Shown piece by piece: positions 1-64,000 of a stretch of 64,000 nucleotides of DNA. Below the pieces are notes generated by a model that worked only from the letters and a program-made list of their open reading frames with translations, did not search any database and was not told the DNA's origin. How positions within the stretch are numbered: the stretch's first letter is position 1; the number at the start of each line of letters is the position of its first letter. The position numbers were made by a program, and so were the translations under genes. Source of the DNA: Oscillospiraceae bacterium (GTDB taxonomy: Bacteria > Bacillota > Clostridia > Oscillospirales > CAG-382); the NCBI GenBank assembly GCA_015064625.1, contig SVRW01000001.1, positions 62,001 through 126,000 on the forward strand, given 5' to 3'.

Positions 1-1
1 A

Positions 2-775
2 ATTCTGGGTTGTACCCCATCTTACGCTCTTTACTTAGGGGATGCTGTTCAGGCAAAAGGATTGAAGCCTGGTGACCTTAAACTTAAAGCAGGAATTTTC
101 GGTGCAGAACCCTGGACAGAAAAAATGAGAACAGAAATCGAAAAACGTCTTGGAATCAAAGCATATGACATTTATGGACTTTCAGAAATAATGGGTCCTG
201 GCGTTTCCTTTGATTGTGAGTGCAGATGCGGACTTCACGTAAATGAAGATCACTTTATTCCCGAAATTATCAATCCTGATACAGGTGAAGTACTTCCTTA
301 TGGCGAATATGGTGAACTTGTATTTACTTGTATAACAAAGCAAGCTTTGCCTTTGGTTCGTTACAGAACAAAGGATATAGCTTGCCTCAACATTGAAAAA
401 TGCGAATGCGGAAGAACGCTTGTGAGAATGTCAAAACCCAAGGGACGTGTTGACGATATGATGATCATCAGAGGTGTTAACGTATTCCCATCACAGATTG
501 AAGCCGTTTTGCTTACCTTCGAAGATCTTTCTCCTCATTATCAGATTCTGCTTGATAGAGTTAATAACCTTGATACTATTGAAATTCAAGTTGAAATGAG
601 TGAAAAGCTTTTCCATGATGAAATCAGACAGCTTGAAGCTTTAGTAAAAGAAATTAAGAGACGTATAGAATCTGCTGTTGGTATATCAGCAAAAATAACC
701 CTTGTAAATCCAAACACTATCCCAAGAAGCGAAGGAAAAGCAAAAAGAGTTATTGATAACAGAAAATTTGATTAA
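2..775 (+). CDS. paaK: Phenylacetate-CoA ligase-like AMP-forming enzyme, C-terminal part (cut by window edge)
   Basis: This is the C-terminal 257 or so residues of an adenylate-forming aryl-acid CoA ligase. The reading frame is open to the first base of the window, so the N-terminus lies upstream and the TTG at 62 is not a real start. It shows the PaaK-type [19 protein letters not shown] core, a cysteine cluster ([13 protein letters not shown]), a PLVRYRTKD hinge region and the C-terminal [11 protein letters not shown] segment. The reaction is ATP plus CoA plus an aryl-acetate giving aryl-acetyl-CoA. It is followed 14 bp later by an ACT-domain gene. That pair often sits with indolepyruvate ferredoxin oxidoreductase in anaerobes, which would suggest aryl-acid use or aromatic amino acid metabolism. 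That context is outside the window and is inferred. Confidence 0.93.
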
Positions 776-789
776 GGAGGAGAAAGATT

Positions 790-1194
790 ATGATTATTAA
801 ACAGCTCTCTGTTTTCGTTGAAAACAAACCAGGAAGACTCGCTGAAATTACAAAAATCATATCAAACGCAGGATGTAGCATGGAAGCTCTTTCCATAGCT
901 GATACAGATAATTTTGGTATCCTCAGACTTATAGTTGATGATCACGAAAAAGCACTTTCCGCTTTAAAAGAAAATAACGTTATTGCTTCTGTTAAAGACG
1001 TTGTTAGCGTAAAAGTTCCCGATGTTCCAGGCGGATTTTCAGGTATGCTCAATTGCCTTTCTGAAAAAGGAATTGACGTTTCCTACACTTATGCATTTAT
1101 TTCTAAATCAGAAAATTTTGCTCAGGTTGTTATCCGTGTTGCTGATAATGAAAAAGCAATTTCCATTCTTAAAGAAGCAGGATATAAACTTTAA
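790..1194 (+). CDS. Tandem ACT-domain protein
   Basis: The 134-residue protein consists of two ACT domains (about residues 1-68 and 72-134). Each begins with a beta strand followed by a small-ligand loop (VENKPGRLAEI in the first; PDVPGGFSGML in the second). ACT domains bind amino acids and act as sensors or allosteric modules. There is no attached catalytic domain. A strong AAGGAGG site lies 9 bp before the ATG, and the gene directly follows the phenylacetate-CoA ligase, so it is probably a ligand-sensing partner of that enzyme. A terminator follows. Confidence 0.88.
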   Translation: MIIKQLSVFVENKPGRLAEITKIISNAGCSMEALSIADTDNFGILRLIVDDHEKALSALKENNVIASVKDVVSVKVPDVPGGFSGMLNCLSEKGIDVSYTYAFISKSENFAQVVIRVADNEKAISILKEAGYKL

Positions 1195-1203
1195 TATCTG
1201 AAT

Positions 1204-1240
1204 AAAGGGTAGGGAAGTAATTACTTTCTTACCCTTTTAT
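1204..1240 (+). terminator. Rho-independent terminator after the ACT gene
   Basis: The 17-nt arms AAAGGGTAGGGAAGTAA and TTACTTTCTTACCCTTT pair fully if two G-U wobbles are allowed, and are followed by a T-rich stretch. It closes the paaK-ACT unit. Confidence 0.85.
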
Positions 1241-1342
1241 ATTCATATTTTTTTTACTATATTTTTAATATGTCCGCTTGAAAAATACGTTTAAAAATGA
1301 GATTCTATAAAGAGAAATATATAAGGAGTACAAGTAATAATT

Positions 1343-3079
1343 ATGCTAAAAAAACTTTCAAAAAGTATAAGAGAATTTAAGCTCTCTACTATTCTGACGT
1401 TGTTTTTTATAGTGGGGGAAGTTATTATTGAGGTTTTGATTCCATTTATTACAGCTGATTTAGTAAATGAAATAAAAAAAGGTTCAGATATAGAAACAGT
1501 TATCAAAACTGGATTGCTTCTCTCATCTATGGCAATACTTTCTTTAGCTTTTGGGGGTATTGCTGGATTTACTTGTGCTAAAGCTTCAGCAGGTTTTGCA
1601 AAAAATCTTCGCGGGGACGTTTTCAGAAAAATACAAAGTTACTCATTTGAAAACATAGACAAATTTTCCTCCGCATCACTCGTCACAAGATTAACAACGG
1701 ACATTGGAAACGTTCAAATGTCATTTATGATGCTTATAAGAACAGCAATAAGATCTCCTCTTATGCTCATATTCTCCTTCTTTATGGCATTTTATATGGG
1801 CGGAAAAATGGCTTTTGCTTTCGTTGTAGTAGTTCCATTCCTTGCTTTTGGACTTATTATGGTTGCAAGAAAAGCAATGCCAGCTTTCAGAAGCGTATTC
1901 AAAAAATACGATAAATTAAATGAATCTATAGAAGAAAACGTTCGTGGGATGAGAGTTGTCAAAGGCTTTTCAAGGGAAGAATACGAAAAAGAAAAGTTCA
2001 ACACAGCCGCTGAGGAAATAAGAAAAGATTTTACTAAAGCCGAACGAATCGTTGCATTGAATACGCCTATTATGCAGATATGCCTATATTTTATAATGGT
2101 TTTCGTTTTACTTGTTGGCTCGAATCTTTCTATTGTTTCAAATACAATCGACGTAGGTCAGATATCTGCAATACTTACTTACGGTATGCAGATTCTTATG
2201 TCATTGATGATGCTTTCAATGATATTCGTAATGCTTACTTTGTCTACTGAATCAGCAAAACGTATTTGCGAGGTACTTGACGAAGAACCCTCGTTGAAAA
2301 ACAGAAAAAATCCAATTTATTCTGTTCCGAACGGTTCCGTGGAATTTAAAAACGTTTCTTTCAAATATTCAAAGCAAGCAGAAAAATATTCACTTGAAAA
2401 TGTTAATCTCAAAATAGAATCAGGAATGACTGTAGGAATTATCGGTGGAACAGGTTCAAGCAAATCTACCCTCGTTCAGCTAATTCCAAGATTATATGAC
2501 GCAACTGTTGGGGATGTTTTCGTAGGAGGAGTAAACGTCAAAGACTTTGATCTTGACACACTTCGTCATTCAGTTGCAATGGTACTTCAGAAAAATCTTT
2601 TATTCTCTGGAACAATAAAAGAGAATTTATTGTGGGGAAATGAAAAAGCAAGTGATGATGAAATCATAGAAGCTTGTAAACTTTCCATGGCTGATGAATT
2701 TATTCAAACTTTCCCTGAAAAATATGATACAAAAATCGAACAGGGTGGAACAAACGTTTCAGGTGGCCAAAAGCAAAGACTTTGTATAGCAAGAGCACTG
2801 TTAAGAAAACCAAAAATTCTTATTTTAGATGACTCAACAAGTGCTGTTGATACAAAAACGGATGCAGCTATTCGAGCTGGTTTGAAAAAATATATTCCCG
2901 AAACAACTAAAATTATAATTGCCCAGAGAATCGACTCAGTAAAAGAATCTGATATTATTATTGTTATGGACAACGGAAAAATTTCCTCGGTTGGAAAACA
3001 TGAGGAACTTTTGAAATCAAGTGATATATACAGAGAAGTTTACGAACAACAAACGAAAGGGGGAAGTGAAAATGAATAA
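1343..3079 (+). CDS. ABC exporter half-transporter with degenerate ATPase site (subunit A)
   Basis: The 578-residue protein has an N-terminal six-helix ABC exporter domain (about 15-315) and a C-terminal nucleotide-binding domain (about 335-570). Walker A is GGTGSSKST near 368-376, and the signature is VSGGQ. The Walker B end is LILDDST, with Asp where the catalytic Glu is expected. The switch loop reads AQR, with Gln replacing the usual His near residue 528. These are hallmarks of the degenerate-site subunit of a heterodimeric exporter. The second subunit overlaps its end by 8 bp and carries canonical residues. The substrate (drug, lipid or peptide) cannot be read from sequence. AAGGAG lies 14 nt before the ATG, a long spacing. 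Confidence 0.93.
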   Translation: MLKKLSKSIREFKLSTILTLFFIVGEVIIEVLIPFITADLVNEIKKGSDIETVIKTGLLLSSMAILSLAFGGIAGFTCAKASAGFAKNLRGDVFRKIQSYSFENIDKFSSASLVTRLTTDIGNVQMSFMMLIRTAIRSPLMLIFSFFMAFYMGGKMAFAFVVVVPFLAFGLIMVARKAMPAFRSVFKKYDKLNESIEENVRGMRVVKGFSREEYEKEKFNTAAEEIRKDFTKAERIVALNTPIMQICLYFIMVFVLLVGSNLSIVSNTIDVGQISAILTYGMQILMSLMMLSMIFVMLTLSTESAKRICEVLDEEPSLKNRKNPIYSVPNGSVEFKNVSFKYSKQAEKYSLENVNLKIESGMTVGIIGGTGSSKSTLVQLIPRLYDATVGDVFVGGVNVKDFDLDTLRHSVAMVLQKNLLFSGTIKENLLWGNEKASDDEIIEACKLSMADEFIQTFPEKYDTKIEQGGTNVSGGQKQRLCIARALLRKPKILILDDSTSAVDTKTDAAIRAGLKKYIPETTKIIIAQRIDSVKESDIIIVMDNGKISSVGKHEELLKSSDIYREVYEQQTKGGSENE

Positions 3080-4967
3080 AACAACTAAACCTGCCCCTGG
3101 AACATTTAAAAGAGTTATAAAAATGCTTTTTGAATCGTATCCAATTCTTGTTCCTGTCACAATAGTATGTATCTTATTTTCTTCAATTACAGCAGCAATT
3201 CCCGCATTATTTCTTGAAAAAGTTATTGCTGTTATTGATAAATGGCAGGCAACAGGGGATTGGATAAATGCTAAAAATGAAATAATTCCAAAAATATTAC
3301 TTCTTGTTATTTTCTACGTCCTTTCTATAATTGCCATAACAGTGTATACTCAACTTATGGCTTATATTACACAGGGCTTTTTGCAGAAAAGCAGAAAAGC
3401 AATGTTCGATAAAATGCAGACCCTCCCTATAAAATTTTTTGATACCCATAAGCATGGAGACATAATGAGTCATTATACAAATGACATCGATACTATGAGA
3501 CAGCTTATTTCACAAGCACTTCCAACTCTCATAAGAGCAGGAGCAATAGTTATTTGTGTATTTTTTATAATGCTGTATTTCAGTATTTGGCTCACCCTTG
3601 TTGTTGTAATCGGCGTTACATCTATGCTGTTTGTAGTTAAAAAAATAGGCGGAGGTTCAGCAAAATATTTTATTCGTCAGCAAAAATCCATTGGTAAAAC
3701 AGAGGGTTTTATGCAGGAAATGATGAACGGTCAAAAAGTAATAAAAGTCTTTAACCACGAAAAAGAATGCATTAAAGATTTTGATAAAATTAACGAAGAA
3801 CTTTATAATGATAGTTTTAAGGCAAATGCTTATGCAAACAGTTTAGGTCCAATAAATAATAATATAGGAAATATAATTTACGTTATTATTGCAGTTGTAG
3901 GCGGTCTTTTCATACTCTGGGATATTCCTGATTTAAGTATTTCTGGAAAAGCTTTTGGAATCAGTATTGTTGTTCCTTTCCTTAATATGACAAAACAGTT
4001 TACCGGAAACATAAATCAGGTTTCTCAACAGATAAATTCTATAGTTATGGGTCTTGCAGGCGCACACCGCATCTTTTCAGTTATGGATGAAGAACCTGAA
4101 GCTGATGACGGATACGTAACGCTTGTAAACGCAAGTATTGATTCAAACGGCAACATTATAGAATCCATCGATAGAACAGGAAAGTGGGCTTGGAAGCATC
4201 CGCATGGCGATGGAACGTTGACATATACAGAATTAAAGGGTGATGTCAGATTAGAAGGCGTTGATTTTGAATATGTAGAAGGAAAACAAGTCCTTAACGA
4301 TGTTTCTGTTTATGCAGAACCAGGTCAGAAAGTAGCATTTGTAGGAGCTACAGGCGCAGGAAAAACAACAATAACTAATCTTATCAACCGTTTTTACGAT
4401 ATAGCTGACGGAAAAATAAGATATGACGGGATAAACATAAATAAAATAAAAAAATCCGACCTGCGACGCTCTCTTGGAATTGTTTTGCAAGATACAAATC
4501 TTTTTACAGGAACCGTAATGGATAATATACGGTACGGCAAGCTTGATGCAACCGATGAAGAATGCATCAATTCTGCAAAGCTTGCTGGTGCAGACGATTT
4601 TATTACGAGATTACCTGACCAATATAATACAGAACTTACAAATAACGGTTCTAATTTGTCACAAGGTCAAAGACAGCTTATTGCAATTGCAAGGGCAGCT
4701 GTAGCTGATCCGCCAGTTATGATAATGGATGAAGCCACTTCGTCTATTGATACAAGAACCGAAGCGATTGTTCAAAAAGGTATGGATATGCTTATGAACG
4801 GAAGAACCGTTTTTGTAATTGCTCACCGTCTCTCTACCGTAATGGATTCCGATGTTATTATGGTTTTGGATCACGGGAAGATAATAGAACGCGGAAGCCA
4901 CGATAAACTTATAGCCGAAAAAGGAACGTATTATCAACTTTATACAGGCGCATTTGAATTGGAATAA
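3072..4967 (+). CDS. ABC exporter half-transporter with canonical ATPase site (subunit B)
   Basis: The 631-residue partner of the preceding gene. The ATG at 3072 is preferred over an upstream in-frame codon because a GGGGGAAG ribosome site lies just before it and the product then starts like its family. An exporter membrane domain (about 20-320) is followed by an extended linker (about 330-385). The ATPase domain then has Walker A GATGAGKTT near 424, signature LSQGQ, Walker B IMDEATSS with the catalytic Glu, and an intact AHR His switch. The non-consensus LSQGQ signature would pair with subunit A's degenerate site, as in heterodimers where only one composite site hydrolyses ATP. Located in the cytoplasmic membrane. 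Confidence 0.94.
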   Translation: MNKTTKPAPGTFKRVIKMLFESYPILVPVTIVCILFSSITAAIPALFLEKVIAVIDKWQATGDWINAKNEIIPKILLLVIFYVLSIIAITVYTQLMAYITQGFLQKSRKAMFDKMQTLPIKFFDTHKHGDIMSHYTNDIDTMRQLISQALPTLIRAGAIVICVFFIMLYFSIWLTLVVVIGVTSMLFVVKKIGGGSAKYFIRQQKSIGKTEGFMQEMMNGQKVIKVFNHEKECIKDFDKINEELYNDSFKANAYANSLGPINNNIGNIIYVIIAVVGGLFILWDIPDLSISGKAFGISIVVPFLNMTKQFTGNINQVSQQINSIVMGLAGAHRIFSVMDEEPEADDGYVTLVNASIDSNGNIIESIDRTGKWAWKHPHGDGTLTYTELKGDVRLEGVDFEYVEGKQVLNDVSVYAEPGQKVAFVGATGAGKTTITNLINRFYDIADGKIRYDGININKIKKSDLRRSLGIVLQDTNLFTGTVMDNIRYGKLDATDEECINSAKLAGADDFITRLPDQYNTELTNNGSNLSQGQRQLIAIARAAVADPPVMIMDEATSSIDTRTEAIVQKGMDMLMNGRTVFVIAHRLSTVMDSDVIMVLDHGKIIERGSHDKLIAEKGTYYQLYTGAFELE

Positions 4968-4999
4968 TATTAAAGTGTAACTTTAAGGAAAGGTTATTT

Positions 5000-6901
5000 A
5001 TGTTTAATAATTGCGAATGGATCTGGAGAAGTGACAAATTTACCAAAGATGAATATGCAGAGTTTTATTTTGAATTTAATTCAAAAGGAAAAACTGTGTT
5101 AAATATATCTTGCGATAGCGATTATGCCTTTTATGTAAATGGTACTTTAGCGTCCTTTGGTCAATACGCTGATTTTCCACATTACAAAATTTATGATTCG
5201 ATAGATATAACAGAATTTTGTAAAAGTGGTACGAACCGTTGTGGAATTATCGTTTATTATAACGGGAATGAAAGCTCCTCAACTTATTATCCAGCAAATC
5301 CAGGGCTTCTTTTTGAGGTGTTAAGTGATGATATGCAAGTTGCTAAAAGCAATACAAATATTTTGTCAAGATTAAGTAATTCTTACGCAAACGGCAGATG
5401 TAAACGCATTACACTTCAGCTTGGATATACATTCCATTATTCAATAAATAAAGAGGATAATTGGTTATTTGGAGAAATAAAAGATTTTTCTCCAAGCGTT
5501 ATTGCAAATAAAAAAGTCAATTTGTTTTCAAGACCAAACAAAAAAACAAAATTGCTAGACAGAGTTCCTTATACCATAGTAGAAGAAGAAAACGGAATAA
5601 GATATATTATTGATTTTGGCAAAGAGCAAGTAGGGTTCATAGATATCGAGTTAATAAGCGATGTTGAACAATCTTTAATCGTCGCATATGGTGAACATCT
5701 CGCAGATGGAAACGTTCGAAGGATAATAGATATGAGAGATTTCAGCTTATCCATCGATCTCAAAAAAGGATATAATAAATATATGAATCCCTTTTTGAGA
5801 CTTGGATGTAGATATATTGAACTATTCTTTGAATCCTCTGTTGAAATTAAATATGTAGGAATAAGACCTGTTGTTTATCCTACCAAAATAGTGGATATTG
5901 ACCTTGACGAAAGAAGAAAGAGAATATATGATGCCTGTATTCACACTTTGATGTGCTGTATGCACGAGCATTATGAGGATTGCCCATGGAGGGAACAAGC
6001 AATGTATACCATGGATAGCAGAAATCAAATGCTTTGCGGTTATTATGCGTTCGAAGAGTATGAATTTCCAATGGCTTGTATCAAATTGATTGCACAAAGT
6101 TTGAATGAAGATAAATTTCTTCCAATTTGTCATCCATGCGGAATGGATTTAGTAATTCCTTCATTTAATATGCATTATTTTACCCTTGTTAAGGAATATG
6201 TAATGTATTCAAAGGATAAAGAGCTTATCCGAGAAATTTTCCCCACATTAAAAACTATAATTGATAAATTCATATCATATCTCGATAACGAGTTGATACC
6301 CGCGTTTATTGGAGATAACCGTTGGAATTTCTATGAATGGACCGACGGAATGAGCGAAGAAATCGGAGAATTGCAAGAAAAACGAATAGATTTATCAATA
6401 AACTGTCTGATGGTTTCTGCTCTTAAAGATATGTCATTTTTCTGTGAGATAGTAGGGGAGAGGGATATATATTTGGAATTGGCTAAAAAAATATCAGTTC
6501 AAGTTGATAAACTCTTTTTTGACACGGAAAAAGGACTTTATAAAAACAACGACTTATCTGATAAGTATAGCCAACTTGGTAATGCTTTGGCAATTCTGAG
6601 CGGTGTTGCAGGAGAAAAATCAAAGGACATAGCAGAAAAGATTATCAACTCTCCAATACTTACAAAAGCTTCTTTAAGCATGGAATTTTTCATATATGAC
6701 GCACTTCTTTTGGCTGATAAGGAGAAATACAAATCGTACGTATTAAATCAACTTGATGAAGAATACGGATATATGCTCGATAATGGAGCTACCACGTTTT
6801 GGGAAACTCTTGATGGTGAAAAAGCTTTTGATAAGGCAGGAAGTCTGTGTCACGGTTGGAGTACTGCTCCAATTTACTATTATAACATTATACTAAAATA
6901 A
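5000..6901 (+). CDS. Alpha-L-rhamnosidase-like (GH78-type) six-hairpin glycosidase
   Basis: The 633-residue protein has no signal peptide and is likely cytoplasmic. N-terminal beta-sandwich domains (about 1-290; CEWIWRSDKF, VNGTLASFGQYADFPHYKIYD) precede an (alpha/alpha)6 barrel. The GH78-like motif HYEDCPWREQAMYTMDSRNQ is at about residues 320-338. Classical GH78 enzymes have DCPxRDERxGW here, so the usual acid Glu aligns with Gln and the specificity is uncertain. Near the C-terminus, TTFWETLDG and SLCHGWSTAP match the conserved late barrel motifs. An AAGGAAAGG site precedes the ATG. It lies 32 bp after the ABC exporter and may be co-transcribed. A 7-bp inverted repeat (4970-4986) sits between them. 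Confidence 0.8.
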   Translation: MFNNCEWIWRSDKFTKDEYAEFYFEFNSKGKTVLNISCDSDYAFYVNGTLASFGQYADFPHYKIYDSIDITEFCKSGTNRCGIIVYYNGNESSSTYYPANPGLLFEVLSDDMQVAKSNTNILSRLSNSYANGRCKRITLQLGYTFHYSINKEDNWLFGEIKDFSPSVIANKKVNLFSRPNKKTKLLDRVPYTIVEEENGIRYIIDFGKEQVGFIDIELISDVEQSLIVAYGEHLADGNVRRIIDMRDFSLSIDLKKGYNKYMNPFLRLGCRYIELFFESSVEIKYVGIRPVVYPTKIVDIDLDERRKRIYDACIHTLMCCMHEHYEDCPWREQAMYTMDSRNQMLCGYYAFEEYEFPMACIKLIAQSLNEDKFLPICHPCGMDLVIPSFNMHYFTLVKEYVMYSKDKELIREIFPTLKTIIDKFISYLDNELIPAFIGDNRWNFYEWTDGMSEEIGELQEKRIDLSINCLMVSALKDMSFFCEIVGERDIYLELAKKISVQVDKLFFDTEKGLYKNNDLSDKYSQLGNALAILSGVAGEKSKDIAEKIINSPILTKASLSMEFFIYDALLLADKEKYKSYVLNQLDEEYGYMLDNGATTFWETLDGEKAFDKAGSLCHGWSTAPIYYYNIILK

Positions 6902-6913
6902 ATTTTTTTGAAG

Positions 6914-6948
6914 AAAAAGTCCACGGAACGAAAATCCGTGGACTTTTT
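6914..6948. terminator. Bidirectional rho-independent terminator
   Basis: The perfect stem AAAAAGTCCACGGA / TCCGTGGACTTTTT with a 7-nt loop has A and T tracts on both sides. It lies between the convergent glycosidase gene and clpX and can serve both. Confidence 0.92.
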
Positions 6949-6950
6949 AA

Positions 6951-8231
6951 TCAATCGTCTAAAATATCATCAGCTGTTATTGTCAGCTTTTTCAATTTTT
7001 TATTGGATGGGGCATCATACATATGCTTAAGCATAAGCTTTTCCATAATTGCTCTGAGACCTCTTGCACCTGTATTCATTTTTTTAGCTTTGTTTGCAAT
7101 TTTGTATATAGCTTCATCCGTGAATTCAAGGTCTATGTTGTCTAAAGCAAAAAGCTTTTTATACTGTTTAATTAAAGAGTTTTTAGGCTCATTCAAAATT
7201 TTAACGTAAGCTTCTTCATCCAACGGTTCGAGAGCAACAAGAACGGGAATTCTACCAACCAATTCAGGGATCATACCAAACTTAACCAGATCATGAGGAG
7301 TTGCATTTGAATATGAATCCTTTTCTATTTTTTCTTTTTGAGAAACAATATCGGTTCCATATCCAATAAGCTGTTTTCCCATTCTTTTTTCAATCAAAGA
7401 GGTAAGACCGTCAAATGCACCGCCGCAAATAAAAAGAATATTCGCTGTGTTGATTTGAATATACTCCTGATTGGGATGTTTACGTCCTCCCTGAGGTGGA
7501 ACGTTAGAAACAGTCCCTTCGAGAATTTTAAGCAACGTCTGTTGAACGCCCTCACCAGAAACGTCTCTTGTTATTGAACGATTTTCGCTCCGTCTTGCGA
7601 TTTTATCTATTTCATCGATATAGATAATTCCTTTTTCAGCTTTCGCTATATCAAAATCAGCCGCCTGAATAAGTCTCAAAAGAATATTTTCAACGTCTTC
7701 ACCAACGTATCCAGCTTCTGTCAAGGTAGTAGCATCAGCAATTGCAAAAGGAACGGAAAGTGTTTTGGCTAGAGTTCTTGCCAATAAAGTTTTTCCAACA
7801 CCCGTAGGTCCCAAAAGCAAAACGTTGCTTTTTTCAAGCTCTATATCCGAGTCATCAGTATTTACGTTTTTGGCGTCAGATGTTTTCCCTTTTTTCTTCT
7901 TACCTTCATCCTTTCCACTCAAGGAAAGAACTCGTTTATAATGATTATATACGGCAACTGATAACGTTATTTTAGCATCTTCCTGCCCAACAACGTAAGC
8001 ATCAAGAACTGCTTTGATTTCTTCAGGCTTTGGAAGAGTTTCAAAGCTGAGATTATCTGTACTTATTTCTTCAACCTTTGGTGCTGTTGCGTTTGTATAA
8101 GCTTCACTGATTTCAGTACACATGCTTATACATTGTGTACATACATCAATAGCGATACCACTCAAATCCAATGAGACTACATTTCTCGTTTGCTTGCCGC
8201 AGAGAGAACACATTTTTGAATTATTTGCCAT
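6951..8231 (-). CDS. clpX: ATP-dependent Clp protease ATP-binding subunit ClpX
   Basis: The 426-residue AAA+ unfoldase feeds substrates to ClpP. It has an N-terminal zinc-binding domain with C8, C11, C31 and C34, Walker A GPTGVGKT at 141-148, Walker [10 protein letters not shown] around 202-210, and the IGYGTD loop expected for ClpP docking nearby. A lysine- and acid-rich insertion at about 106-135 makes the linker before the AAA+ core longer than usual. AAAGGAG precedes the ATG. It is the last gene of tig-clpP-clpX, 11 bp after clpP. Confidence 0.98.
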
Positions 8232-8242
8232 TGTAGGCTCCT

Positions 8243-8824
8243 TTAACGATTTTCAATAACTTTATCAATAAGACCGTATTCCAATGCCTCATAGGCATCG
8301 AAGAAATTATCTCTGTCAGTATCTGCTTCGATAATTTTCAAATCCTTGCCTGTATTCTTTGAAAGAATTCTATTAAGTTTATCTTTCATTTTAGAAATTC
8401 TTTCAGCATGAATAAGAATGTCAGAAGCCTGACCTTGCATTCCACCAAGAGGCTGATGAATCATTATCTCGCTGTTTGGAAGTGCAAGTCTTTTTCCTTT
8501 AGCGCCTGAAGAAAGAAGAAAAGCACCCATACTTGCAGCCATACCAATACATATAGTAGATACGTCACATTTGATATAATTCATTGTGTCGTAAATTGCC
8601 ATTCCTGCCGTTATAGAGCCTCCTGGAGAATTGATGTAAAGATAGATATCTTTTTCACTGTCCTGAGCCTCAAGGAAGAGAAGCTGAGCAACAACAAGAG
8701 ATGCAGTTACATCATTAACTTCATCACCAAGAAATATAATTCTGTCATTCAGAAGTCTTGAGTATATATCATATGCTCTTTCGCCTCTATCGGTTTGTTC
8801 AATAACGTTTGGTACAAGTGCCAT
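8243..8824 (-). CDS. clpP: ATP-dependent Clp protease proteolytic subunit ClpP
   Basis: The 193-residue serine peptidase has the catalytic triad in view: S98 in GMAASMGA, H123 in MIHQPLGG and D172 in DTDRDNFF. Length and motifs are standard for ClpP1, which forms a tetradecameric chamber with ClpX. It lies 53 bp downstream of tig and 11 bp upstream of clpX, and is transcribed with them. Confidence 0.98.
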
Positions 8825-8877
8825 ATTATTTCTGCCTTTCTGAAATGTAATATATACGCCTATAAAATCAATAACGA

Positions 8878-10152
8878 TTATTCAGCAATAGCATTTTCTT
8901 TAACGAAATCAAATGCTTTTTTGAGTGAAAGCTGCTCTGTGATTGCATCTTCAGGGAGCTTTTCTTTAACTTCTTCAACCTTCATGCTATATTCAGCAGC
9001 GAGCTTTTTAAATTCTTCTTCATAATCTTCAGCAGTAGGAACGATATTTTCTGCTTTAGCAATGTATTCCAATGCAAGTGTTCTCTTAATACCTTTTTCT
9101 GCACGAGGTTTAACGCTTGCTCTAACCTGTTCCATTGTCTGACCGGTATACTTAAGATATGTTTCGAAATCAATGCCCTGATATTTGAGGTTGTACTCAT
9201 AATCTCTGAGAATACCATCGATTTCATTTTCGAACATACAATCGGGAATTTCGCCTTCAAGGTTTTCGATAAGAAGGTCATAAAGAGCACCTTCGAAAGC
9301 TAATTCTGCATCATGCTCTTTTCTTGTCTGTATCTTAGCCTTGATATCAGCCTTATATTCATCCAAAGTCGAAAATTCAGAAACGTCTTTTACAAATTCG
9401 TCATCAAGTTCAGGAAGTTCATTTCTCTTTACTTCGTTTACTTTAACGTTGAAAACAGCTTCTTTTCCAGCGAGGTCTACTGCATGATAATCTTCAGGGA
9501 AGGTAACCTTAACGTCAACCTCATCTCCTGCTTTTTTGCCAATCAACTGATCTTCAAAACCAGGGATGAAGCTACCAGAACCAAGAGTAAGGTTGTGTCC
9601 CTTGTCTTCACCGCCCTCAAAAGCAACGCCGTCAACAAATCCTTTGTAGTCAATAACAGCGATATCGCCATTTTGTGCTTCACCTTCAACTGTTATTGTT
9701 CTTGAATTACGTTTACGAACGTTCTCGATTTCATTGTTAACGTCTTCATCTGTTGCTTCAGCAACTTCTTTCTTTGCCTTAAGACCTTTGTATTCTTTAA
9801 CAGTAACTTCAGGCTTTACATAGAATGTGAATTTGAAAATGATACCTTCGTCATCTCTTGAAACGATATCAACTTCAGGTTTGGAAACAATAGTAAAATC
9901 AGCTTCATCAGCTGCTGCAGAATAAAGTTCTGGAAGAATATTGTCAATTGCTTCTTCTTCGAAAATGCCCTTGCCATACATTTTTTCGATAATGTTTCTG
10001 GGTGCTTTACCTTTTCTGAAGCCAGGAATTGCAATTTTAGCAGCATTTTTTTTATAAACTTTTTTTGTTTCTGCTTCTAAAACGTCAGCTTTGAGAAGTA
10101 ACTGACACTCCTTTTTGTTTGTTTCGATGTCTTTGATGTTTTGAAAACTCAT
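8878..10152 (-). CDS. tig: Trigger factor, ribosome-associated chaperone and peptidyl-prolyl isomerase
   Basis: The 424-residue protein has the ribosome-binding signature GFRKGKAPR at 44-52. A FKBP-type isomerase domain follows at about 160-245 ([49 protein letters not shown]), then the helical C-terminal chaperone domain. AAGGAG precedes the ATG. It is the first gene of tig-clpP-clpX and has its own promoter (10244-10272). It helps nascent chains fold at the ribosome exit. Confidence 0.98.
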
Positions 10153-10243
10153 GGTTTTACTCCTTAAAATTTATGTATTATTATTTTTAACATATTTTAG
10201 TGTGCTTAAATCATCGTATAACGCAGATATACACACAATAGGT

Positions 10244-10272
10244 ATTTTATACCTTTTTGATCAAAAAGTCAA
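10244..10272 (-). promoter_or_regulatory. Sigma-A-type promoter of tig-clpP-clpX
   Basis: On the minus strand TTGACT (10267-10272) and TAAAAT (10244-10249) are separated by 17 bp, about 90 bp before the tig start. Confidence 0.75.
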
Positions 10273-10345
10273 CAGATAATAAATAATTTTTCTTTCTTTA
10301 ATATAAATTTTTTTTGTTATTTTTGACTAATTTTAAAAAAAGCTA

Positions 10346-10374
10346 TTGAATATTGAAACGTTTCGGGTTATAAT
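10346..10374 (+). promoter_or_regulatory. Sigma-A-type promoter of the sortase gene
   Basis: TTGAAT (10346-10351), a 17-bp spacer and TATAAT (10369-10374). Its position rules out the upstream in-frame TTG at 10346 as the start of the sortase. Confidence 0.75.
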
Positions 10375-10444
10375 AGACATATATTTTTTAAGAAAGGAAA
10401 ATTCAATTATTCCTTTTCAACTTAAAAAAAGGTATAATTTATTG

Positions 10445-11431
10445 ATGTTTATGAAAACAAGCGTTTTTATTCCTCAACATAATAATTCATCAAACGACTT
10501 TCTTAATTCAATCAATGAATTTTCATCTGAAGACGTTAAATGCCCTTTTGAAAAAAAGAAAAAAAGGCTTTTTACCTTTTCATCATTCACAACCTTTTTT
10601 ATGTTTTCATTTTTTATCGGTGTATTTGTTTATTCCCTTTACAACATTTCAATAAACATTATGGATTCCCAAAGCACTGATGATTTTTATGAATCAATAA
10701 AAATATCTTCCAAAGCAGAAAGTGCAGTAAAAAAGCCGAAGCCTATAAAGCAGGGGAATGCATCGAATGATTTAATGTCATTGGTTGGTGGAGAAAAAGA
10801 TTTGATTGATTTTGATGTTGCAGAACCACCTGAGTATTACAAAAATATATACAACACGCTTCTCAATCTTTCTAAAAAGAACGGCGACGTTTACGGTTGG
10901 ATTCGAATAAACGGTACTGTTGTTGATTATCCTATTCTCCTTGGAACAGATAATAAATATTATATGTCGCATACCTACGATGGTGTTAACAGGCGAGCAG
11001 GATCTATTATGGCTGATTGCAGAACAAGGGAGAATCTTCTCGATAATCTTAATCTTGTTATATACGGTCATTGTATGACAGATGGAAGTATGTTTCGTTG
11101 CATTAAAGATTTTTACGACAAAACTTCCACAAGAAAAGCTGTTGCAGAGAAAATGGAAATTGAGATAATTACTCTTGATGGTGTTTATGTATATAAATTC
11201 TTCGCAACATATCGTACAGAGGATCATTCTTATATAAAGATGTCTTTTTCATCGAAAGATGCGTACTATAACTATTTAAAAGAAAGAGTTGAACTGTCTC
11301 CTGTTAAACTTAACAGACCATATTCAAGTAACTCAAGAATAGTATCATTGATAACATGTACAAACGTTGCAAGTGAACCAGATGGAAGATACGTATTAAC
11401 AGGTATTATGACAGAGTTTATCTCTTTTTAG
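10445..11431 (+). CDS. Class B-type sortase
   Basis: A 328-residue membrane-anchored transpeptidase. The start is set at ATG 10445 (ATG 10451 is also possible) because the reading frame upstream overlaps the promoter. A hydrophobic segment at about 44-70 serves as signal anchor. The sortase domain has H209 (IYGHCM), C305 (SLITCTN) and R315 (PDGRYVLTG), with YGWIRINGTVVDYPIL typical of the SrtB/SrtB-like group. It would attach surface proteins bearing a sorting signal to the wall. No LPxTG- or NPxTG-type substrate is visible nearby. The ribosome site is weak (AAAGGT). Confidence 0.9.
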   Translation: MFMKTSVFIPQHNNSSNDFLNSINEFSSEDVKCPFEKKKKRLFTFSSFTTFFMFSFFIGVFVYSLYNISINIMDSQSTDDFYESIKISSKAESAVKKPKPIKQGNASNDLMSLVGGEKDLIDFDVAEPPEYYKNIYNTLLNLSKKNGDVYGWIRINGTVVDYPILLGTDNKYYMSHTYDGVNRRAGSIMADCRTRENLLDNLNLVIYGHCMTDGSMFRCIKDFYDKTSTRKAVAEKMEIEIITLDGVYVYKFFATYRTEDHSYIKMSFSSKDAYYNYLKERVELSPVKLNRPYSSNSRIVSLITCTNVASEPDGRYVLTGIMTEFISF

Positions 11432-11462
11432 TATTTTGAAAACTTTTAATATCGAGGTTTAA

Positions 11463-11882
11463 ATGGAAAAAGTAATTTATTCTGAATCCGTGTTGCAGAC
11501 AGAAAATGCAGGATACGAATTTGCAGGGATGCTCAAAGCAGGTGATTTCGTTGCTTTGAACGGAGAACTGGGAGCAGGGAAGACAGCGTTTACTCGTGGA
11601 ATTGTAGCAAAGCTTGTCCCCGAATGTGCCGCAAGTGTACATAGTCCAACTTTTACCATCGTCAACGAATACGAAGGCGAGGGTGTAAACGTATATCATT
11701 TTGATTTTTATCGTTTAAAAAATGAAGATGATCTTTATGCTTGTGGTTTCGATGATTATTTTTCACGTGGCGGCGTAGTTGTCGCTGAATGGGCGGACAT
11801 GTTTGATGCAGGATGGAACGGAAAAACATATACGGTTAGTATAAAAAAAGACGGAGAAAAGAGGATTATTACCATATGCTGA
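11463..11882 (+). CDS. tsaE: tRNA threonylcarbamoyladenosine biosynthesis ATPase TsaE
   Basis: The 139-residue P-loop protein has GELGAGKT at 34-41, the switch SPTFTIVNEY and the HFDFYRL motif typical of TsaE (YjeE/YdiB). It works with TsaB and TsaD to install t6A37 on ANN-decoding tRNAs. It overlaps tsaB by 7 bp, indicating translational coupling. Confidence 0.96.
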   Translation: MEKVIYSESVLQTENAGYEFAGMLKAGDFVALNGELGAGKTAFTRGIVAKLVPECAASVHSPTFTIVNEYEGEGVNVYHFDFYRLKNEDDLYACGFDDYFSRGGVVVAEWADMFDAGWNGKTYTVSIKKDGEKRIITIC

Positions 11883-12574
11883 TTTTTGGACTTGATACTA
11901 CATCAGTTACCGCTTCTGCTTCGGTGGCTGAAATTGAAAACGGCAGAGCTATAAAATACTCTCTTTTCACAGTGAAAACGGAATTGAAGCATAGCGAAAA
12001 CATTATGCTTATGATTGACGAAGCATTGAAATTATACGGTGCGGATATTGATGACGTTGATCTTTTTGCTGTAACCACAGGTCCAGGCTCATTCACAGGC
12101 GTCAGAATTGGTGTAACAACTGTTAAAGGGTTGGCATTTGCAAAAAACAAACCTTGTGTTGATATATCTTCTCTTGAAGCTGTTGCATATAATCAAAGTA
12201 CAGATTCTGTAATTTGCCCCCTTATGGATGCTCGCAGAGAACAATTTTATTACGCTATGTTCAAATGGGAAAATGATGTTCTTGTAAGACTTTTCGAAGA
12301 TACTGCAGATTCATTTGATAACATAGTTAATAAAATAGATTCTCATGAAAAGGTTGTTATATGCGGTGACGGTTCAGACGTATTCAAAAAGCTCTATAAT
12401 GGAAATAGTGATTTATTTTACGCAAAAGACAGCGTCAGAGAGCAAAATGCTTTAGCTGTAGCTCTTTGCGGATATGAAAAATACATAAATGATAAAAAAA
12501 TATCATGCGGAGAGCTTAATCCTGTATATTTACGTCCTTCGCAGGCAGAAAGAAATTCAAAGGAGAATAAATAA
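11876..12574 (+). CDS. tsaB: tRNA threonylcarbamoyladenosine biosynthesis protein TsaB
   Basis: The 232-residue ASKHA-fold protein begins LIFGLDTTS and carries the TTGPGSFTGVRIG motif of TsaB. It is the non-catalytic partner that scaffolds TsaD in t6A synthesis. It follows tsaE with a 7-bp overlap; rpiB starts 2 bp after its stop. TsaD is not in the window. Confidence 0.96.
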   Translation: MLIFGLDTTSVTASASVAEIENGRAIKYSLFTVKTELKHSENIMLMIDEALKLYGADIDDVDLFAVTTGPGSFTGVRIGVTTVKGLAFAKNKPCVDISSLEAVAYNQSTDSVICPLMDARREQFYYAMFKWENDVLVRLFEDTADSFDNIVNKIDSHEKVVICGDGSDVFKKLYNGNSDLFYAKDSVREQNALAVALCGYEKYINDKKISCGELNPVYLRPSQAERNSKENK

Positions 12575-12576
12575 TT

Positions 12577-13011
12577 ATGAAAATAGCAATCGGTTCAGAT
12601 CACGGTGGATTTAAAATGAAGGAAGAAATTCTTTCATATCTCAAAGAAAAGAATATTGAATATTATGATTTTGGTACTTATGCAGAAGAAAGCTGTGATT
12701 ATCCCGTGTTCGCAAAAAAAGTTGCAAACGCTGTAGCGAGCGGTGAATATGAAAAGGGTATTCTTTTTTGTGGAACAGGAATCGGTATGAGCATCGCTGC
12801 AAATAAAGTTAAAGGCGTCCGCTCCGCTTCAGTAACTAACGAATATTGTGCAGAATTTACAAGACGGCATAACGATTTAAACGTTCTTTGTCTTGGCGGT
12901 AGAACTGTTGGTATTGAAATCGCTAAAAGAATCGTTGATATTTTTATAGAAACCCCATTTGATGGCGGAAGACATTCTACCCGTGTGGAGATGTACGAAA
13001 CAAATGAATAG
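12577..13011 (+). CDS. rpiB: Ribose-5-phosphate isomerase B
   Basis: The 144-residue sugar-phosphate isomerase interconverts ribose 5-phosphate and ribulose 5-phosphate. It shows MKIAIGSDHGGF with D8 and H9, catalytic C65 in FCGTGIGMS, and the RRHNDLNVLCLG signature. AAAGGAG lies 11 nt before the start. The next gene overlaps its end by 8 bp. It acts in the non-oxidative pentose phosphate pathway. Confidence 0.97.
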   Translation: MKIAIGSDHGGFKMKEEILSYLKEKNIEYYDFGTYAEESCDYPVFAKKVANAVASGEYEKGILFCGTGIGMSIAANKVKGVRSASVTNEYCAEFTRRHNDLNVLCLGGRTVGIEIAKRIVDIFIETPFDGGRHSTRVEMYETNE

Positions 13012-13963
13012 AAGAATATTAAGTATAGTTCTTGAAGAATATGCTGAAAAACGTGTTTCTGCCCGTTCAGAAGCTGAAAGAAAAAAGAAAAAATTATATA
13101 ACGATATTCCTGCTCTCGAAAAAATTGACATAGATATTTCATCTTGTGGATTCAAATTGATGAAAGCTTCCCTTGACGAAAGTGAAGATTATGATTCAGC
13201 TTTGGAGAGAATCAAAGCGGAAACCATTGAATTGAGAGAAAAACGCAAAAAACTTTTGGCTGAAAACAACCTGCCAGAAAACGTTTGCGAACCTGTATAT
13301 AGCTGTAAAAATTGCAATGATACTGGGTATAAAGATGGAAAAATGTGTGATTGTCTTAGAAAAGCTGTCGCTATTCTTTCATACAAAGAATCGGGACTTG
13401 GAACTGCTTTGACAGCACAGACATTTGATAATTTCAATCTTAGCTATTACCTTGCAGGTAATGATTCCGAAGTCTTCGAGCGTATGACAAACCTTTATGC
13501 TGATGCAAAGGCGTATGCTAATAATTTTTGTGGAAAAGGTAACCTTTTGATGATAGGCGGAACAGGTCTGGGAAAAACTCATTTATCCACGTCTATCGCT
13601 AAAACTGTAATTGAAAAAGGCTACACAGTTGTATACGAAAGTGCTCAAAAAATTTTTGATATTTTCGAAGATAAAAAATTCGGAAGAACTCCCGATGCAG
13701 ACACAGAAAAATTCGGCAACGCAGATTTGTTAATAGTTGATGATTTAGGGACGGAACATATTACCCAGTTTACCGTTTCAGTTTTGTATAATTTAATCAA
13801 CGAAAGATGTAATAATTCAAAGGCAATGATTATAAGTACAAACCTTACACCTGAAGAGTTAAAAAATACATATAAACCAAGAATTTTTTCAAGATTATTA
13901 GGTGAGTTTAAATTCATGCCTTTCCATGGAAAAGACATTCGTCTGCAAAAATTAGGAGAATAA
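13004..13963 (+). CDS. DnaC/DnaI-like AAA+ ATP-binding protein with N-terminal zinc-binding segment
   Basis: A 319-residue protein. The ATG at 13004 is chosen because the longer frame begins inside rpiB without a ribosome site. It has an N-terminal charged helical region (about 1-90) and a cysteine cluster (YSCKNCNDTGY ... CDC). The AAA+ core follows with Walker A GGTGLGKTHL, Walker B LLIVDDLGTE and the sensor segment ISTNL. The family includes primosomal helicase loaders and IstB-like ATPases. The lack of a neighbouring transposase favours the helicase-loader-like role. Co-transcribed with rpiB and rnhA. Confidence 0.9.
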   Translation: MNRRILSIVLEEYAEKRVSARSEAERKKKKLYNDIPALEKIDIDISSCGFKLMKASLDESEDYDSALERIKAETIELREKRKKLLAENNLPENVCEPVYSCKNCNDTGYKDGKMCDCLRKAVAILSYKESGLGTALTAQTFDNFNLSYYLAGNDSEVFERMTNLYADAKAYANNFCGKGNLLMIGGTGLGKTHLSTSIAKTVIEKGYTVVYESAQKIFDIFEDKKFGRTPDADTEKFGNADLLIVDDLGTEHITQFTVSVLYNLINERCNNSKAMIISTNLTPEELKNTYKPRIFSRLLGEFKFMPFHGKDIRLQKLGE

Positions 13964-13969
13964 ATAACA

Positions 13970-14425
13970 ATGAAAAAAGTTACTGTTTACACAGACGGTG
14001 CTTGCAAAGGAAATCCAGGTGCAGGCGGTTTTGGCACTATACTTGTGTATAATGGTTATGAAAAAGAGCTTTCTGGTGGTTTTGTTGAAACAACAAACAA
14101 TAGAATGGAGCTTACTGCAGCAATTGTAGGTTTAGAAGCATTAAAAGAACCTTGCGAGGTCGTTTTATATAGTGACTCCAAATATTTGATCGATTCTATA
14201 ACCAAAGAATGGGTTTACAGTTGGAAGAAAAAAGGATGGAAAAAATCCGATGGGTCTTCTGCTTTAAACGTCGATTTATGGCAAAAGCTTCTTGAGCTTT
14301 TGGATATTCATTCCGTAAGCTTTGTCTGGGTTAAAGGACACGCTGGGCACAAATATAATGAACGCTGTGATACGTTAGCAGTTGAAGCTGCAGAAAAAGC
14401 AAAAATTTCAGGAAAAAACGTCTGA
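13970..14425 (+). CDS. rnhA: Ribonuclease HI
   Basis: The 151-residue type 1 RNase H has YTDGACKGNPG with the first catalytic Asp, the NRMEL Glu, the YSDSKYLID Asp, and the HAGHKYNERCD region with the last acidic residue. It cleaves RNA in RNA-DNA hybrids. The ATG is 6 bp after the helicase-loader-like gene. Confidence 0.97.
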   Translation: MKKVTVYTDGACKGNPGAGGFGTILVYNGYEKELSGGFVETTNNRMELTAAIVGLEALKEPCEVVLYSDSKYLIDSITKEWVYSWKKKGWKKSDGSSALNVDLWQKLLELLDIHSVSFVWVKGHAGHKYNERCDTLAVEAAEKAKISGKNV

Positions 14426-14471
14426 TTTTATTTTTAATTTCTGATGTTTACATTTATTGACATTTACATTT

Positions 14472-15863
14472 ATGAAACTAAACATTATTTCAAATCTAAT
14501 TTCCATGATTTTATTTTTCGCAAGTATTTTTACGAGTTGCTCACATAATTTTACAAATAATGATTTCAATCTTCCTGAGTCTGAACCTGTTTATACACTT
14601 GTAGAAAATACATATACCTATAATATCCCAAAACGTTATTATTCCAATGGAATAAAAAACATAGTCAAACGTTCAAGACAAATAAAAGAAATTTCTTGGA
14701 ATCCAGTTATTGACCTCGAAGCCTTCAATGGAGATTATTATTTCAAAAAGGGCGTTGAAGTATTTGGGATTCCATACAGTCAACCTGTATTCAATGGGAA
14801 GTTCTTAATTTATCAAACGTCTTTAGATGAGTTTTTATCCGAAAGCAAAAAGGAAAACAGTCCATTTTATACAGAAAAAGGTACGTACGAAGAACCTTCT
14901 ACGTATTACGGTATGGACTGCAGTGCATTTGTAAGCTACGCTTGGAATTGCAAAAATCGTTTGACAGCTAAGAATTTATCACAGTTTGGTGATTACAATG
15001 GTAATTCTCTTAATTCTGTTCAAGTCGGAGATGCTCTTATAAGAACTGCAAACGGTGTTCATGCAGTTTTGGTAACAGGTGTAAAGGAAGATGATAAAAA
15101 TAACGTTATATGGGTAGAAATCACAGAACAAACTCCGCCTTTGACCAAACAAACACGTTACGGGGATGGAGAATTATTTTCAATCGATGATTTTCTTTCC
15201 ATATATTTGAACGACGGATTCAAAATTTATAGAAATACTGATTTCAGAGACAAAACACCTTTTGTTCATTCTTGTTCTTCTCCAGTCGGCGAATATTGCG
15301 AAAAATGTTTTTCTCTTAATGAACACAAAAACCTCAATCACATCGATACTCTCGGAGATATTATGCTTTTCGAAGCAGAATTTTCTCCTTTGAACCCCAA
15401 TACCGAAATTCATTTCACTTACAGCTTATCACATGTTCACCTTGGATATGAAAGATACATAACTGATAAAGAACATTATATACGTATGAGAAGTACCATT
15501 GGCGGAACTGATTCACTCCTTCTCATACCTCCAGAAACAAAAGTTGCTATTTTCGAAAAAGGCTACGATACAAATGGAGAGCTATGGGGAAGGGCACGTA
15601 TTGACAACAAGGTTGGATGGCTGTATCTTGAATCATCAACATATATGGATGGAGCTGTCATACCTGGTGAGGAAACAGCAATACCTGAAGAAAGCTGTTC
15701 GAAAATTGAATTTGAAAAATATGACTCCACATTCAAATGTATACTGAATATTCCTCAAAGTTCCTTTTACCCACAAAAGAAGCTTCAAATTTTTGCATAC
15801 GATTCTGAAGGTAACAAGTATCTGGTAGGGGAGTATATTGGAGAATATCAAGAAAATACTTGA
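14472..15863 (+). CDS. Lipoprotein with NlpC/P60-like peptidase domain and SH3-like tail
   Basis: A 463-residue predicted surface lipoprotein. The start is taken at ATG 14472. The hydrophobic N-terminus ends in FTSC, an imperfect lipobox. A papain-like NlpC/P60 or CHAP-type core has the nucleophile in GMDCSAFVSYAW and a His in GVHAVLVTG, followed by an SH3b-like segment (KVAIFEKGYDTNGELWGRAR, KVGWLYLES). The likely role is cleavage of peptidoglycan stem peptides. No strong ribosome site is seen. A terminator follows. Confidence 0.75.
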   Translation: MKLNIISNLISMILFFASIFTSCSHNFTNNDFNLPESEPVYTLVENTYTYNIPKRYYSNGIKNIVKRSRQIKEISWNPVIDLEAFNGDYYFKKGVEVFGIPYSQPVFNGKFLIYQTSLDEFLSESKKENSPFYTEKGTYEEPSTYYGMDCSAFVSYAWNCKNRLTAKNLSQFGDYNGNSLNSVQVGDALIRTANGVHAVLVTGVKEDDKNNVIWVEITEQTPPLTKQTRYGDGELFSIDDFLSIYLNDGFKIYRNTDFRDKTPFVHSCSSPVGEYCEKCFSLNEHKNLNHIDTLGDIMLFEAEFSPLNPNTEIHFTYSLSHVHLGYERYITDKEHYIRMRSTIGGTDSLLLIPPETKVAIFEKGYDTNGELWGRARIDNKVGWLYLESSTYMDGAVIPGEETAIPEESCSKIEFEKYDSTFKCILNIPQSSFYPQKKLQIFAYDSEGNKYLVGEYIGEYQENT

Positions 15864-15865
15864 TA

Positions 15866-15900
15866 AAAATAACCCTGACAAAAATTTGTCAGGGTTATTT
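15866..15900. terminator. Bidirectional terminator between the lipoprotein gene and glnN
   Basis: AAATAACCCTGACA and TGTCAGGGTTATTT form a perfect stem with a short A/T loop; T-rich on the plus side and A-rich on the other. Confidence 0.9.
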
Positions 15901-15961
15901 AACTTAAACGCATTTCTATCCTCTTTTCAAGGATATTTTATTTTTCACGTTTGATTTATCT

Positions 15962-18061
15962 TTATATTTTATAAATAAGGTCTGTATAATTTGGATATGG
16001 CCAATAATCAGTAGAGACATAAAGCTGTGCTTCGTCAACAGACTTTCTTAACTTGGACATAAGCGGAAGTATCTTTTCTTTCATATGTATTCCTATTTCA
16101 AGAGATGATTTCCCGAAAGGAACATTCTCGGATTCATTTTTAAGCTCTGAATATAACATATAAATTTCATCCAAAAGGTTAGAGAGTTTTTCTAACGTTT
16201 CTTTTTCAAACAGACACTGTAATGAAGGAAGCGCCTTTTGCTTATTTATAATCGCTTCGGAAAGCTTTGTGGAATATTTTGAAACTGAAGGCAAAATATC
16301 TTTCATAATCATATCAAGCATGGTCATACATTCAATATTTACGGTTTTGTTATATGTTTCCATCATAATCTCGTAATGAGAATGTATTTCGCTTTCTTTG
16401 AGTATGCCATATTTTGCAAGAAGATTTATATTTTCGTTATCAAGGAAGTGGGGAAGGGCGTCAACGGTTGATTCGAGATTGAGAAGACCACGGGACACTG
16501 CTTCTTTTTTCCATTCTTCTGAATATCCATCTCCGTTAAAAAGGATTCTTTTATGTTTTGAAAGAGTTTCTTTGATAAGTGCGGTGACGTTCTTTTTAAA
16601 ATCCTCTTCAGGACAAGCTTCAAGATGATCAGCAAAGGTTTTCAAAGCATCGGCAACTATGGTATTCAACATAGTGTTTGTTATTGCTATGGATTGAGAT
16701 GAGCCGACCATTCTGAATTCAAACTTGTTTCCTGTGAATGCGAAGGGGGACGTTCTGTTTCTGTCAGTTGTTTCTTTTGGAATATTTGGAAGGGCATTTA
16801 CGCCGATTTCAAGATTGGTTTTTTGGGCTTTTTGATAGTGAGTATCATTTATTATTGATTCAATTATTTCTGTAAGCTCGTCCCCTAAAAATATTGAAAT
16901 TATGGCAGGAGGTGCCTCAGCTGCACCAAGCCTATGGTCGTTTCCTGCGCCTGCAACAGCGATTCTGAGTAAACTCTGATATTCATCAACTGATTTAATT
17001 ACTGCGGAAAGGAAAAGCAAAAATTGTGTATTCTCAGCGGGAGACTTTCCCGGATTAAGCAAATTAAATCCAGTATCTGTAAAAAGTGACCAGTTATTAT
17101 GTTTTCCGCTTCCGTTGAAACCTGCAAAAGGCTTTTCGTGTAGAAGGCAAACGAGACCGTGACGATGAGCAACGTTTCTCATTGTTTCCATTATAAGCTG
17201 ATTGTGGTCACAAGCAATATTTGCCATTGTATATATTGGAGCTAGTTCGTGTTGTGCGGGAGCTGCTTCATTATGTTCTGTCTTTGCAAAAACGCCCATG
17301 CTCCAAAGTTCTTCATCAAGCTCTTTCATAAAAGAAATAATACGAGGTTTTATCGCACCGAAATAATGATCGTCAAGCTCTTGACCTTTGGGCGGCTTTG
17401 CTCCAAAAAGTGTTCTCCCGCAAAATAGAAGATCTGTTCTTTTGTTATAAAGCTCTCTATCAATAAGGAAATATTCCTGCTCTGCGCCAACGGTTGTATT
17501 AACCCTTGTTGCTTCTTTGCCAAAAAGCTTCAAAACTCTTAAAGCTTGTTCACTAATAAGTTCCATTGAGCGCAAGAGAGGTGTTTTTTGATCCAAGGCT
17601 TCGCCACCATGGGAACAAAATACGGTTGGAATACAAAGTGTATTATCCTTTATGAATGCATATGAGGTAGGGTCCCAAGCCGTATATCCTCTGGCTTCAA
17701 ATGTTGCTCTGAGACCTCCTGATGGGAAACTTGAAGCGTCAGGTTCGCCTTTAATAAGACATTTACCCGAAAATTCAATTACGGGTTTTCCGTCCTTGTC
17801 ACTTGAAAGGAAGCTGTCGTGCTTTTCTGCTGTTATTCCTGTTAATGGCTGAAACCAATGAGAATAATGGGTTGCACCTTTTTCCAAAGCCCAATCTTTC
17901 ATAGCATTGGCAACGGTATTTGCAACGCTTATATCCAATTCTTTACCTGATTTTACTGTGTTTATAAGAGCGTTATACGTATCATCTGGCAACATTGCCT
18001 TCATAACGTCATCGCTGAATACTTTTGATCCGAAATTACTAACGAAATTATTTGATTTCAT
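15962..18061 (-). CDS. glnN: Type III glutamine synthetase
   Basis: The 699-residue protein matches the length of GSIII (GlnN), much longer than GSI. Visible motifs are [32 protein letters not shown] and [18 protein letters not shown], the metal and glutamate site. Also present are [13 protein letters not shown] and the ATP-site region [19 protein letters not shown]. It makes glutamine from glutamate, ammonia and ATP. AAAGGA precedes the ATG. It is transcribed alone, divergent from azlCD. Confidence 0.98.
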
Positions 18062-18118
18062 TTTAGCTTCCTTTATACTTGGTGAATATTTTTAACATAT
18101 TGAGATTAAATTTTATGC

Positions 18119-18147
18119 TTGAAATTTCTTAAATAATGTGATATGAT
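18119..18147 (+). promoter_or_regulatory. Sigma-A-type promoter of azlCD
   Basis: TTGAAA (18119-18124), 17-bp spacer, TATGAT (18142-18147), then TTTGGAG before the azlC start. Confidence 0.72.
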
Positions 18148-18176
18148 ATCAATAATTTGAGTTTGGAGATAAAAAG

Positions 18177-18878
18177 ATGGAAAATAAAAGAAAACTGTTT
18201 TTTAGCGGAATTAAAGATGGTATACCAATCGCACTTGGTTACTTGTCTGTTTCCTTTGCTTTCGCCATAAGTGCCTTGAAAAACGGAATAAGCGGCCCTG
18301 GTGCTATTCTGATTTCAGCAACCAATTTAACTTCTGCAGGTCAGCTTGCAGGGATTGAAATTATAGCTGCTTGCGGAACGTTGGTGGAAATGGCAATAAC
18401 GCAATTTGTAATAAACCTAAGATATATGCTAATGAGCTTATCACTTTCTCAAAAAGCGGATTCAAGCTTCACTTTGCTCGATAGACTTCTTGTATCTTTT
18501 GGAATCACAGACGAAGTATTTGCCGTTGCATCATTAAAGCACAGAATTTATCCACCATATATGTATGGATTGGTTTTTACTCCATTTCTTGGATGGGTTC
18601 TGGGAACGTTTTTAGGCGCATTTGCAGGAGAAATACTTCCTGATTCTTTGAAGTCTGCACTTGGACTTGCTATATATGGAATGTTTATTGCAATAATAAT
18701 TCCGCCTGCAAGGAAAGAAAGTGGAGTTCTTCTTTCTATCTGTGTTGCAGTTGCAGTTAGCCTTTTGATATACTACGCTCCGTTTATAAAAATAACAGAG
18801 GGATTCTCAATAATTATATGCGCTGTTATCGGTGCTGCTATAGCCGCATTTGTAAAGCCTGTAAAGGAGGATGAGTGA
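18177..18878 (+). CDS. azlC: AzlC-family branched-chain amino acid exporter, large subunit
   Basis: The 233-residue polytopic membrane protein has the AzlC start FFSGIKDGIPIALGYLSVSFAF and the conserved RYMLMSLSLSQ segment. With AzlD it exports branched-chain amino acids or analogues. azlD starts at its last base, and the AAGGAGG for azlD lies within its final codons. Confidence 0.94.
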   Translation: MENKRKLFFSGIKDGIPIALGYLSVSFAFAISALKNGISGPGAILISATNLTSAGQLAGIEIIAACGTLVEMAITQFVINLRYMLMSLSLSQKADSSFTLLDRLLVSFGITDEVFAVASLKHRIYPPYMYGLVFTPFLGWVLGTFLGAFAGEILPDSLKSALGLAIYGMFIAIIIPPARKESGVLLSICVAVAVSLLIYYAPFIKITEGFSIIICAVIGAAIAAFVKPVKEDE

Positions 18879-19174
18879 TGTTTTTTCTGTATGTTCTTGT
18901 AATGGCAATCGTTACATATCTGATAAGAATGTTACCATTTACTCTCGTCAGAAAAAAAATAACAAACATATACGTAAAAAGCTTTTTGCATTACGTTCCG
19001 TATGCTGTATTAGGGGCGATGACGTTTCCTGTGGCTTTTTATTCTACGGGAAACATTTATACCGCCATGGCAGGTTTGGTAGTTGCGTTGATTCTTGCGT
19101 TTCTTAATAGATCTCTTTTAACTGTTGCAGTTGCGTCATGCGTTACTGCTTACGTATGCGGTTTGTTAATTTAA
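18878..19174 (+). CDS. azlD: AzlD-family branched-chain amino acid exporter, small subunit
   Basis: The 98-residue protein has about four membrane segments and the conserved TYLIRMLPFTL start region. The ATG at 18878 overlaps the azlC stop by one base and follows AGGAGG by 6 nt. A GTG one codon earlier is possible. Partner of AzlC. It ends 4 bp into the convergent HAD gene. Confidence 0.93.
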   Translation: MFFLYVLVMAIVTYLIRMLPFTLVRKKITNIYVKSFLHYVPYAVLGAMTFPVAFYSTGNIYTAMAGLVVALILAFLNRSLLTVAVASCVTAYVCGLLI

Positions 19175-19857
19175 GACTTTATTCCAAGAAGGGAAGGGAT
19201 TTCTTCAACTGAATCCACTTCGAAATCAGGCCTTCTACACCCTTCAATCCAAGTTCCGTTTGATTTAACCCATGCAGTTATATACCCTGCTTTTGAAGCG
19301 GCATCGATATCGTGAACGGGATGGTCCCCAACATATATTAGTTCGCTTTCGGGAATATTCAATCGTCTTGACATTTCGTGAAAAATAGATAAGTCTGGTT
19401 TATTTTTTCCGTATTCACCACTTACTATTATTTCATCAAAGCTGTTTTCAAGATTTAACATTGACAGTTTTTTTCTCTGAAGCTCGGATTTACCGTTTGT
19501 GATTAAACCGACACTATAACCTGAATCCTTTAATAATTTTATCATAGGGAGAGTAAACTCAAAGGGAACAGCCTTTTCTTTAAAGCAGGAAAATACCGTT
19601 TCCGTAAACTGCTTTTCTGTTATTTGAAATTTAAAATATCCTAAACTGAAAACGTATTCTGCTATTTTATCCCAGCCGTAATACAAAAACTGCTTATCAC
19701 CATTTTTTATAGCAATATACATATCTCTCGGAGTAACTTTCTCCGAGAGATATTCTTTTAACGAGTTGTAAAAAACGTCTTGTAACGCTTCAAAAGTGGC
19801 GTATCTATTGAAAAGGGTATGATCTAAATCAAAAATAACGCCTTTTATTTCTTTCAT
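19171..19857 (-). CDS. HAD-superfamily phosphatase (YjjG-like)
   Basis: The 228-residue hydrolase has motif I FDLDHTLF, motif II GLITNG, motif III Lys in KNKPD and motif IV YVGDHPVHDIDAA, with a helical cap (about 20-90). This is the layout of YjjG-type nucleotide or sugar phosphatases. The substrate is not determinable. Its ATG overlaps the cyclophilin stop (ATGA), so it is translationally coupled. Confidence 0.9.
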   Translation of the reverse strand: MKEIKGVIFDLDHTLFNRYATFEALQDVFYNSLKEYLSEKVTPRDMYIAIKNGDKQFLYYGWDKIAEYVFSLGYFKFQITEKQFTETVFSCFKEKAVPFEFTLPMIKLLKDSGYSVGLITNGKSELQRKKLSMLNLENSFDEIIVSGEYGKNKPDLSIFHEMSRRLNIPESELIYVGDHPVHDIDAASKAGYITAWVKSNGTWIEGCRRPDFEVDSVEEIPSLLGIKS

Positions 19858-20369
19858 ATTATTGAAGGAGCGGGATAATCAACTCCCATTGTATCAACTG
19901 TTACGGACTTTATTTTTTGATTTTCAATTGGCTTATCCATGTAGTCTGTAGCAACGTTTGCAATTTTATCAATTATATCCAAACCATCAATAATTTTTCC
20001 GAATGCAGCATATGAACCATCAAGATGTGGTGAGGTTTTGTGCATTATGAAAAACTGAGATCCTGCGGAGTCTGGATGCATTGCCCTTGCCATTGAAAGA
20101 ACGCCTGGAGTATGCTTGAGTCCATTTGTAAAACCGTTTTGCTCAAATTCCCCTTTTATTGTGTATCCTGGACCTCCAACGCCAACGCCTTGTGGGCATC
20201 CACCCTGAATCATAAAATTTTTTATAACGCGATGAAAAATCAAACCATTATAAAAACCTTTATTTATCAGTGAAATAAAATTATTAACTGTATTTGGAGC
20301 TATTTCTGGGTAAAGCTCAGCTTTAAACGTATCACCATTTTCCATTGTAAAAGTTACTATTGGGTTCAT
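19854..20369 (-). CDS. Cyclophilin-type peptidyl-prolyl cis-trans isomerase
   Basis: The 171-residue cytoplasmic cyclophilin has FHRVIKNFMIQGG with the catalytic Arg, the SMARAMHPDSAGSQFFIM segment and LDGSYAAFG. It catalyses proline isomerisation in proteins. AGAAGGAG precedes the ATG. It lies just downstream of tRNA-Gly and its terminator. Confidence 0.96.
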   Translation of the reverse strand: MNPIVTFTMENGDTFKAELYPEIAPNTVNNFISLINKGFYNGLIFHRVIKNFMIQGGCPQGVGVGGPGYTIKGEFEQNGFTNGLKHTPGVLSMARAMHPDSAGSQFFIMHKTSPHLDGSYAAFGKIIDGLDIIDKIANVATDYMDKPIENQKIKSVTVDTMGVDYPAPSII

Positions 20370-20400
20370 TTTAAATCTCCTTCTTTGAATTGCATAAAAT

Positions 20401-20430
20401 AAAAAAATCCGGATACAAAGTGTATCCGGA
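20401..20430 (-). terminator. Terminator of tRNA-Gly
   Basis: Minus-strand hairpin TCCGGATACA / TGTATCCGGA with a 3-nt loop followed by seven T residues, located just 3' of the tRNA. Confidence 0.92.
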
Positions 20431-20434
20431 AGAA

Positions 20435-20508
<74 letters not shown>

Positions 20509-20534
20509 AAAGCGCATTTGTTGTTTGCTTGCAA

Positions 20535-20563
20535 AGTATACCATAAAAAAACGTGTTTGTCAA
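20535..20563 (-). promoter_or_regulatory. Strong promoter of tRNA-Gly
   Basis: On the minus strand TTGACA, 17-bp spacer, TATACT, ending about 27 bp before the mature 5' end of the tRNA. Confidence 0.9.
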
Positions 20564-20626
20564 TAGTTTTTTTGAAAAAAATTCAGTTTATTTAAAATTT
20601 TCTTTTGGCGCTTTTTATCATTAAAA

Positions 20627-20657
20627 TTGATTTCATTAAATATATTTTTATTATAAT
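20627..20657 (+). promoter_or_regulatory. Possible promoter of the carboxypeptidase gene
   Basis: TTGATT (20627-20632) and TATAAT (20652-20657) with a long 19-bp spacer; the -10 is good, the -35 uncertain. Confidence 0.45.
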
Positions 20658-20685
20658 AAATATATTGTAAAACAAGGAGCATTTT

Positions 20686-21933
20686 ATGAAGTTATTTTCA
20701 AAAAGGAAAGCGTGTCAAACCATTCTACCTAAAAATTTTAGTATATCATTCATTTGTATTTTTTTAATTTTTTGTATGAGTTCAATTTCATATGCGAAAA
20801 CTCCTGATATTTATCCCGTTGATATACCCACAGAATCTTTTTGGTTCGATGAGGCAATACCGAGTGTGAATTTTAATCCTGAATACGATACCAGAGCATT
20901 TATTTTGATGGAAGCATCAACTGGAAAGATTTTGTGCTCTTCAAATGAAAATATTCATTTACCTATAGCTTCTGTTACCAAGATAATGTCAACACTTTTG
21001 ATCGTTGAAGCAATTGATAGCGGAAAAATTGCTTTGAGCGATATTGTTTGTGTTAGTGAATACGCTTCCTCTATGGGCGGCTCTCAAGTATTTCTCGAGC
21101 CAGGCGAAAAAATGTCCGTAGACGACCTTTTAAAATCATTGATAGTTGTTTCGGCAAATGATGCGGCTGTTGCATTGGCAGAACATATTTACGGAAGTGC
21201 ATCTGTTTTCGTTCAAACAATGAATGAAAAAGCAAAAGAGCTTGGAATGGTGAATACTAATTTCATAAATACTACGGGACTTGATGAAGAAAATCATTAT
21301 TCTTCCGCATTGGACGTTGCTATAATGACAAGAGAACTTCTAAAGCACGAATTGATTTTCAAATATACATGCATATGGATGGATACGATAAGAAATGGTG
21401 CTTTCGGTTTGTCAAACACTAATAGACTCGTAAGATTTTATGACGGAGCGAATGGAATGAAGACAGGTTTCACAGATAAAGCTAAATATTGTTTATCAGG
21501 GACAGCAAAAAGAAACGATATGCAACTGATTGCTGTTGTTCTTGGTGCTGAAACCTCAAATGAGCGTTTTGCCGTGACGAAGTCCTTATTGGATTATGGA
21601 TTTGCTAATTATAATGTTTTCACGCCTCAAAAACTCAATATTGAAAATTTAAACGTTGATGGTGGAGAGAAAACTTCAGTTTCTGTCGATTATAACCCGA
21701 AATCACTTCTTCTAAAAAAAGGAGAGATGGAAAAAATAGAGCAAAAAGCTGTTTTAGAGAGTAATCTTGTTGCACCTGTAAAAAAAGGGCAGGTGATAGG
21801 CAAAATAATATATTCAATGAATGGGGCTGAAATAGGGGAAACGGCGGTAACCGCTTCCGAGAATATTAAAAAGGTTAGTTCATTTATCATATTCACAAAA
21901 ATTTGGAGTGGTATTTTACAAGGGATTTTTTAA
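20686..21933 (+). CDS. D-alanyl-D-alanine carboxypeptidase (penicillin-binding protein 5/DacF type)
   Basis: The 415-residue S11-family peptidase has a signal peptide ending near SYA(37). Catalytic motifs are SVTK (S96-K99), SAN (156-158) and KTG (259-261). The C-terminal beta domain is followed by a hydrophobic tail at about 398-415 that may anchor it in the membrane. It trims the terminal D-Ala from peptidoglycan pentapeptides. AAGGAGC precedes the ATG. Confidence 0.95.
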   Translation: MKLFSKRKACQTILPKNFSISFICIFLIFCMSSISYAKTPDIYPVDIPTESFWFDEAIPSVNFNPEYDTRAFILMEASTGKILCSSNENIHLPIASVTKIMSTLLIVEAIDSGKIALSDIVCVSEYASSMGGSQVFLEPGEKMSVDDLLKSLIVVSANDAAVALAEHIYGSASVFVQTMNEKAKELGMVNTNFINTTGLDEENHYSSALDVAIMTRELLKHELIFKYTCIWMDTIRNGAFGLSNTNRLVRFYDGANGMKTGFTDKAKYCLSGTAKRNDMQLIAVVLGAETSNERFAVTKSLLDYGFANYNVFTPQKLNIENLNVDGGEKTSVSVDYNPKSLLLKKGEMEKIEQKAVLESNLVAPVKKGQVIGKIIYSMNGAEIGETAVTASENIKKVSSFIIFTKIWSGILQGIF

Positions 21934-21940
21934 ATAGTGA

Positions 21941-21969
21941 TTGACAAAATGCATTTTTTGCATTATAAT
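21941..21969 (+). promoter_or_regulatory. Consensus promoter of pgi
   Basis: TTGACA (21941-21946), 17-bp spacer, TATAAT (21964-21969): a full consensus sigma-A promoter, fitting a highly expressed glycolytic gene. Confidence 0.92.
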
Positions 21970-22001
21970 GTATGTAACAAATAAAAAAGATGGAGAAAGA
22001 T

Positions 22002-23339
22002 ATGAGTATTAAGGTTGTTGACAAGTATTTAAAGGGATTTATCTCACAAAGCGAATTGGACGCCGAATGGAAAAAAATTCCCGAAATTGTAGAAGTTATC
22101 AAGAACAAAACAGGTGCAGGAAATGATTTTCTTGGATGGGTTGATCTTCCTGAAAATTATGATAGAAAAGAATTTGAAGCAATCAAAAAAGCAGCTGAAA
22201 AAATTCGTAAGCAAAGTGAAGCCCTTCTCGTTATCGGTATCGGTGGTTCGTATTTGGGAGCAAGAGCAGCTATAGAATTTTTGAAATCGCCTTATTATAA
22301 CCAGATGACCAAGGGAGCACCTGAAATATATTTTATCGGTAATTCATTCAGTGGAGACGATCTTGCAGACGTTCTTGCAATTTGCGAAGGAAAGGACATT
22401 TCCGTTAACGTTATTTCCAAATCAGGAACAACTACTGAAAGTGCAATAGCTTTCAGAATCATAAGAGATGTTCTCTCCAAAAAATATTCTGCCGAAGAAA
22501 TCAGGGACAGAGTATACGTTACAACAGATAAAGCAAGAGGAGCATTAAAGGGTCTTGCAGACAAGGAAGGATATGAAACCTTTGTTGTTCCTGACGATAT
22601 AGGCGGTAGATTCTCCGTTCTTACACCTGTTGGTCTTTTACCAATAGCTGTATGCGGCGCAAATATAGATGCTTTGATGGATGGTGCATTGTCCTTCAAG
22701 AAAGAGTATGATGCTAACGTTGTAAATGAAGCTACAAAATATGCAGTTATAAGAAATGTTCTTCTCAAAAAAGGAAAAGACGTTGAATTGCTCTGTAGCT
22801 ATGAACCCGCTCTCAGAATGTTTACTGAATGGTGGAAACAGCTTTACGGGGAAAGCGAAGGAAAAGACGGAAAAGGTATTTTCCCTGCATCTGTAATTTT
22901 CTCTACAGATCTTCATTCTTTGGGACAGTATATTCAGGATGGTCAGAGAAAGCTTTTTGAAACTGTTTTGAAGCAGGGAGAAGCAAATCTTGATGTTAAA
23001 GTTCCATTTAACGAAGCAGATTTTGACGGACTTAACTATATTGCAGATGAAACACTTCACAATGTAAATGAAAAGGCATACTTGGGAACAATGCTTGCTC
23101 ACACAGACGGCGGTGCTCCTAACCTTATTATTGAATACACAAAGAGAGATGAAAAAACTCTTGGTGAACTTATTTATTTCTTCTGTATAGCATGTGCTGT
23201 TTCAGGATATATGCTTGAAGTTAATCCTTTTAACCAGCCAGGCGTTGAAAGCTACAAGAAAAATATGTTTGCTTTACTTGGCAAACCAGGTTATGAAGAA
23301 ATGAAAGCAGAGCTTCTTGATAAGCTTTCAAAACAGTAA
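22002..23339 (+). CDS. pgi: Glucose-6-phosphate isomerase
   Basis: The 445-residue protein shows [13 protein letters not shown], the SKSGTTTE sugar-phosphate site, the signature segment [14 protein letters not shown] and [12 protein letters not shown] near the C-terminus. The start is placed at ATG 22002 because GGAGAAAG lies just before it. An ATG four codons upstream lies inside that ribosome site. It interconverts glucose 6-phosphate and fructose 6-phosphate. Confidence 0.97.
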
Positions 23340-23397
23340 ATTTGATTATTATTTTTATGATATAACAAGAATAAACAAATTATAAGGAGACAAAATT

Positions 23398-23823
23398 ATG
23401 ATTGAACTTATTATTGGATTGAAAGGTTCCGGAAAAACAAAAACTCTTATTGACAAGGTTAATGCAGCGTCTAACGTTTCCAAAGGTAATGTTGTTTGCG
23501 TTGAATTTGGCAAAAAACTCACTTTTAACGTTAACAGCAACGTAAGACTTATTGACGTTCTTGATTATAATGTTAAAAACGGAGAATCACTTTACGGATT
23601 TATTTGCGGAATTTTTTCATCCAATTATGATATTACTGAAATTTATATTGACAGCGCTCTCAAAATGTGTGAAGATAAAGTAGCTGATTTTGAAGAATTT
23701 ATATCAAAGCTTGCTAAATGCGCAGAAAAATACGATATCAAATGCTTCATTACATCTTCTATTGCTAACGAAGATCTTCCTGAAACTCTTAAAAAGTATG
23801 TTGTTTGTGCAGAAACCTTATAA
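23398..23823 (+). CDS. Small P-loop protein of unknown function
   Basis: The 141-residue protein begins IIGLKGSGKTKTLIDKVN, a clear Walker A at about 7-14. It has a hydrophobic strand followed by acid (ITEIYIDSALKM) that could act as Walker B, and a sensor-like strand ending in CFITSS. It resembles a compact RecA- or kinase-like ATP binder. I do not recognise a named family. A strong AAGGAG precedes the ATG. It lies 58 bp after pgi and 2 bp before the next gene. Confidence 0.75.
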   Translation: MIELIIGLKGSGKTKTLIDKVNAASNVSKGNVVCVEFGKKLTFNVNSNVRLIDVLDYNVKNGESLYGFICGIFSSNYDITEIYIDSALKMCEDKVADFEEFISKLAKCAEKYDIKCFITSSIANEDLPETLKKYVVCAETL

Positions 23824-23825
23824 TT

Positions 23826-24224
23826 ATGAAAAACGCTAAGTTGGTTTTTCATCGTTGCGGTTTGTTTTTTATGCTACTGTCGTTATTCCTTCTTCTTGTA
23901 AGAGATAGTGAAAATACGACTGAGGCTTATACTTATACGTTTCAGCATGCTGCAACAATTTTAGTTTGGGGATTGTTTTTCGGCTTATCTTTTATAATTT
24001 TTGATTTTAAAAAAATACCTTCTTTTGTTTCCAGAATTATTCATTTTGTCATAAATGGAGTTGCTATGTGTCTTTGGATAATCGCAATCCAAACAAAAGT
24101 AGAATCTAATTTATTTCAAATTATATTCTTTGCAATTTTCCTTTATGTAGTTATATATTGGGTAATTCATTTTATAAACGTTGGGATTTGTAAGCTTGGA
24201 AAAATTATTTCCCAGGAAAAGTAA
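23826..24224 (+). CDS. Four-helix membrane protein of unknown function
   Basis: The 132-residue protein has about four hydrophobic helices (LFFMLLSLFLLLV, ATILVWGLFFGLSFIIF, IIHFVINGVAMCLWIIA, IIFFAIFLYVVIYWVIHF). The ATG at 23826 is chosen because it sits 2 bp after the preceding stop, suggesting coupling. The ribosome site is weak. Length and layout resemble DUF3021-like proteins, but I cannot confirm this. A terminator follows. Confidence 0.65.
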   Translation: MKNAKLVFHRCGLFFMLLSLFLLLVRDSENTTEAYTYTFQHAATILVWGLFFGLSFIIFDFKKIPSFVSRIIHFVINGVAMCLWIIAIQTKVESNLFQIIFFAIFLYVVIYWVIHFINVGICKLGKIISQEK

Positions 24225-24235
24225 TTCAAAAATTT

Positions 24236-24265
24236 GTGTCACTCGATATATCGGGTGACACTTTT
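24236..24265 (+). terminator. Terminator before sfsA
   Basis: GTGTCACTCGAT / ATCGGGTGACAC stem (one G-U type mismatch) followed by TTTTG, only 18 bp before the sfsA start. Confidence 0.75.
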
Positions 24266-24282
24266 GTATAAGGCGGAGTTTT

Positions 24283-24978
24283 ATGAAATATAATAAAATA
24301 ATAAAAGGAATTTTTATAAACAGACCAAATAGATTTATAGCAAACGTTCAAATTGATGATAAGATGGAAGCTGTTCATGTGAAAAACACAGGAAGATGCA
24401 AAGAGCTTTTGATAGAGGGATGTACTGTTTATCTTTCTATAAGCGAGAATCCTGCTAGAAAAACGAAATATGACCTTGTTGCTGTTGAAAAAATTAAAGA
24501 CAAAAACACTATTATGCTTATAAATATCGATTCTCAAGTTGTGAATGACGTTGCTGAAGAGTGGTTAAAAAAAGGAAATATATTTTCGAAAGACGCTTTA
24601 ATTAAAAGAGAAGTTACGTTCGGAAAATCCAGATTTGATTTTTACATTGAAGATAAAAACAGAAAAGCATTTCTTGAAGTGAAAGGCGTAACTCTTGAAA
24701 ATGAAGGGGTTGCTTCTTTTCCTGATGCGCCAACTGAAAGAGGGATAAAACATATAAATGAACTATGTATATGTAAATCGCAAGGATACGATGCTTATAT
24801 ACTTTTTGTTATTCAAATGAAAGGTGTCTCCATTTTTAAACCAAACGAAGTTATTCATAAGAGATTTGCTGATGCTCTAAGAAATGCTGAAAAAGGTGGA
24901 GTGAAAATAATATGTATAGATTGTATTGTTTCAGAAAATGAGATTATTGCCGATAGTTATTTACCTTTTGCTTTATAA
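24283..24978 (+). CDS. sfsA: SfsA family protein (DNA/RNA nuclease-like)
   Basis: The 231-residue protein has the SfsA layout: RPNRFIANVQID near the N-terminus, VHVKNTGRCKELL, then the nuclease-like core GKSRFDFYIE ... AFLEVKGVTLE and FPDAPTERGIKHINEL. SfsA was named for sugar fermentation stimulation. The core resembles PD-(D/E)XK nucleases, and its physiological role is not settled. GGCGGAG precedes the ATG. Confidence 0.95.
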   Translation: MKYNKIIKGIFINRPNRFIANVQIDDKMEAVHVKNTGRCKELLIEGCTVYLSISENPARKTKYDLVAVEKIKDKNTIMLINIDSQVVNDVAEEWLKKGNIFSKDALIKREVTFGKSRFDFYIEDKNRKAFLEVKGVTLENEGVASFPDAPTERGIKHINELCICKSQGYDAYILFVIQMKGVSIFKPNEVIHKRFADALRNAEKGGVKIICIDCIVSENEIIADSYLPFAL

Positions 24979-25037
24979 TATATCGATTATAATTATTGAA
25001 ACTGGAATAAATTTTTCATTTTCGGTTATTAAAAGAA

Positions 25038-25064
25038 AAAACCTTGTCCAAAAAGACAAGGTTT
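25038..25064 (-). terminator. Terminator of rpsU
   Basis: Minus-strand stem AAACCTTGTC / GACAAGGTTT with a T-rich loop, followed by TTTTCTTTT. Confidence 0.88.
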
Positions 25065-25085
25065 AAACGTTAAATTAAAGGAATT

Positions 25086-25262
25086 TTACTTATACTTACG
25101 CTTTCTTGCTGCTTCAGCTTTCTTCTTACGTTTTACGCTGGGCTTTTCATAATGCTCTCTCTTACGCAATTCAGCCTGAACACCGCTTCTGAGGCAGGAT
25201 CTCTTGAATCTACGCAATGCGCTTTCAAAGGATTCATTTTCCTTAACTCTGACTTCTGCCAT
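25086..25262 (-). CDS. rpsU: 30S ribosomal protein S21
   Basis: The 58-residue basic protein [20 protein letters not shown] is typical of S21, with a Lys/Arg-rich tail. The start at 25262 follows GGAGGG by 9 nt. A longer frame would begin inside the ribosome site. A single-gene unit ending at a terminator. Confidence 0.97.
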
Positions 25263-25359
25263 GATATATTTCCCTCCCTCCAAAAGAAAGTACAGCGATA
25301 ATACTATTGTATTCTAACACAAATAAATTTGTTTGTCAACAATAATTTGTTGAAAAAAC

Positions 25360-25719
25360 TTATTTTGCAATAGCTGCTTTTGCTTTCTCTGCCAAGGATG
25401 CGAAAGCTTCTTTGTCACAGATAGCGATTTCAGAAAGCATTTTTCTGTTGAGGTCAATGCCTGCAAGCTTAAGTCCATGCATAAATGTAGAATAGTTCAT
25501 GCCACAAACTTTAGCCTGTGCAGAGATACGAGTGATCCAAAGTTTTCTGAAATCTCTCTTTTTTGCTTTTCTGCCTGCAAAAGCATAGTTACCACTTTTC
25601 CAAACAGCCTGTTTAGCCATCTTAAAATGTTTACTTTTGGAACCCCAATAGCCTTTTGCAAGCTTTAAAATTTTATTTCTTCTTTTTCTTGTCATTAAAG
25701 CGCGTTTAATTCTTGCCAT
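25360..25719 (-). CDS. rplT: 50S ribosomal protein L20
   Basis: The 119-residue L20 starts [20 protein letters not shown] and contains the canonical [11 protein letters not shown] and YSTFMHGL segments. It is the last gene of infC-rpmI-rplT. In Firmicutes L20 also binds the operon leader to cause early termination; a matching leader hairpin is present upstream of infC here. Confidence 0.98.
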
Positions 25720-25746
25720 TTTTGTTTACCTCCTTAATAAAATAGA

Positions 25747-25944
25747 TTAACCGTAGGGAAGAAGCTTCTTGAGCTGTGCAGCATTACCAGAAGCAACATA
25801 ACCGGAATTTCTGAGAATTCTCTTACGTTTAGGGGCTTTTAAGCCGAGCTTATGTCTTTTTCCCGAGTGGTTGTACTTGATTTTACCTGTAGCGGTAAAC
25901 TTGAAACGTTTTGCTGATGCGCTATGAGATTTAATCTTACCCAT
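25747..25944 (-). CDS. rpmI: 50S ribosomal protein L35
   Basis: The 65-residue L35 begins MGKIKSHSASAKRFKFTATG. The ATG at 25944 is preferred; AAAGGA lies 10 nt upstream, inside the end of infC, and the gene overlaps infC by 8 bp, which implies translational coupling. Confidence 0.97.
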   Translation of the reverse strand: MGKIKSHSASAKRFKFTATGKIKYNHSGKRHKLGLKAPKRKRILRNSGYVASGNAAQLKKLLPYG

Positions 25945-26491
25945 TTTGATCATTTCCTTTCTTAACTTTTGTTTGTTGATTCGTTTTCTTGGGAGCAAGA
26001 ATCATAATCATATTTCTGCCATCCAAAAGTGGTGCTTTTTCTACGGAGCATATTTCTCCGCAACCTTCAATAAATCTTTGCAAAAGCTCACTTCCTCTTT
26101 CAGGATGGGTGATTTCTCTACCCATGAATTTCAAAACGACTTTAACTTTATTTCCGTCGTTTAAAAATCTGTTTGCATGTTTAAGCTTGGTTTCGAAATC
26201 ATGATTTTCAATTCTGCATCTGAGTTGAATTTCTTTGAGTTCAACAACCTGTTGCTTCTTTTTGCTTTCTTTTTCGCGCTTTTCTTTTTCAAACTTATAC
26301 TTGCCGAAGTCCATTACTTTGCAAACTGGGGGAGTTGCCTCTGGGGCAATTTCAACCAAGTCAAGATGTTCGTCGGCGGCAATATCCAATGCAGCAGAAA
26401 GAGACATTATTCCGAGCTGCTGACCGTCACTGCCAATAACGCGTACTTGAGAAGCTTTAATCTGATCGTTGATAAGGGAACGCTTACTGAT
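25937..26491 (-). CDS. infC: Translation initiation factor IF-3, probable AUC start
   Basis: The 184-residue IF-3 starts (M)SKRSLINDQIKASQVRVIG and has DYGKYKFE-like DFGKYKFEKEKREKESKK plus the C-terminal domain LKFMGREITHPERG. The start is set at the ATC codon 26491-26489. A perfect GGAGGTGG (26497-26504) lies 8 nt upstream counted from GGAGG, and the N-terminus then matches the family. The only upstream ATG in frame lies beyond a terminator hairpin and would add a non-IF3 extension of 36 residues. Non-AUG starts (AUU, AUC) are known for infC and allow IF-3 to repress its own translation. Confidence 0.95.
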   Translation of the reverse strand: MSKRSLINDQIKASQVRVIGSDGQQLGIMSLSAALDIAADEHLDLVEIAPEATPPVCKVMDFGKYKFEKEKREKESKKKQQVVELKEIQLRCRIENHDFETKLKHANRFLNDGNKVKVVLKFMGREITHPERGSELLQRFIEGCGEICSVEKAPLLDGRNMIMILAPKKTNQQTKVKKGNDQNG

Positions 26492-26504
26492 AAATTCCAC
26501 CTCC

Positions 26505-26641
26505 AATGTTTTTCCCAAAAAAAATGTGCGGAGAAGAACATCCGCACAATTAAACAACAAACAAAAATCTTTTTGTTCGATGAATTGTATTAGCCACATA
26601 CACCATATGTATGGGCGAGAACGGAAGTTCTACTTCTTTGT
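26505..26641 (-). promoter_or_regulatory. infC-rpmI-rplT leader with attenuator (L20-leader type)
   Basis: An untranslated leader of about 135 nt separates the promoter from infC. It ends in an intrinsic terminator (26517-26548): TGTGCGGA / TCCGCACA stem, short loop and eight T residues, 12 nt before the infC Shine-Dalgarno. This arrangement matches L20-controlled transcription attenuation known in Bacillus. The competing antiterminator pairing was not worked out. Confidence 0.75.
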
Positions 26642-26647
26642 ACTGAA

Positions 26648-26676
26648 AGTATACCATAAAGAAAAGCGTTTGTCAA
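26648..26676 (-). promoter_or_regulatory. Strong promoter of infC-rpmI-rplT
   Basis: Minus strand TTGACA, 17-bp spacer, TATACT. The -10 and flanking bases resemble the tRNA-Gly promoter in this window (both have TATGGTATACTTT). Confidence 0.9.
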
Positions 26677-26759
26677 TACATTTTTTGATTTTTTTTATTT
26701 AAAAACAATATTTTTTTCGAACAATATTTTTTCGAAAATTAATGTTGTATTTCATAGAT

Positions 26760-27197
26760 TTATATTTTAGGCTTATTGTTTTTGAAAATTGGATATTTGA
26801 AAATTCGCTCCATTAAGTTACATATGAGTAAGGCAGGGAAGGAAAGAATTATCCATAGAGCGGTAAACGGAAGACAAATTTGGCCCAAAAGATTAAGAGG
26901 TACGGATGAATAATCCCATACGTTCATTTTGAAAATCATGTTGAAAACAACTCCGATTATAAGCTCTATTGATGTTATAATAAGACCCCCAATAATCGCT
27001 TTGATAAATATTTTTTTATTCTTAAATATAGAGCAATTATTGCATATAAAATCAATAAACGCAAGAGAAAGTCCCCCTGCGAAAAACATGGAGTAATGAG
27101 AATGTCCACGTGCAAATATTTCCAAACAATAATATATACTTCCACCAAGTAAAAAAAGAAATGAGAATTTAATAGTTGATTGTAACTTCTTGTTCAT
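26760..27197 (-). CDS. Membrane protein, CmpB-like putative ABC-transporter permease family
   Basis: The 145-residue protein has about four transmembrane helices and the motif NVWDYSSVPLNLLGQICLPFTALW. That motif is characteristic of the small family annotated as putative ABC-type transport permease (PF06541-like). No ATPase gene is next to it, so a transport role is unsupported. The start at ATG 27197 lies 8 nt after AGGAG. The Shine-Dalgarno is partly paired in a 7-bp hairpin (27209-27227). Confidence 0.7.
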   Translation of the reverse strand: MNKKLQSTIKFSFLFLLGGSIYYCLEIFARGHSHYSMFFAGGLSLAFIDFICNNCSIFKNKKIFIKAIIGGLIITSIELIIGVVFNMIFKMNVWDYSSVPLNLLGQICLPFTALWIILSFPALLICNLMERIFKYPIFKNNKPKI

Positions 27198-27208
27198 TAG
27201 CAACTTCT

Positions 27209-27227
27209 CCTGAATTTTTTATTCAGG
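27209..27227 (-). promoter_or_regulatory. Hairpin overlapping a Shine-Dalgarno
   Basis: Perfect 7-bp stem CCTGAAT / ATTCAGG with a 5-nt A loop on the minus strand. Its 3' arm ends inside the CAGGAG ribosome site of the CmpB-like gene, so it could limit translation. Confidence 0.4.
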
Positions 27228-27305
27228 GTTAGTATTGCCTAAAAGCGGTAAAATATACCGTATATGTTTATGGGGCCAGAAGTTAAAAACATGATGTATT
27301 TAATA

Positions 27306-28181
27306 TTATTTCGAAAGTGTAGCTATGACAATCTCAGGACGATTAAAAAGTCTTAGTGGCATTGAACTATTCCCTAGTCCTCTACTTATTATTACTTTCG
27401 TTTTTCCAAAGGTGTGTACTCCACTTGTGTATTTTGGAAAATACCCTTGCTGTGGAGCAAAAACAGGACCGACTAATGGAAAAATCCATTGTCCACCATG
27501 GGCATGTCCTGTAAAAACAACGTCAACTTCAGCCTGTCTGTAAACGTCGAATATTTCAGGTCTATGGGATATAAGCAAAGTAAAACCATTAACCTTTTCT
27601 TTAAGGTTTGTCAATTCCAAATGGGTTTTATTTATATATTCATCCAGTACAATGTTACTTCCGCCCCAGAAAGTAGGGTCTTTTAAACCTATTATTGAAA
27701 TCTTTTCTCCGTTTTTTTCTAAAGTTTTAATATCGCTGTCAAGTACCGTTACTCCCGAATCCAGCAATGCTTCTCTTATATATGGATAATAACCTGATTT
27801 ACATTCGTGGTTTCCTGGGGTATAGTATATAGGATATTCTTTTGATAGCGAATCAAATATTTTCATTACTTTTTTCAAATCTTTTTCGTAACTATATCCG
27901 AAATTATACCAATGGTTGTAACAATAGATAATATCACCTGAAACAACAATAAGATCGGGTTTTTCTTCTCTTATCATAGAAATGATTTTATTCTGATCTT
28001 TCCCGAAGCTTTTTCTGTGTATATCTGTTAAATGCAGGACTTTTGTTCCATTAAATGATTCCGGCAAATTATCGAAGGTGAGATTGTATTTTGTTTTCTG
28101 CAATCCGTAATTTTGTATATAAACAAAAACAGAGCAAAAACCTAAAAAAATAATTCCTAACGCGATATACAAATAAAACAT
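27306..28181 (-). CDS. Membrane-anchored metallophosphoesterase (YkuE-like)
   Basis: The 291-residue protein has an N-terminal membrane anchor (about 2-20) and the calcineurin-like metal motifs HLTDIHRKSF, VVSGDIIY, PGNHECKSG, LISHRPE and TGHAHGGQ, all intact. The active domain would face outside. Related proteins hydrolyse phosphoesters including UDP-diacylglycerol-type lipids; the exact substrate is unknown here. AAGGAG precedes the ATG. Divergent from the sugar transferase. Confidence 0.92.
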   Translation of the reverse strand: MFYLYIALGIIFLGFCSVFVYIQNYGLQKTKYNLTFDNLPESFNGTKVLHLTDIHRKSFGKDQNKIISMIREEKPDLIVVSGDIIYCYNHWYNFGYSYEKDLKKVMKIFDSLSKEYPIYYTPGNHECKSGYYPYIREALLDSGVTVLDSDIKTLEKNGEKISIIGLKDPTFWGGSNIVLDEYINKTHLELTNLKEKVNGFTLLISHRPEIFDVYRQAEVDVVFTGHAHGGQWIFPLVGPVFAPQQGYFPKYTSGVHTFGKTKVIISRGLGNSSMPLRLFNRPEIVIATLSK

Positions 28182-28242
28182 ACGAATTTTTCTCCTTAGA
28201 AGTATTTTTCGAAATAAAAAGATGAAAAATATAATTTCCTTA

Positions 28243-28271
28243 TTGATTATTTGAAAATATAATGATATAAT
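28243..28271 (+). promoter_or_regulatory. Promoter of the sugar transferase operon
   Basis: TTGATT (28243-28248), 17-bp spacer, TATAAT (28266-28271), followed by TTGGAGG before the ATG. Confidence 0.7.
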
Positions 28272-28295
28272 GATATAAAATTTGGAGGATGAATT

Positions 28296-28904
28296 ATGTA
28301 TAAATTTTTAAAACGTTTTTTTGATGTAATTTTTTCTTTTTTACTTTTGGTAATTTTATCTCCCGTATTGCTTATATGCTTTATAGCGGTAAAGCTGGAT
28401 TCTCCTGGTCCCGTGGTATTCAAGCAGACAAGACTTTGTAAAGATGGTAAAGAATTTACTATGTATAAATTCAGATCCATGCGTGTTAATTCTGAACATA
28501 CTGGAACTGGTGTTTATTCATACAAGGGCGACAAGAGAGTAACAAAGGTAGGAAATATATTGAGAAAAACAAGCCTTGACGAATTGCCGCAGCTTGTAAA
28601 TATTTTGAAGGGTGAAATGAGCTTCATTGGACCAAGACCCGTCCTTACATATCATCCATGGCCATTTGAAGAATATACAGAAACTCAAAAAAGAAGATTT
28701 AACGTTCGTCCTGGAATCACAGGACTTGCTCAGGTAAATGGAAGAAAAGCAGCTCTTTGGGATGCCAGACTTGAATTTGACGTTGACTATGCAGACAATC
28801 TTTCATTTGCTATGGACTTTAAAATCTTTTTCAAAACTATAGTTTCAGTTCTTAAAAGCGAAAGTAACGAAAACGTTGGAGAGACTGTTGGATCAAAAAA
28901 ATAA
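28296..28904 (+). CDS. Undecaprenyl-phosphate sugar-phosphate transferase (bacterial sugar transferase family)
   Basis: The 202-residue enzyme has an N-terminal hydrophobic hairpin (about 12-34) and the family motifs DSPGPVVFKQTR, YKFRSMR, LDELPQLVNILKGEMSFIGPRP and RPGITGLAQVNGR. It transfers a sugar-1-phosphate from a UDP-sugar to a polyprenyl phosphate, the first membrane step of polysaccharide or glycan assembly. It is the short (PglC-like) form. No glycosyltransferase cluster is adjacent. It is followed 21 bp later by an aldolase-family gene. Confidence 0.95.
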   Translation: MYKFLKRFFDVIFSFLLLVILSPVLLICFIAVKLDSPGPVVFKQTRLCKDGKEFTMYKFRSMRVNSEHTGTGVYSYKGDKRVTKVGNILRKTSLDELPQLVNILKGEMSFIGPRPVLTYHPWPFEEYTETQKRRFNVRPGITGLAQVNGRKAALWDARLEFDVDYADNLSFAMDFKIFFKTIVSVLKSESNENVGETVGSKK

Positions 28905-28925
28905 AATAATCGGAGATACTTGAAA

Positions 28926-29759
28926 ATGTCTTTGAAACTGATGTATATTACAAACAGAACTGACGTAATGAAAATCGCTGAAAAATATGGTGTAGACAGA
29001 ATTTTCATTGATATGGAAACTCTCGGTAAAGAAGCACGTCAGCCTAACATGGATACAGTAAAATCCTTTCATACTTTGGAAGATATAAAAAACGCAAGAA
29101 AAGTATTAACAAAGACGGAAATCCTTGTGAGAGTAAATTCCATTTGGGAAGGTTCCGAGAATGAAATAAATCAAGTAATATCCGCAGGTGCGGATATTAT
29201 AATGCTTCCGTATTTCAAAAACGCTGATGAGGTTGAAAAATTCATAAGATACGTCGACGGAAGAGTTAAAACCTGTCTTTTATTTGAAACTGACAGTTCT
29301 GTTGACAATGTTGATGAAATTATATCCCTCTCAGGTATCGATGAAATACATATAGGCATAAATGATATGCATTTATGCTATAAAAAGACCTTCATGTTCG
29401 AGCTTCTTTGTGACGGTACGGTCGAATATTTGTGTAAAAAATTCGAAGCAAAGCAAATACCATACGGTTTTGGAGGTATCGCACGTCTTGGGCTTGGGGA
29501 CGTACCTGCTGAAATGATAATTGCTGAACATTACAGACTTGGTTCATCTATGGCGATAGTTTCAAGACAATTCTGCAGGATTGAAAACGATACCAAGATA
29601 TCTGATGTTGAAGGTATCTTTGAAAGTGGCATAAGGGAAATCCGAGAATACGAAAAATCCCTTTTAGAAAAAGATGATGCATTTTTTGAGGAAAACAGAA
29701 TAAAATTATCCTCAGCAGTCAATAAAGTTGTTGAGAGAAAATCATCTGTCCTTGTGTAG
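28926..29759 (+). CDS. HpcH/HpaI aldolase/citrate lyase-like TIM-barrel protein
   Basis: The 277-residue protein resembles the HpcH/HpaI fold. The strand motifs are RIFIDMETLGKEARQ, ILVRVNSIWEG, DIIMLPYFKNADEVEKFI, CLLFETDSSVDNVDEII and IHIGINDMHL, which keep acid and Arg residues used for metal and substrate binding. The usual partner reaction is reversible aldol cleavage of a 2-keto acid. Its place after a sugar transferase suggests a role in making an unusual sugar acid, by inference only. The start is ATG 28926 after GGAGA. Confidence 0.78.
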   Translation: MSLKLMYITNRTDVMKIAEKYGVDRIFIDMETLGKEARQPNMDTVKSFHTLEDIKNARKVLTKTEILVRVNSIWEGSENEINQVISAGADIIMLPYFKNADEVEKFIRYVDGRVKTCLLFETDSSVDNVDEIISLSGIDEIHIGINDMHLCYKKTFMFELLCDGTVEYLCKKFEAKQIPYGFGGIARLGLGDVPAEMIIAEHYRLGSSMAIVSRQFCRIENDTKISDVEGIFESGIREIREYEKSLLEKDDAFFEENRIKLSSAVNKVVERKSSVLV

Positions 29760-29827
29760 TCAGTGAATATATTTTAATACATAATCCCTTATAAATCAAG
29801 AGGAAAGCGGAAAATATATATAATTTT

Positions 29828-31102
29828 ATGTATACTAATGAAAAATTCAAAACTTATGAATATGACGTAGTTGTGATCGGTGGAGGACCCGCTGGCTTGA
29901 TGTCAGCTATCACTTCTGCTAAAGCAGGAAGAAATACCGTACTTATAGAAAAAAATGGGTTTTGCGGGAAAAAACTTAATATTACAGGAAAAGGCAGATG
30001 TAATGTCACAAATAATTGTGATAATCAAGCCTTTTTATCAAACGTAACAAAGAATAACAAGTTTTTATACAAATCCATTTCATCCCTCTCAACGTTTGAT
30101 CTTATGGATTTTTTTGAATCCGCAGGCGTGCCTCTTAAAACAGAACGTGGTAACAGAGTTTTTCCCGTTTCTGATAAAGCTCGTGATATAACGGATGCTT
30201 TAGTCAATGAAGCTAAAAAGAATAAGGTTTCTTTTCTTTATAAACGAGTAGAAAAAATCAAAAAAATTTCAGGTGATGAAGGTAAAGATTTTTTCGAAAC
30301 CGAAGTTTTTGACGGTCATATGTCAAAAATAAAAGTTCTATCTGAATCCGTTATTATCTGTACAGGCGGTTTATCGTATCCAAAAACAGGTTCTACTGGA
30401 GACGGATATGTTTTTGCGAAGGCTTTCGGGCACAGTGTAATAACTCCCGTTCCATCATTAGTTCCTTTAGAATCTCCTGATGTAATGTGCAAAAAAGCAA
30501 TGGGGCTTTCTTTGAAAAATGTTGGAGTTAAGTTTGTTACACAAAGCGGAAAATGTCTCTATTCTTCTGAAGGAGAGATGCTCTTTACTCATTTTGGGGT
30601 TTCAGGTCCTTTAATTCTTTCCGCTTCAGCACACTTGAATGATCTGAAAGAAAAAGTAACTCTATATATTGATTTAAAACCCGCGCTTGATGAAATAACT
30701 CTTGACAAAAGATTGCTTAAGATATTTTCCGAATCACAGAATAAAGATTTTCTCAATTCTCTTGACAGTTTATTGCCACAAAAGATAATAGAACCTGTAA
30801 TTCATTATTCAGGTATCCCCGAGAGAAAGAAAGTTAATCTGATAACAAAGGAAGAAAGAAAAAAACTTCTTACCGTTATAAAAAATTATCCTGTAAACAT
30901 TTCATCATTCAGACCTATAGATGAAGCTATAGTAACTTCGGGTGGCATAAATGTAAAAGAAATAAATCCCTCAACGATGGAATCAAAAATAACAAAGGGA
31001 TTGTATTTTGCGGGCGAAGTCATAGATGTGGATTGTTACACAGGCGGGTTTAATTTGCAGGTTGCGTTCAGTACAGGATTTGTTGCAGGAAATAACGCAT
31101 GA
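29828..31102 (+). CDS. NAD(P)/FAD-dependent oxidoreductase, HI0933/YhiN (BaiN-like) family
   Basis: The 424-residue flavoprotein has an N-terminal Rossmann motif VVIGGGPAGLMSA, then KKLNITGKGRCNVTN typical of the HI0933/YhiN family. An inserted beta domain is followed by the C-terminal FAD contact GLYFAGEVIDVDCYTGGFNLQ. Members include BaiN-type reductases; the substrate here is unknown. It is last in the plus-strand run from the sugar transferase and ends 2 bp before a convergent gene. Confidence 0.92.
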   Translation: MYTNEKFKTYEYDVVVIGGGPAGLMSAITSAKAGRNTVLIEKNGFCGKKLNITGKGRCNVTNNCDNQAFLSNVTKNNKFLYKSISSLSTFDLMDFFESAGVPLKTERGNRVFPVSDKARDITDALVNEAKKNKVSFLYKRVEKIKKISGDEGKDFFETEVFDGHMSKIKVLSESVIICTGGLSYPKTGSTGDGYVFAKAFGHSVITPVPSLVPLESPDVMCKKAMGLSLKNVGVKFVTQSGKCLYSSEGEMLFTHFGVSGPLILSASAHLNDLKEKVTLYIDLKPALDEITLDKRLLKIFSESQNKDFLNSLDSLLPQKIIEPVIHYSGIPERKKVNLITKEERKKLLTVIKNYPVNISSFRPIDEAIVTSGGINVKEINPSTMESKITKGLYFAGEVIDVDCYTGGFNLQVAFSTGFVAGNNA

Positions 31103-31104
31103 AG

Positions 31105-32247
31105 CTATTTTAAGATAGTATTTATTGCATAAATCAGTTCTTCACATTCGCGAAAAGTGTTTTTCTTTCCTATACTTATTCTCACAGCACCGAAATCACC
31201 TGTTTTGAATTTTAGATGGGCAAGTGGCGAGCAATGAAATCCGCTCCTGACACAAAAACCTCTGTTTTTCAGAATTTCAGAAAATTCGTCAGAAGATATA
31301 CCTTCTGCATTGAATAAAATAACAGGGACGTATTTGTTTGAGTTTTTCTCGGAGTATCCGTATATTTTAATTTTACTTATTTTCTTAAGGCTGTTTACTG
31401 TGAATATGTATTTTTGAAAATCATATCCTTTGTCGAAAACACATTCCTTTATCGCAATATCCAAGCCAGCAAAATCATGAACACCGCAAGTTCCTGCTTC
31501 TAATCTTTCTGGAAGATGTTTGGGCATTGTCTCTTCTATTGACATCATTCCAGCTCCACCTTCGATTATGGTTTTGAAATTCAGATTGGATTTGGGATTT
31601 ACAATTAAAGCCCCTGTTCCCATTGGACCGTAAAAACCTTTGTGACCCGGGATACAAACAACGTCAATATCGCTATCTGACAAGTTTATAGGTAAATATC
31701 CTGCTGTTTGAGATGCATCAAGGATGAACAATGTGCCGTTTTTACGGCATATTTTTGCCATTTCTTCAACGGGTAATATTCTTCCGCAAACGTTTGATGC
31801 ATGTGTAACAACAGCTATTGAAGTATTTGTCGTCAAGCTTTTTCTGAATTCAGATAATGTTTTTTCGTCATCCTCAACATCTGTGCAAAATATTATTGTT
31901 TTACCTGTCGCTTTGGCAGGTCTTAATACTGAATTGTGTTCCAAGTCTGATATTATGATATTGGAATTATCTTTATATAGCCCTTTTATTGCCATATTCA
32001 ATGCGTATGTTGAGCTTGGACAAAGTATAACATTTTCGGGATTTGTTGAAAAAAATTTTGCAATTGTATCTCTTGCTGAATATAATACTTCTGAGGCATA
32101 AACCGAATATTCATGCCCGCTTCTTCCTGGATTTCCACATTTTAATAAAGCATTAGTTATTTCATTTATAACTTTCTTGCTTTTCGGAAACCCTGTTGCT
32201 GCATTATCAAAATATTTAAGATTTTTTTCTCTTTTTAGTGACGTCAT
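31105..32247 (-). CDS. Cysteine desulfurase-like class V aminotransferase
   Basis: The 380-residue PLP enzyme has DNAATGFPK at the start, the Schiff-base lysine K203 in IPGHKGFYGP and the persulfide cysteine C339 in RSGFHCSPLAH. It should release sulfur or selenium from cysteine or selenocysteine. Its ATG overlaps the stop of a DUF3343 gene (ATGA), a pairing typical of selenium/sulfur delivery modules in Clostridia. Housekeeping iscS-type genes are not nearby. Confidence 0.9.
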   Translation of the reverse strand: MTSLKREKNLKYFDNAATGFPKSKKVINEITNALLKCGNPGRSGHEYSVYASEVLYSARDTIAKFFSTNPENVILCPSSTYALNMAIKGLYKDNSNIIISDLEHNSVLRPAKATGKTIIFCTDVEDDEKTLSEFRKSLTTNTSIAVVTHASNVCGRILPVEEMAKICRKNGTLFILDASQTAGYLPINLSDSDIDVVCIPGHKGFYGPMGTGALIVNPKSNLNFKTIIEGGAGMMSIEETMPKHLPERLEAGTCGVHDFAGLDIAIKECVFDKGYDFQKYIFTVNSLKKISKIKIYGYSEKNSNKYVPVILFNAEGISSDEFSEILKNRGFCVRSGFHCSPLAHLKFKTGDFGAVRISIGKKNTFRECEELIYAINTILK

Positions 32248-32468
32248 TGTGATTCACCCGAAAATCCTATTATTCTGATTCCTGATTCCAAAAGAATAGC
32301 TTCTGCTTTGGTTCTTTCTCTGTATTCTACTTTCAAACCATATCCGCAACCGCGTAATTCTTTTATGTTACCTGATTTTACGAGCGACGCTTTGATTCCG
32401 TTTTCTTCAAGGAGTTTCTTTCCTTTTAATGCATATGTAACGGAAGATAATATAAATATATAATTCAT
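32244..32468 (-). CDS. DUF3343 putative Se/S carrier protein
   Basis: The 74-residue protein begins YIFILSSVTYALKGKKLLEENGIKASLV and contains LRGCGYGLKVEY, with a single Cys in the GCG position usual for DUF3343. The family is thought to carry sulfur or selenium in thiol form for a partner desulfurase, which overlaps it here. TGGAGGA precedes the ATG. Confidence 0.88.
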   Translation of the reverse strand: MNYIFILSSVTYALKGKKLLEENGIKASLVKSGNIKELRGCGYGLKVEYRERTKAEAILLESGIRIIGFSGESQ

Positions 32469-32512
32469 GATAAATTTCCTCCAGTGATAGCTATATAAAA
32501 GCTTACATGAAC

Positions 32513-32542
32513 ATTATATTCAGATTATTCTTCCAATGACAA
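32513..32542 (-). promoter_or_regulatory. Possible promoter of the DUF3343-desulfurase pair
   Basis: Minus strand TTGTCA, 18-bp spacer, TATAAT, between spoVG and the DUF3343 gene. Confidence 0.5.
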
Positions 32543-32566
32543 ATTACGACAGAGAAGATTTTATTT

Positions 32567-32815
32567 TTAAGAAAGATAATATTTCAGAATTTGCTGTTCG
32601 AGTTTATTTCTGAATTTCGAATTTATTGGATGGGCAATATCTATATATTTTCCTTCGTTGTCTTTTCTGTTGGGCATGACGATTAACTTTTTATCTTTGT
32701 TTTCTACAAGTTTTACATCGTGCAAAACAAGCTCATCGTCGAATGTAACGGAGAATATTGCTTTCAATGGACCTTCAGTGAATTGTTTTCTTATAACGAT
32801 TTGAGTTATATTCAT
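32567..32815 (-). CDS. spoVG: SpoVG family regulatory protein
   Basis: The 82-residue protein aligns with SpoVG over its length: QIVIRKQFTEGPLKAIFSVTFDDELVLHDVKLVE and the diagnostic YIDIAHPINSKFRNKLE. SpoVG is a nucleic-acid-binding regulator of development, capsule and virulence in Firmicutes. GAAAGGA precedes the ATG. Transcribed away from murC. Confidence 0.95.
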   Translation of the reverse strand: MNITQIVIRKQFTEGPLKAIFSVTFDDELVLHDVKLVENKDKKLIVMPNRKDNEGKYIDIAHPINSKFRNKLEQQILKYYLS

Positions 32816-32926
32816 TTTTGAATCCTTTCTTTTTTTCTACGAACATATTTTTGACAGTTTTAAAGTTATTATTCCATAAGTATTAAGTAACACTTGATTA
32901 TTTTATTGTTTGAGGTACCATCAGTT

Positions 32927-34306
32927 ATGAAATTTCAAAAATATAAAAATAAAAAAATATATTTTCTAGGTATTGGCGGCATAAGTATGTACGCTTTGGC
33001 TTTATTGATGGAGAGCAAGGTTGCATACGTTTTCGGATATGATAAGGTTAAAAGTGAGACCACGGAAGTCCTATCTGATAAAGGCATACCCGTTTATTAT
33101 GAGCCGTCTATAAACAATTCGTTCGGTGCTGATATTTGCGTATGTACAGCAGCGATAGGGGAGTCGGATGAGGAATTCCAGAACGTTTTGAAAAACAATA
33201 TTCCTATAATCTATCGCGGAGAATTTTTGGGAGAAATAATTGATTGCTTTGATAATTCCATTGGTATTTCAGGAACTCACGGAAAATCAACGACAAGCGG
33301 AATTTTGTCTGAAATATATTTGGCAGACAAAGAGAAAAATCCAACTATTTTGATGGGAGCAATTTTACCTTCAATAGATTCTGCGTATTATCTCGGAAAT
33401 GCAAAAGATCTTATTTTTGAAGCTTGCGAATATAAGGATTCTTTTTTGAGCTTCCGTCCAAAAACTTCCGTAATTTTAAACGTGAGATTAGATCATACCG
33501 ATTATTTCAGCGACTTAGACAGAATGAAAGAGTCTTTTGTAAAATATGCTTCATCTTCTGAACAAGTTGTTGTAAATATGGATTCTCCAGATGCTTTAGA
33601 ATGTGCCAAAAAGAGCGGTAAACGTGTTATTACATACTCAATAAATAGTGATAAAGCTGATTGTTACCCGTCTGACATTTCTATCAAAAGAGAGAAAACT
33701 ACGTTTGTATTGAATTACAAAGAAAAAGCTATTGCAGAATGTGAAATTTTTATACCGGGTGAACATAATTTCTCAAACGCCCTTGCGGCTGCTACAGCTG
33801 CTTTAGCTTGTGGTATTTCGATAGATTCTGTTGTGCAAGGGTTGAGAAATTTCAGAGGTATAAAGAGGAGATTTGAATTTTTAGGAAAAGTCAACGGTGC
33901 ACATATATATGATGATTATGCACATCATCCAGACGAAGTTTTGTCTACACTAAAAGCCGCGGAAACTCTCGGATTCAAGAAAATTGTTTGTGTATTCCAA
34001 CCGCACACTTATACAAGACTTTCGGACTTTTTTGATGATTTTTCTAAAATATTTGGAGAAAGATGCGAGAATGATAATTTTGAATGTATCTTCTTGCCAA
34101 CTTATGCTGCTCGTGAGAAAAACACTTTGGGATATGATACTGAAAAGTTATCAAATAACGTGAAAAACAGTATCTTTATAAATTCTTTGGATAATGCTGC
34201 AGAGTATATAATGAAAAACGCAAATGATAATGAAATGTATATCCTTATGGGTGCAGGTGACGTTAATCAGATTTCTAAAAAATTATTATTTGATGTTGAA
34301 AAATAA
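32927..34306 (+). CDS. murC: UDP-N-acetylmuramate--L-alanine ligase
   Basis: The 459-residue Mur ligase has the N-terminal FLGIGGISMYALA, the ATP loop GISGTHGKSTTSG, the LNVRLDHTDYF motif, and YDDYAHHPDEV in the C-terminal domain. It adds L-alanine to UDP-MurNAc in peptidoglycan synthesis. The start is ATG 32927, behind GAGG; a TTG 11 codons earlier adds a stretch without homology. A TTGACA at 32851 may be its -35, but the -10 is unclear. Confidence 0.97.
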   Translation: MKFQKYKNKKIYFLGIGGISMYALALLMESKVAYVFGYDKVKSETTEVLSDKGIPVYYEPSINNSFGADICVCTAAIGESDEEFQNVLKNNIPIIYRGEFLGEIIDCFDNSIGISGTHGKSTTSGILSEIYLADKEKNPTILMGAILPSIDSAYYLGNAKDLIFEACEYKDSFLSFRPKTSVILNVRLDHTDYFSDLDRMKESFVKYASSSEQVVVNMDSPDALECAKKSGKRVITYSINSDKADCYPSDISIKREKTTFVLNYKEKAIAECEIFIPGEHNFSNALAAATAALACGISIDSVVQGLRNFRGIKRRFEFLGKVNGAHIYDDYAHHPDEVLSTLKAAETLGFKKIVCVFQPHTYTRLSDFFDDFSKIFGERCENDNFECIFLPTYAAREKNTLGYDTEKLSNNVKNSIFINSLDNAAEYIMKNANDNEMYILMGAGDVNQISKKLLFDVEK

Positions 34307-34324
34307 GGGAGCATAACTTGATTT

Positions 34325-35095
34325 ATGGGCGATTCTCGATATATTACTGCTGACGAGATTCTTTGTACTGCCTTGGATGTTGGTGAACACATTTTAAGGC
34401 ATGGGGGAGAGGTCTATCGTGTTGAAGACACTATAAACAGAATATGTATCTCCTACGGTGCGAAGCATGTTGAGGTTTTTTGTATAACTTCTGTTATAAT
34501 TTCAGCTATACGCATGCCAGATGGTGAATATTCCTCCCAAATAAGACGAGTATACGATTCTGATAATAACCTATATAAGCTTGAAATGCTTAATGAGGTT
34601 TCAAGAAAATTATGTAAAAATACACCGCCTCGTGAAGAAGCGGTGAGATTGATTGAAAGCGCAAAGAATGCATCTCCATATTCGGATTATATTGGATATT
34701 TAGGAGCATGTATTGCTGTAGCAGCATTTATTATGTTTTTTGGTGGAAGCTATCGTGATGCAATTGCTGGTGCAATAATTGAATCACTTCTTTTGATTAT
34801 TGCTAAATTTATTCCAAAACATCTGAACAAAATTGCTATAACAACTGTTCAATCCTTTGCCGCAGGTGTATTGTCAATTATTTCTGTTGGTGTAGGATTG
34901 GCTCAGAATACAGATAAAGTTATGATTGGAACAATAATGATCTTGATTCCAGGAATTGCTTTTGGAAACTCTATAAGGGATATTTTTAATGGGGATTTGA
35001 TTTCAGGTGCATTACGTTTATTCCATTCACTGATTGTTGCAATAGCCATTGCATTTGGATTTATGGTTGCATTGCTTTGGTTCGGGGGAAAATAA
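34325..35095 (+). CDS. ThrE-type threonine/serine exporter, large subunit
   Basis: The 256-residue protein has a cytoplasmic N-terminal domain with the conserved LHHGGEVYRVEDTINRI-like HILRHGGEVYRVEDTI and several membrane helices (about 125-255), the PF06738-type ThrE/YjjP fold. Paired with the next gene, 1 bp later, it forms a split ThrE system that exports small amino acids or dicarboxylates. It lies 18 bp after murC. Confidence 0.9.
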   Translation: MGDSRYITADEILCTALDVGEHILRHGGEVYRVEDTINRICISYGAKHVEVFCITSVIISAIRMPDGEYSSQIRRVYDSDNNLYKLEMLNEVSRKLCKNTPPREEAVRLIESAKNASPYSDYIGYLGACIAVAAFIMFFGGSYRDAIAGAIIESLLLIIAKFIPKHLNKIAITTVQSFAAGVLSIISVGVGLAQNTDKVMIGTIMILIPGIAFGNSIRDIFNGDLISGALRLFHSLIVAIAIAFGFMVALLWFGGK

Positions 35096-35096
35096 A

Positions 35097-35942
35097 ATGG
35101 AATATTATGTTACGACTTTGGTTGCTGCCGCATTTGGAACACTTGGCTTCGGAATGCAGTTTAAAATAAAACCGTCTGCTCTTGCTGTGTGCACTGCGGG
35201 CGGTATGTTAAGTTGGAGTATTGTGCTCATTTCTGATTATTTAGACTGTGGTATATTTACTTCCAATTTACTTGCATCTATATTCGCAATTATTTTTTCA
35301 TCATGTGTTGCGATTAAATTAAAGCTACCGTCAACAGTGTTGCTTACTCCATGTATTGTTCCTTTAGTTCCCGGAGGAAGCTTATATTATACAATGGAAA
35401 GTCTTATTTGGAAGGATTACGATAAGTTTTATGAATATGGAACTTCTGCATTGCTTACTGCCGTTGGTATTGCTGGAGGAATAGTCATCGGTTCAATTTT
35501 GTTTTCAGCTGCTCGCAAACCTTTTCCAAGGGTGACAAATTTTAACCGAATTATTTCAAAAGTTCAGAATGAAAATATGAAAAATAAATCCAAATCGAAA
35601 ATACATTATATGAATTTGAATAAAGAACCATATGATATGATTGAAAGCGGTCGTAAAAAAGTTGAATTAAGACTTTACGATGAAAAAAGGCAACAAATAA
35701 AAATAAATGATATTATCGAATTCAAATGCATAGATTCTGAAGATAAAAAGATTGTAGTTTTAGTTTCCGATATAAAAATATATCCGACTTTCAAAGAACT
35801 TTATGAAAATTTTTCCATGGAAGATATTGGATATTCGGATGACGAGATAGATAACGCAAAACCTGAAGATATGGAAGAATATTATCCAATAGAGAAACAA
35901 AAAGAGTATTCTGTTGTCGCAATAAGCTTTGAAAAGCTTTGA
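35097..35942 (+). CDS. ThrE small subunit fused to a C-terminal ASCH domain
   Basis: A 281-residue protein. Residues 1-140 form the four-helix ThrE_2 (YjjB-like) membrane domain, including VLLTPCIVPLVPGGSLYYTM. Residues about 168-281 form an ASCH domain (HYMNLNKEPYDMIESGRKK, VELRLYDEKRQQIKINDIIEF), normally a separate soluble protein of about 115 residues. The frame is continuous, with a Lys/Asn-rich linker (157-167). The start is ATG 35097, in the ThrE partner's wake. An internal ATG at 35577 lacks a ribosome site. ASCH domains bind nucleotides or RNA and some are hydrolases, so the fusion is unusual. Confidence 0.85.
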   Translation: MEYYVTTLVAAAFGTLGFGMQFKIKPSALAVCTAGGMLSWSIVLISDYLDCGIFTSNLLASIFAIIFSSCVAIKLKLPSTVLLTPCIVPLVPGGSLYYTMESLIWKDYDKFYEYGTSALLTAVGIAGGIVIGSILFSAARKPFPRVTNFNRIISKVQNENMKNKSKSKIHYMNLNKEPYDMIESGRKKVELRLYDEKRQQIKINDIIEFKCIDSEDKKIVVLVSDIKIYPTFKELYENFSMEDIGYSDDEIDNAKPEDMEEYYPIEKQKEYSVVAISFEKL

Positions 35943-35972
35943 TCACCTTTTTATATATTAACGCTCCCCTTT

Positions 35973-36000
35973 ATTATACAAAATTTGCATTTTGTATAAT
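35973..36000. repeat. Perfect 12-bp inverted repeat
   Basis: ATTATACAAAAT and its exact reverse complement separated by TTGC. It may be an operator, a terminator lacking a T tract, or an end of a MITE-like remnant. Confidence 0.6.
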
Positions 36001-36057
36001 AGGCAATAGCGAAAAAAGCCGTCACCTATTTAACGGCTTAAATTCAATACTTTTATT

Positions 36058-36084
36058 GAGAGTCCTCTGCGGGCTCTCTTTTCT
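36058..36084 (+). terminator. Terminator of the murC-thrE operon
   Basis: GAGAGTCC / GGGCTCTC stem with a 5-nt loop followed by TTTTCTTTT. Confidence 0.75.
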
Positions 36085-36194
36085 TTTCCTCTCTACTATA
36101 CAAAATAATACCGATTGTATAATCTCTGAGTGCCTTATATTCTTATAAAAAATAACAAATATTTTTTTTGAATGAAGATGTCTGAAAATAAAAT

Positions 36195-36221
36195 GGACGG
36201 TAGTAACAAGTACTATCGTCC
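36195..36221 (-). terminator. Terminator of the DtxR-like gene
   Basis: Minus-strand 11-bp stem (GGACGATAGTA / TACTACCGTCC, one G-U) with a 5-nt loop, followed by ATTTTATTTT, about 65 bp after the gene. Confidence 0.7.
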
Positions 36222-36286
36222 GATGATTTCCCTTTATTCTTGCCTATTTATTGAGCTTTAATTTTAATATTCTAATAATTTATTAT

Positions 36287-36655
36287 TTAATACAACTGTT
36301 TTTTTATAGCTTCTATTGTTTCGTCACTTACGATATGTTCTATTTTGCAAGCATCTTTATCTGCTGTTTCTTCTGAAACACCAATTTTCATTAAAAATTC
36401 ATGTAATATCTGATGACGCTCGTATATTTTTTTTGCTTTGCTTTCTCCGCTTTCAGTTAAGGTTATATGACCGTTTTTATCAACGGTAATTAAATCTTTA
36501 TTTTTCAGGAGTCCCAACGCTCTGCTTATACTTGGCTTTGAATATCCACTCATATTTACAATATCTATTGCTCTGACGTTTTCCATACTTTGCTGAAGAA
36601 GCAATATATATTCAAGATACATTTCGCCTGATTCCTGTATTTTCAACTTGTTCAC
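36287..36655 (-). CDS. DtxR/MntR-family metal-dependent transcriptional regulator
   Basis: The 122-residue repressor has a winged helix (about 8-65; SGYSKPSISRALGLLKNKDLI) and a dimerisation/metal domain with the motif HQILHEFLMKIGVSEETADKDACKIEHIVSDE. That motif carries the His, Glu and Cys/Asp residues used to bind Mn2+ or Fe2+. The SH3-like third domain of full DtxR is absent, as in MntR. No metal transporter is adjacent. It has its own consensus promoter. Confidence 0.92.
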   Translation of the reverse strand: MNKLKIQESGEMYLEYILLLQQSMENVRAIDIVNMSGYSKPSISRALGLLKNKDLITVDKNGHITLTESGESKAKKIYERHQILHEFLMKIGVSEETADKDACKIEHIVSDETIEAIKKQLY

Positions 36656-36700
36656 TCCCTATAAATTTTTTAGAATAATTTTAAATATCTGTTTTATTTA

Positions 36701-36729
36701 ATTATACAATGAACGAACAGTTTTGTCAA
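36701..36729 (-). promoter_or_regulatory. Consensus promoter of the DtxR-like gene
   Basis: Minus strand TTGACA, 17-bp spacer, TATAAT, about 45 bp before the start. Confidence 0.88.
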
Positions 36730-36733
36730 TAGC

Positions 36734-36794
36734 AAAAGAGAGTCAAACATACAACGCTGAAAAAATCAAAAACGTTATTGTTTTACTCTCTTTT
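36734..36794 (-). terminator. Possible long-loop terminator
   Basis: Arms AAAAGAGAGT (36734-36743) and ACTCTCTTTT (36785-36794) are perfect complements around a 41-nt loop. On the minus strand the second arm ends in TTTT, just after the cysteine-ladder gene. The large loop makes it less certain. Confidence 0.45.
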
Positions 36795-36806
36795 GTGTAG
36801 CATAAC

Positions 36807-37244
36807 TTATAAAATAGGATTCAAAAGTTTTTCAATGCCGTGTATAACAATATTTTCATAAAGTGAAAGTCTTTCATCGGGTTTAAATGGCTCTTCGAAC
36901 GGAAGCATTAGTTCGTTCCCGAAAAAAATTGCACGATTTAATGAAAACATACTTCTGTTGTTATCAGTAGATGATAAACCGAAAGTGCTTTTAAGGCTCA
37001 TTCCACAGCTTATTACGTTGCTGCAATTTATTTTGCCTCTGCATGGACTTGAATGCGGACACAAAACAAAATCTGCTTTTATATATTTGTCTTCAAGGAC
37101 GCAACCGCTTTCGTCTATGGCTATGATATTGTATGTTTCATTCGTTGGTTTGCAGCTTATTTGTGCGTTTAATTTCTCAGAAGCAATTTTTATAAAGTCT
37201 CTACGAAAATCCAGGAATAGTATCTTATTATCAGATTTATTCAC
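36807..37244 (-). CDS. Unknown protein with evenly spaced cysteines
   Basis: The 145-residue soluble protein starts at a GTG preceded by AGAAGGGA. Its notable feature is C62-C68-C74-C80, a C-x5-C-x5-C-x5-C ladder (LCPHSSPC, KINC, NVISC), with two further cysteines at 31 and 48. I recognise no family. The ladder could bind zinc or an iron-sulfur cluster or form disulfides; there is no signal peptide, so the protein is probably cytoplasmic. It is the last gene of the minus-strand cluster starting at hisJ, 35 bp after the deacetylase-like gene. Confidence 0.65.
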   Translation of the reverse strand: MNKSDNKILFLDFRRDFIKIASEKLNAQISCKPTNETYNIIAIDESGCVLEDKYIKADFVLCPHSSPCRGKINCSNVISCGMSLKSTFGLSSTDNNRSMFSLNRAIFFGNELMLPFEEPFKPDERLSLYENIVIHGIEKLLNPIL

Positions 37245-37279
37245 TTCTAAATCCCTTCTGAACAGAGTTTATTGAAAAA

Positions 37280-38002
37280 TTATTTAGAATTTTCTGTTTC
37301 TTTTTTATCTTCAATTGATAATAATAAATCCAATGAAATTGACTTGAAACCCTTCGCGGAACATTTACTTATAAAAGATGCTATGGAATATGGTGTTTCT
37401 GATGAAATTTTCTCAACTAAAACTATATCACCTTCAGAAACAGCGTTTTCAGATGTTGAAAAATTAAATGATGAGGAAATATGTTTTTGACCAAAAGCAC
37501 TAATCAGCTCTGGTATTTTACCCGATTTATCGGATATTATTCTGATATATTCAGGATACTCCCCTGTTTTAGAATAATATTCATCATTTTGAGATGCAAG
37601 ATAATAAATTACTTTGTTTCTTGTAGAAAAGCTTTCATGATAATCTATTATCATTCCAAAATAATGACCGTCATTTTTTATCTGCTTCATCAGATCTTCA
37701 TTATCATTTATCCATTCTACTGATACAAAAAAAGTTCCTTTAACGTTCATTCCATTCAATATTTGTGATAATAGTCTGACGTCTTTTTTGTTTTCTTTTC
37801 CGTTTAAATTTAACGTCATTGAATAAACCGATTCAGATGTTTCTACGTTTTTTAACGGATAAAATACTTGGGTTTCTAAATGGGTTTCATCATTTAAACG
37901 TGCAAAAACGGCGCAAAATATCAATATAATCAAAGACAAATTTAAAATAATTATTCTGTTTTTCACAATTTTTCTTATAAAATACCCTTTTTGAATACGC
38001 AT
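37280..38002 (-). CDS. Membrane-anchored polysaccharide deacetylase-like protein, catalytic residues lost
   Basis: A 240-residue protein. The start is ATG 38002 behind TGGAGGTG. A signal-anchor helix (about 17-35) is followed by a NodB-like fold. The alignment is clear around VKGTFFVSVEWINDNEDLMKQIKNDGHYFG. However, the motif-1 Asp of SFDxxxG becomes Asn (TLNLNG, 63-68), and the NHxxxH metal motif becomes MIIDYH, with only H121/122 left. It is therefore probably a non-catalytic, outward-facing relative. A 19-bp inverted repeat encloses its ribosome site and start codon. Confidence 0.72.
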   Translation of the reverse strand: MRIQKGYFIRKIVKNRIIILNLSLIILIFCAVFARLNDETHLETQVFYPLKNVETSESVYSMTLNLNGKENKKDVRLLSQILNGMNVKGTFFVSVEWINDNEDLMKQIKNDGHYFGMIIDYHESFSTRNKVIYYLASQNDEYYSKTGEYPEYIRIISDKSGKIPELISAFGQKHISSSFNFSTSENAVSEGDIVLVEKISSETPYSIASFISKCSAKGFKSISLDLLLSIEDKKETENSK

Positions 38003-38053
38003 TATAACACCTCCATAGGTTATCATAATATTTATATTCAAAAAGGGTATTTT
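37979..38053 (-). repeat. Perfect 19-bp inverted repeat around a start codon
   Basis: AAAATACCCTTTTTGAATA (37979-37997) and its exact reverse complement (38035-38053) flank 37 nt. In the minus-strand mRNA the loop carries TGGAGGTG and the AUG of the deacetylase-like gene. The second arm is codons 2-8. No T tract follows, so it is not an ordinary terminator. Confidence 0.8.
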
Positions 38054-38067
38054 TATTATTTAAAAAA

Positions 38068-38994
38068 TTACTGTTCAAGCAATATTTTTGAACCGTCACT
38101 TGTGATTTTTATGCTTCCGTTAACGGTCAGATAGGTGTTTATTCCCTTGGAGGAAAGCTTGGATAAAACATCGTTAGATGCGGGATTTTTTGTTGAACAG
38201 GTAATTGCCGCATATGTTGGAGAAACAGCATTGATTAAATTTTCTGTTTCAGGATCCAACGCTCCGTTATCGGGCATCATAAGAAAGTCATGCTTGATAT
38301 TTTCTTTTGCTATAATTTCTTTTATTCTGTCAGATTTAGCATCACCTACAAATAGGAATTTATTTTCTCCATGTGTTACGCTTATCGCGGAACTATAATT
38401 ATCATCATCGGAATAATAACTTTTTTCGCAGGGAGTTATTTCAAATTTAACGTCATCTGCTTCAAATGATATAAGTTTGTCAATCTTGACAGATGATATA
38501 TTTTTGTCGGAAAGTGCTGTTGAATAATCAATATATTCAGTATTATTCTTAACGTAATTTGGCTCGTATACCGTACCTATTTCTAAGCCGTTTATAATTG
38601 CGGCAGCTCCACCAATTGATTTTTTATCAAGGTGAGTCAAAATAAGATAATCAATTTTAGAGAGTGTTTTTTCAGTAAAATAATCAAGTATCTCTTGAGA
38701 ATTATCAACATCACCGCAATCAATTAAAATAGTTTTTGAGCTTGTTCTGAACAGATAAGCATCGGATTTGCCCATTTTGAATATTCTGATCTTTAATTCG
38801 CCCGAATCGGCATATTTACCATTATCCGTTTCGGATACATCTTTTTCCTGCGATGTTGGAGCTTTGGAGATCGTATCATTGGATGAAGTGGAATAATTTG
38901 AATTTGTAGATGACGAAGTAGATTCATCACAAGAGCAAAAAAGAAGTAAAGTAATCGTCAACAATAAAAATATAGTTATAAATCTAAGTTTCAT
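38068..38994 (-). CDS. Lipoprotein with degenerate ComEC-type metallo-beta-lactamase domain
   Basis: A 308-residue protein with an N-terminal lipoprotein signal ending FCSC (C22 likely lipidated), a Ser/Thr-rich spacer (23-63) and a ComEC-like MBL domain. The frame is unmistakable: TILIDCGDVD, LILTH..IGGAAAII, ENKFLFVGDAKSD, LINAVSPTYAAITC, LSSKGINTYLT. The metal motif HxHxDH reads H121-L-D-K-K-S, the PHHG motif reads PDNG (241-244), and the last His is missing. Only H121 and D218 remain, so it is probably not an active metallohydrolase. Upstream of the deacetylase-like gene. Confidence 0.8.
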   Translation of the reverse strand: MKLRFITIFLLLTITLLLFCSCDESTSSSTNSNYSTSSNDTISKAPTSQEKDVSETDNGKYADSGELKIRIFKMGKSDAYLFRTSSKTILIDCGDVDNSQEILDYFTEKTLSKIDYLILTHLDKKSIGGAAAIINGLEIGTVYEPNYVKNNTEYIDYSTALSDKNISSVKIDKLISFEADDVKFEITPCEKSYYSDDDNYSSAISVTHGENKFLFVGDAKSDRIKEIIAKENIKHDFLMMPDNGALDPETENLINAVSPTYAAITCSTKNPASNDVLSKLSSKGINTYLTVNGSIKITSDGSKILLEQ

Positions 38995-39039
38995 ATTTAA
39001 GTCCTTTCGAAGTCCGATGTATAAATTTCAAATTGTATT

Positions 39040-40440
39040 TTATGCTTCGCCAGAAATAATAAGCCTTCCCATATATACGCCCATGGATGAAGCCATCATC
39101 AAGCCACGTGTCCAGCCGCTCGAATCACCTAAACAATATAAATTCTTTATATTTGTTTTTAATTTGTCATCCATGTCAATTCTGTTGGAATAGAATTTTA
39201 TTTCGGGGGCATATAGTAATGTTTCGGGACTTGCAAAGCCAGGAACAACGTTATCAAGAGCTTCGATGAATTTTAAAATGTTTACTAACGTACGGTATGG
39301 AATGGCCGCACTTATATCCCCTGCAACTGCATCAGGAAGCGAAGGTCTTACGTTAGAACGATCCAATTCTCTTTGCCAGGTTCTCTTACCATCAAGAATA
39401 TCTCCGTAACGCTGAACAAGGATTTTTCCGTTACCTAACATATTACATAAAGCACCAACCATACTTGCATACTTAATCGGTTCGTTAAAAGGAACAGAAA
39501 AATTGTGACTGCAAAGAATAGAAAGATTCGTATTGTTGGATTTCAATTCCTTATATGAATGACCGTTAACTACAGCCAAATTGTTATCGTAATTTTCCTG
39601 GCTTACAAATCCACCTGGGTTCTGGCAGAAAGTTCTAACTTTGTTTCTGAAAGGATTAGGATATCCTATAAGCTTTGATTCATATAAAAGCTCGTTAACT
39701 TCATCCATAACCTCGTTTCGAACTTCAACTCTCACTCCGATATCAACAGTTCCAGCAGAATGTCCGACTCCATGTGATCTGCACATCCCTTCAAGCCAGT
39801 CCGCCCCTTTTCTTCCAGTCGCGATTATAACTTTTTCGCCAAATACTTCTATTTCATCACTTCCGTTTATTGAGTATTTCGCACCAATACAAGTTTCGTT
39901 TTCAATTATAACATCACGACAATCAGCGTTAAATATAAGTTCAACTCCATTATCAACAAGAAAATCTTGAATTCGTTTATATATCTCGTGTGCTTTTTCC
40001 GTTCCCATATGTCTTATAGGACAATCAACTAATTTTAAGCCTGATTTAATCGCACGTTTTCTTATTTCTTTTGTTTTTTCAGGAGCAGAGATACCCTCAA
40101 TTTTCGTATCAGCACCAAATTCAAGATATATACTATCTGTGTAATTGATAAGTGATTGAGCTTTTTCTTGACCTATGAGCATAGGAAGGTCACCGCCTAC
40201 CTCATAACTCAACGAAAGCTTTCCATCGGAGAACGCTCCTGCACCCGAAAAACCAGTCGTAATGTTGCATTGCTTACAATTTACACATACACGAGTATCT
40301 TTTTTGGGGCAAAATCTTTTTTCTACAGGTAAACCTTTTTCTAGAATACATATTCTTCCTTTGAAATCATTTCTGATAAGTTCCAATGCTGTAAATATTC
40401 CAGAAGGTCCTGCGCCTATTATCAAAACGTCATATTTCAT
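39040..40440 (-). CDS. FAD-dependent oxidoreductase (uncharacterised dehydrogenase family)
   Basis: The 466-residue flavoprotein has the Rossmann motif VLIIGAGPSGIFTALEL. A cysteine-rich segment RFCPKKDTRVCVNCKQC is followed by NITTGFSGAGAFSDGKLSL, a signature of the conserved family of uncharacterised FAD-dependent dehydrogenases. The C-terminal LYCLGDSSGWTRGLMMASSMG forms the second FAD contact. The substrate is unknown. The cysteines could hold a cluster or act in redox. It lies between the MORN fusion and the MBL lipoprotein in the minus-strand run. Confidence 0.9.
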   Translation of the reverse strand: MKYDVLIIGAGPSGIFTALELIRNDFKGRICILEKGLPVEKRFCPKKDTRVCVNCKQCNITTGFSGAGAFSDGKLSLSYEVGGDLPMLIGQEKAQSLINYTDSIYLEFGADTKIEGISAPEKTKEIRKRAIKSGLKLVDCPIRHMGTEKAHEIYKRIQDFLVDNGVELIFNADCRDVIIENETCIGAKYSINGSDEIEVFGEKVIIATGRKGADWLEGMCRSHGVGHSAGTVDIGVRVEVRNEVMDEVNELLYESKLIGYPNPFRNKVRTFCQNPGGFVSQENYDNNLAVVNGHSYKELKSNNTNLSILCSHNFSVPFNEPIKYASMVGALCNMLGNGKILVQRYGDILDGKRTWQRELDRSNVRPSLPDAVAGDISAAIPYRTLVNILKFIEALDNVVPGFASPETLLYAPEIKFYSNRIDMDDKLKTNIKNLYCLGDSSGWTRGLMMASSMGVYMGRLIISGEA

Positions 40441-40494
40441 ATCTCAACCTCCAAATTGTATTTTAAACATTGAAGTTTAAAATACTCTGAAATT

Positions 40495-42639
40495 TTAATC
40501 AAGAATATACTTAATTATAATGCCTTTTTCGTATATAACTTTTATCCACAATTTTTTATCGAAAAAGTAGTAGTCAGCCTGCCCAGAAAGATATCCACCT
40601 GAAAACTTTCCTTTGGCTATATCACCGTTAGCGTAAGTGAGTTCCCCTGCCCCGTTTTGCAGTCCATCACTAATTTCTCCAACATAAACTGAACCGTCTG
40701 GATATGTAATTTTTCCTTTTTCGTCATTCATCAATCCGTTTTCAAAGTTTCCTTCATACTTTCTTCCGTTACTCCATGTATACACTCCGTATCCACTACA
40801 AAAACCCTGAATCCAGCTGCCAGAATAAACATCTCCGTTTGAATACGTAAGAACACCATATCCATCCCGTTTATCATCGATGAAGCTTCCTTCGTATTTG
40901 TCACCGTTTAACCAGTAGAAAGTTCCTTCTCCATGTTTTAAACCGTTCAGCATCGTACCAATAAAAAGGTTTCCATCAGAATATTCGTAATTACAAAAAC
41001 CACCTGGGTTTCCGTCCGTAAATATTCCATTGATTATATCACCATTAGCGCAATATAACGTTCCTTCTCCGTTCGGTTGATTATTGTCAAATAATCCTTC
41101 AAAGTAACTTCCATCGGAATATTCAATTTTACCGTGTCCTTTATATTCACCATTTACGAAGACCCCGACGTACCTGAGCGTATTTTCGATGAAATGTTCT
41201 CCTGTGCCATTCGGGATATCATCAACGAGATAACCAATATACGTACCTCCACGCCAGAAAATTGTTCCATATACTTTCTCATCAGTAGAAGCATTCGTTT
41301 CTTCCGAAATTTGAATGGATATTGCTTCTTCTTCGTTATCATCGGGTTTTATTCCAAAGGAATCATCCTGGAAAAATATTGCAGTAAATACAACCGCGGA
41401 GAAAATAATTGCAATAATAGTCGGAATGAATATGTATAAGTTTTTACTTTTCGAGCCTTTTTTAATACCTGCGGCTTCAAATACAGCAGTTATATATTCC
41501 CTATCTTTATCGTTAACCATTTTAATTTTGCTAACGTTTTTATTTAATCTGTCCGAATTGAAAGGGAGACATACTATTCTGAATATCCAGAAGAATGGAA
41601 GGAATACAGGGAATTTTTCAAGAACTCCATATCTTCTTTTCATATAGGATAAAGACGGAAATATACGAGAAATAACGTGTGAAAGCTTTGATTTATCGCC
41701 GATTGCATTTATCGCGGCAATATCATTAGAACCATGGGTTTTTCCACGAAGGAAGTAGCTTTCAAGCAGTTTCATATCTTCGCTTTTTTCTTTTCCGAGA
41801 AAAATGCAATTAACGAGATTTCTGACGTTTTTTTCAAATTCAACCGCATTAAACGTTGCGAGTTCTGATTTAATATATGGAAAATCAAGAGAAGAAATTG
41901 TTTTCTTGAATATATACCATATGTCGAAAAGCGGTCTTATACCAATGCCAGAATCACAAAAGTGTTTGAATAAATGAGCAATGGTGAAAACGTATAAATC
42001 GTTATCTGAAAGTAAATACGTATGTTTTCTTCCGCGTACAATATTGGATTTATTCCATATATTTGAATACAAGGAGGATTTCTCAAGGTTATATCCCCAA
42101 AGTTCATGGTGAATTTCTATTATAACACCATTGCAATTTCTATAAATGTCTTGATAGCTGTTTGCTTCCGAAAAAGTTATGCCTATATCCGTTAGAACTT
42201 CTTTAGCTTGCTTTCTACATTCTCTTCGAATAAGAAAGTCAATATCACTCATTACTCTGAGTTCAGGAGAGGGATAATATCCTTGGATGACAGCACCTTT
42301 GAGAATTATAAAATCAATTCCTGCATTTTCAAATGCAGATGATATTTTTGAAAGAGCGTCGTTGCGTGCAGCACACGTAAAGAGTGATTTTTGATAGTAA
42401 TCATTCAATTTTAAAAGAAGTTTTTTATCTACGATAATATTGTTTGAATCCTGCTCAAATTTTTCCAGTGCTTTATAAAGTATACTTCCCAGCCCTTGTT
42501 CCATTGCAAGAGAGCAAATATATTTCCAATCAACACCATATGTGTCTTCGGCGAACGTTTTGCCACAGACATATGAACTCAAGATTTTTATCAATATTTC
42601 GTTTTCTCTTGAAAATGATTTTGTATCCTTGTTTTGCAT
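40495..42639 (-). CDS. Nucleotidyltransferase (NTP_transf_5-like) fused to a membrane span and MORN repeats
   Basis: A 714-residue three-part protein. Residues about 10-330 resemble the uncharacterised nucleotidyltransferase family: IILKGAVIQGYYPSPELRVMSDIDFLI has the LKG strand and the D132-x-D134 metal pair, then IEIHHELWG. KKGSKSKN precedes a single helix (401-422) and an acidic stretch follows, so the N-terminus should be inside and the C-terminus outside. Residues about 457-690 are roughly ten MORN repeats (YEGSFIDDKRDGYGVLTYSNGD and similar). A PqqD-like gene ends 27 bp upstream. The family is seen with PqqD-type proteins in peptide-modification loci, but fusion to an extracytoplasmic MORN tail is unusual. 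Confidence 0.85.
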   Translation of the reverse strand: MQNKDTKSFSRENEILIKILSSYVCGKTFAEDTYGVDWKYICSLAMEQGLGSILYKALEKFEQDSNNIIVDKKLLLKLNDYYQKSLFTCAARNDALSKISSAFENAGIDFIILKGAVIQGYYPSPELRVMSDIDFLIRRECRKQAKEVLTDIGITFSEANSYQDIYRNCNGVIIEIHHELWGYNLEKSSLYSNIWNKSNIVRGRKHTYLLSDNDLYVFTIAHLFKHFCDSGIGIRPLFDIWYIFKKTISSLDFPYIKSELATFNAVEFEKNVRNLVNCIFLGKEKSEDMKLLESYFLRGKTHGSNDIAAINAIGDKSKLSHVISRIFPSLSYMKRRYGVLEKFPVFLPFFWIFRIVCLPFNSDRLNKNVSKIKMVNDKDREYITAVFEAAGIKKGSKSKNLYIFIPTIIAIIFSAVVFTAIFFQDDSFGIKPDDNEEEAISIQISEETNASTDEKVYGTIFWRGGTYIGYLVDDIPNGTGEHFIENTLRYVGVFVNGEYKGHGKIEYSDGSYFEGLFDNNQPNGEGTLYCANGDIINGIFTDGNPGGFCNYEYSDGNLFIGTMLNGLKHGEGTFYWLNGDKYEGSFIDDKRDGYGVLTYSNGDVYSGSWIQGFCSGYGVYTWSNGRKYEGNFENGLMNDEKGKITYPDGSVYVGEISDGLQNGAGELTYANGDIAKGKFSGGYLSGQADYYFFDKKLWIKVIYEKGIIIKYILD

Positions 42640-42666
42640 AAAATTCCTTTAAAATAAGATTAAGCT

Positions 42667-42945
42667 TTAATTCATTGTTATAAACAAATTCGCATCCAAC
42701 ATAGAAGAAACAAATTCATTTATATCTTTTTTTGCCTGTTCTGCTGAAACATCGTAGTTTTCCAAAACCTTAAAGTGTGCATTTTCTATGGTCGAACCTT
42801 TTGAAAAAACATCCCAAAGGAAAGGACCAATTCCTGTAAGCTTCATCATACCATTAAACTTTGGGCAATTTTCTGAGATTGGAATAATTACAGTAAGTCC
42901 TGAAACGTTTTGCGCTGAATAATCGGGATTTGTTTTATAAATCAT
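42667..42945 (-). CDS. PqqD-like protein (RiPP recognition element fold)
   Basis: The 92-residue protein has the PqqD pattern: LTVIIPISENCPKFNGMMKLTGIGPFLWDVFSKGSTIENAHFKVLENYDVSAEQAKKDINEFVSSMLDANLF, a beta hairpin and a winged-helix core. PqqD proteins bind leader peptides of ribosomally made peptides and present them to modifying enzymes. No precursor peptide or radical SAM gene is visible within a few kb. It sits between hisJ (11 bp upstream) and the nucleotidyltransferase-MORN gene. Confidence 0.88.
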   Translation of the reverse strand: MIYKTNPDYSAQNVSGLTVIIPISENCPKFNGMMKLTGIGPFLWDVFSKGSTIENAHFKVLENYDVSAEQAKKDINEFVSSMLDANLFITMN

Positions 42946-42956
42946 ATAAATATCTC

Positions 42957-43727
42957 CTAAAAAACAGAACGTAGTTTAACTGATTCCAAAATAGTAACAC
43001 CTGTTTTTTTGATGAAATCTTTTGCTTTAGAAATAACGTTTTCGTTGTATACGTTTTCAGGTTTATGAGCATCAGCACCAAGGATTACTTTGTTCCCCAT
43101 TTCCGCAACAAGTCTAAAGAAAATCTCCTTCGGATAAGCTCTGTTATCCATTAGCCCTAACAAATTGATTTCAAGCGGAATGTCCATTTCCTTTGCGCAG
43201 ATACAGAGCTTTTTCATTTCCCTTAAATAAACGTCTGTATTTCCTGTAAAGTTAATGAGATCAGGATGAGCCATATATGTGAATTTGCCGGTTTTCAATG
43301 CTTCTATAGATTGTTCTACATATTTTTTCAACACGGATTCGTCATCTGTTGGTATATATGAATATTTTCCATCGTATTCATTATTTATGAAATGTTGTCC
43401 CAATATAAGATAATCGGGATTATAAGGTTTAATAAAATCGAGAAAATCACTAAAATGAGCAGGATAATATTCTGCTTCCAGCCCTATAAATATATCAATT
43501 TTACCTGCAAATTCTTCTTTTAAGCTACGAAGCGTGTTAAAATAATCAGAAGTATCTCCCTTTGTCATTCTGAAGTGCGAATAATATCCGTCTGGGAAAC
43601 AGTATGGAGCATGATCTGAAAAACCTAATGTTTTTACTCCATGTGAAACAGCATGTTCTATATATTCTTTTTCGGTTCCTGTTGCGTGATTACAACGATG
43701 CGTATGGGTGTGAAGATTAAAAACCAT
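42957..43727 (-). CDS. hisJ: Histidinol-phosphatase, PHP family
   Basis: The 256-residue PHP-domain phosphatase has NLHTHTHRCNHATG, GFSDHAPY, GLEAEYYP, GQHFI, MAHPDLI and GADAHKP, all expected metal ligands. It removes phosphate from L-histidinol phosphate, the penultimate step of histidine synthesis. It lies about 17 kb from the his operon and heads the PqqD/MORN cluster. TTGGAGGC precedes the ATG and a promoter lies at 43757-43785. Other PHP phosphoesterase activity is possible. Confidence 0.9.
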   Translation of the reverse strand: MVFNLHTHTHRCNHATGTEKEYIEHAVSHGVKTLGFSDHAPYCFPDGYYSHFRMTKGDTSDYFNTLRSLKEEFAGKIDIFIGLEAEYYPAHFSDFLDFIKPYNPDYLILGQHFINNEYDGKYSYIPTDDESVLKKYVEQSIEALKTGKFTYMAHPDLINFTGNTDVYLREMKKLCICAKEMDIPLEINLLGLMDNRAYPKEIFFRLVAEMGNKVILGADAHKPENVYNENVISKAKDFIKKTGVTILESVKLRSVF

Positions 43728-43756
43728 TTTGCCTCCAAATACTTTTACCTATAACG

Positions 43757-43785
43757 AGTATAACACATGTTTAACAAAATGTCTA
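43757..43785 (-). promoter_or_regulatory. Promoter of the hisJ-pqqD-MORN cluster
   Basis: Minus strand TAGACA, 17-bp spacer, TATACT, about 30 bp before the hisJ start. Confidence 0.68.
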
Positions 43786-43858
43786 TAATGAAAAGTTAAC
43801 ATTTAGTTATTTATTTTTCCTTTTGTGAAAATATTATCCTTAAAAGAAAATAAATCTA

Positions 43859-43887
43859 TTGACATTCAAAGTCGATTTTGATATAAT
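43859..43887 (+). promoter_or_regulatory. Consensus promoter of the AEC transporter gene
   Basis: TTGACA (43859-43864), 17-bp spacer, TATAAT (43882-43887). Confidence 0.9.
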
Positions 43888-43930
43888 TTTGTATGTATAT
43901 TAGTTTATGTTCAATAAAGGAGAAGTAACA

Positions 43931-44866
43931 ATGGATTCAATAGCATATCAACAATTCAGTACCATAGTTCCTTTTTTGTTTATTCTTTTTTTGGGCTTTT
44001 TATGTGGTAAATCGAAGCTGATTGAGTCGGGTGCTTCAAAGACCGTGTGCGTAGTTACGATGAACCTTTTGACCCCGTTTATGATCATAGATTACTTGCA
44101 GATTGACAAAACAAGTCAAAACAGTTCTGATCTTATTTGGGCGATATTGGCTTCAGCTGTTATTTTTGCATTATATTATATTGTTGCTTTTCTATTTTAT
44201 CTTAGGAAAAAGAACGAAATATCCAATATATATGCATGCTCTCTTTGCTCTTCAGCTGTTTCAATTCTTTCCTTCCCTCTCTTATCAAATATAATTGGAA
44301 TTAACGCTTCTGTTTATTCCGCAGTTTTTATATTGGTGAATCAGTTGCTTTTTAATATTCTTACAGGAAAAGTTTTATATAAAAACAGAAATCTTATTAA
44401 ATGTATTATCAATTTTCCGTTCATTATAGGGATATTAGCTGTAGCTTTATACTTCTTGAACGTAGATCTCATTCTCCCTATAGCAAACACGGTGTCATGC
44501 GTTTCTGATATGGTTCCTGCATTATCTGCATTATTGATAGGGATGTATTTTTCATCCTTCCCTGTTTCTGGATTGAAATTTCAGTTCAATATACTTGTTG
44601 TATCCGCATTTAAACTTTTATTGTTCCCAATACTGACCTTTGGAATTTGTTTGATATTCCATTTTTCTCTTGAAACAACGTTAATGTACGTGATTTTATC
44701 AGGACTCCCATGCGGAATAAACCTTCCATGTATAACATCTTGCGCACAAAACAAAAACACATCATATGCAGCTAATATAACAGCTTGTACATTTGTTTTT
44801 TCAGTTGCTACTATTCCGATGATGTGTTACATAGCCCGTGAAATATATTCAATGCTTAATTATTGA
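43931..44866 (+). CDS. AEC-family (auxin efflux carrier type) transporter
   Basis: The 311-residue integral membrane protein has about ten helices in two inverted halves, with conserved helix-break motifs NLLTPFMIIDYL and VILSGLPCGINLPCITSCAQ. AEC proteins move malate, other organic acids or related anions; the substrate is unknown. The ATG at 43931 follows AAAGGAG. An upstream in-frame ATG lacks a site. Confidence 0.88.
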   Translation: MDSIAYQQFSTIVPFLFILFLGFLCGKSKLIESGASKTVCVVTMNLLTPFMIIDYLQIDKTSQNSSDLIWAILASAVIFALYYIVAFLFYLRKKNEISNIYACSLCSSAVSILSFPLLSNIIGINASVYSAVFILVNQLLFNILTGKVLYKNRNLIKCIINFPFIIGILAVALYFLNVDLILPIANTVSCVSDMVPALSALLIGMYFSSFPVSGLKFQFNILVVSAFKLLLFPILTFGICLIFHFSLETTLMYVILSGLPCGINLPCITSCAQNKNTSYAANITACTFVFSVATIPMMCYIAREIYSMLNY

Positions 44867-44883
44867 ATTAAGATGGAAAGTCA

Positions 44884-44923
44884 AAAATCTCGCTTCATGA
44901 TATTCATGGAACGAGATTTTTTT
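44884..44923. terminator. Bidirectional terminator between the AEC and aminotransferase genes
   Basis: Stem AAAAATCTCG..TTCATG / CATGGA..CGAGATTTTTTT with a 5-nt loop and T or A tracts on both sides. Confidence 0.88.
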
Positions 44924-44924
44924 G

Positions 44925-45767
44925 TTATGCACCAACGCCTTTTAAAAATTCGCCAAAAACTTCATCCTGAATTGCTTTAAGTAATTCAGGGGCTTTTCCT
45001 CCCACTTTCTCTCCGTTGAGAACATCTGCGGAAAGGCAAAATTTAGAAGAACTTGAAATAATAATTTCATCAGCATTTTTTAATTCATAAAGAGTAAAAG
45101 GAGTTTCATCCACGGGAATGCAAAGCTTTTTGCAAGCTTTAATAATATGCGCTCTTGCTATACCTGGTAAAATATAGCAGTCTGTTGGAGCAGTTTTAAG
45201 CTTGCCGTCTTTAAGAATGTGAACATTGCTATGAGAACATTCTGTAACTCTGTCTCCTCTATGGAAAATACATTCTTCTGCACCTGCCTCTTCAGCCTTT
45301 TGAGAAGCAATAACAGTTGGAAGAAGGTCAATTGTTTTAATGTTGCACATTAAAAACCGTTTGTCTTCAGCAGTAATTACTTTAATCTTTTTATATATAT
45401 CCCTTACGGGTGCAGGAGTTATTGTTATGTAAAGATTGGGAGATACGTTCTGCGGATAAATATGATTTCTTTTTGCTGTTCCTCTTGATATCTGCCAATA
45501 TGCAAAACATTCGTCAGAATCAACCTGTTTCAAAAGTGAATGTAAAAGGTCATAAAGCTCTTTTTTAGTAAAATTTGGTACTATATCAATAAGTCCTGCA
45601 TTATTGAAAAAGCGATCTATATGCTCGTCAGCCAGATAAACAACTCCATTTTTACAGCAAGTTGCATCGTATACACCATCTCCGAAGTAAATCGCCCTGT
45701 CGTTCATAGGTATAAGCATTTCTTCGATAAGCCCTATTTTGCCATTATAATATCCAATATTACGCAT
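44925..45767 (-). CDS. Class IV aminotransferase (D-amino acid aminotransferase-like)
   Basis: The 280-residue fold-type IV PLP enzyme starts YYNGKIGLIEEMLIPMNDRAIYFGDGVYDA. The PLP lysine is in CNIKTIDLLPTVIASQKA, and ECSHSNVHIL and LPGIARAHII bind cofactor phosphate. It looks most like D-alanine aminotransferases, which make D-glutamate or D-alanine for the wall. A branched-chain enzyme is less likely given length and motifs. It is last in the ackA-dut-PepSY-aminotransferase run. Confidence 0.88.
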   Translation of the reverse strand: MRNIGYYNGKIGLIEEMLIPMNDRAIYFGDGVYDATCCKNGVVYLADEHIDRFFNNAGLIDIVPNFTKKELYDLLHSLLKQVDSDECFAYWQISRGTAKRNHIYPQNVSPNLYITITPAPVRDIYKKIKVITAEDKRFLMCNIKTIDLLPTVIASQKAEEAGAEECIFHRGDRVTECSHSNVHILKDGKLKTAPTDCYILPGIARAHIIKACKKLCIPVDETPFTLYELKNADEIIISSSSKFCLSADVLNGEKVGGKAPELLKAIQDEVFGEFLKGVGA

Positions 45768-45783
45768 TTTTATGCTCCTTAAA

Positions 45784-46119
45784 TCAAGGGATATCCGTCG
45801 TTGAAACAGAATCCGTATTTAATAGCTCTGTAAATTCTATGATTTTTCCAGTTTCGCAATCCAAAAGAAACTTATAAACTCCTTTAGAATCGACATAAGA
45901 AACATCGTATATCAATCTTCCTTCGTCGCTAATTTCTGCAACGCATTTATATTCAGATACATCGCTTTCGTAGGAATTTGAATTACGAAAAACTATTTCT
46001 TTGACTTCATGTTCGTTTAAATAACGGCTGGCCATAATATTTTTTGAAATCAAAATAACTGCCAAAGTAAAAATGACAAGTATAACCAAAGAATAAATTA
46101 TCTTTTTTTGATTTTTCAT
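45784..46119 (-). CDS. Small membrane-anchored PepSY-like protein
   Basis: The 111-residue protein has an N-terminal membrane helix (about 7-28) and an outward domain. YLNEHEVKEIVF and IYDVSYVDSKGVYKFLLDCETGKIIEF fit one PepSY repeat. PepSY domains are linked with inhibition of peptidases or with wall-associated functions. It lies 4 bp after dut and 16 bp before the aminotransferase. Confidence 0.72.
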   Translation of the reverse strand: MKNQKKIIYSLVILVIFTLAVILISKNIMASRYLNEHEVKEIVFRNSNSYESDVSEYKCVAEISDEGRLIYDVSYVDSKGVYKFLLDCETGKIIEFTELLNTDSVSTTDIP

Positions 46120-46123
46120 TTAT

Positions 46124-46597
46124 TTAACCTTTATCTGTGCTTCCAAATCCGCCGCTTCTTCTCTCTGTTGCAGAATCGTTTTCAGTTATACCGAATTGAA
46201 GGAAAATTCCCTGGGAAAAAGCTTTACCTTGCGAAATAAAAATATCGGATTCGGAGTTATTTGTCAGCTTTATCATAATATGCCCCTCATTGTCCGAAAA
46301 GTAGTAGTCAGCATCTATTACACCTACCGTATTTTTCAGAGAAAGACCATATTTAAATCCTAAACCACTTCGTGGAAATATACAAAGAACCCAACCTGAA
46401 TCAATCTTTGCACGAATCCCAGTAGGAACAATCAAATCAGAATGAGCTTTGATTTCAATATCCGAAGATGCAAAGAAATCATATCCTGCAGAGCCAGCTG
46501 TAGCTCGTTTGGGAAGAACTATATTATTATAATTCTTCCCACCGTCATTTAAAAATCTGTTTTCTGTTACTTTTTCAAAAATTGCAATTCGTTCCAT
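46124..46597 (-). CDS. dut: Deoxyuridine 5'-triphosphate nucleotidohydrolase
   Basis: The 157-residue trimeric-type dUTPase has motif 1 AGSAGYDF, motif 2 PRSGLGFKYGL, motif 3 NTVGVIDADYY, motif 4 GKAFSQGIF and C-terminal motif 5 ERRSGGFGST. It hydrolyses dUTP to dUMP and keeps uracil out of DNA. Motif 3 has DADYY with a two-residue variation before SDNEGHI. Its ATG overlaps the ackA stop (TAATG). Confidence 0.96.
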   Translation of the reverse strand: MERIAIFEKVTENRFLNDGGKNYNNIVLPKRATAGSAGYDFFASSDIEIKAHSDLIVPTGIRAKIDSGWVLCIFPRSGLGFKYGLSLKNTVGVIDADYYFSDNEGHIMIKLTNNSESDIFISQGKAFSQGIFLQFGITENDSATERRSGGFGSTDKG

Positions 46598-47805
46598 TAA
46601 AGATTCTCAACCAAATTTTTAGTATCTCTTGCAATAACGAGTTCTTCGTTTGTAGGAATAACAAATACTTTAACTTTTGAATCTTCAGCGGAGATATCCC
46701 ATGGAGCTGAAAGCGAGGAAACGTTTCTGTTCTTTTCAGAATCAAGCTTTACACCAAGGTATTCCATATCATTTATTACGGCTTCTCTTACGTCAGCATC
46801 GTTTTCACCGATACCTGCTGTAAATACGATACAATCAAGTCCGTTCATAATTGCTGTATAAGAACCAATATATTTTTTAATTCCGTAAATAAGAATATCA
46901 AAAGCAAGTGCGGCATTTTCGTTTCCGTCATTCATTGCATTTTTAACATCTCTCAAGTCGGTTGAAACGCCCGAAACGCCCAAAAGACCGCATTTTTTGT
47001 TCATCCAGTTTCCAATATCATCTACAGAGATATTTTCCTTTTGCATTATAAAAGGAACTACGGCAGGGTCAACTGCACCGCATCTTGAACCCATGATTAT
47101 ACCGTCAAGAGGTGTAAATCCCATGGAAGTATCTGCAACTTTTCCACCTTTAACAGCACTGATGGAAGAACCGTTTCCTAAATGACATGTGATAATTTTG
47201 GTGTCTTCTTCGGGCTTGTTTAGATATTTAGCAGCTTCAGCGGAAACGTATCTATGAGAAGTTCCGTGAGCACCGTATCTGCGAATATTATGTTTATCGC
47301 AAACTTCTTTTACCATTGGAACGGTGTAGGCTTTTTCAGGCATAGTCGCATGGAATGAAGTGTCGAATACAAGCACCTGAGGACAATCAGGTAAAATAGC
47401 TGTGCATCCACCAATACCCTGAAGATGTGGAATTGTATGGAGTGGTGCAAGATCTACACAACGTTTTAAAATTTCAATAGCTTCATCATTAACGAGAGTT
47501 GGTTTTGTGAGCCAAGGACCGCCTTGAACGACTCTGTGACCGATAGCATCGATTTGATTCATGCTTTCAAGAACTCCATATTCCTTATCAATAATTGCAT
47601 CAATCATAGCACGAGTCGCCTCAACGTGTGATGGCATAGAAATATCGGCTGTGAGGACTTTGCCGTTTACAAGGTTTTTATGAGTGAGTTTACCGTCTAT
47701 AGCAATTCGTTCACAAAGGCCTTTTGCCATAACCTGTTCCTTATCCATGTCAAAAAGTTGATACTTCAATGATGAGCTTCCAGCGTTGACTACTAAGATA
47801 TTCAT
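46597..47805 (-). CDS. ackA: Acetate kinase
   Basis: The 402-residue ASKHA kinase has NAGSSSLKYQLFD, the VFDTSFH region, GTSHRYVS, CHLGNGSSI and FTAGIGENDADVR. It makes ATP from acetyl phosphate in fermentation. Phosphotransacetylase is not adjacent. First gene of ackA-dut-PepSY-aminotransferase. Upstream, a directly repeated AAGGATGCGT (47813-47841 region, minus strand) contains the likely ribosome site. Confidence 0.98.
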   Translation of the reverse strand: MNILVVNAGSSSLKYQLFDMDKEQVMAKGLCERIAIDGKLTHKNLVNGKVLTADISMPSHVEATRAMIDAIIDKEYGVLESMNQIDAIGHRVVQGGPWLTKPTLVNDEAIEILKRCVDLAPLHTIPHLQGIGGCTAILPDCPQVLVFDTSFHATMPEKAYTVPMVKEVCDKHNIRRYGAHGTSHRYVSAEAAKYLNKPEEDTKIITCHLGNGSSISAVKGGKVADTSMGFTPLDGIIMGSRCGAVDPAVVPFIMQKENISVDDIGNWMNKKCGLLGVSGVSTDLRDVKNAMNDGNENAALAFDILIYGIKKYIGSYTAIMNGLDCIVFTAGIGENDADVREAVINDMEYLGVKLDSEKNRNVSSLSAPWDISAEDSKVKVFVIPTNEELVIARDTKNLVENL

Positions 47806-47864
47806 ATAAGCTTACGCATCCTTAATAATGAGGACGCATCCTTTCATAATTTTTTGAAAAATGG

Positions 47865-47893
47865 TTGACATTTTATATCTTTGACATTATACT
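47865..47893 (+). promoter_or_regulatory. Promoter of tmcAL
   Basis: TTGACA (47865-47870), 17-bp spacer, TATACT (47888-47893). The -10 overlaps the divergent ackA -10. Confidence 0.82.
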
Positions 47894-47914
47894 ACATTTA
47901 AATGAAAAAAGCAA
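47886..47914 (-). promoter_or_regulatory. Promoter of ackA, sharing its -10 with tmcAL
   Basis: Minus strand TTGCTT (47909-47914), 17-bp spacer, TATAAT (47886-47891). It shares four bases with the tmcAL -10 on the other strand. Confidence 0.68.
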
Positions 47915-47937
47915 TACTATTTTGAAAAGAGAATTTG

Positions 47938-49074
47938 ATGAAAAAAAATACTGCTATTATATGTGAATACAACCCTTTTCACAATGGTCATTTATATCAA
48001 TTGCAAAAAGTGAAAGAACAATCTGAGATAGTCATTTGCATCATGAGCGGTAATACAGTTCAAAGAGGCGGTTTTTCTTGTGCAGATAAATATGAAAGAG
48101 CAAAAATCGCTGTTAATTTCGGAGCAGATCTTGTTGTAGAACATCCATTTCCCTACTGTATGTCTTCTGCAGCGGATTTTGCATCTTCAGGTGTTTTTAT
48201 TGCTAATGCTCTGAAAGCTGATACACTTGCCTTCGGGTATGAAAAAAAGCACAATATGCTGTTGAAAATATCAGATTTATTATCAGAAGACGGGGTTTTT
48301 GATTCTATAAACAATATATACAAAAAAAGTGATAATAAAAATTTATCCTATCCAAAAGCAAGAGTAATTTATCTTTCGGAAATAATTGGAGAAGAAAATG
48401 CTTCTCTGTTAAAAACTCCTAATAATATATTGTCTGTTGAATATCTTATAAATCTAAAAAAATATAATGATATGAAACCGCTATTTATTAAAAGAAATAA
48501 TGAATATATTTCTGCAGGTTCTATAAGAGATATTATTTTTGACGATTCAAGTGACGATAAAACCAAAGATATTTCATCCTTTGTACCTGCATCTCCTGAA
48601 AAATTTTTTCCTTTTTCTGATTACAATGAAGCTGTGCTTACGTACTTGAATTTGTGCGGTCAATCCTCTGGAATTTACGATTGCGACAGCTCACTTTACA
48701 ACAGAATTATAGCAAATGCAAAAAAAGCCAAAAGCGTAGAACATCTGGTTTCATTGTGTACAACGTCAGCATACACCTCATCGAAAGTTCGTAGAGCTGT
48801 GTTTTCCATTGTATTTAATACGAAGACAGAAGATGTAAAAAAAATGCCTTCGTATACTGTTTTACTTGGTGCAAACGAAAAAGGGATCAAATATATATCT
48901 GAAAACAAAAAACGCTTTGAAATTCCCATTTTTACTCGTTCTACAGATGAAAAAAAGCACTCTACAGATACCTCTCTACTTGCCAAAGCAGAGAAAATTT
49001 ATTCTTTACTTTCTAAAGAAGAATATACACCATATAAAAAACCTTATATAAAATATAGAACGCGAGACGAATGA
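47938..49074 (+). CDS. tmcAL: tRNA(Met) cytidine acetate ligase TmcAL
   Basis: The 378-residue nucleotidyltransferase-fold protein has AIICEYNPFHNGHLYQL (HxGH-type), CIMSGNTVQRGGFSCADKYERAKIAVNFGADLVVEHPF and SAADFASSGV, matching TmcAL (YlbM). It uses acetate and ATP to form N4-acetylcytidine at the wobble base of elongator tRNA-Met. The start is ATG 47938. The divergent ackA gene also handles acetate. A PfkB kinase follows 3 bp later. Confidence 0.95.
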   Translation: MKKNTAIICEYNPFHNGHLYQLQKVKEQSEIVICIMSGNTVQRGGFSCADKYERAKIAVNFGADLVVEHPFPYCMSSAADFASSGVFIANALKADTLAFGYEKKHNMLLKISDLLSEDGVFDSINNIYKKSDNKNLSYPKARVIYLSEIIGEENASLLKTPNNILSVEYLINLKKYNDMKPLFIKRNNEYISAGSIRDIIFDDSSDDKTKDISSFVPASPEKFFPFSDYNEAVLTYLNLCGQSSGIYDCDSSLYNRIIANAKKAKSVEHLVSLCTTSAYTSSKVRRAVFSIVFNTKTEDVKKMPSYTVLLGANEKGIKYISENKKRFEIPIFTRSTDEKKHSTDTSLLAKAEKIYSLLSKEEYTPYKKPYIKYRTRDE

Positions 49075-49077
49075 TTG

Positions 49078-49986
49078 ATGAAATGCATAATTATCTCCTT
49101 AAACAGTGTTATAGACAAGCATTATTATACGGAAGAATTTAATATCAATGCGGAAAATTTTGTGTCCCGACAAACTGTTTTCGCCGCAGGTAAAGGCGTT
49201 AACGTAGCTAAAGCACTGAATGAATTTTCAGTCCCTTACAAGCTTGTTTGCCTTCTTGGAAAGGAAAATTCTTCATATTTTGATTCTCTTTTAAAAGACA
49301 TCGGATTGTCAGCAGATATTGTTTTATCTGCTGGGAAAACACGTGAAAATATTTCTATTCATGCAAAAAATATCTCCGAAACACGAATATGTACAAATGA
49401 ATTTTATGCAACAAATGAGGATTGTATAAATACTTTATCAAGAGCTTATGAACACACGGATTGTGAAGATATTGTTGTTCTTTCAGGACGTTTCCCAGAA
49501 AAAATTTCAAAAAGTGAAATTGTTGGTTTTTTAAAAAAATTCAAAGAAAAAAAAGTGAAATTGATTCTGGATTCTGTTTCATTTAATTCTGATGATTTTG
49601 AAATTTTGAAGCCTTTTCTTGTTAAACCGAATGAATTTGAAATCAAAGCTTTTGGAGAAACAGAAAAATCAGGTATAGAAAAACTTTTATCGTGTGGAGT
49701 TGAATACGTTGCTTTAAGCAAAGGGAGTAAAGGGATAGAGCTTTACTCAAGGGGAGAGAGAGCTAAATGTACACCTCCTGATATTATTCCATTGTCTACT
49801 GTTGGTGCAGGTGACAGCTCTGTAGCTGGTTTTGTATATGCATTTTTAAACCAAATGAACCCATTCGAAGCATTGCGTTATGCAGTTTCTTTCGGGACGG
49901 CTTCCTGCCTTTCAGAAGGAGGTATATCCCCACAAAAAAATGATATTGAGTTTTGTTTAAAATGTTCATCTGTTGAAATGTTGTGA
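49078..49986 (+). CDS. 1-phosphofructokinase-type PfkB sugar kinase
   Basis: The 302-residue kinase starts IISLNSVIDKHYYTEEF, has AAGKGVNVAKALNE near the N-terminus and the catalytic Asp in STVGAGDSSVAGF. This is the 1-phosphofructokinase/tagatose-6-phosphate kinase (FruK/LacC) branch. No PTS transporter or regulator is adjacent, so the sugar is uncertain. The ATG lies 3 bp after the tmcAL stop. Confidence 0.88.
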   Translation: MKCIIISLNSVIDKHYYTEEFNINAENFVSRQTVFAAGKGVNVAKALNEFSVPYKLVCLLGKENSSYFDSLLKDIGLSADIVLSAGKTRENISIHAKNISETRICTNEFYATNEDCINTLSRAYEHTDCEDIVVLSGRFPEKISKSEIVGFLKKFKEKKVKLILDSVSFNSDDFEILKPFLVKPNEFEIKAFGETEKSGIEKLLSCGVEYVALSKGSKGIELYSRGERAKCTPPDIIPLSTVGAGDSSVAGFVYAFLNQMNPFEALRYAVSFGTASCLSEGGISPQKNDIEFCLKCSSVEML

Positions 49987-50055
49987 TTTAATAAATAACA
50001 ACTCTTTATCCTACAAAATAATCATAAAATATGATGACAAAAAAACGATTAAATA

Positions 50056-50084
50056 TTGACAAATAGCCAAAAAAATGATAAAAT
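50056..50084 (+). promoter_or_regulatory. Promoter of the MinD-like gene
   Basis: TTGACA (50056-50061), 17-bp spacer, TAAAAT (50079-50084). Confidence 0.8.
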
Positions 50085-50143
50085 ATGATAGTTAAAATGT
50101 AAAAATATAGTTTGCTTTGAAATATAATTTAAAAGGTGCATAC

Positions 50144-51022
50144 ATGGGAAAGATTTTATTTGTAGCTTCATATAAGGGCGGCGTAGGAAAAACAACTGTC
50201 AGCGCAGGAATTTCCGCTTCGCTTGCAGCTCTTGGGAAAAGAGTTCTTGTGATAGACGGCGATTTTCATATGAGATGCATGGATCTCGTTCTTAATTCAG
50301 AGAGCGATTTTATCTTTGATGCTCTTGATGTTTTGCTTGGAAGATGTACCGCTGATGAGGCTATAATCAAAAATTGCGGAGTTAATAATCTTGATTTTTT
50401 ACCCGCTCCTTTGATATACGGTGACGATCAACCAGCCCTTGATAACGCGGATGAATTGATGGCAGAGCTTAAGGATAATTACGATTTTATAATTGTTGAT
50501 TCTGGCGCAGATACGCCTGGAATATATGATGCATTTGCTGAATTTGCAGATGAAGGAATTATTGTTACTTTTCAACAAGCAACGGCTATCAGAGCAGCAG
50601 AAGTTACTGCGGGTAAACTCAGTGCTTTGGGACTTGAGTCTATAAGACTTGTTGTAAATAGCTATCGCAACAAAGGGGTCAGAAAAAAAATTTTACCCGA
50701 TGTTTTTGAAAGTGTGACAAGAGCAGGCATTCCCCTGCTTGGCGTTATACCATATGATCCGCGTATTATTGAATTTCAAGAGAAAGGAATATTGCCTTTT
50801 ACGCAGAAAAAATTCTTCATCAATTCATTTGAAGCTGCCTTTGGCAATATTGCAATGCGTGTTCTTGGAGATAAAATTCCTTTGTTTAAAAACGTTGGTA
50901 ATTTTACTCTTAGAAGAAAATACGTATCACCGAAAGTCAATGAGATATTTGAAGAAAAAATTTATGATTTGCAAAATCAGGATTTTGAATCACAAGATTC
51001 TTCTTCAGGTTCAGAAAATTGA
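50144..51022 (+). CDS. MinD/ParA-type ATPase
   Basis: The 292-residue protein has the deviant Walker A YKGGVGKTT (K11), VIDGDFHMRCMDLVL, and FIIVDSGADTPG as Walker A'/B, typical of the MinD branch. The start is ATG 50144 behind AAAAGGTG. The C-terminus is charged (EEKIYDLQNQDFESQDSSSGSEN) and I do not see the usual amphipathic membrane-targeting helix. No minC or minE is adjacent. The role could be division-site placement or positioning of another cargo. Confidence 0.85.
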   Translation: MGKILFVASYKGGVGKTTVSAGISASLAALGKRVLVIDGDFHMRCMDLVLNSESDFIFDALDVLLGRCTADEAIIKNCGVNNLDFLPAPLIYGDDQPALDNADELMAELKDNYDFIIVDSGADTPGIYDAFAEFADEGIIVTFQQATAIRAAEVTAGKLSALGLESIRLVVNSYRNKGVRKKILPDVFESVTRAGIPLLGVIPYDPRIIEFQEKGILPFTQKKFFINSFEAAFGNIAMRVLGDKIPLFKNVGNFTLRRKYVSPKVNEIFEEKIYDLQNQDFESQDSSSGSEN

Positions 51023-51087
51023 TAAATGTTTTATGAAAACTATTTACTTAATATAAATTTTTGATTGATATACAGGAGAAATAGATT

Positions 51088-51498
51088 ATGAAAATTGCGA
51101 TTATAGCAAGCGAAGGAAAGAAAGAACTTGTAGCTGAAATATGCGTTGCTTATTGCGGTATTCTCAATTCACATGAACTTTGTTCCACAAGTACAATCGG
51201 AAAATTCCTTAGTAACGCAACAGGATTGAATTTTGACACCGTTTCCTTTGATGAACATGGTGGTTTATCTCAGATTCAATCAAGAATAACATATAATGAG
51301 ATAGATTTGCTTTTGTATTTCAGAGATCCCTGTTCAGACGATGATTACGACACATCAAAAATAGATTTGCTCAGAGTGTGTGATGAAAATATGGTTCCCG
51401 CAGCAACAAACGTTGCAAGTGCAGAAGCTCTCCTTCTTGCACTTCAAAGAGGTGACTTGGATTGGCGTGAAAACTTTCAGAATATTCGATTTGACTGA
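51088..51498 (+). CDS. Methylglyoxal synthase-like protein lacking catalytic residues
   Basis: The 136-residue protein has the MGS fold signature STIGKFLSNATGLNFDTV, IDLLLYFRDP and LLRVCDENMVPAATNVASAEALL. Compared with E. coli MgsA, the catalytic Asp of GGDQQ is Leu (L60 in GGLSQ). The AHD motif is ASE (7-9), and the later His and Asp become Tyr87 and Ser90; only the RDP Asp (D80) remains. Methylglyoxal production is therefore unlikely; a phosphate-ligand-sensing role is possible. It follows the MinD-like gene by 65 bp and has its own CAGGAG. Confidence 0.82.
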   Translation: MKIAIIASEGKKELVAEICVAYCGILNSHELCSTSTIGKFLSNATGLNFDTVSFDEHGGLSQIQSRITYNEIDLLLYFRDPCSDDDYDTSKIDLLRVCDENMVPAATNVASAEALLLALQRGDLDWRENFQNIRFD

Positions 51499-51587
51499 TT
51501 CAAACTTAATTAAACTTTAATTTATATACTTGTTTATAATTACGTATAGTAAAGAAAGGATTTCCCTTTGGGGATTGGTTTTATTTT

Positions 51588-53372
51588 ATGAAAGATATTA
51601 AGAGAACGGGATATTGTGCTGAATTTTCAGAAAAGAATATAGGCGATACTGTTTGCGTTAAAGGATGGGTTCAGACAAAAAGAGATTTGGGTAATCTTAT
51701 GTTTATTGACCTTCGAGACAGAAGTGGCATAATTCAGCTTGCTTTTGACGATAAGACCGATAAAACAGTTTTTGAAACTGCAGCTTCTTCCAAGAGTGAA
51801 TACGTTATTTCTGCAGTAGGTACAATCAGAGAACGTTCAAGCAAGAACCTTGAGATTCCTACTGGAAGTATTGAAGTTTTCGTAACTAAAATTGAAATCC
51901 TTGCTAAATCCGAAACACCTCCTTTTGAAATATCCAAAAATTGCAAAGCCAACGAGAACATCAGATTGAAGCATAGATATCTTGATTTAAGAAGACCTGA
52001 TTTGATGAATAATATTTTATTCAGACATAAGGTTGCAAAACTTACAAGAGACTATTTCGATGAAAACGGTTTTATTGAAATTGAAACTCCCATTCTTGTT
52101 AAATCAACTCCAGAAGGGGCACGTGACTACCTTGTTCCCAGCAGAGTACACAAGGGTTCTTTCTATGCCCTGCCCCAATCGCCTCAGCTTTACAAACAAC
52201 TTTCTATGGTCGCAGGCTTCGATAGATACATGCAGATTGCAAGATGTTTCAGAGATGAAGATTTGAGAGCTGACCGCCAGCCCGAATTTACACAGATCGA
52301 TTTTGAAATGTCATTTGTAGATATTGATGACGTTCTTGCTATTGGCGAAGGTTACGTTGCAAAACTTTTTGGAGAAATGCTTGGTGTTGAAAACGTATCT
52401 CCTATTCCTCGATTTACTTATAAAGAAGTTATGGAACGTTTCGGTTCTGACAAACCCGATATGCGTTTTGGAATGGAAATCAAAGATATTTCTGACGTTG
52501 TATCTGATACCGATTTTATTGTATTCAAGAGCGCTATTGAAGGCGGTGGCTCTGTAAGAGGAATCAATGCTGAAGGTTGTGCAGACAAGCTAACAAGAAA
52601 AGAAATAGACAAGCTTGCTGAATATGCGAAAAGCATCGGTTCAAAGGGACTCGCGTGGATTAGAATCACTCAGCAAGGACTCAGCTCTTCATTCGGAAAG
52701 TTTGTTTCCGAAGAAAAAATGCGGGAAATTCTTAATGCTTTTTCAGCAAAAGAAGGTGACGTAGTTCTCATTCTTGCGGACACGAATACAAATGACGTTC
52801 TTAGCCGTCTTGGACTTTTGAGAGTAGAAGCTTCAAACCGTGCAGGCGTTAAGAAAGAGGGATATAAATTCCTTTGGGTTCTTGAGTTTCCCTTTTTTGA
52901 ATATGACCCTGAAAGCGGAGAATACGTTGCAATGCATCATCCTTTCACTGCCCCTCTCGATGAATGTCTCCCCTATCTTGAATCAGACAAATCCAAGGTA
53001 AGAGCCAAGGCATACGATTTGGTTTTAAACGGAATCGAGCTTTCAAGCGGTTCTATAAGAATTACTGATCCTGAACTTCAAAACCGAATATTTAAGCTTT
53101 TAGGTCTTTCTGACGAAGAAGCTTATGAAAAATTTGGATATCTTTTGGATGCATTCAGATTTGGTCCTCCTCCCCATGGCGGAATGGCTTTAGGACTTGA
53201 CAGACTTGTAATGCAAATGCTTGGAGCAGAAAGCCTCAGAGACGTTATAGCTTACCCGAAAATTCAAAACGCAAGCGAAGTTATGACATCCTGCCCAAGC
53301 AATGTTCCCGAAAACGTACTTGTTGATCTTGGAATTGAAGTTAAAGCTTCTGAAAATGGTGAAAACGAATGA
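51588..53372 (+). CDS. aspS: Aspartate--tRNA ligase
   Basis: The 594-residue class II synthetase has an N-terminal OB anticodon domain (1-110), motif 2 ARCFRDEDLRADRQPEFTQIDFEMSF, the bacterial GAD insertion (about 290-410) and motif 3 GGMALGLDRLVMQMLG. It charges tRNA-Asp. I cannot tell discriminating from non-discriminating type. The ABC ATPase gene overlaps its stop by 4 bp (ATGA). Confidence 0.98.
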   Translation: MKDIKRTGYCAEFSEKNIGDTVCVKGWVQTKRDLGNLMFIDLRDRSGIIQLAFDDKTDKTVFETAASSKSEYVISAVGTIRERSSKNLEIPTGSIEVFVTKIEILAKSETPPFEISKNCKANENIRLKHRYLDLRRPDLMNNILFRHKVAKLTRDYFDENGFIEIETPILVKSTPEGARDYLVPSRVHKGSFYALPQSPQLYKQLSMVAGFDRYMQIARCFRDEDLRADRQPEFTQIDFEMSFVDIDDVLAIGEGYVAKLFGEMLGVENVSPIPRFTYKEVMERFGSDKPDMRFGMEIKDISDVVSDTDFIVFKSAIEGGGSVRGINAEGCADKLTRKEIDKLAEYAKSIGSKGLAWIRITQQGLSSSFGKFVSEEKMREILNAFSAKEGDVVLILADTNTNDVLSRLGLLRVEASNRAGVKKEGYKFLWVLEFPFFEYDPESGEYVAMHHPFTAPLDECLPYLESDKSKVRAKAYDLVLNGIELSSGSIRITDPELQNRIFKLLGLSDEEAYEKFGYLLDAFRFGPPPHGGMALGLDRLVMQMLGAESLRDVIAYPKIQNASEVMTSCPSNVPENVLVDLGIEVKASENGENE

Positions 53373-54340
53373 TAGAATTTTGTAATGTTGTTAAAAATTT
53401 TGGCGACAAAAAAGCTCTTAAAGGAATCTCTTTCACGGTTAATGATGGAGAAATAATGGGCTTTCTTGGCCCTAACGGCGCAGGTAAAACTACCGCTTTG
53501 AACATTCTCACAGGTTACCTTTCAGCCACTTCGGGTACTGCCAAAATAAATGGTATAGACGTTTTGGAAAAACCGAAAATTGTTAAATCACAAATCGGCT
53601 TTCTTCCTGAGCAACCTCCTTTGTATTTTGATATGACGGTTAAAGAATATCTCAGCTTTGTTTATGATCTGAAAAAGCCCTCTTTGCCGAAAAAAGCTCA
53701 TATAGAGGAGGTATGTCACGTTGTTAAAATTCATGACGTTTTTGGCAGAATGATAAAAAATCTTTCCAAGGGATACAAACAAAGAGTCGGCATTGCACAA
53801 GCTTTAATCGGAAATCCCGAAGTTTTGATTTTTGATGAACCCACCGTTGGTCTTGACCCAAAGCAGATAATTGAAATAAGAAATCTTATTAAATCCTTGG
53901 GAAATAACCATACCGTTATTTTAAGCTCTCATATTTTGCCGGAAGTTCAGCAGATATGCGATCGAATAGTAGTTATCAACGAAGGGGCAATTGTTGCTAA
54001 TGAGAAAACTGAAGATCTTATTATGGCTGTTTCAGGACCATATAAACAAATTGCAAAAATATGCGGTCCCGAAGCTGATGTTATTAAAACAATAAGAAAT
54101 ATATACGGTGTTAAAAACATTGAAGTTCTTGGTAAAAGAGATACTGATTCAATTAGCTATTATATTGAATCTGAAGAAAGGGTTGATATAAGAAAACTTC
54201 TTTTTTCTTCACTTGCCAAAGCAGGCTATCCCCTTATAGGACTCGAGGGCGTTGAAGCAAGCCTTGAGGATATCTTTATAAGTCTTACAAACAGAGCTTC
54301 GGGAGAAGACAAACCTTCCAAATTAAAGAAAGGAGTGTAA
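53369..54340 (+). CDS. ABC transporter ATPase (GldA-like)
   Basis: The 323-residue ATPase has Walker A GPNGAGKTT, signature LSKGYKQRVG, Walker B VLIFDEPTVGLDP and the His switch SSHILPEV, plus a C-terminal extension of about 90 residues typical of the GldA/NatA group. It is translationally coupled to aspS. With the next genes it forms a Gld-type transporter: ATPase, permease, auxiliary proteins. Confidence 0.92.
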   Translation: MIEFCNVVKNFGDKKALKGISFTVNDGEIMGFLGPNGAGKTTALNILTGYLSATSGTAKINGIDVLEKPKIVKSQIGFLPEQPPLYFDMTVKEYLSFVYDLKKPSLPKKAHIEEVCHVVKIHDVFGRMIKNLSKGYKQRVGIAQALIGNPEVLIFDEPTVGLDPKQIIEIRNLIKSLGNNHTVILSSHILPEVQQICDRIVVINEGAIVANEKTEDLIMAVSGPYKQIAKICGPEADVIKTIRNIYGVKNIEVLGKRDTDSISYYIESEERVDIRKLLFSSLAKAGYPLIGLEGVEASLEDIFISLTNRASGEDKPSKLKKGV

Positions 54341-54343
54341 ATT

Positions 54344-55051
54344 ATGTTTTCAGTTTATAAAAAAGAATTAAAATCATATTTTATCACTCCAGTCGGATAT
54401 ATCTTTACAGGTGTTTTTCTCGCTGTTTCTGGAATACTTTTCAGCTTATGTACCCTTTATCAAGTAGAAAGCAGTAGCGTTTCTTTATATTTCTCACTTT
54501 TGTTCCTAGTTTTGGCTATATTGCTTCCACTTTTGACAATGAAGCTTTTGTCTGATGAAAGACGAACAAAAACAGAGCAGTTACTACTCACCTCACCTAT
54601 TTCCTTGTTTGGAATGATTTGTGGTAAATATTTTGCAGCTCTTACCTTATATGGCGTTACACTACTCGTGAATAGTGTTAACTTTTCTTTGCTTTATGTA
54701 TATGGAGAACCAAACCTTTCGATTATCATTGCTGATATTATTGCGATTTTCTTTGTAGGAGCGGCATTTCTTGCCGTAGGAATTTTCATATCAGCAATTA
54801 CAGAAAGTCAGCTTATAGCTGCCGTTATGACTATACTTGCAACCTTCGGCATGATATTGATGTCGTATATTGCATCGGCTGTATCTACAGAATGGCTTCG
54901 TGTTATTATTAAATGGTTTGCTGTATATAATCGATTTACAGCATTTTCAAACGGTATGTTTGATATTGCCGCAATTATTTATTTTATCAGCTTCACCGTC
55001 ATTTTCCTGTTCCTTACTGCGAGACTTTACGAGCGACGCAGATGGTCATGA
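54344..55051 (+). CDS. ABC-2 type permease (GldF-like)
   Basis: The 235-residue protein has six predicted helices and begins FSVYKKELKSYFITPVGYIFTG, with MKLLSDERRTKTEQLLLTSPIS, characteristic of the GldF/ABC-2 permease group. AAAGGAG precedes the ATG. Partner of the preceding ATPase. Confidence 0.9.
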   Translation: MFSVYKKELKSYFITPVGYIFTGVFLAVSGILFSLCTLYQVESSSVSLYFSLLFLVLAILLPLLTMKLLSDERRTKTEQLLLTSPISLFGMICGKYFAALTLYGVTLLVNSVNFSLLYVYGEPNLSIIIADIIAIFFVGAAFLAVGIFISAITESQLIAAVMTILATFGMILMSYIASAVSTEWLRVIIKWFAVYNRFTAFSNGMFDIAAIIYFISFTVIFLFLTARLYERRRWS

Positions 55052-55089
55052 TAAAAGTCTTGTGTATCGAATGAAAGGAGTATTGACAT

Positions 55090-56673
55090 ATGAATAGTAG
55101 AAAGATTCAATACGGCTCAATTTCCATTGTTTTTACCGCGGTTGTTATTGTGCTGATTTTGGCATTGAATTTATTTGTTACCTCAATTGAGGATAAACTT
55201 GCAACTAAAATTGACCTTTCAAGCAAAGGACTTATTGCAATATCCAACGCAACGCATACCGCACTTAGTACATTAGGTGAAAAATTTGAAACTACAATTT
55301 ATTTTCTTACTGCAAAGGATTTGCTGGAATCTGCATCAGAAGAAAAGATTTATTTAGTTCATGAACTTGCACAGGAATATGCCCGTCAATATCCTGATTG
55401 CATAAAAATAGAATACAAAGATCTGAATAAAGATATGGCTTTCCTTGAAAAATTCAAGACACAAGCTCAGTCTACTCTCACTGCTGATAAAGTTATTATC
55501 GAAGGAAAATATCATACAAAAATATATTCTTTTGCAGCGTTCTACGTAACTGATGAAGACACAAAAAAACATTTTGCATTTCAGGGTGAACTTAAATTCA
55601 CATCTGCAATTCTTCAAACTTCAATGAATGAACAGCCTGTCGCCCTTTTTACAACGGGCCATGGTGAAACTGTAAAAGGAATTCTTGAGGGTGATAATCA
55701 GAGAGTTATATATGATTATCCTGTTGAAGATATAAACGACGAAACTTTGTATGCAGAACTTATTGACGCAGTTCCAATATTTCAGATGCTTGATAACTCT
55801 GGTTTTAAAATTCAGGCTATCGATCTTTCTTCAGCAGATATTCCCGAAAACACTGATCTGGTTGTTATAAGCAATCCTAAAAGTGATTTCCAAGGATTTA
55901 CAAACAATATAGCACCTGATACAAAAACAGAGATCAATAAGATCGACGATTTTGTAAACAGCTTCAGAACACTTGCTGTTTTTGTTGGAGAAAGCACCCC
56001 CGGAAGCATGCCTAACCTTACAGAGTTGCTTTGGGAAGAATACGGTCTTGGATTTGATGCCAATCATAAAATACAAGACTCTAAAAATTGTGTTCTTACA
56101 GGTAGCACAAACGGATATGACGGATACAGCGTTATCGGTGAATATGCTAAAGGACAGAATTCCCTTGAATATGCTATTCTTGCTAACGTAAGCGCGACTT
56201 CAATTAAAACCATTTTTAGAGACCCTGTAAAAATCAAAGTTGATTCAACTCTCAAAGGAGCTGCTGTTTCAATTTTCACCTCTGAAGATGCAAAGGTGTA
56301 CGCAAACAATGAACTTGTTGAAACAGGCTCAATTCCTCTTTTGGGTGTATTCTGTAACTATGAATTCGGGAAGAATAATGCAATAGAATATAAACGCGTT
56401 TTTCTTGTTGGTTCTGATGAATTTTTATCTCCAGAATACACAAGCGGAGAATATGGTAATCCGTACATTTTCTACGCAATGGCTCGTACTGCTACGAATA
56501 ATGAGATTATTCCCGATGAAATAACCTACGTTAAATTGGATAATGAAGCTTTGGATGCTGAGGTTTTAACAAGTGACGTCGCTCAAAAATGGGCTCTCAG
56601 AGTTTCTCTTTATATTCCTGCTTTGATACTTATTATTGGAGGAATTGTTTGGCTCAGGAGGCGCCATTTATAA
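55090..56673 (+). CDS. GldG-like ABC auxiliary protein
   Basis: The 527-residue protein has a membrane helix at about 12-31, a large extracytoplasmic part (32-495) and a C-terminal helix (about 500-520) ending in RRRHL. Segments such as LSSKGLIAISNAT, EYKDLNKDMAFLEKF, GELKFTSAILQTS and ALFTTGHGE match the GldG/ABC-auxiliary family. In gliding bacteria GldAFG is needed for motility. In Firmicutes the same set occurs without gliding and the role is unknown. AAAGGAG precedes the ATG. Confidence 0.88.
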   Translation: MNSRKIQYGSISIVFTAVVIVLILALNLFVTSIEDKLATKIDLSSKGLIAISNATHTALSTLGEKFETTIYFLTAKDLLESASEEKIYLVHELAQEYARQYPDCIKIEYKDLNKDMAFLEKFKTQAQSTLTADKVIIEGKYHTKIYSFAAFYVTDEDTKKHFAFQGELKFTSAILQTSMNEQPVALFTTGHGETVKGILEGDNQRVIYDYPVEDINDETLYAELIDAVPIFQMLDNSGFKIQAIDLSSADIPENTDLVVISNPKSDFQGFTNNIAPDTKTEINKIDDFVNSFRTLAVFVGESTPGSMPNLTELLWEEYGLGFDANHKIQDSKNCVLTGSTNGYDGYSVIGEYAKGQNSLEYAILANVSATSIKTIFRDPVKIKVDSTLKGAAVSIFTSEDAKVYANNELVETGSIPLLGVFCNYEFGKNNAIEYKRVFLVGSDEFLSPEYTSGEYGNPYIFYAMARTATNNEIIPDEITYVKLDNEALDAEVLTSDVAQKWALRVSLYIPALILIIGGIVWLRRRHL

Positions 56674-58850
56674 TGAGTTTAAGTAAAAGAATAAAATCCA
56701 TTATTATTATTTCACTTATTTCTGTTGCCGTAATATGTGGATATTATCTTGTTAATTATTTTTTACATGGAACTTCAAATGATTCGTACTATAAATTCAC
56801 CGATGATGAGCTTGCCCAATTAAAAGATATTGACAAGATTGAAATATATATGCTTCAACCCGAATATATGTTTTACGCTGAAACTGAAGATTCTGAATCA
56901 GAAGAAAAAAAAGGTTTTTCATTTCCTTCTGCATCAAAAGTTGGAGAAAAATTAGGTGAAACAATTAGAGAATCAATTGCTCTGAAAGGGATTGCTCCAG
57001 ACACGGGCAAAAGAGCTGATGAATACGAAACTGTTATAAACGGACATTTACAGGCGTTGGATTCTGAGGTTTCTAATATAAAATATTTTCACGATGAAAA
57101 GGGAGAATATTCGAAGAAATACAAAAATGATGATGAAAACCGTTTTGTTGTTTTCAAAAAAGATGAAACTATAATAAAGGCGAATTATGATGATTTTTTT
57201 GTAACGCTCAAAGACGGAACAAAATACGCTTTTGACAGATACAAGATTATAAATATAATAAACTCTTTATCTGGAAAAAGCGAATCTGATAAAAAATCGC
57301 TTGTTGCACTAAAAGGTTTTGATACCGACGGTGATACAGTAAGTCTTACAGGATATCCTTTTGTATACCCTGCCATTACATCAAGATATGAAGTTGAATA
57401 TATTAGAGTTAAGAACAAAAATGGCACCTTCGCTGTTATTCAAGATATTGAATCTGGAAATTTTTATTTTGAAGATGCATTAACAATGGCATATGATCCA
57501 GAAAAGTTTTCCAAAATGCTTATGTCTGGTATATATATGCTTTCAAAGGGCAAAGTAGAAAATCCTGTTTCATTATCTGAGTATGGACTCGACAGCGATG
57601 AAAATGCAACAGCTATTGTAGAAATATTAAAGAAAGATGAAACTTTCCATAAAGTTATAATTGGAAACAAAACCCTTGACGGAAAAGGATATTATGCGAA
57701 ATATTTTGAAAAAGATTTCGTTTATATAATTAGCAACGAAATTGAAAACGGTCTTCTTCTTTCTGCTATGGATTTCTTGCAAACCAGTTTAGTTCATACT
57801 GTATCTACAGTCGAAGGAATATATTCTGTTGACGATATTCATGTTAAGTTTCTTGGTGAAAACAAAGAGCTTCACGTTGAATTGATGGATGACGATGATG
57901 ACGATGGATCTCAAATTTTCAGTATATGGAAAATTTTGTCTCCTGAGGAGTTAATTCCAATAGGAAGACCTTTTGGTAATCCCAATTCCTCTGCGTTTAC
58001 TGAATTTATTCAGAGTGCAGCGACATTGGCAACAGAACAGGTTGTTGAATATAAAATGACCGAAATTCCAGTGAGCGGAAATGTGATTGCTGGTATTTCT
58101 GAAGAAGCATTGGAAAAGTTTAAAAAAGAAACTATCTTAAGCTTTTCCGATGAGACTTTAAGTAAATACGATTTAAGTACACCTCGCCTTGAAGTGTCTT
58201 ATTCCTATCCGTATAAAGATAGCAAGTCCAATGAATATACAATAGTTTCCCGTGTGTTTATTAGTGAAGAACAGGAAGATGAAAAATATTATGCATATTC
58301 CTATTTATACACATATGACAGCAATGGAAAACTTACTGAAATTCTTTGCACAGGCTGTATAACAACTTTAACTCTTGCAAACGTTAATTGGCTTGATTGG
58401 GACGTTATGGATTTCAACAATCAGTTTCTTTATAAAAACTTCTTTTATAATCTTGATTGGATTGAAGTTGAATATAATGGAGAAATATACAGATTCAATG
58501 TCGACGGAAATCCTGAAGAAGAAGACATCAATTCTGTAACTCTCGTTCATAACGGTACTTCAAAAGACATTGATACTATGTCATTCAAATATATGTATAG
58601 TTCTATTCTTGAAATTTACATGGTGGATAATTATGATATTGCAGATGAAAATCCTAATATGATGTGCAGAATAACTATTCATGCAACTGGTGGCTCAACT
58701 GAGATGAAATTCTACCGTGTAACAAATACTAAGGCTTTCTATACGTTGAATGGTGAAGGTAAATACTACGTTAAGGCAGCATCAATTTTCAATTTCCTCG
58801 AAAAATATCAAATGATTTTAGACGGAAAGATTATAACGAGAGATGACTGA
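56673..58850 (+). CDS. DUF4340-type extracytoplasmic protein of the Gld-like ABC system
   Basis: A 725-residue protein. The start is ATG 56673, overlapping the GldG stop (TAATG), with AGGAGG 11 nt upstream; an earlier in-frame ATG would lie inside GldG. It has an N-terminal anchor (about 8-27) and a long beta-rich outer region with repeated DUF4340-like segments (NGTFAVIQD, VSLSEYGLDSDENATAIVEI, YYAKYFEKDFVYIISNE). An Asp run occurs near residues 408-413. DUF4340 proteins regularly accompany GldG-like genes. Function unknown. Confidence 0.82.
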   Translation: MSLSKRIKSIIIISLISVAVICGYYLVNYFLHGTSNDSYYKFTDDELAQLKDIDKIEIYMLQPEYMFYAETEDSESEEKKGFSFPSASKVGEKLGETIRESIALKGIAPDTGKRADEYETVINGHLQALDSEVSNIKYFHDEKGEYSKKYKNDDENRFVVFKKDETIIKANYDDFFVTLKDGTKYAFDRYKIINIINSLSGKSESDKKSLVALKGFDTDGDTVSLTGYPFVYPAITSRYEVEYIRVKNKNGTFAVIQDIESGNFYFEDALTMAYDPEKFSKMLMSGIYMLSKGKVENPVSLSEYGLDSDENATAIVEILKKDETFHKVIIGNKTLDGKGYYAKYFEKDFVYIISNEIENGLLLSAMDFLQTSLVHTVSTVEGIYSVDDIHVKFLGENKELHVELMDDDDDDGSQIFSIWKILSPEELIPIGRPFGNPNSSAFTEFIQSAATLATEQVVEYKMTEIPVSGNVIAGISEEALEKFKKETILSFSDETLSKYDLSTPRLEVSYSYPYKDSKSNEYTIVSRVFISEEQEDEKYYAYSYLYTYDSNGKLTEILCTGCITTLTLANVNWLDWDVMDFNNQFLYKNFFYNLDWIEVEYNGEIYRFNVDGNPEEEDINSVTLVHNGTSKDIDTMSFKYMYSSILEIYMVDNYDIADENPNMMCRITIHATGGSTEMKFYRVTNTKAFYTLNGEGKYYVKAASIFNFLEKYQMILDGKIITRDD

Positions 58851-59670
58851 TAAACGTTTTAAAATAAAAAAAATAATTTTTCTAATACTTTCCGCTTCAG
58901 TTTTATTTATGTCATCATGCGGTAAAATATCCGAAGAATCTTACTTGTTGATTGAGAATTCAGTTAATAAAACGAATGCGGAAGATATTTATAAAGCGTC
59001 TTTTGTTCTTGAGGTGAAAAACGCTGAAACGCAAGACCTTGTTATGTTTGTTCAAGGAAATTATTCTATAGATAAATCAAAATCAAGGTTTGACAGTGTT
59101 ATAATGACAGGTGAGCTTGTTCAGACAGTTTATAATTCTCCATCTTCATTTAAAATAGCGTTTTATGAAGATACTTACGTCACAAAATCAAAAGATATAA
59201 AAATTTTATCTGATATGGAAGAAAATATTCTATTAAGCCAATTTATGTGCGCTCCTGCAATATCTTTCCCAATTGATAAAATTAAATCCATTGATCAAGT
59301 TTCAGTTTCAAACGGTATTATGTATACTGTTGAGGTAGATGATGTAAAATCATATCTTGATCCGCTTTTAGGCGACGATTTATATTCATTTTCAGGAATG
59401 AAAAAAGCACAAAAAGAACTTACAGAATATTCTGACGTTTTATGTAAATACATTGTATCAGAAAATGGAATGCTTTTAAGTAGAGATATGTCATATAACG
59501 TTACTGCATATGATGTTGTCCCATATTTTCCTGCACATCAGGCCACAGCAGAAGATTATAAATATAATTTTTCTGTTTCACTGAAATTCAATTATAAAGC
59601 TTTTGGAAACGATATTTCTATTGATATTTCAGAATTTTTGCCTGACGAAGATTCTTCATTGGAATCATAA
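58843..59670 (+). CDS. Lipoprotein of the Gld-like ABC operon
   Basis: The 275-residue protein has a lipoprotein signal ending FMSSC (C26). The mature part has no recognised family but resembles beta-rich lipoproteins of the LolA/LppX-like kind in pattern (SFVLEVKNAETQDLVMFVQGNYSIDKSKSRFDSVI). It overlaps the DUF4340 gene by 8 bp, so it belongs to the same operon and probably the same complex at the outer face of the membrane. Confidence 0.75.
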   Translation: MTDKRFKIKKIIFLILSASVLFMSSCGKISEESYLLIENSVNKTNAEDIYKASFVLEVKNAETQDLVMFVQGNYSIDKSKSRFDSVIMTGELVQTVYNSPSSFKIAFYEDTYVTKSKDIKILSDMEENILLSQFMCAPAISFPIDKIKSIDQVSVSNGIMYTVEVDDVKSYLDPLLGDDLYSFSGMKKAQKELTEYSDVLCKYIVSENGMLLSRDMSYNVTAYDVVPYFPAHQATAEDYKYNFSVSLKFNYKAFGNDISIDISEFLPDEDSSLES

Positions 59671-59683
59671 AATAATGTAATAC

Positions 59684-59740
59684 AAAGACCTCTTATTTCA
59701 TATACTTAAATAAAAGTATTGAAAAGAGAGGTCTTTTATT
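59684..59740 (+). terminator. Long hairpin ending at a start codon
   Basis: AAAGACCTCTTATTTCATAT pairs with the segment ending GAAAAGAGAGGTCTTT over about 22 of 24 positions, followed by TTTTATTATG. It looks like the terminator of the Gld-like operon. Its 3' arm also contains GAGAGG, the only ribosome site for the gene starting at 59741. Confidence 0.7.
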
Positions 59741-60190
59741 ATGGGAAGAAAACAATCTAATGCTTTGAATATCCAAAGAAATCAATTTAATAAAAACAAA
59801 AATGAAAGTTTGCTATTATCTATAATCATAGGTATAATTGCTTGTTTTGCAACAATGCTTATAATTTCCTACGTATTATCTATGCTGTCTTTGAAATTCA
59901 GAAATCCTATAAACATGACAGATATTTTATCTGTTGCATGCGTTATTTTTGGTGGTATATCAAGTGGATTCGGATCAGCTTTAAAATACAAAAAAAATCC
60001 TTTACTTGCTTCTACGTTATGTACTTCTTTGATTTCAGTTATTATTATAATTTTTAACTTGACGTCCGATATGACAAGCATATTAAATCTGTTATTCTTT
60101 CCTATGCTATTAATTATCTGTGGAATTTCTTGCGGTTTCATATACCGTTCTGCTACAAACACAAAAAGAATAAAAAAATATTTAAAATGA
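59741..60190 (+). CDS. TIGR04086-like membrane protein
   Basis: The 149-residue protein has a polar, basic N-terminus followed by four helices (LLLSIIIGIIACFATMLIISYVL, ILSVACVIFGGISSGFGSAL, LLASTLCTSLISVIIIIFNL, LNLLFFPMLLIICGISCGFIY). The pattern with GGISSGFGSALKYKKNPLLAS matches the small TIGR04086 family common in Clostridia. Function unknown. Translation would require opening of the hairpin upstream. Confidence 0.78.
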   Translation: MGRKQSNALNIQRNQFNKNKNESLLLSIIIGIIACFATMLIISYVLSMLSLKFRNPINMTDILSVACVIFGGISSGFGSALKYKKNPLLASTLCTSLISVIIIIFNLTSDMTSILNLLFFPMLLIICGISCGFIYRSATNTKRIKKYLK

Positions 60191-60264
60191 ATATCATCTG
60201 CGAAATGAAAATATAAAACTCTTTTTTACAATAAATAATTTGAATGCTTTCTCTGCATGAAATG

Positions 60265-60306
60265 AAAAGCTATCTTGACTAAAGGATATATCAAGATAGC
60301 TTTTTT
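60265..60306. terminator. Terminator between the membrane protein and hisIE
   Basis: AAAAGCTATCTTGA / TCAAGATAGCTTTTTT stem with a 12-nt loop. T6 on the plus side and a shorter T4 on the minus side, so it can serve both convergent units. Confidence 0.85.
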
Positions 60307-60309
60307 ATG

Positions 60310-60948
60310 TTATTTCATTTTTTCCTGTTTAACTTTTTTATCAATAATATGTCGGGAGGCGAGTTCGTTTCTTATATCTTCAAGGGTAACTCCCGTTTCA
60401 GCCATCAACACAAGGACGTGGTAAGCCAAATCGGATATTTCGTATATTTCCTCTTCTTTGCTGTTTTTTGAGCCTATAATAACTTCTGTTGTTTCTTCAC
60501 CAATTTTTTTGAGAATTTTATCAAGACCTTTTTCAAACAAATAAGTTGTATATGAACCTGAAGGCATGTCGCGTTTTCTTCCACAAATCAATTCATACAA
60601 TGAATCAATAGAGAATTCATTTTTTTCTGCTTCTACAACTGGACAAGTAAAACAGCTTTCTGTTCCTGTATGACAAGCTGGTCCATCTTTAATTACTTCA
60701 ATTACAAGGGCATCTTTATCGCAGTCAGCAGTAATTGAAACTACGTGCTGATAATTTCCCGATGTTTCACCTTTCAGCCAAAGTTCATTTCTGCTTCTGC
60801 TATAAAAGCAAGTTAATTTCTTATCAAGCGTTATCTGAAGACTTTCTTTATTCATATACGCAAGAGTCAATACCTTTTTGGTATAAAAATCTTGTACTAT
60901 TGCTGGTATTAAACCCTTTTCATCAAATTTCAATTCATTGATATTCAT
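60310..60948 (-). CDS. hisIE: Bifunctional phosphoribosyl-AMP cyclohydrolase/phosphoribosyl-ATP pyrophosphatase
   Basis: A 212-residue HisIE fusion. The HisI part (about 1-110) has [24 protein letters not shown] and the zinc motif [10 protein letters not shown]. The HisE part (about 115-205) has [29 protein letters not shown] and [13 protein letters not shown]. It carries out steps 2 and 3 of histidine synthesis. AAGGAG precedes the ATG. Last gene of the his operon. Confidence 0.97.
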
Positions 60949-60963
60949 AATTTTACTCCTTGA

Positions 60964-61725
60964 TTATTTTATTCTGACTGGAATTCCATTTTCTGATAAT
61001 AAACGTTTTAAATCCATGATTTCAAGCTGTTTAAAATGAAATATAGAGGCGGCAAGTCCTGCATCTACATTTTTTATTGTTTTAAATAGTTTCACAAAAT
61101 CATCAGCACACCCTGCACCGCCTGAAGCAATAACGGGAATATTGGTAACGTTGCATATGGCATCAAGCATTTCCAAATCGAATCCTTGTTTAATCCCATC
61201 CGTATCTATGCTATTGAGTACAAGCTCCCCTGCTCCCCTTTTTTCTCCTTCTATTGCCCAGGATATTGCATCAATTCCCGTGTTTTCACGACCGCCCTTG
61301 GAAAACACCGTGAATTTTCCGTCTACACGCTTTACATCCATTGAAAGAACAACGCATTGATTTCCATATTTTTTGGCAGCTTTGTCAATCAAATCAGGGT
61401 TTCTGATTGCACCCGAATTAACACTGACTTTATCAGCACCTGCTTTCAAAACACGATCAAAATCATCTAAAGTATTTATACCACCACCAACGGTAAGCGG
61501 AATAAAAATTTTTTGAGCAACTTTTTTTAGAATATCGGTAAAAAGCTCCCTTTCTTCAAATGAAGCCGTTATATCATAAAAAACAAGCTCATCTGCCCCT
61601 GCTTCATTATAAAATTCAGCAAGAGTCACGGGGTCATTTACATCTTTTATTCCTTCAAAGTTTACCCCTTTTACAACTTTGTTTCCCCTTACGTCAAGAC
61701 AAGGAATTATTCTTTTTGCAAGCAT
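60964..61725 (-). CDS. hisF: Imidazole glycerol phosphate synthase, cyclase subunit
   Basis: The 253-residue TIM barrel starts MLAKRIIPCLDVRGNKVVKGVNF, with the catalytic Asp of PCLDV and a second in VVLSMDVKR. It includes LTVGGGINTLDD, DKVSVNSGA and IASGGAGCADD. With HisH it forms IGP and AICAR. The start at 61725 follows GAGGAGAA; a longer frame extends into hisA's end without its own site. Confidence 0.97.
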   Translation of the reverse strand: MLAKRIIPCLDVRGNKVVKGVNFEGIKDVNDPVTLAEFYNEAGADELVFYDITASFEERELFTDILKKVAQKIFIPLTVGGGINTLDDFDRVLKAGADKVSVNSGAIRNPDLIDKAAKKYGNQCVVLSMDVKRVDGKFTVFSKGGRENTGIDAISWAIEGEKRGAGELVLNSIDTDGIKQGFDLEMLDAICNVTNIPVIASGGAGCADDFVKLFKTIKNVDAGLAASIFHFKQLEIMDLKRLLSENGIPVRIK

Positions 61726-61733
61726 ATTTCTCC

Positions 61734-62450
61734 TCACTTATTGAGCATTTCAAGAGCTTTCTTTAAATCCAAAGCTCCACTATATAAGGCTTTTCCTAAA
61801 ATAGCACCATAAATACCAATTTCAGATAATTCTTTTATTTCGTCATAATAAGTAATTCCACCTGACGCTATAACGTTCAAACCTTTTATTTTGGATAAGT
61901 ATCTGTATGCTTCAAGATTAGTTCCGTTTTCAGTTCCATCTTTTGAAATATCTGTATAGATAACGGTGTCTATATTCATATCTGGAAGAGATTCACAGTA
62001 TTCATATCCTGAAACTGAACTTGTTTCAGTCCATCCATGAACTGCTGCAAATCCGTTTTTAACGTCTATGCCTGCGGCAATAAGGGACTTATATTTTGCT
62101 CCCATTTCCTTTGCAAACGATGGATTATTGATTGCAACTGTTCCTAAAATAACGCGATTTACTCCAATTTCAGAATAAAGCTTTATTCTTTCTTCGTTTC
62201 GGATGCCTCCACCGACCTGAACGAATAAATTTGTTTCTTTCAATATTTTTTCAATGGATGCAAAATTGTCTGTATTTCCGCTTTTTGCACCATCAAGGTC
62301 AACAACGTGAAGATGCGTTGCGCCTATAGCCTCATAACTTTTTGCAACATCAGCAGGAGTTCCATCATATATGGTCATTTTATCATAATCACCTTTGTAT
62401 AATCGAACAACTTTTCCACCACTGATATCTATAGCAGGAAAAATTATCAT
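61734..62450 (-). CDS. hisA: Phosphoribosylformimino-5-aminoimidazole carboxamide ribotide isomerase
   Basis: The 238-residue TIM barrel has FPAIDISGGKVVRLYKGDY, LHVVDLDGA, VQVGGGIRNEERI, NRVILGTVAI, IYTDISKDGTENGTN and VIASGGITYYDEI, as expected for HisA. It catalyses the Amadori isomerisation in histidine synthesis. It ends 8 bp before the hisF start. Confidence 0.97.
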   Translation of the reverse strand: MIIFPAIDISGGKVVRLYKGDYDKMTIYDGTPADVAKSYEAIGATHLHVVDLDGAKSGNTDNFASIEKILKETNLFVQVGGGIRNEERIKLYSEIGVNRVILGTVAINNPSFAKEMGAKYKSLIAAGIDVKNGFAAVHGWTETSSVSGYEYCESLPDMNIDTVIYTDISKDGTENGTNLEAYRYLSKIKGLNVIASGGITYYDEIKELSEIGIYGAILGKALYSGALDLKKALEMLNK

Positions 62451-62468
62451 TGTATATACTCCTAAGTC

Positions 62469-63068
62469 TTATAATTCTGAAAATGCTTTTAAAATACTCA
62501 AGCCCGTTTTTCCACTTTTTTCGGGATGAAATTGTGTACCATAGTAGTTGTTACATTCAACCGCACCAGTTATTTCGGTTCCGTAATCGCTTGTGGCGAT
62601 TATGGATTCTGAACAATCTTTTGCATAAAATGAATGAACGTAATAAACGTAGCTTCCTTCTGTTACATATTTGAAAAGCTTACTCTCTTTTTTGAATGTC
62701 AAAGAATTCCATCCCATGTGAGGAATTTTTAAATCTTTGCAAACATCTTCCTTAATTGGATAAATAATTCCTTTTATTATTCCCAATCCATTATGCTCAC
62801 CATATTCATAGCTTTTGTCAAAAAGCAGTTGCATACCAAGACATATTCCTAAAACAGGCTTTTTTGTAGTTTTCAAAAAAGGAATCAAGCCTGTTTTTTC
62901 AAGCATCATATATGCGTCTCCGAAGGCTCCAACACCAGGTAAAATTATTTTATCTGCTTTTTCTAACACTGATATATCATTTGTTACAACAGAATCAATA
63001 TTAAGATAAGAAAGAGATGCACACAGAGAAAATAAATTACCAACGCCGTAATCAATAACAGCTATCAT
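62469..63068 (-). CDS. hisH: Imidazole glycerol phosphate synthase, glutamine amidotransferase subunit
   Basis: The 199-residue class I amidotransferase has VIDYGVGNLFSL, the oxyanion and nucleophile motif VLGICLGMQLLF with its Cys, and GTQFHPEKSGKTG with the catalytic His and Glu. It supplies ammonia to HisF. It overlaps hisB by 4 bp. Confidence 0.97.
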   Translation of the reverse strand: MIAVIDYGVGNLFSLCASLSYLNIDSVVTNDISVLEKADKIILPGVGAFGDAYMMLEKTGLIPFLKTTKKPVLGICLGMQLLFDKSYEYGEHNGLGIIKGIIYPIKEDVCKDLKIPHMGWNSLTFKKESKLFKYVTEGSYVYYVHSFYAKDCSESIIATSDYGTEITGAVECNNYYGTQFHPEKSGKTGLSILKAFSEL

Positions 63069-63655
63069 ACAATAGCCCCCTTGGTAGATGGAATCGCACC
63101 ATTTGAATCAGGGTCTATTGCAAGAGCTTTTTTCAACGTTCTTGCGAGGCTCTTGAAAATTGCTTCTATAATGTGATGAGAGTTGCAACCTTCAAGCAAT
63201 TTGAGGTGTACGTTGATTTTTGCATTGGATGTAAACGCAAGGAGGAACTCTTTCACATTTTCTGTATCAAAATCTCCTACTTTTTCTGTTGGAATTTTTA
63301 CGTCATATCCTAAATATGATCTTCCGCCACAATCAACAGCACACAAAACCAATGCTTCATCCATTGGCAGAATTACATCTCCATATCTGTATATTCCTGC
63401 AAAATTACCGCAAGCTTCAGCAAAAGCTTTACCTAAACAGATCCCTATATCTTCAACTGTATGATGCATGTCTACGTGTAGATCCCCTTTGCATCCAATT
63501 GAGAGATCGAATGAACCATGCTTTGCAAAAAGCTCGAGCATATGGTCGAGAAAACCGATTCCTGTTTCAACTTCGTATTCTCCAGACCCATCAATATCAA
63601 GTCTGAGATAAATTTCAGTTTCAGATGTTTTTCTTTCTATAACAGAACGTCTCAT
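63065..63655 (-). CDS. hisB: Imidazoleglycerol-phosphate dehydratase
   Basis: The 196-residue enzyme begins RRSVIERKTSETEIYLRLDIDG and has GIGFLDHMLELFAKHG, DLHVDMHHTVEDIGI and EGCNSHHIIEAIFKSLARTL, the manganese-binding histidine motifs. It is the stand-alone dehydratase; the phosphatase step is left to a PHP enzyme, which is present at 42957-43727. Its ATG directly follows the hisC stop; AGGAGAT lies in the end of hisC. Confidence 0.97.
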   Translation of the reverse strand: MRRSVIERKTSETEIYLRLDIDGSGEYEVETGIGFLDHMLELFAKHGSFDLSIGCKGDLHVDMHHTVEDIGICLGKAFAEACGNFAGIYRYGDVILPMDEALVLCAVDCGGRSYLGYDVKIPTEKVGDFDTENVKEFLLAFTSNAKINVHLKLLEGCNSHHIIEAIFKSLARTLKKALAIDPDSNGAIPSTKGAIV

Positions 63656-64000
63656 TTAAATCTCCTGTATTTTACATTTTATTATTTCTGATGTTTTTTC
63701 TTTGAATTTATCCATTTGCTCTTTTGAACCAATGGTAACTCTTATATAATCTGATATAAGTCCTCCAAGATGTCTTACAAGAATACCTTTTTCTTTTAAT
63801 TGAAGGTATAGATCTTTGCCATCTATTGAAGGGTGTTTCATCAGGATAAAGTTAGCTTTGGAGGGTGTGACAATAAATCCGTTAGCGTGACAAAACTCAA
63901 TAAGGTTTTCTCTGTTTTCAATAATTTGTTTCGTGCATTCAATAAAGTATTCGCAATCGCTCATTGATGCGGAACCAGCCAAAATAGAAAGTCGGTTTAC
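63656..64000 (-). CDS. hisC: Histidinol-phosphate aminotransferase, C-terminal part (cut by window edge)
   Basis: The 114 C-terminal residues of a class I/II PLP aminotransferase, open to the right edge of the window. ENLIEFCHANGFIVTPSKANFILMKHP and LKEKGILVRHLGGLISDYIRVTIGSKEQMDKF match HisC, with the substrate-binding Arg in DYIRVTIG. The ATG at 63982 is internal and not the start. Its position directly before hisB supports the call. Confidence 0.93.
   Translation of the reverse strand, partial: VNRLSILAGSASMSDCEYFIECTKQIIENRENLIEFCHANGFIVTPSKANFILMKHPSIDGKDLYLQLKEKGILVRHLGGLISDYIRVTIGSKEQMDKFKEKTSEIIKCKIQEI

Follow-up and report, generated by a model that had tools for sequence, protein, structure and literature searches.

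The window, a 64,000-nucleotide stretch of an Oscillospiraceae draft genome, contains a gene for a PqqD-like (RRE-type) protein of 92 amino acid residues (42667..42945, minus strand), followed 27 bp downstream by a gene for a fused protein of 714 residues (40495..42639, minus strand). This pair had been described in an earlier note on the same DNA and was confirmed. Pfam PF05402 recognised the PqqD-like protein with an E-value of 1.7e-9 and 38.3 bits against a cut-off of 23.4. A gene for a PHP-domain phosphoesterase (HisJ-like; 42957..43727, minus strand; TIGR01856, 113 bits against a cut-off of 90.2) lies 11 bp upstream of the PqqD-like gene and probably heads the operon; any functional link to the pair is putative. 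The gene of an FAD-dependent protein is located 54 bp downstream of the fused gene. Plausible ribosome-binding sites were found at both starts, AGGAG for the PqqD-like gene and AAAGGA for the fused gene. With gaps of 11, 27 and 54 bp, the operon could not accommodate a precursor gene. Neither an HprK-like nor an S26-like gene was found at the window locus, and no structured RNA was detected near the pair using Rfam. Neither protein matched the PADLOC models of anti-phage defence, and the search for phage origin returned a single PHROG match, confined to the repeat region. A lipoprotein-like protein with a metallo-beta-lactamase domain is encoded at 38068-38994 of the window on the minus strand.

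The fused protein was divided into its parts using Pfam, AF2, Foldseek and its homologues. An NTP_transf_5 domain (residues 36-280; 41800..42534, minus strand; C31:103800-104534) was recovered with an E-value of 1.6e-45 and 156.1 bits against a cut-off of 31.2, so that both domain calls of the earlier note stand above the Pfam cut-offs. It is followed by a helical extension (residues ~300-389), a membrane helix (residues 401-422; 41374..41439, minus strand), an acidic linker and a MORN repeat domain (residues 456-712; 40504..41274, minus strand; Pfam E-value 5.4e-33, 111.3 bits), which is predicted to be extracytoplasmic. An AF2 model of residues 1-398, built with 25 homologues, reached a pLDDT of 91, and a full-length model reached 78. 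The full-length model contains the NTP domain, the helix at 401-422, a linker of low confidence and about 11 MORN beta-hairpins, where about ten repeats had been counted from the sequence. As modelled, the NTP domain is a nucleotidyltransferase fold of the polymerase-beta type. Foldseek matched it to ANT(2'')-Ia (prob 1.00, E-value 7e-4, TMt 0.64-0.69), and its other neighbours were LnuA, CCA-adding enzymes, PolX and FKRP. The MORN part matched solved MORN proteins (T. brucei MORN1) with an E-value of 1.9e-19.

The LKG strand (L113, K114, G115) and the D132-x-D134 pair are present as in the earlier note. Across 26 aligned homologues they are fully or almost fully conserved, as are E175, H177, H222, H226 and D239. 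When the C-terminal P-x-LLP segment was searched as a motif pattern, just 7 of the 26 rows matched, and any claim on this segment is therefore confined to the fused group. A profile search recovered no solved structure of NTP_transf_5, so the chemistry has to be read from remote folds and one published homologue. The membrane helix is supported by the AF2 model, hydropathy and a charge count. The lysines before the helix and the acidic residues after it predict an N-in/C-out orientation, with the NTP domain inside and the MORN repeats outside; this is the topology that had been proposed from the positive-inside pattern, and the modelled helix agrees with it.

NTP_transf_5 was present in 42 of the 63 searched genomes of the family, and its fusion to a membrane helix and MORN repeats in 9 of the 63. 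The carriers are the window genome, six genomes of genus g2, one of g11 and one of g8. The conservation across genera that the earlier note asked for was thus borne out, with the fusion in four genera and PqqD directly beside it in two. Wider sampling covered 77 NTP_transf_5 genomes of the order and 22 of the phylum; among the about 80 further ones beyond the family, no NTP_transf_5-MORN fusion was found. Part of the long NTP_transf_5 frames in these samples was fetched (the frame of G375 was left out, as the models did not recover it), and the fetched frames from outside the family carried VanZ-like, multi-TM, S26-like or other extensions, never MORN repeats. In an 83-row tree, the nine fused proteins formed one branch (support 79/87), within which the window protein grouped with those of g2 (97/77), and the two free-standing NTP_transf_5 paralogues of the window genome fell elsewhere. 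The fusion apparently had one origin. A scan of genome contigs for close relatives with the window protein as query gave no match. With three of the relatives as queries, it recovered those relatives alone. Three of the fusion relatives are gut MAGs of Clostridia/Oscillospiraceae, two of them labelled goat cecum and sheep rectum. Other proteins join NTP_transf_5 to a VanZ-like membrane part of four helices (G281, L148:2374-4095, plus strand) or to a membrane part of nine helices (G280, L147:2560-5136, minus strand). Membrane tethering in this enzyme family therefore arose more than once and is not unique to the window protein.

In three close relatives (G001, G023 and G031), the fused gene stands in a tight row of HprK-like, PqqD, S26-like, fusion and PAP2 genes with gaps of a few bases. 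The HprK-like protein of this row was recognised with a weak profile E-value of 2.4e-4. The row upholds the suggested link to peptide modification of the PqqD/HprK type. It also qualifies the statement that no HPr-kinase-like protein is visible, which is correct for the window locus but not for the close relatives, where HprK-like and S26-like genes accompany the fusion; their absence at the window is thus a local loss or dispersal. Elsewhere the window genome encodes two sets of PqqD, S26-like and NTP_transf_5 genes in which the enzyme is free-standing; one S26-like gene and two HprK-like genes stand alone. The same gene set recurs throughout the order with a free-standing NTP_transf_5, often plus ABC exporter or Wzz-like genes, and it often adjoins genes for S-layer or other secreted proteins. 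The full row of the relatives and the widespread set indicate that the window pair is a reduced version of this set. The pair is real and conserved in one family, and it is a member of a larger set common in the order.

Several loci of this kind were recorded on their own account. Genes for S-layer-homology or large secreted repeat proteins lie upstream of HprK/PqqD cassettes at L161, L166, L183 and L135, and such neighbours are a candidate hint to the class of substrate. An S26-like peptidase domain is fused directly to NTP_transf_5 in G076 (L109:2508-4160, minus strand) and in G263 (L150:2690-4180, minus strand), which supports a functional link of the two. HprK-like, S26-like, PqqD-like and NTP_transf_5 genes occur together with radical SAM genes in G022 (L134:79-5346) and in G007 (L198 with L124), the latter also with ABC exporter genes. 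Both look like undescribed peptide-modification clusters.

Thirteen sites of the enzyme, the majority of which show little or no variation in an alignment of fused and free-standing proteins, were compared among the nine fused proteins. All 13 were intact in the four proteins with PqqD directly beside them (the window genome G000, G001, G023 and G031). None of the five proteins without an adjacent PqqD retained the full set, and each had lost at least two sites. G082 carried E175K and G231D, G013 and G081 had lost several sites, and G030 and G007 most of them, including D134N in G007. The D-x-D pair alone, whose retention had been anticipated, was kept in 8 of the 9, but other active-site residues were lost in 5 of the 9, always where PqqD was not adjacent. 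A perfect split of nine would arise by chance in 1 of 126 cases by simple counting, which leaves the relatedness of the genomes out of account. From the tree, the active site seems to have been lost about three separate times. No PqqD or HprK-like match at all was found in G081, G082 and G030 (completeness 86, 88 and 100%). G013 has an HprK-like/PqqD/S26-like set elsewhere in its genome, and in G007 PqqD belongs to a different cluster.

The two halves of the protein also differ in divergence. The eroded proteins of G013 and G081 are 41% identical in the NTP half and 71% in the MORN half, whereas the intact proteins of G001 and G031 are 88% and 89% identical, respectively. The membrane helix and MORN repeats were kept in all nine. 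The site erosion and the identity gap together suggest that loss of the neighbouring partner gene is accompanied each time by decay of the enzyme half. In these comparisons of sequence, selection appears to act on the enzyme half only in the presence of its partners, the MORN half being kept regardless. Of the new facts, the most useful is that the active site apparently depends on PqqD. Together with the domains, the predicted topology, the conserved active site, the gene linkage and the single apparent origin, the decay without adjacent PqqD is what the computation itself establishes.

We tentatively prefer, at a little short of an even chance, the reading that the pair is a reduced, membrane-tethered form of the clostridial HprK-like/PqqD-like/S26-like/NTP_transf_5 set and acts as a tailoring enzyme. 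The PqqD-like protein, a binder of the RRE type, would hold a peptide or protein that probably carries a phosphoserine from an HprK-like kinase, and would present it to the cytoplasmic NTP_transf_5 domain. This domain may then transfer a nucleotidyl or sugar(-phosphate) group to the substrate at the membrane, and the membrane helix and external MORN repeats may bind a partner protein, placing the enzyme at a site of export or of the envelope. The substrate, the chemistry, the direction of transfer and the ligand of the MORN repeats are what we infer. The presentation step is drawn from analogy with PsmK/PsmN and with delivery by B1 proteins. PsmN is a nucleotidyltransferase homologue whose gene adjoins that of the kinase PsmK in a lasso cluster; it is needed for the hexoses on the C-terminal serine of pseudomycoidin that PsmK phosphorylates, and the review leaves undecided whether PsmN carries out the transfer itself (PMC9266682). 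Delivery of the precursor falls to B1 proteins of the PqqD superfamily (PMC7533575). MORN repeats are favoured as mediators of protein-protein contacts over membrane binding (PMC7725318), so docking to an envelope protein is a likelier role for them here than binding to the membrane. Searches of the literature for HPr-rel-A or NTP_transf_5 by name gave nothing useful. Against the tailoring reading stand the window locus, which lacks an HprK-like or S26-like gene and has no space for a precursor in its operon, and the restriction of the four PqqD-linked cases to two genera (NTP-half identity between genera about 30%), with PqqD retained elsewhere in G013 and G007. Its topology is a predicted one, and its chemistry comes from the remote folds and the single published homologue.

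The retention of the membrane helix and MORN repeats in all nine proteins, five of them with an eroded active site, also fits a membrane-anchored MORN ectodomain with a conserved job as an envelope scaffold. The NTP domain would then be accessory, kept in some lineages and otherwise decaying or structural. Stand-alone TM-MORN proteins of about 335 residues do occur in the family (L066, L068), one of which shares 37% identity with the C-terminal half of the fused protein. However, the window and three relatives combine a fully conserved active site with linkage to PqqD, which argues that the enzyme is under selection there, and we regard the scaffold as unlikely, though worth keeping in view. 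Transfer of a phospho-sugar or polyol-phosphate to an envelope polysaccharide, as in capsule or teichoic-acid loci and with PqqD regulatory or incidental, is distinctly unlikely. A second large NTP_transf_5 clade does lie in polysaccharide loci without PqqD, beside TagD-like cytidylyltransferase, sugar epimerase and flippase genes (L073, L074, L110), the neighbours in fold include FKRP, a ribitol-phosphate transferase, and a PAP2 gene follows the fusion in g2. But the fused group falls outside that clade in the tree and is tied to PqqD, HprK-like and S26-like genes.

The sensing of the envelope through MORN repeats, raised in the earlier note, is conjecture. In its extended form, external MORN repeats would dock to or sense an envelope partner and control, across the membrane, the NTP_transf_5 domain that modifies a PqqD-delivered (phospho)protein; loss of the partners would repeatedly leave a pseudoenzyme with a surviving receptor half. 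We consider this improbable. Still less probable is a lasso-type RiPP tailoring system with its precursor and maturation genes elsewhere in the genome. PqqD and nucleotidyltransferase genes accompany lasso clusters of Bacillota (PMC9266682, PMC7533575), and the PqqD-like protein matches the lasso PqqD chaperone models weakly, below their cut-off. Yet the lasso leader protease family PF13471 is absent from the whole 97%-complete genome, and the only full-length Asn_synthase match of the genome, about 78 kb from the pair, is a 628-residue frame that reads as an ordinary asparagine synthetase; the operon gaps also speak against a precursor. A chance fusion, assembly error or mis-called frame in this draft genome of 44 contigs can be dismissed, since the gene sits within a 261-kb contig, about 100 kb in, and eight other genomes have the identical domain order.

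NTP_transf_5 is a large family that Pfam labels 'uncharacterised', and no experimental evidence for such enzymes was found beyond PsmN. Here the enzyme is joined to a membrane helix and a predicted external binding domain. The membrane and MORN variant is new and conserved in one family; its gene set is known. The nine relatives, in which the active site was kept only with PqqD beside it, predict that the enzyme depends on PqqD. The case also suggests a role for these HprK/PqqD/S26 gene sets at the cell envelope, beyond clusters for antibiotic peptides alone.

The HPr-rel-A system consists of an HprK-related kinase (TIGR04352) with a PqqD-family partner and a nucleotidyltransferase. The pair resembles it in the kind of gene set, but membership was rejected: the window locus has no kinase, and that of the relatives scored 20.3 bits against the TIGR04352 cut-off of 200. 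A lasso peptide cluster was rejected as well, with no Transglut_core3 (PF13471) B2 protease genome-wide and no precursor in the operon. The pair is therefore filed under neither. With PsmK/PsmN of pseudomycoidin and PadeK of paeninodin it shares the theme of a kinase, a nucleotidyltransferase homologue and a PqqD-type B1 protein acting on one peptide; it differs in that its genome has no lasso B2 protein, its operon has no precursor, and its enzyme is fused to a membrane helix and MORN repeats. Two other MORN proteins of the family were observed. One joins a TIR domain to at least 16 MORN repeats (G033, L064:4724-6997, minus strand; 757 residues; Pfam TIR_2 2e-36, PADLOC TIR matches) and is thus another enzyme-type domain on MORN repeats, possibly defence-related. 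The other, from the window genome (C31, L071:4293-6890, plus strand; 865 residues), has a CxxC...CxxC N-terminus and a very long MORN array without a membrane helix. T. brucei MORN1 and the junctophilins share the MORN fold with the window protein, in which, unlike these, it is a predicted extracytoplasmic domain on an enzyme. The clostridial HprK-like/PqqD/S26-like/NTP_transf_5 cassettes are like the window locus in gene families and in the order of the pair, and differ in that their NTP_transf_5 is free-standing, an S26-like gene is present and ABC exporter or Wzz-like genes often lie between.
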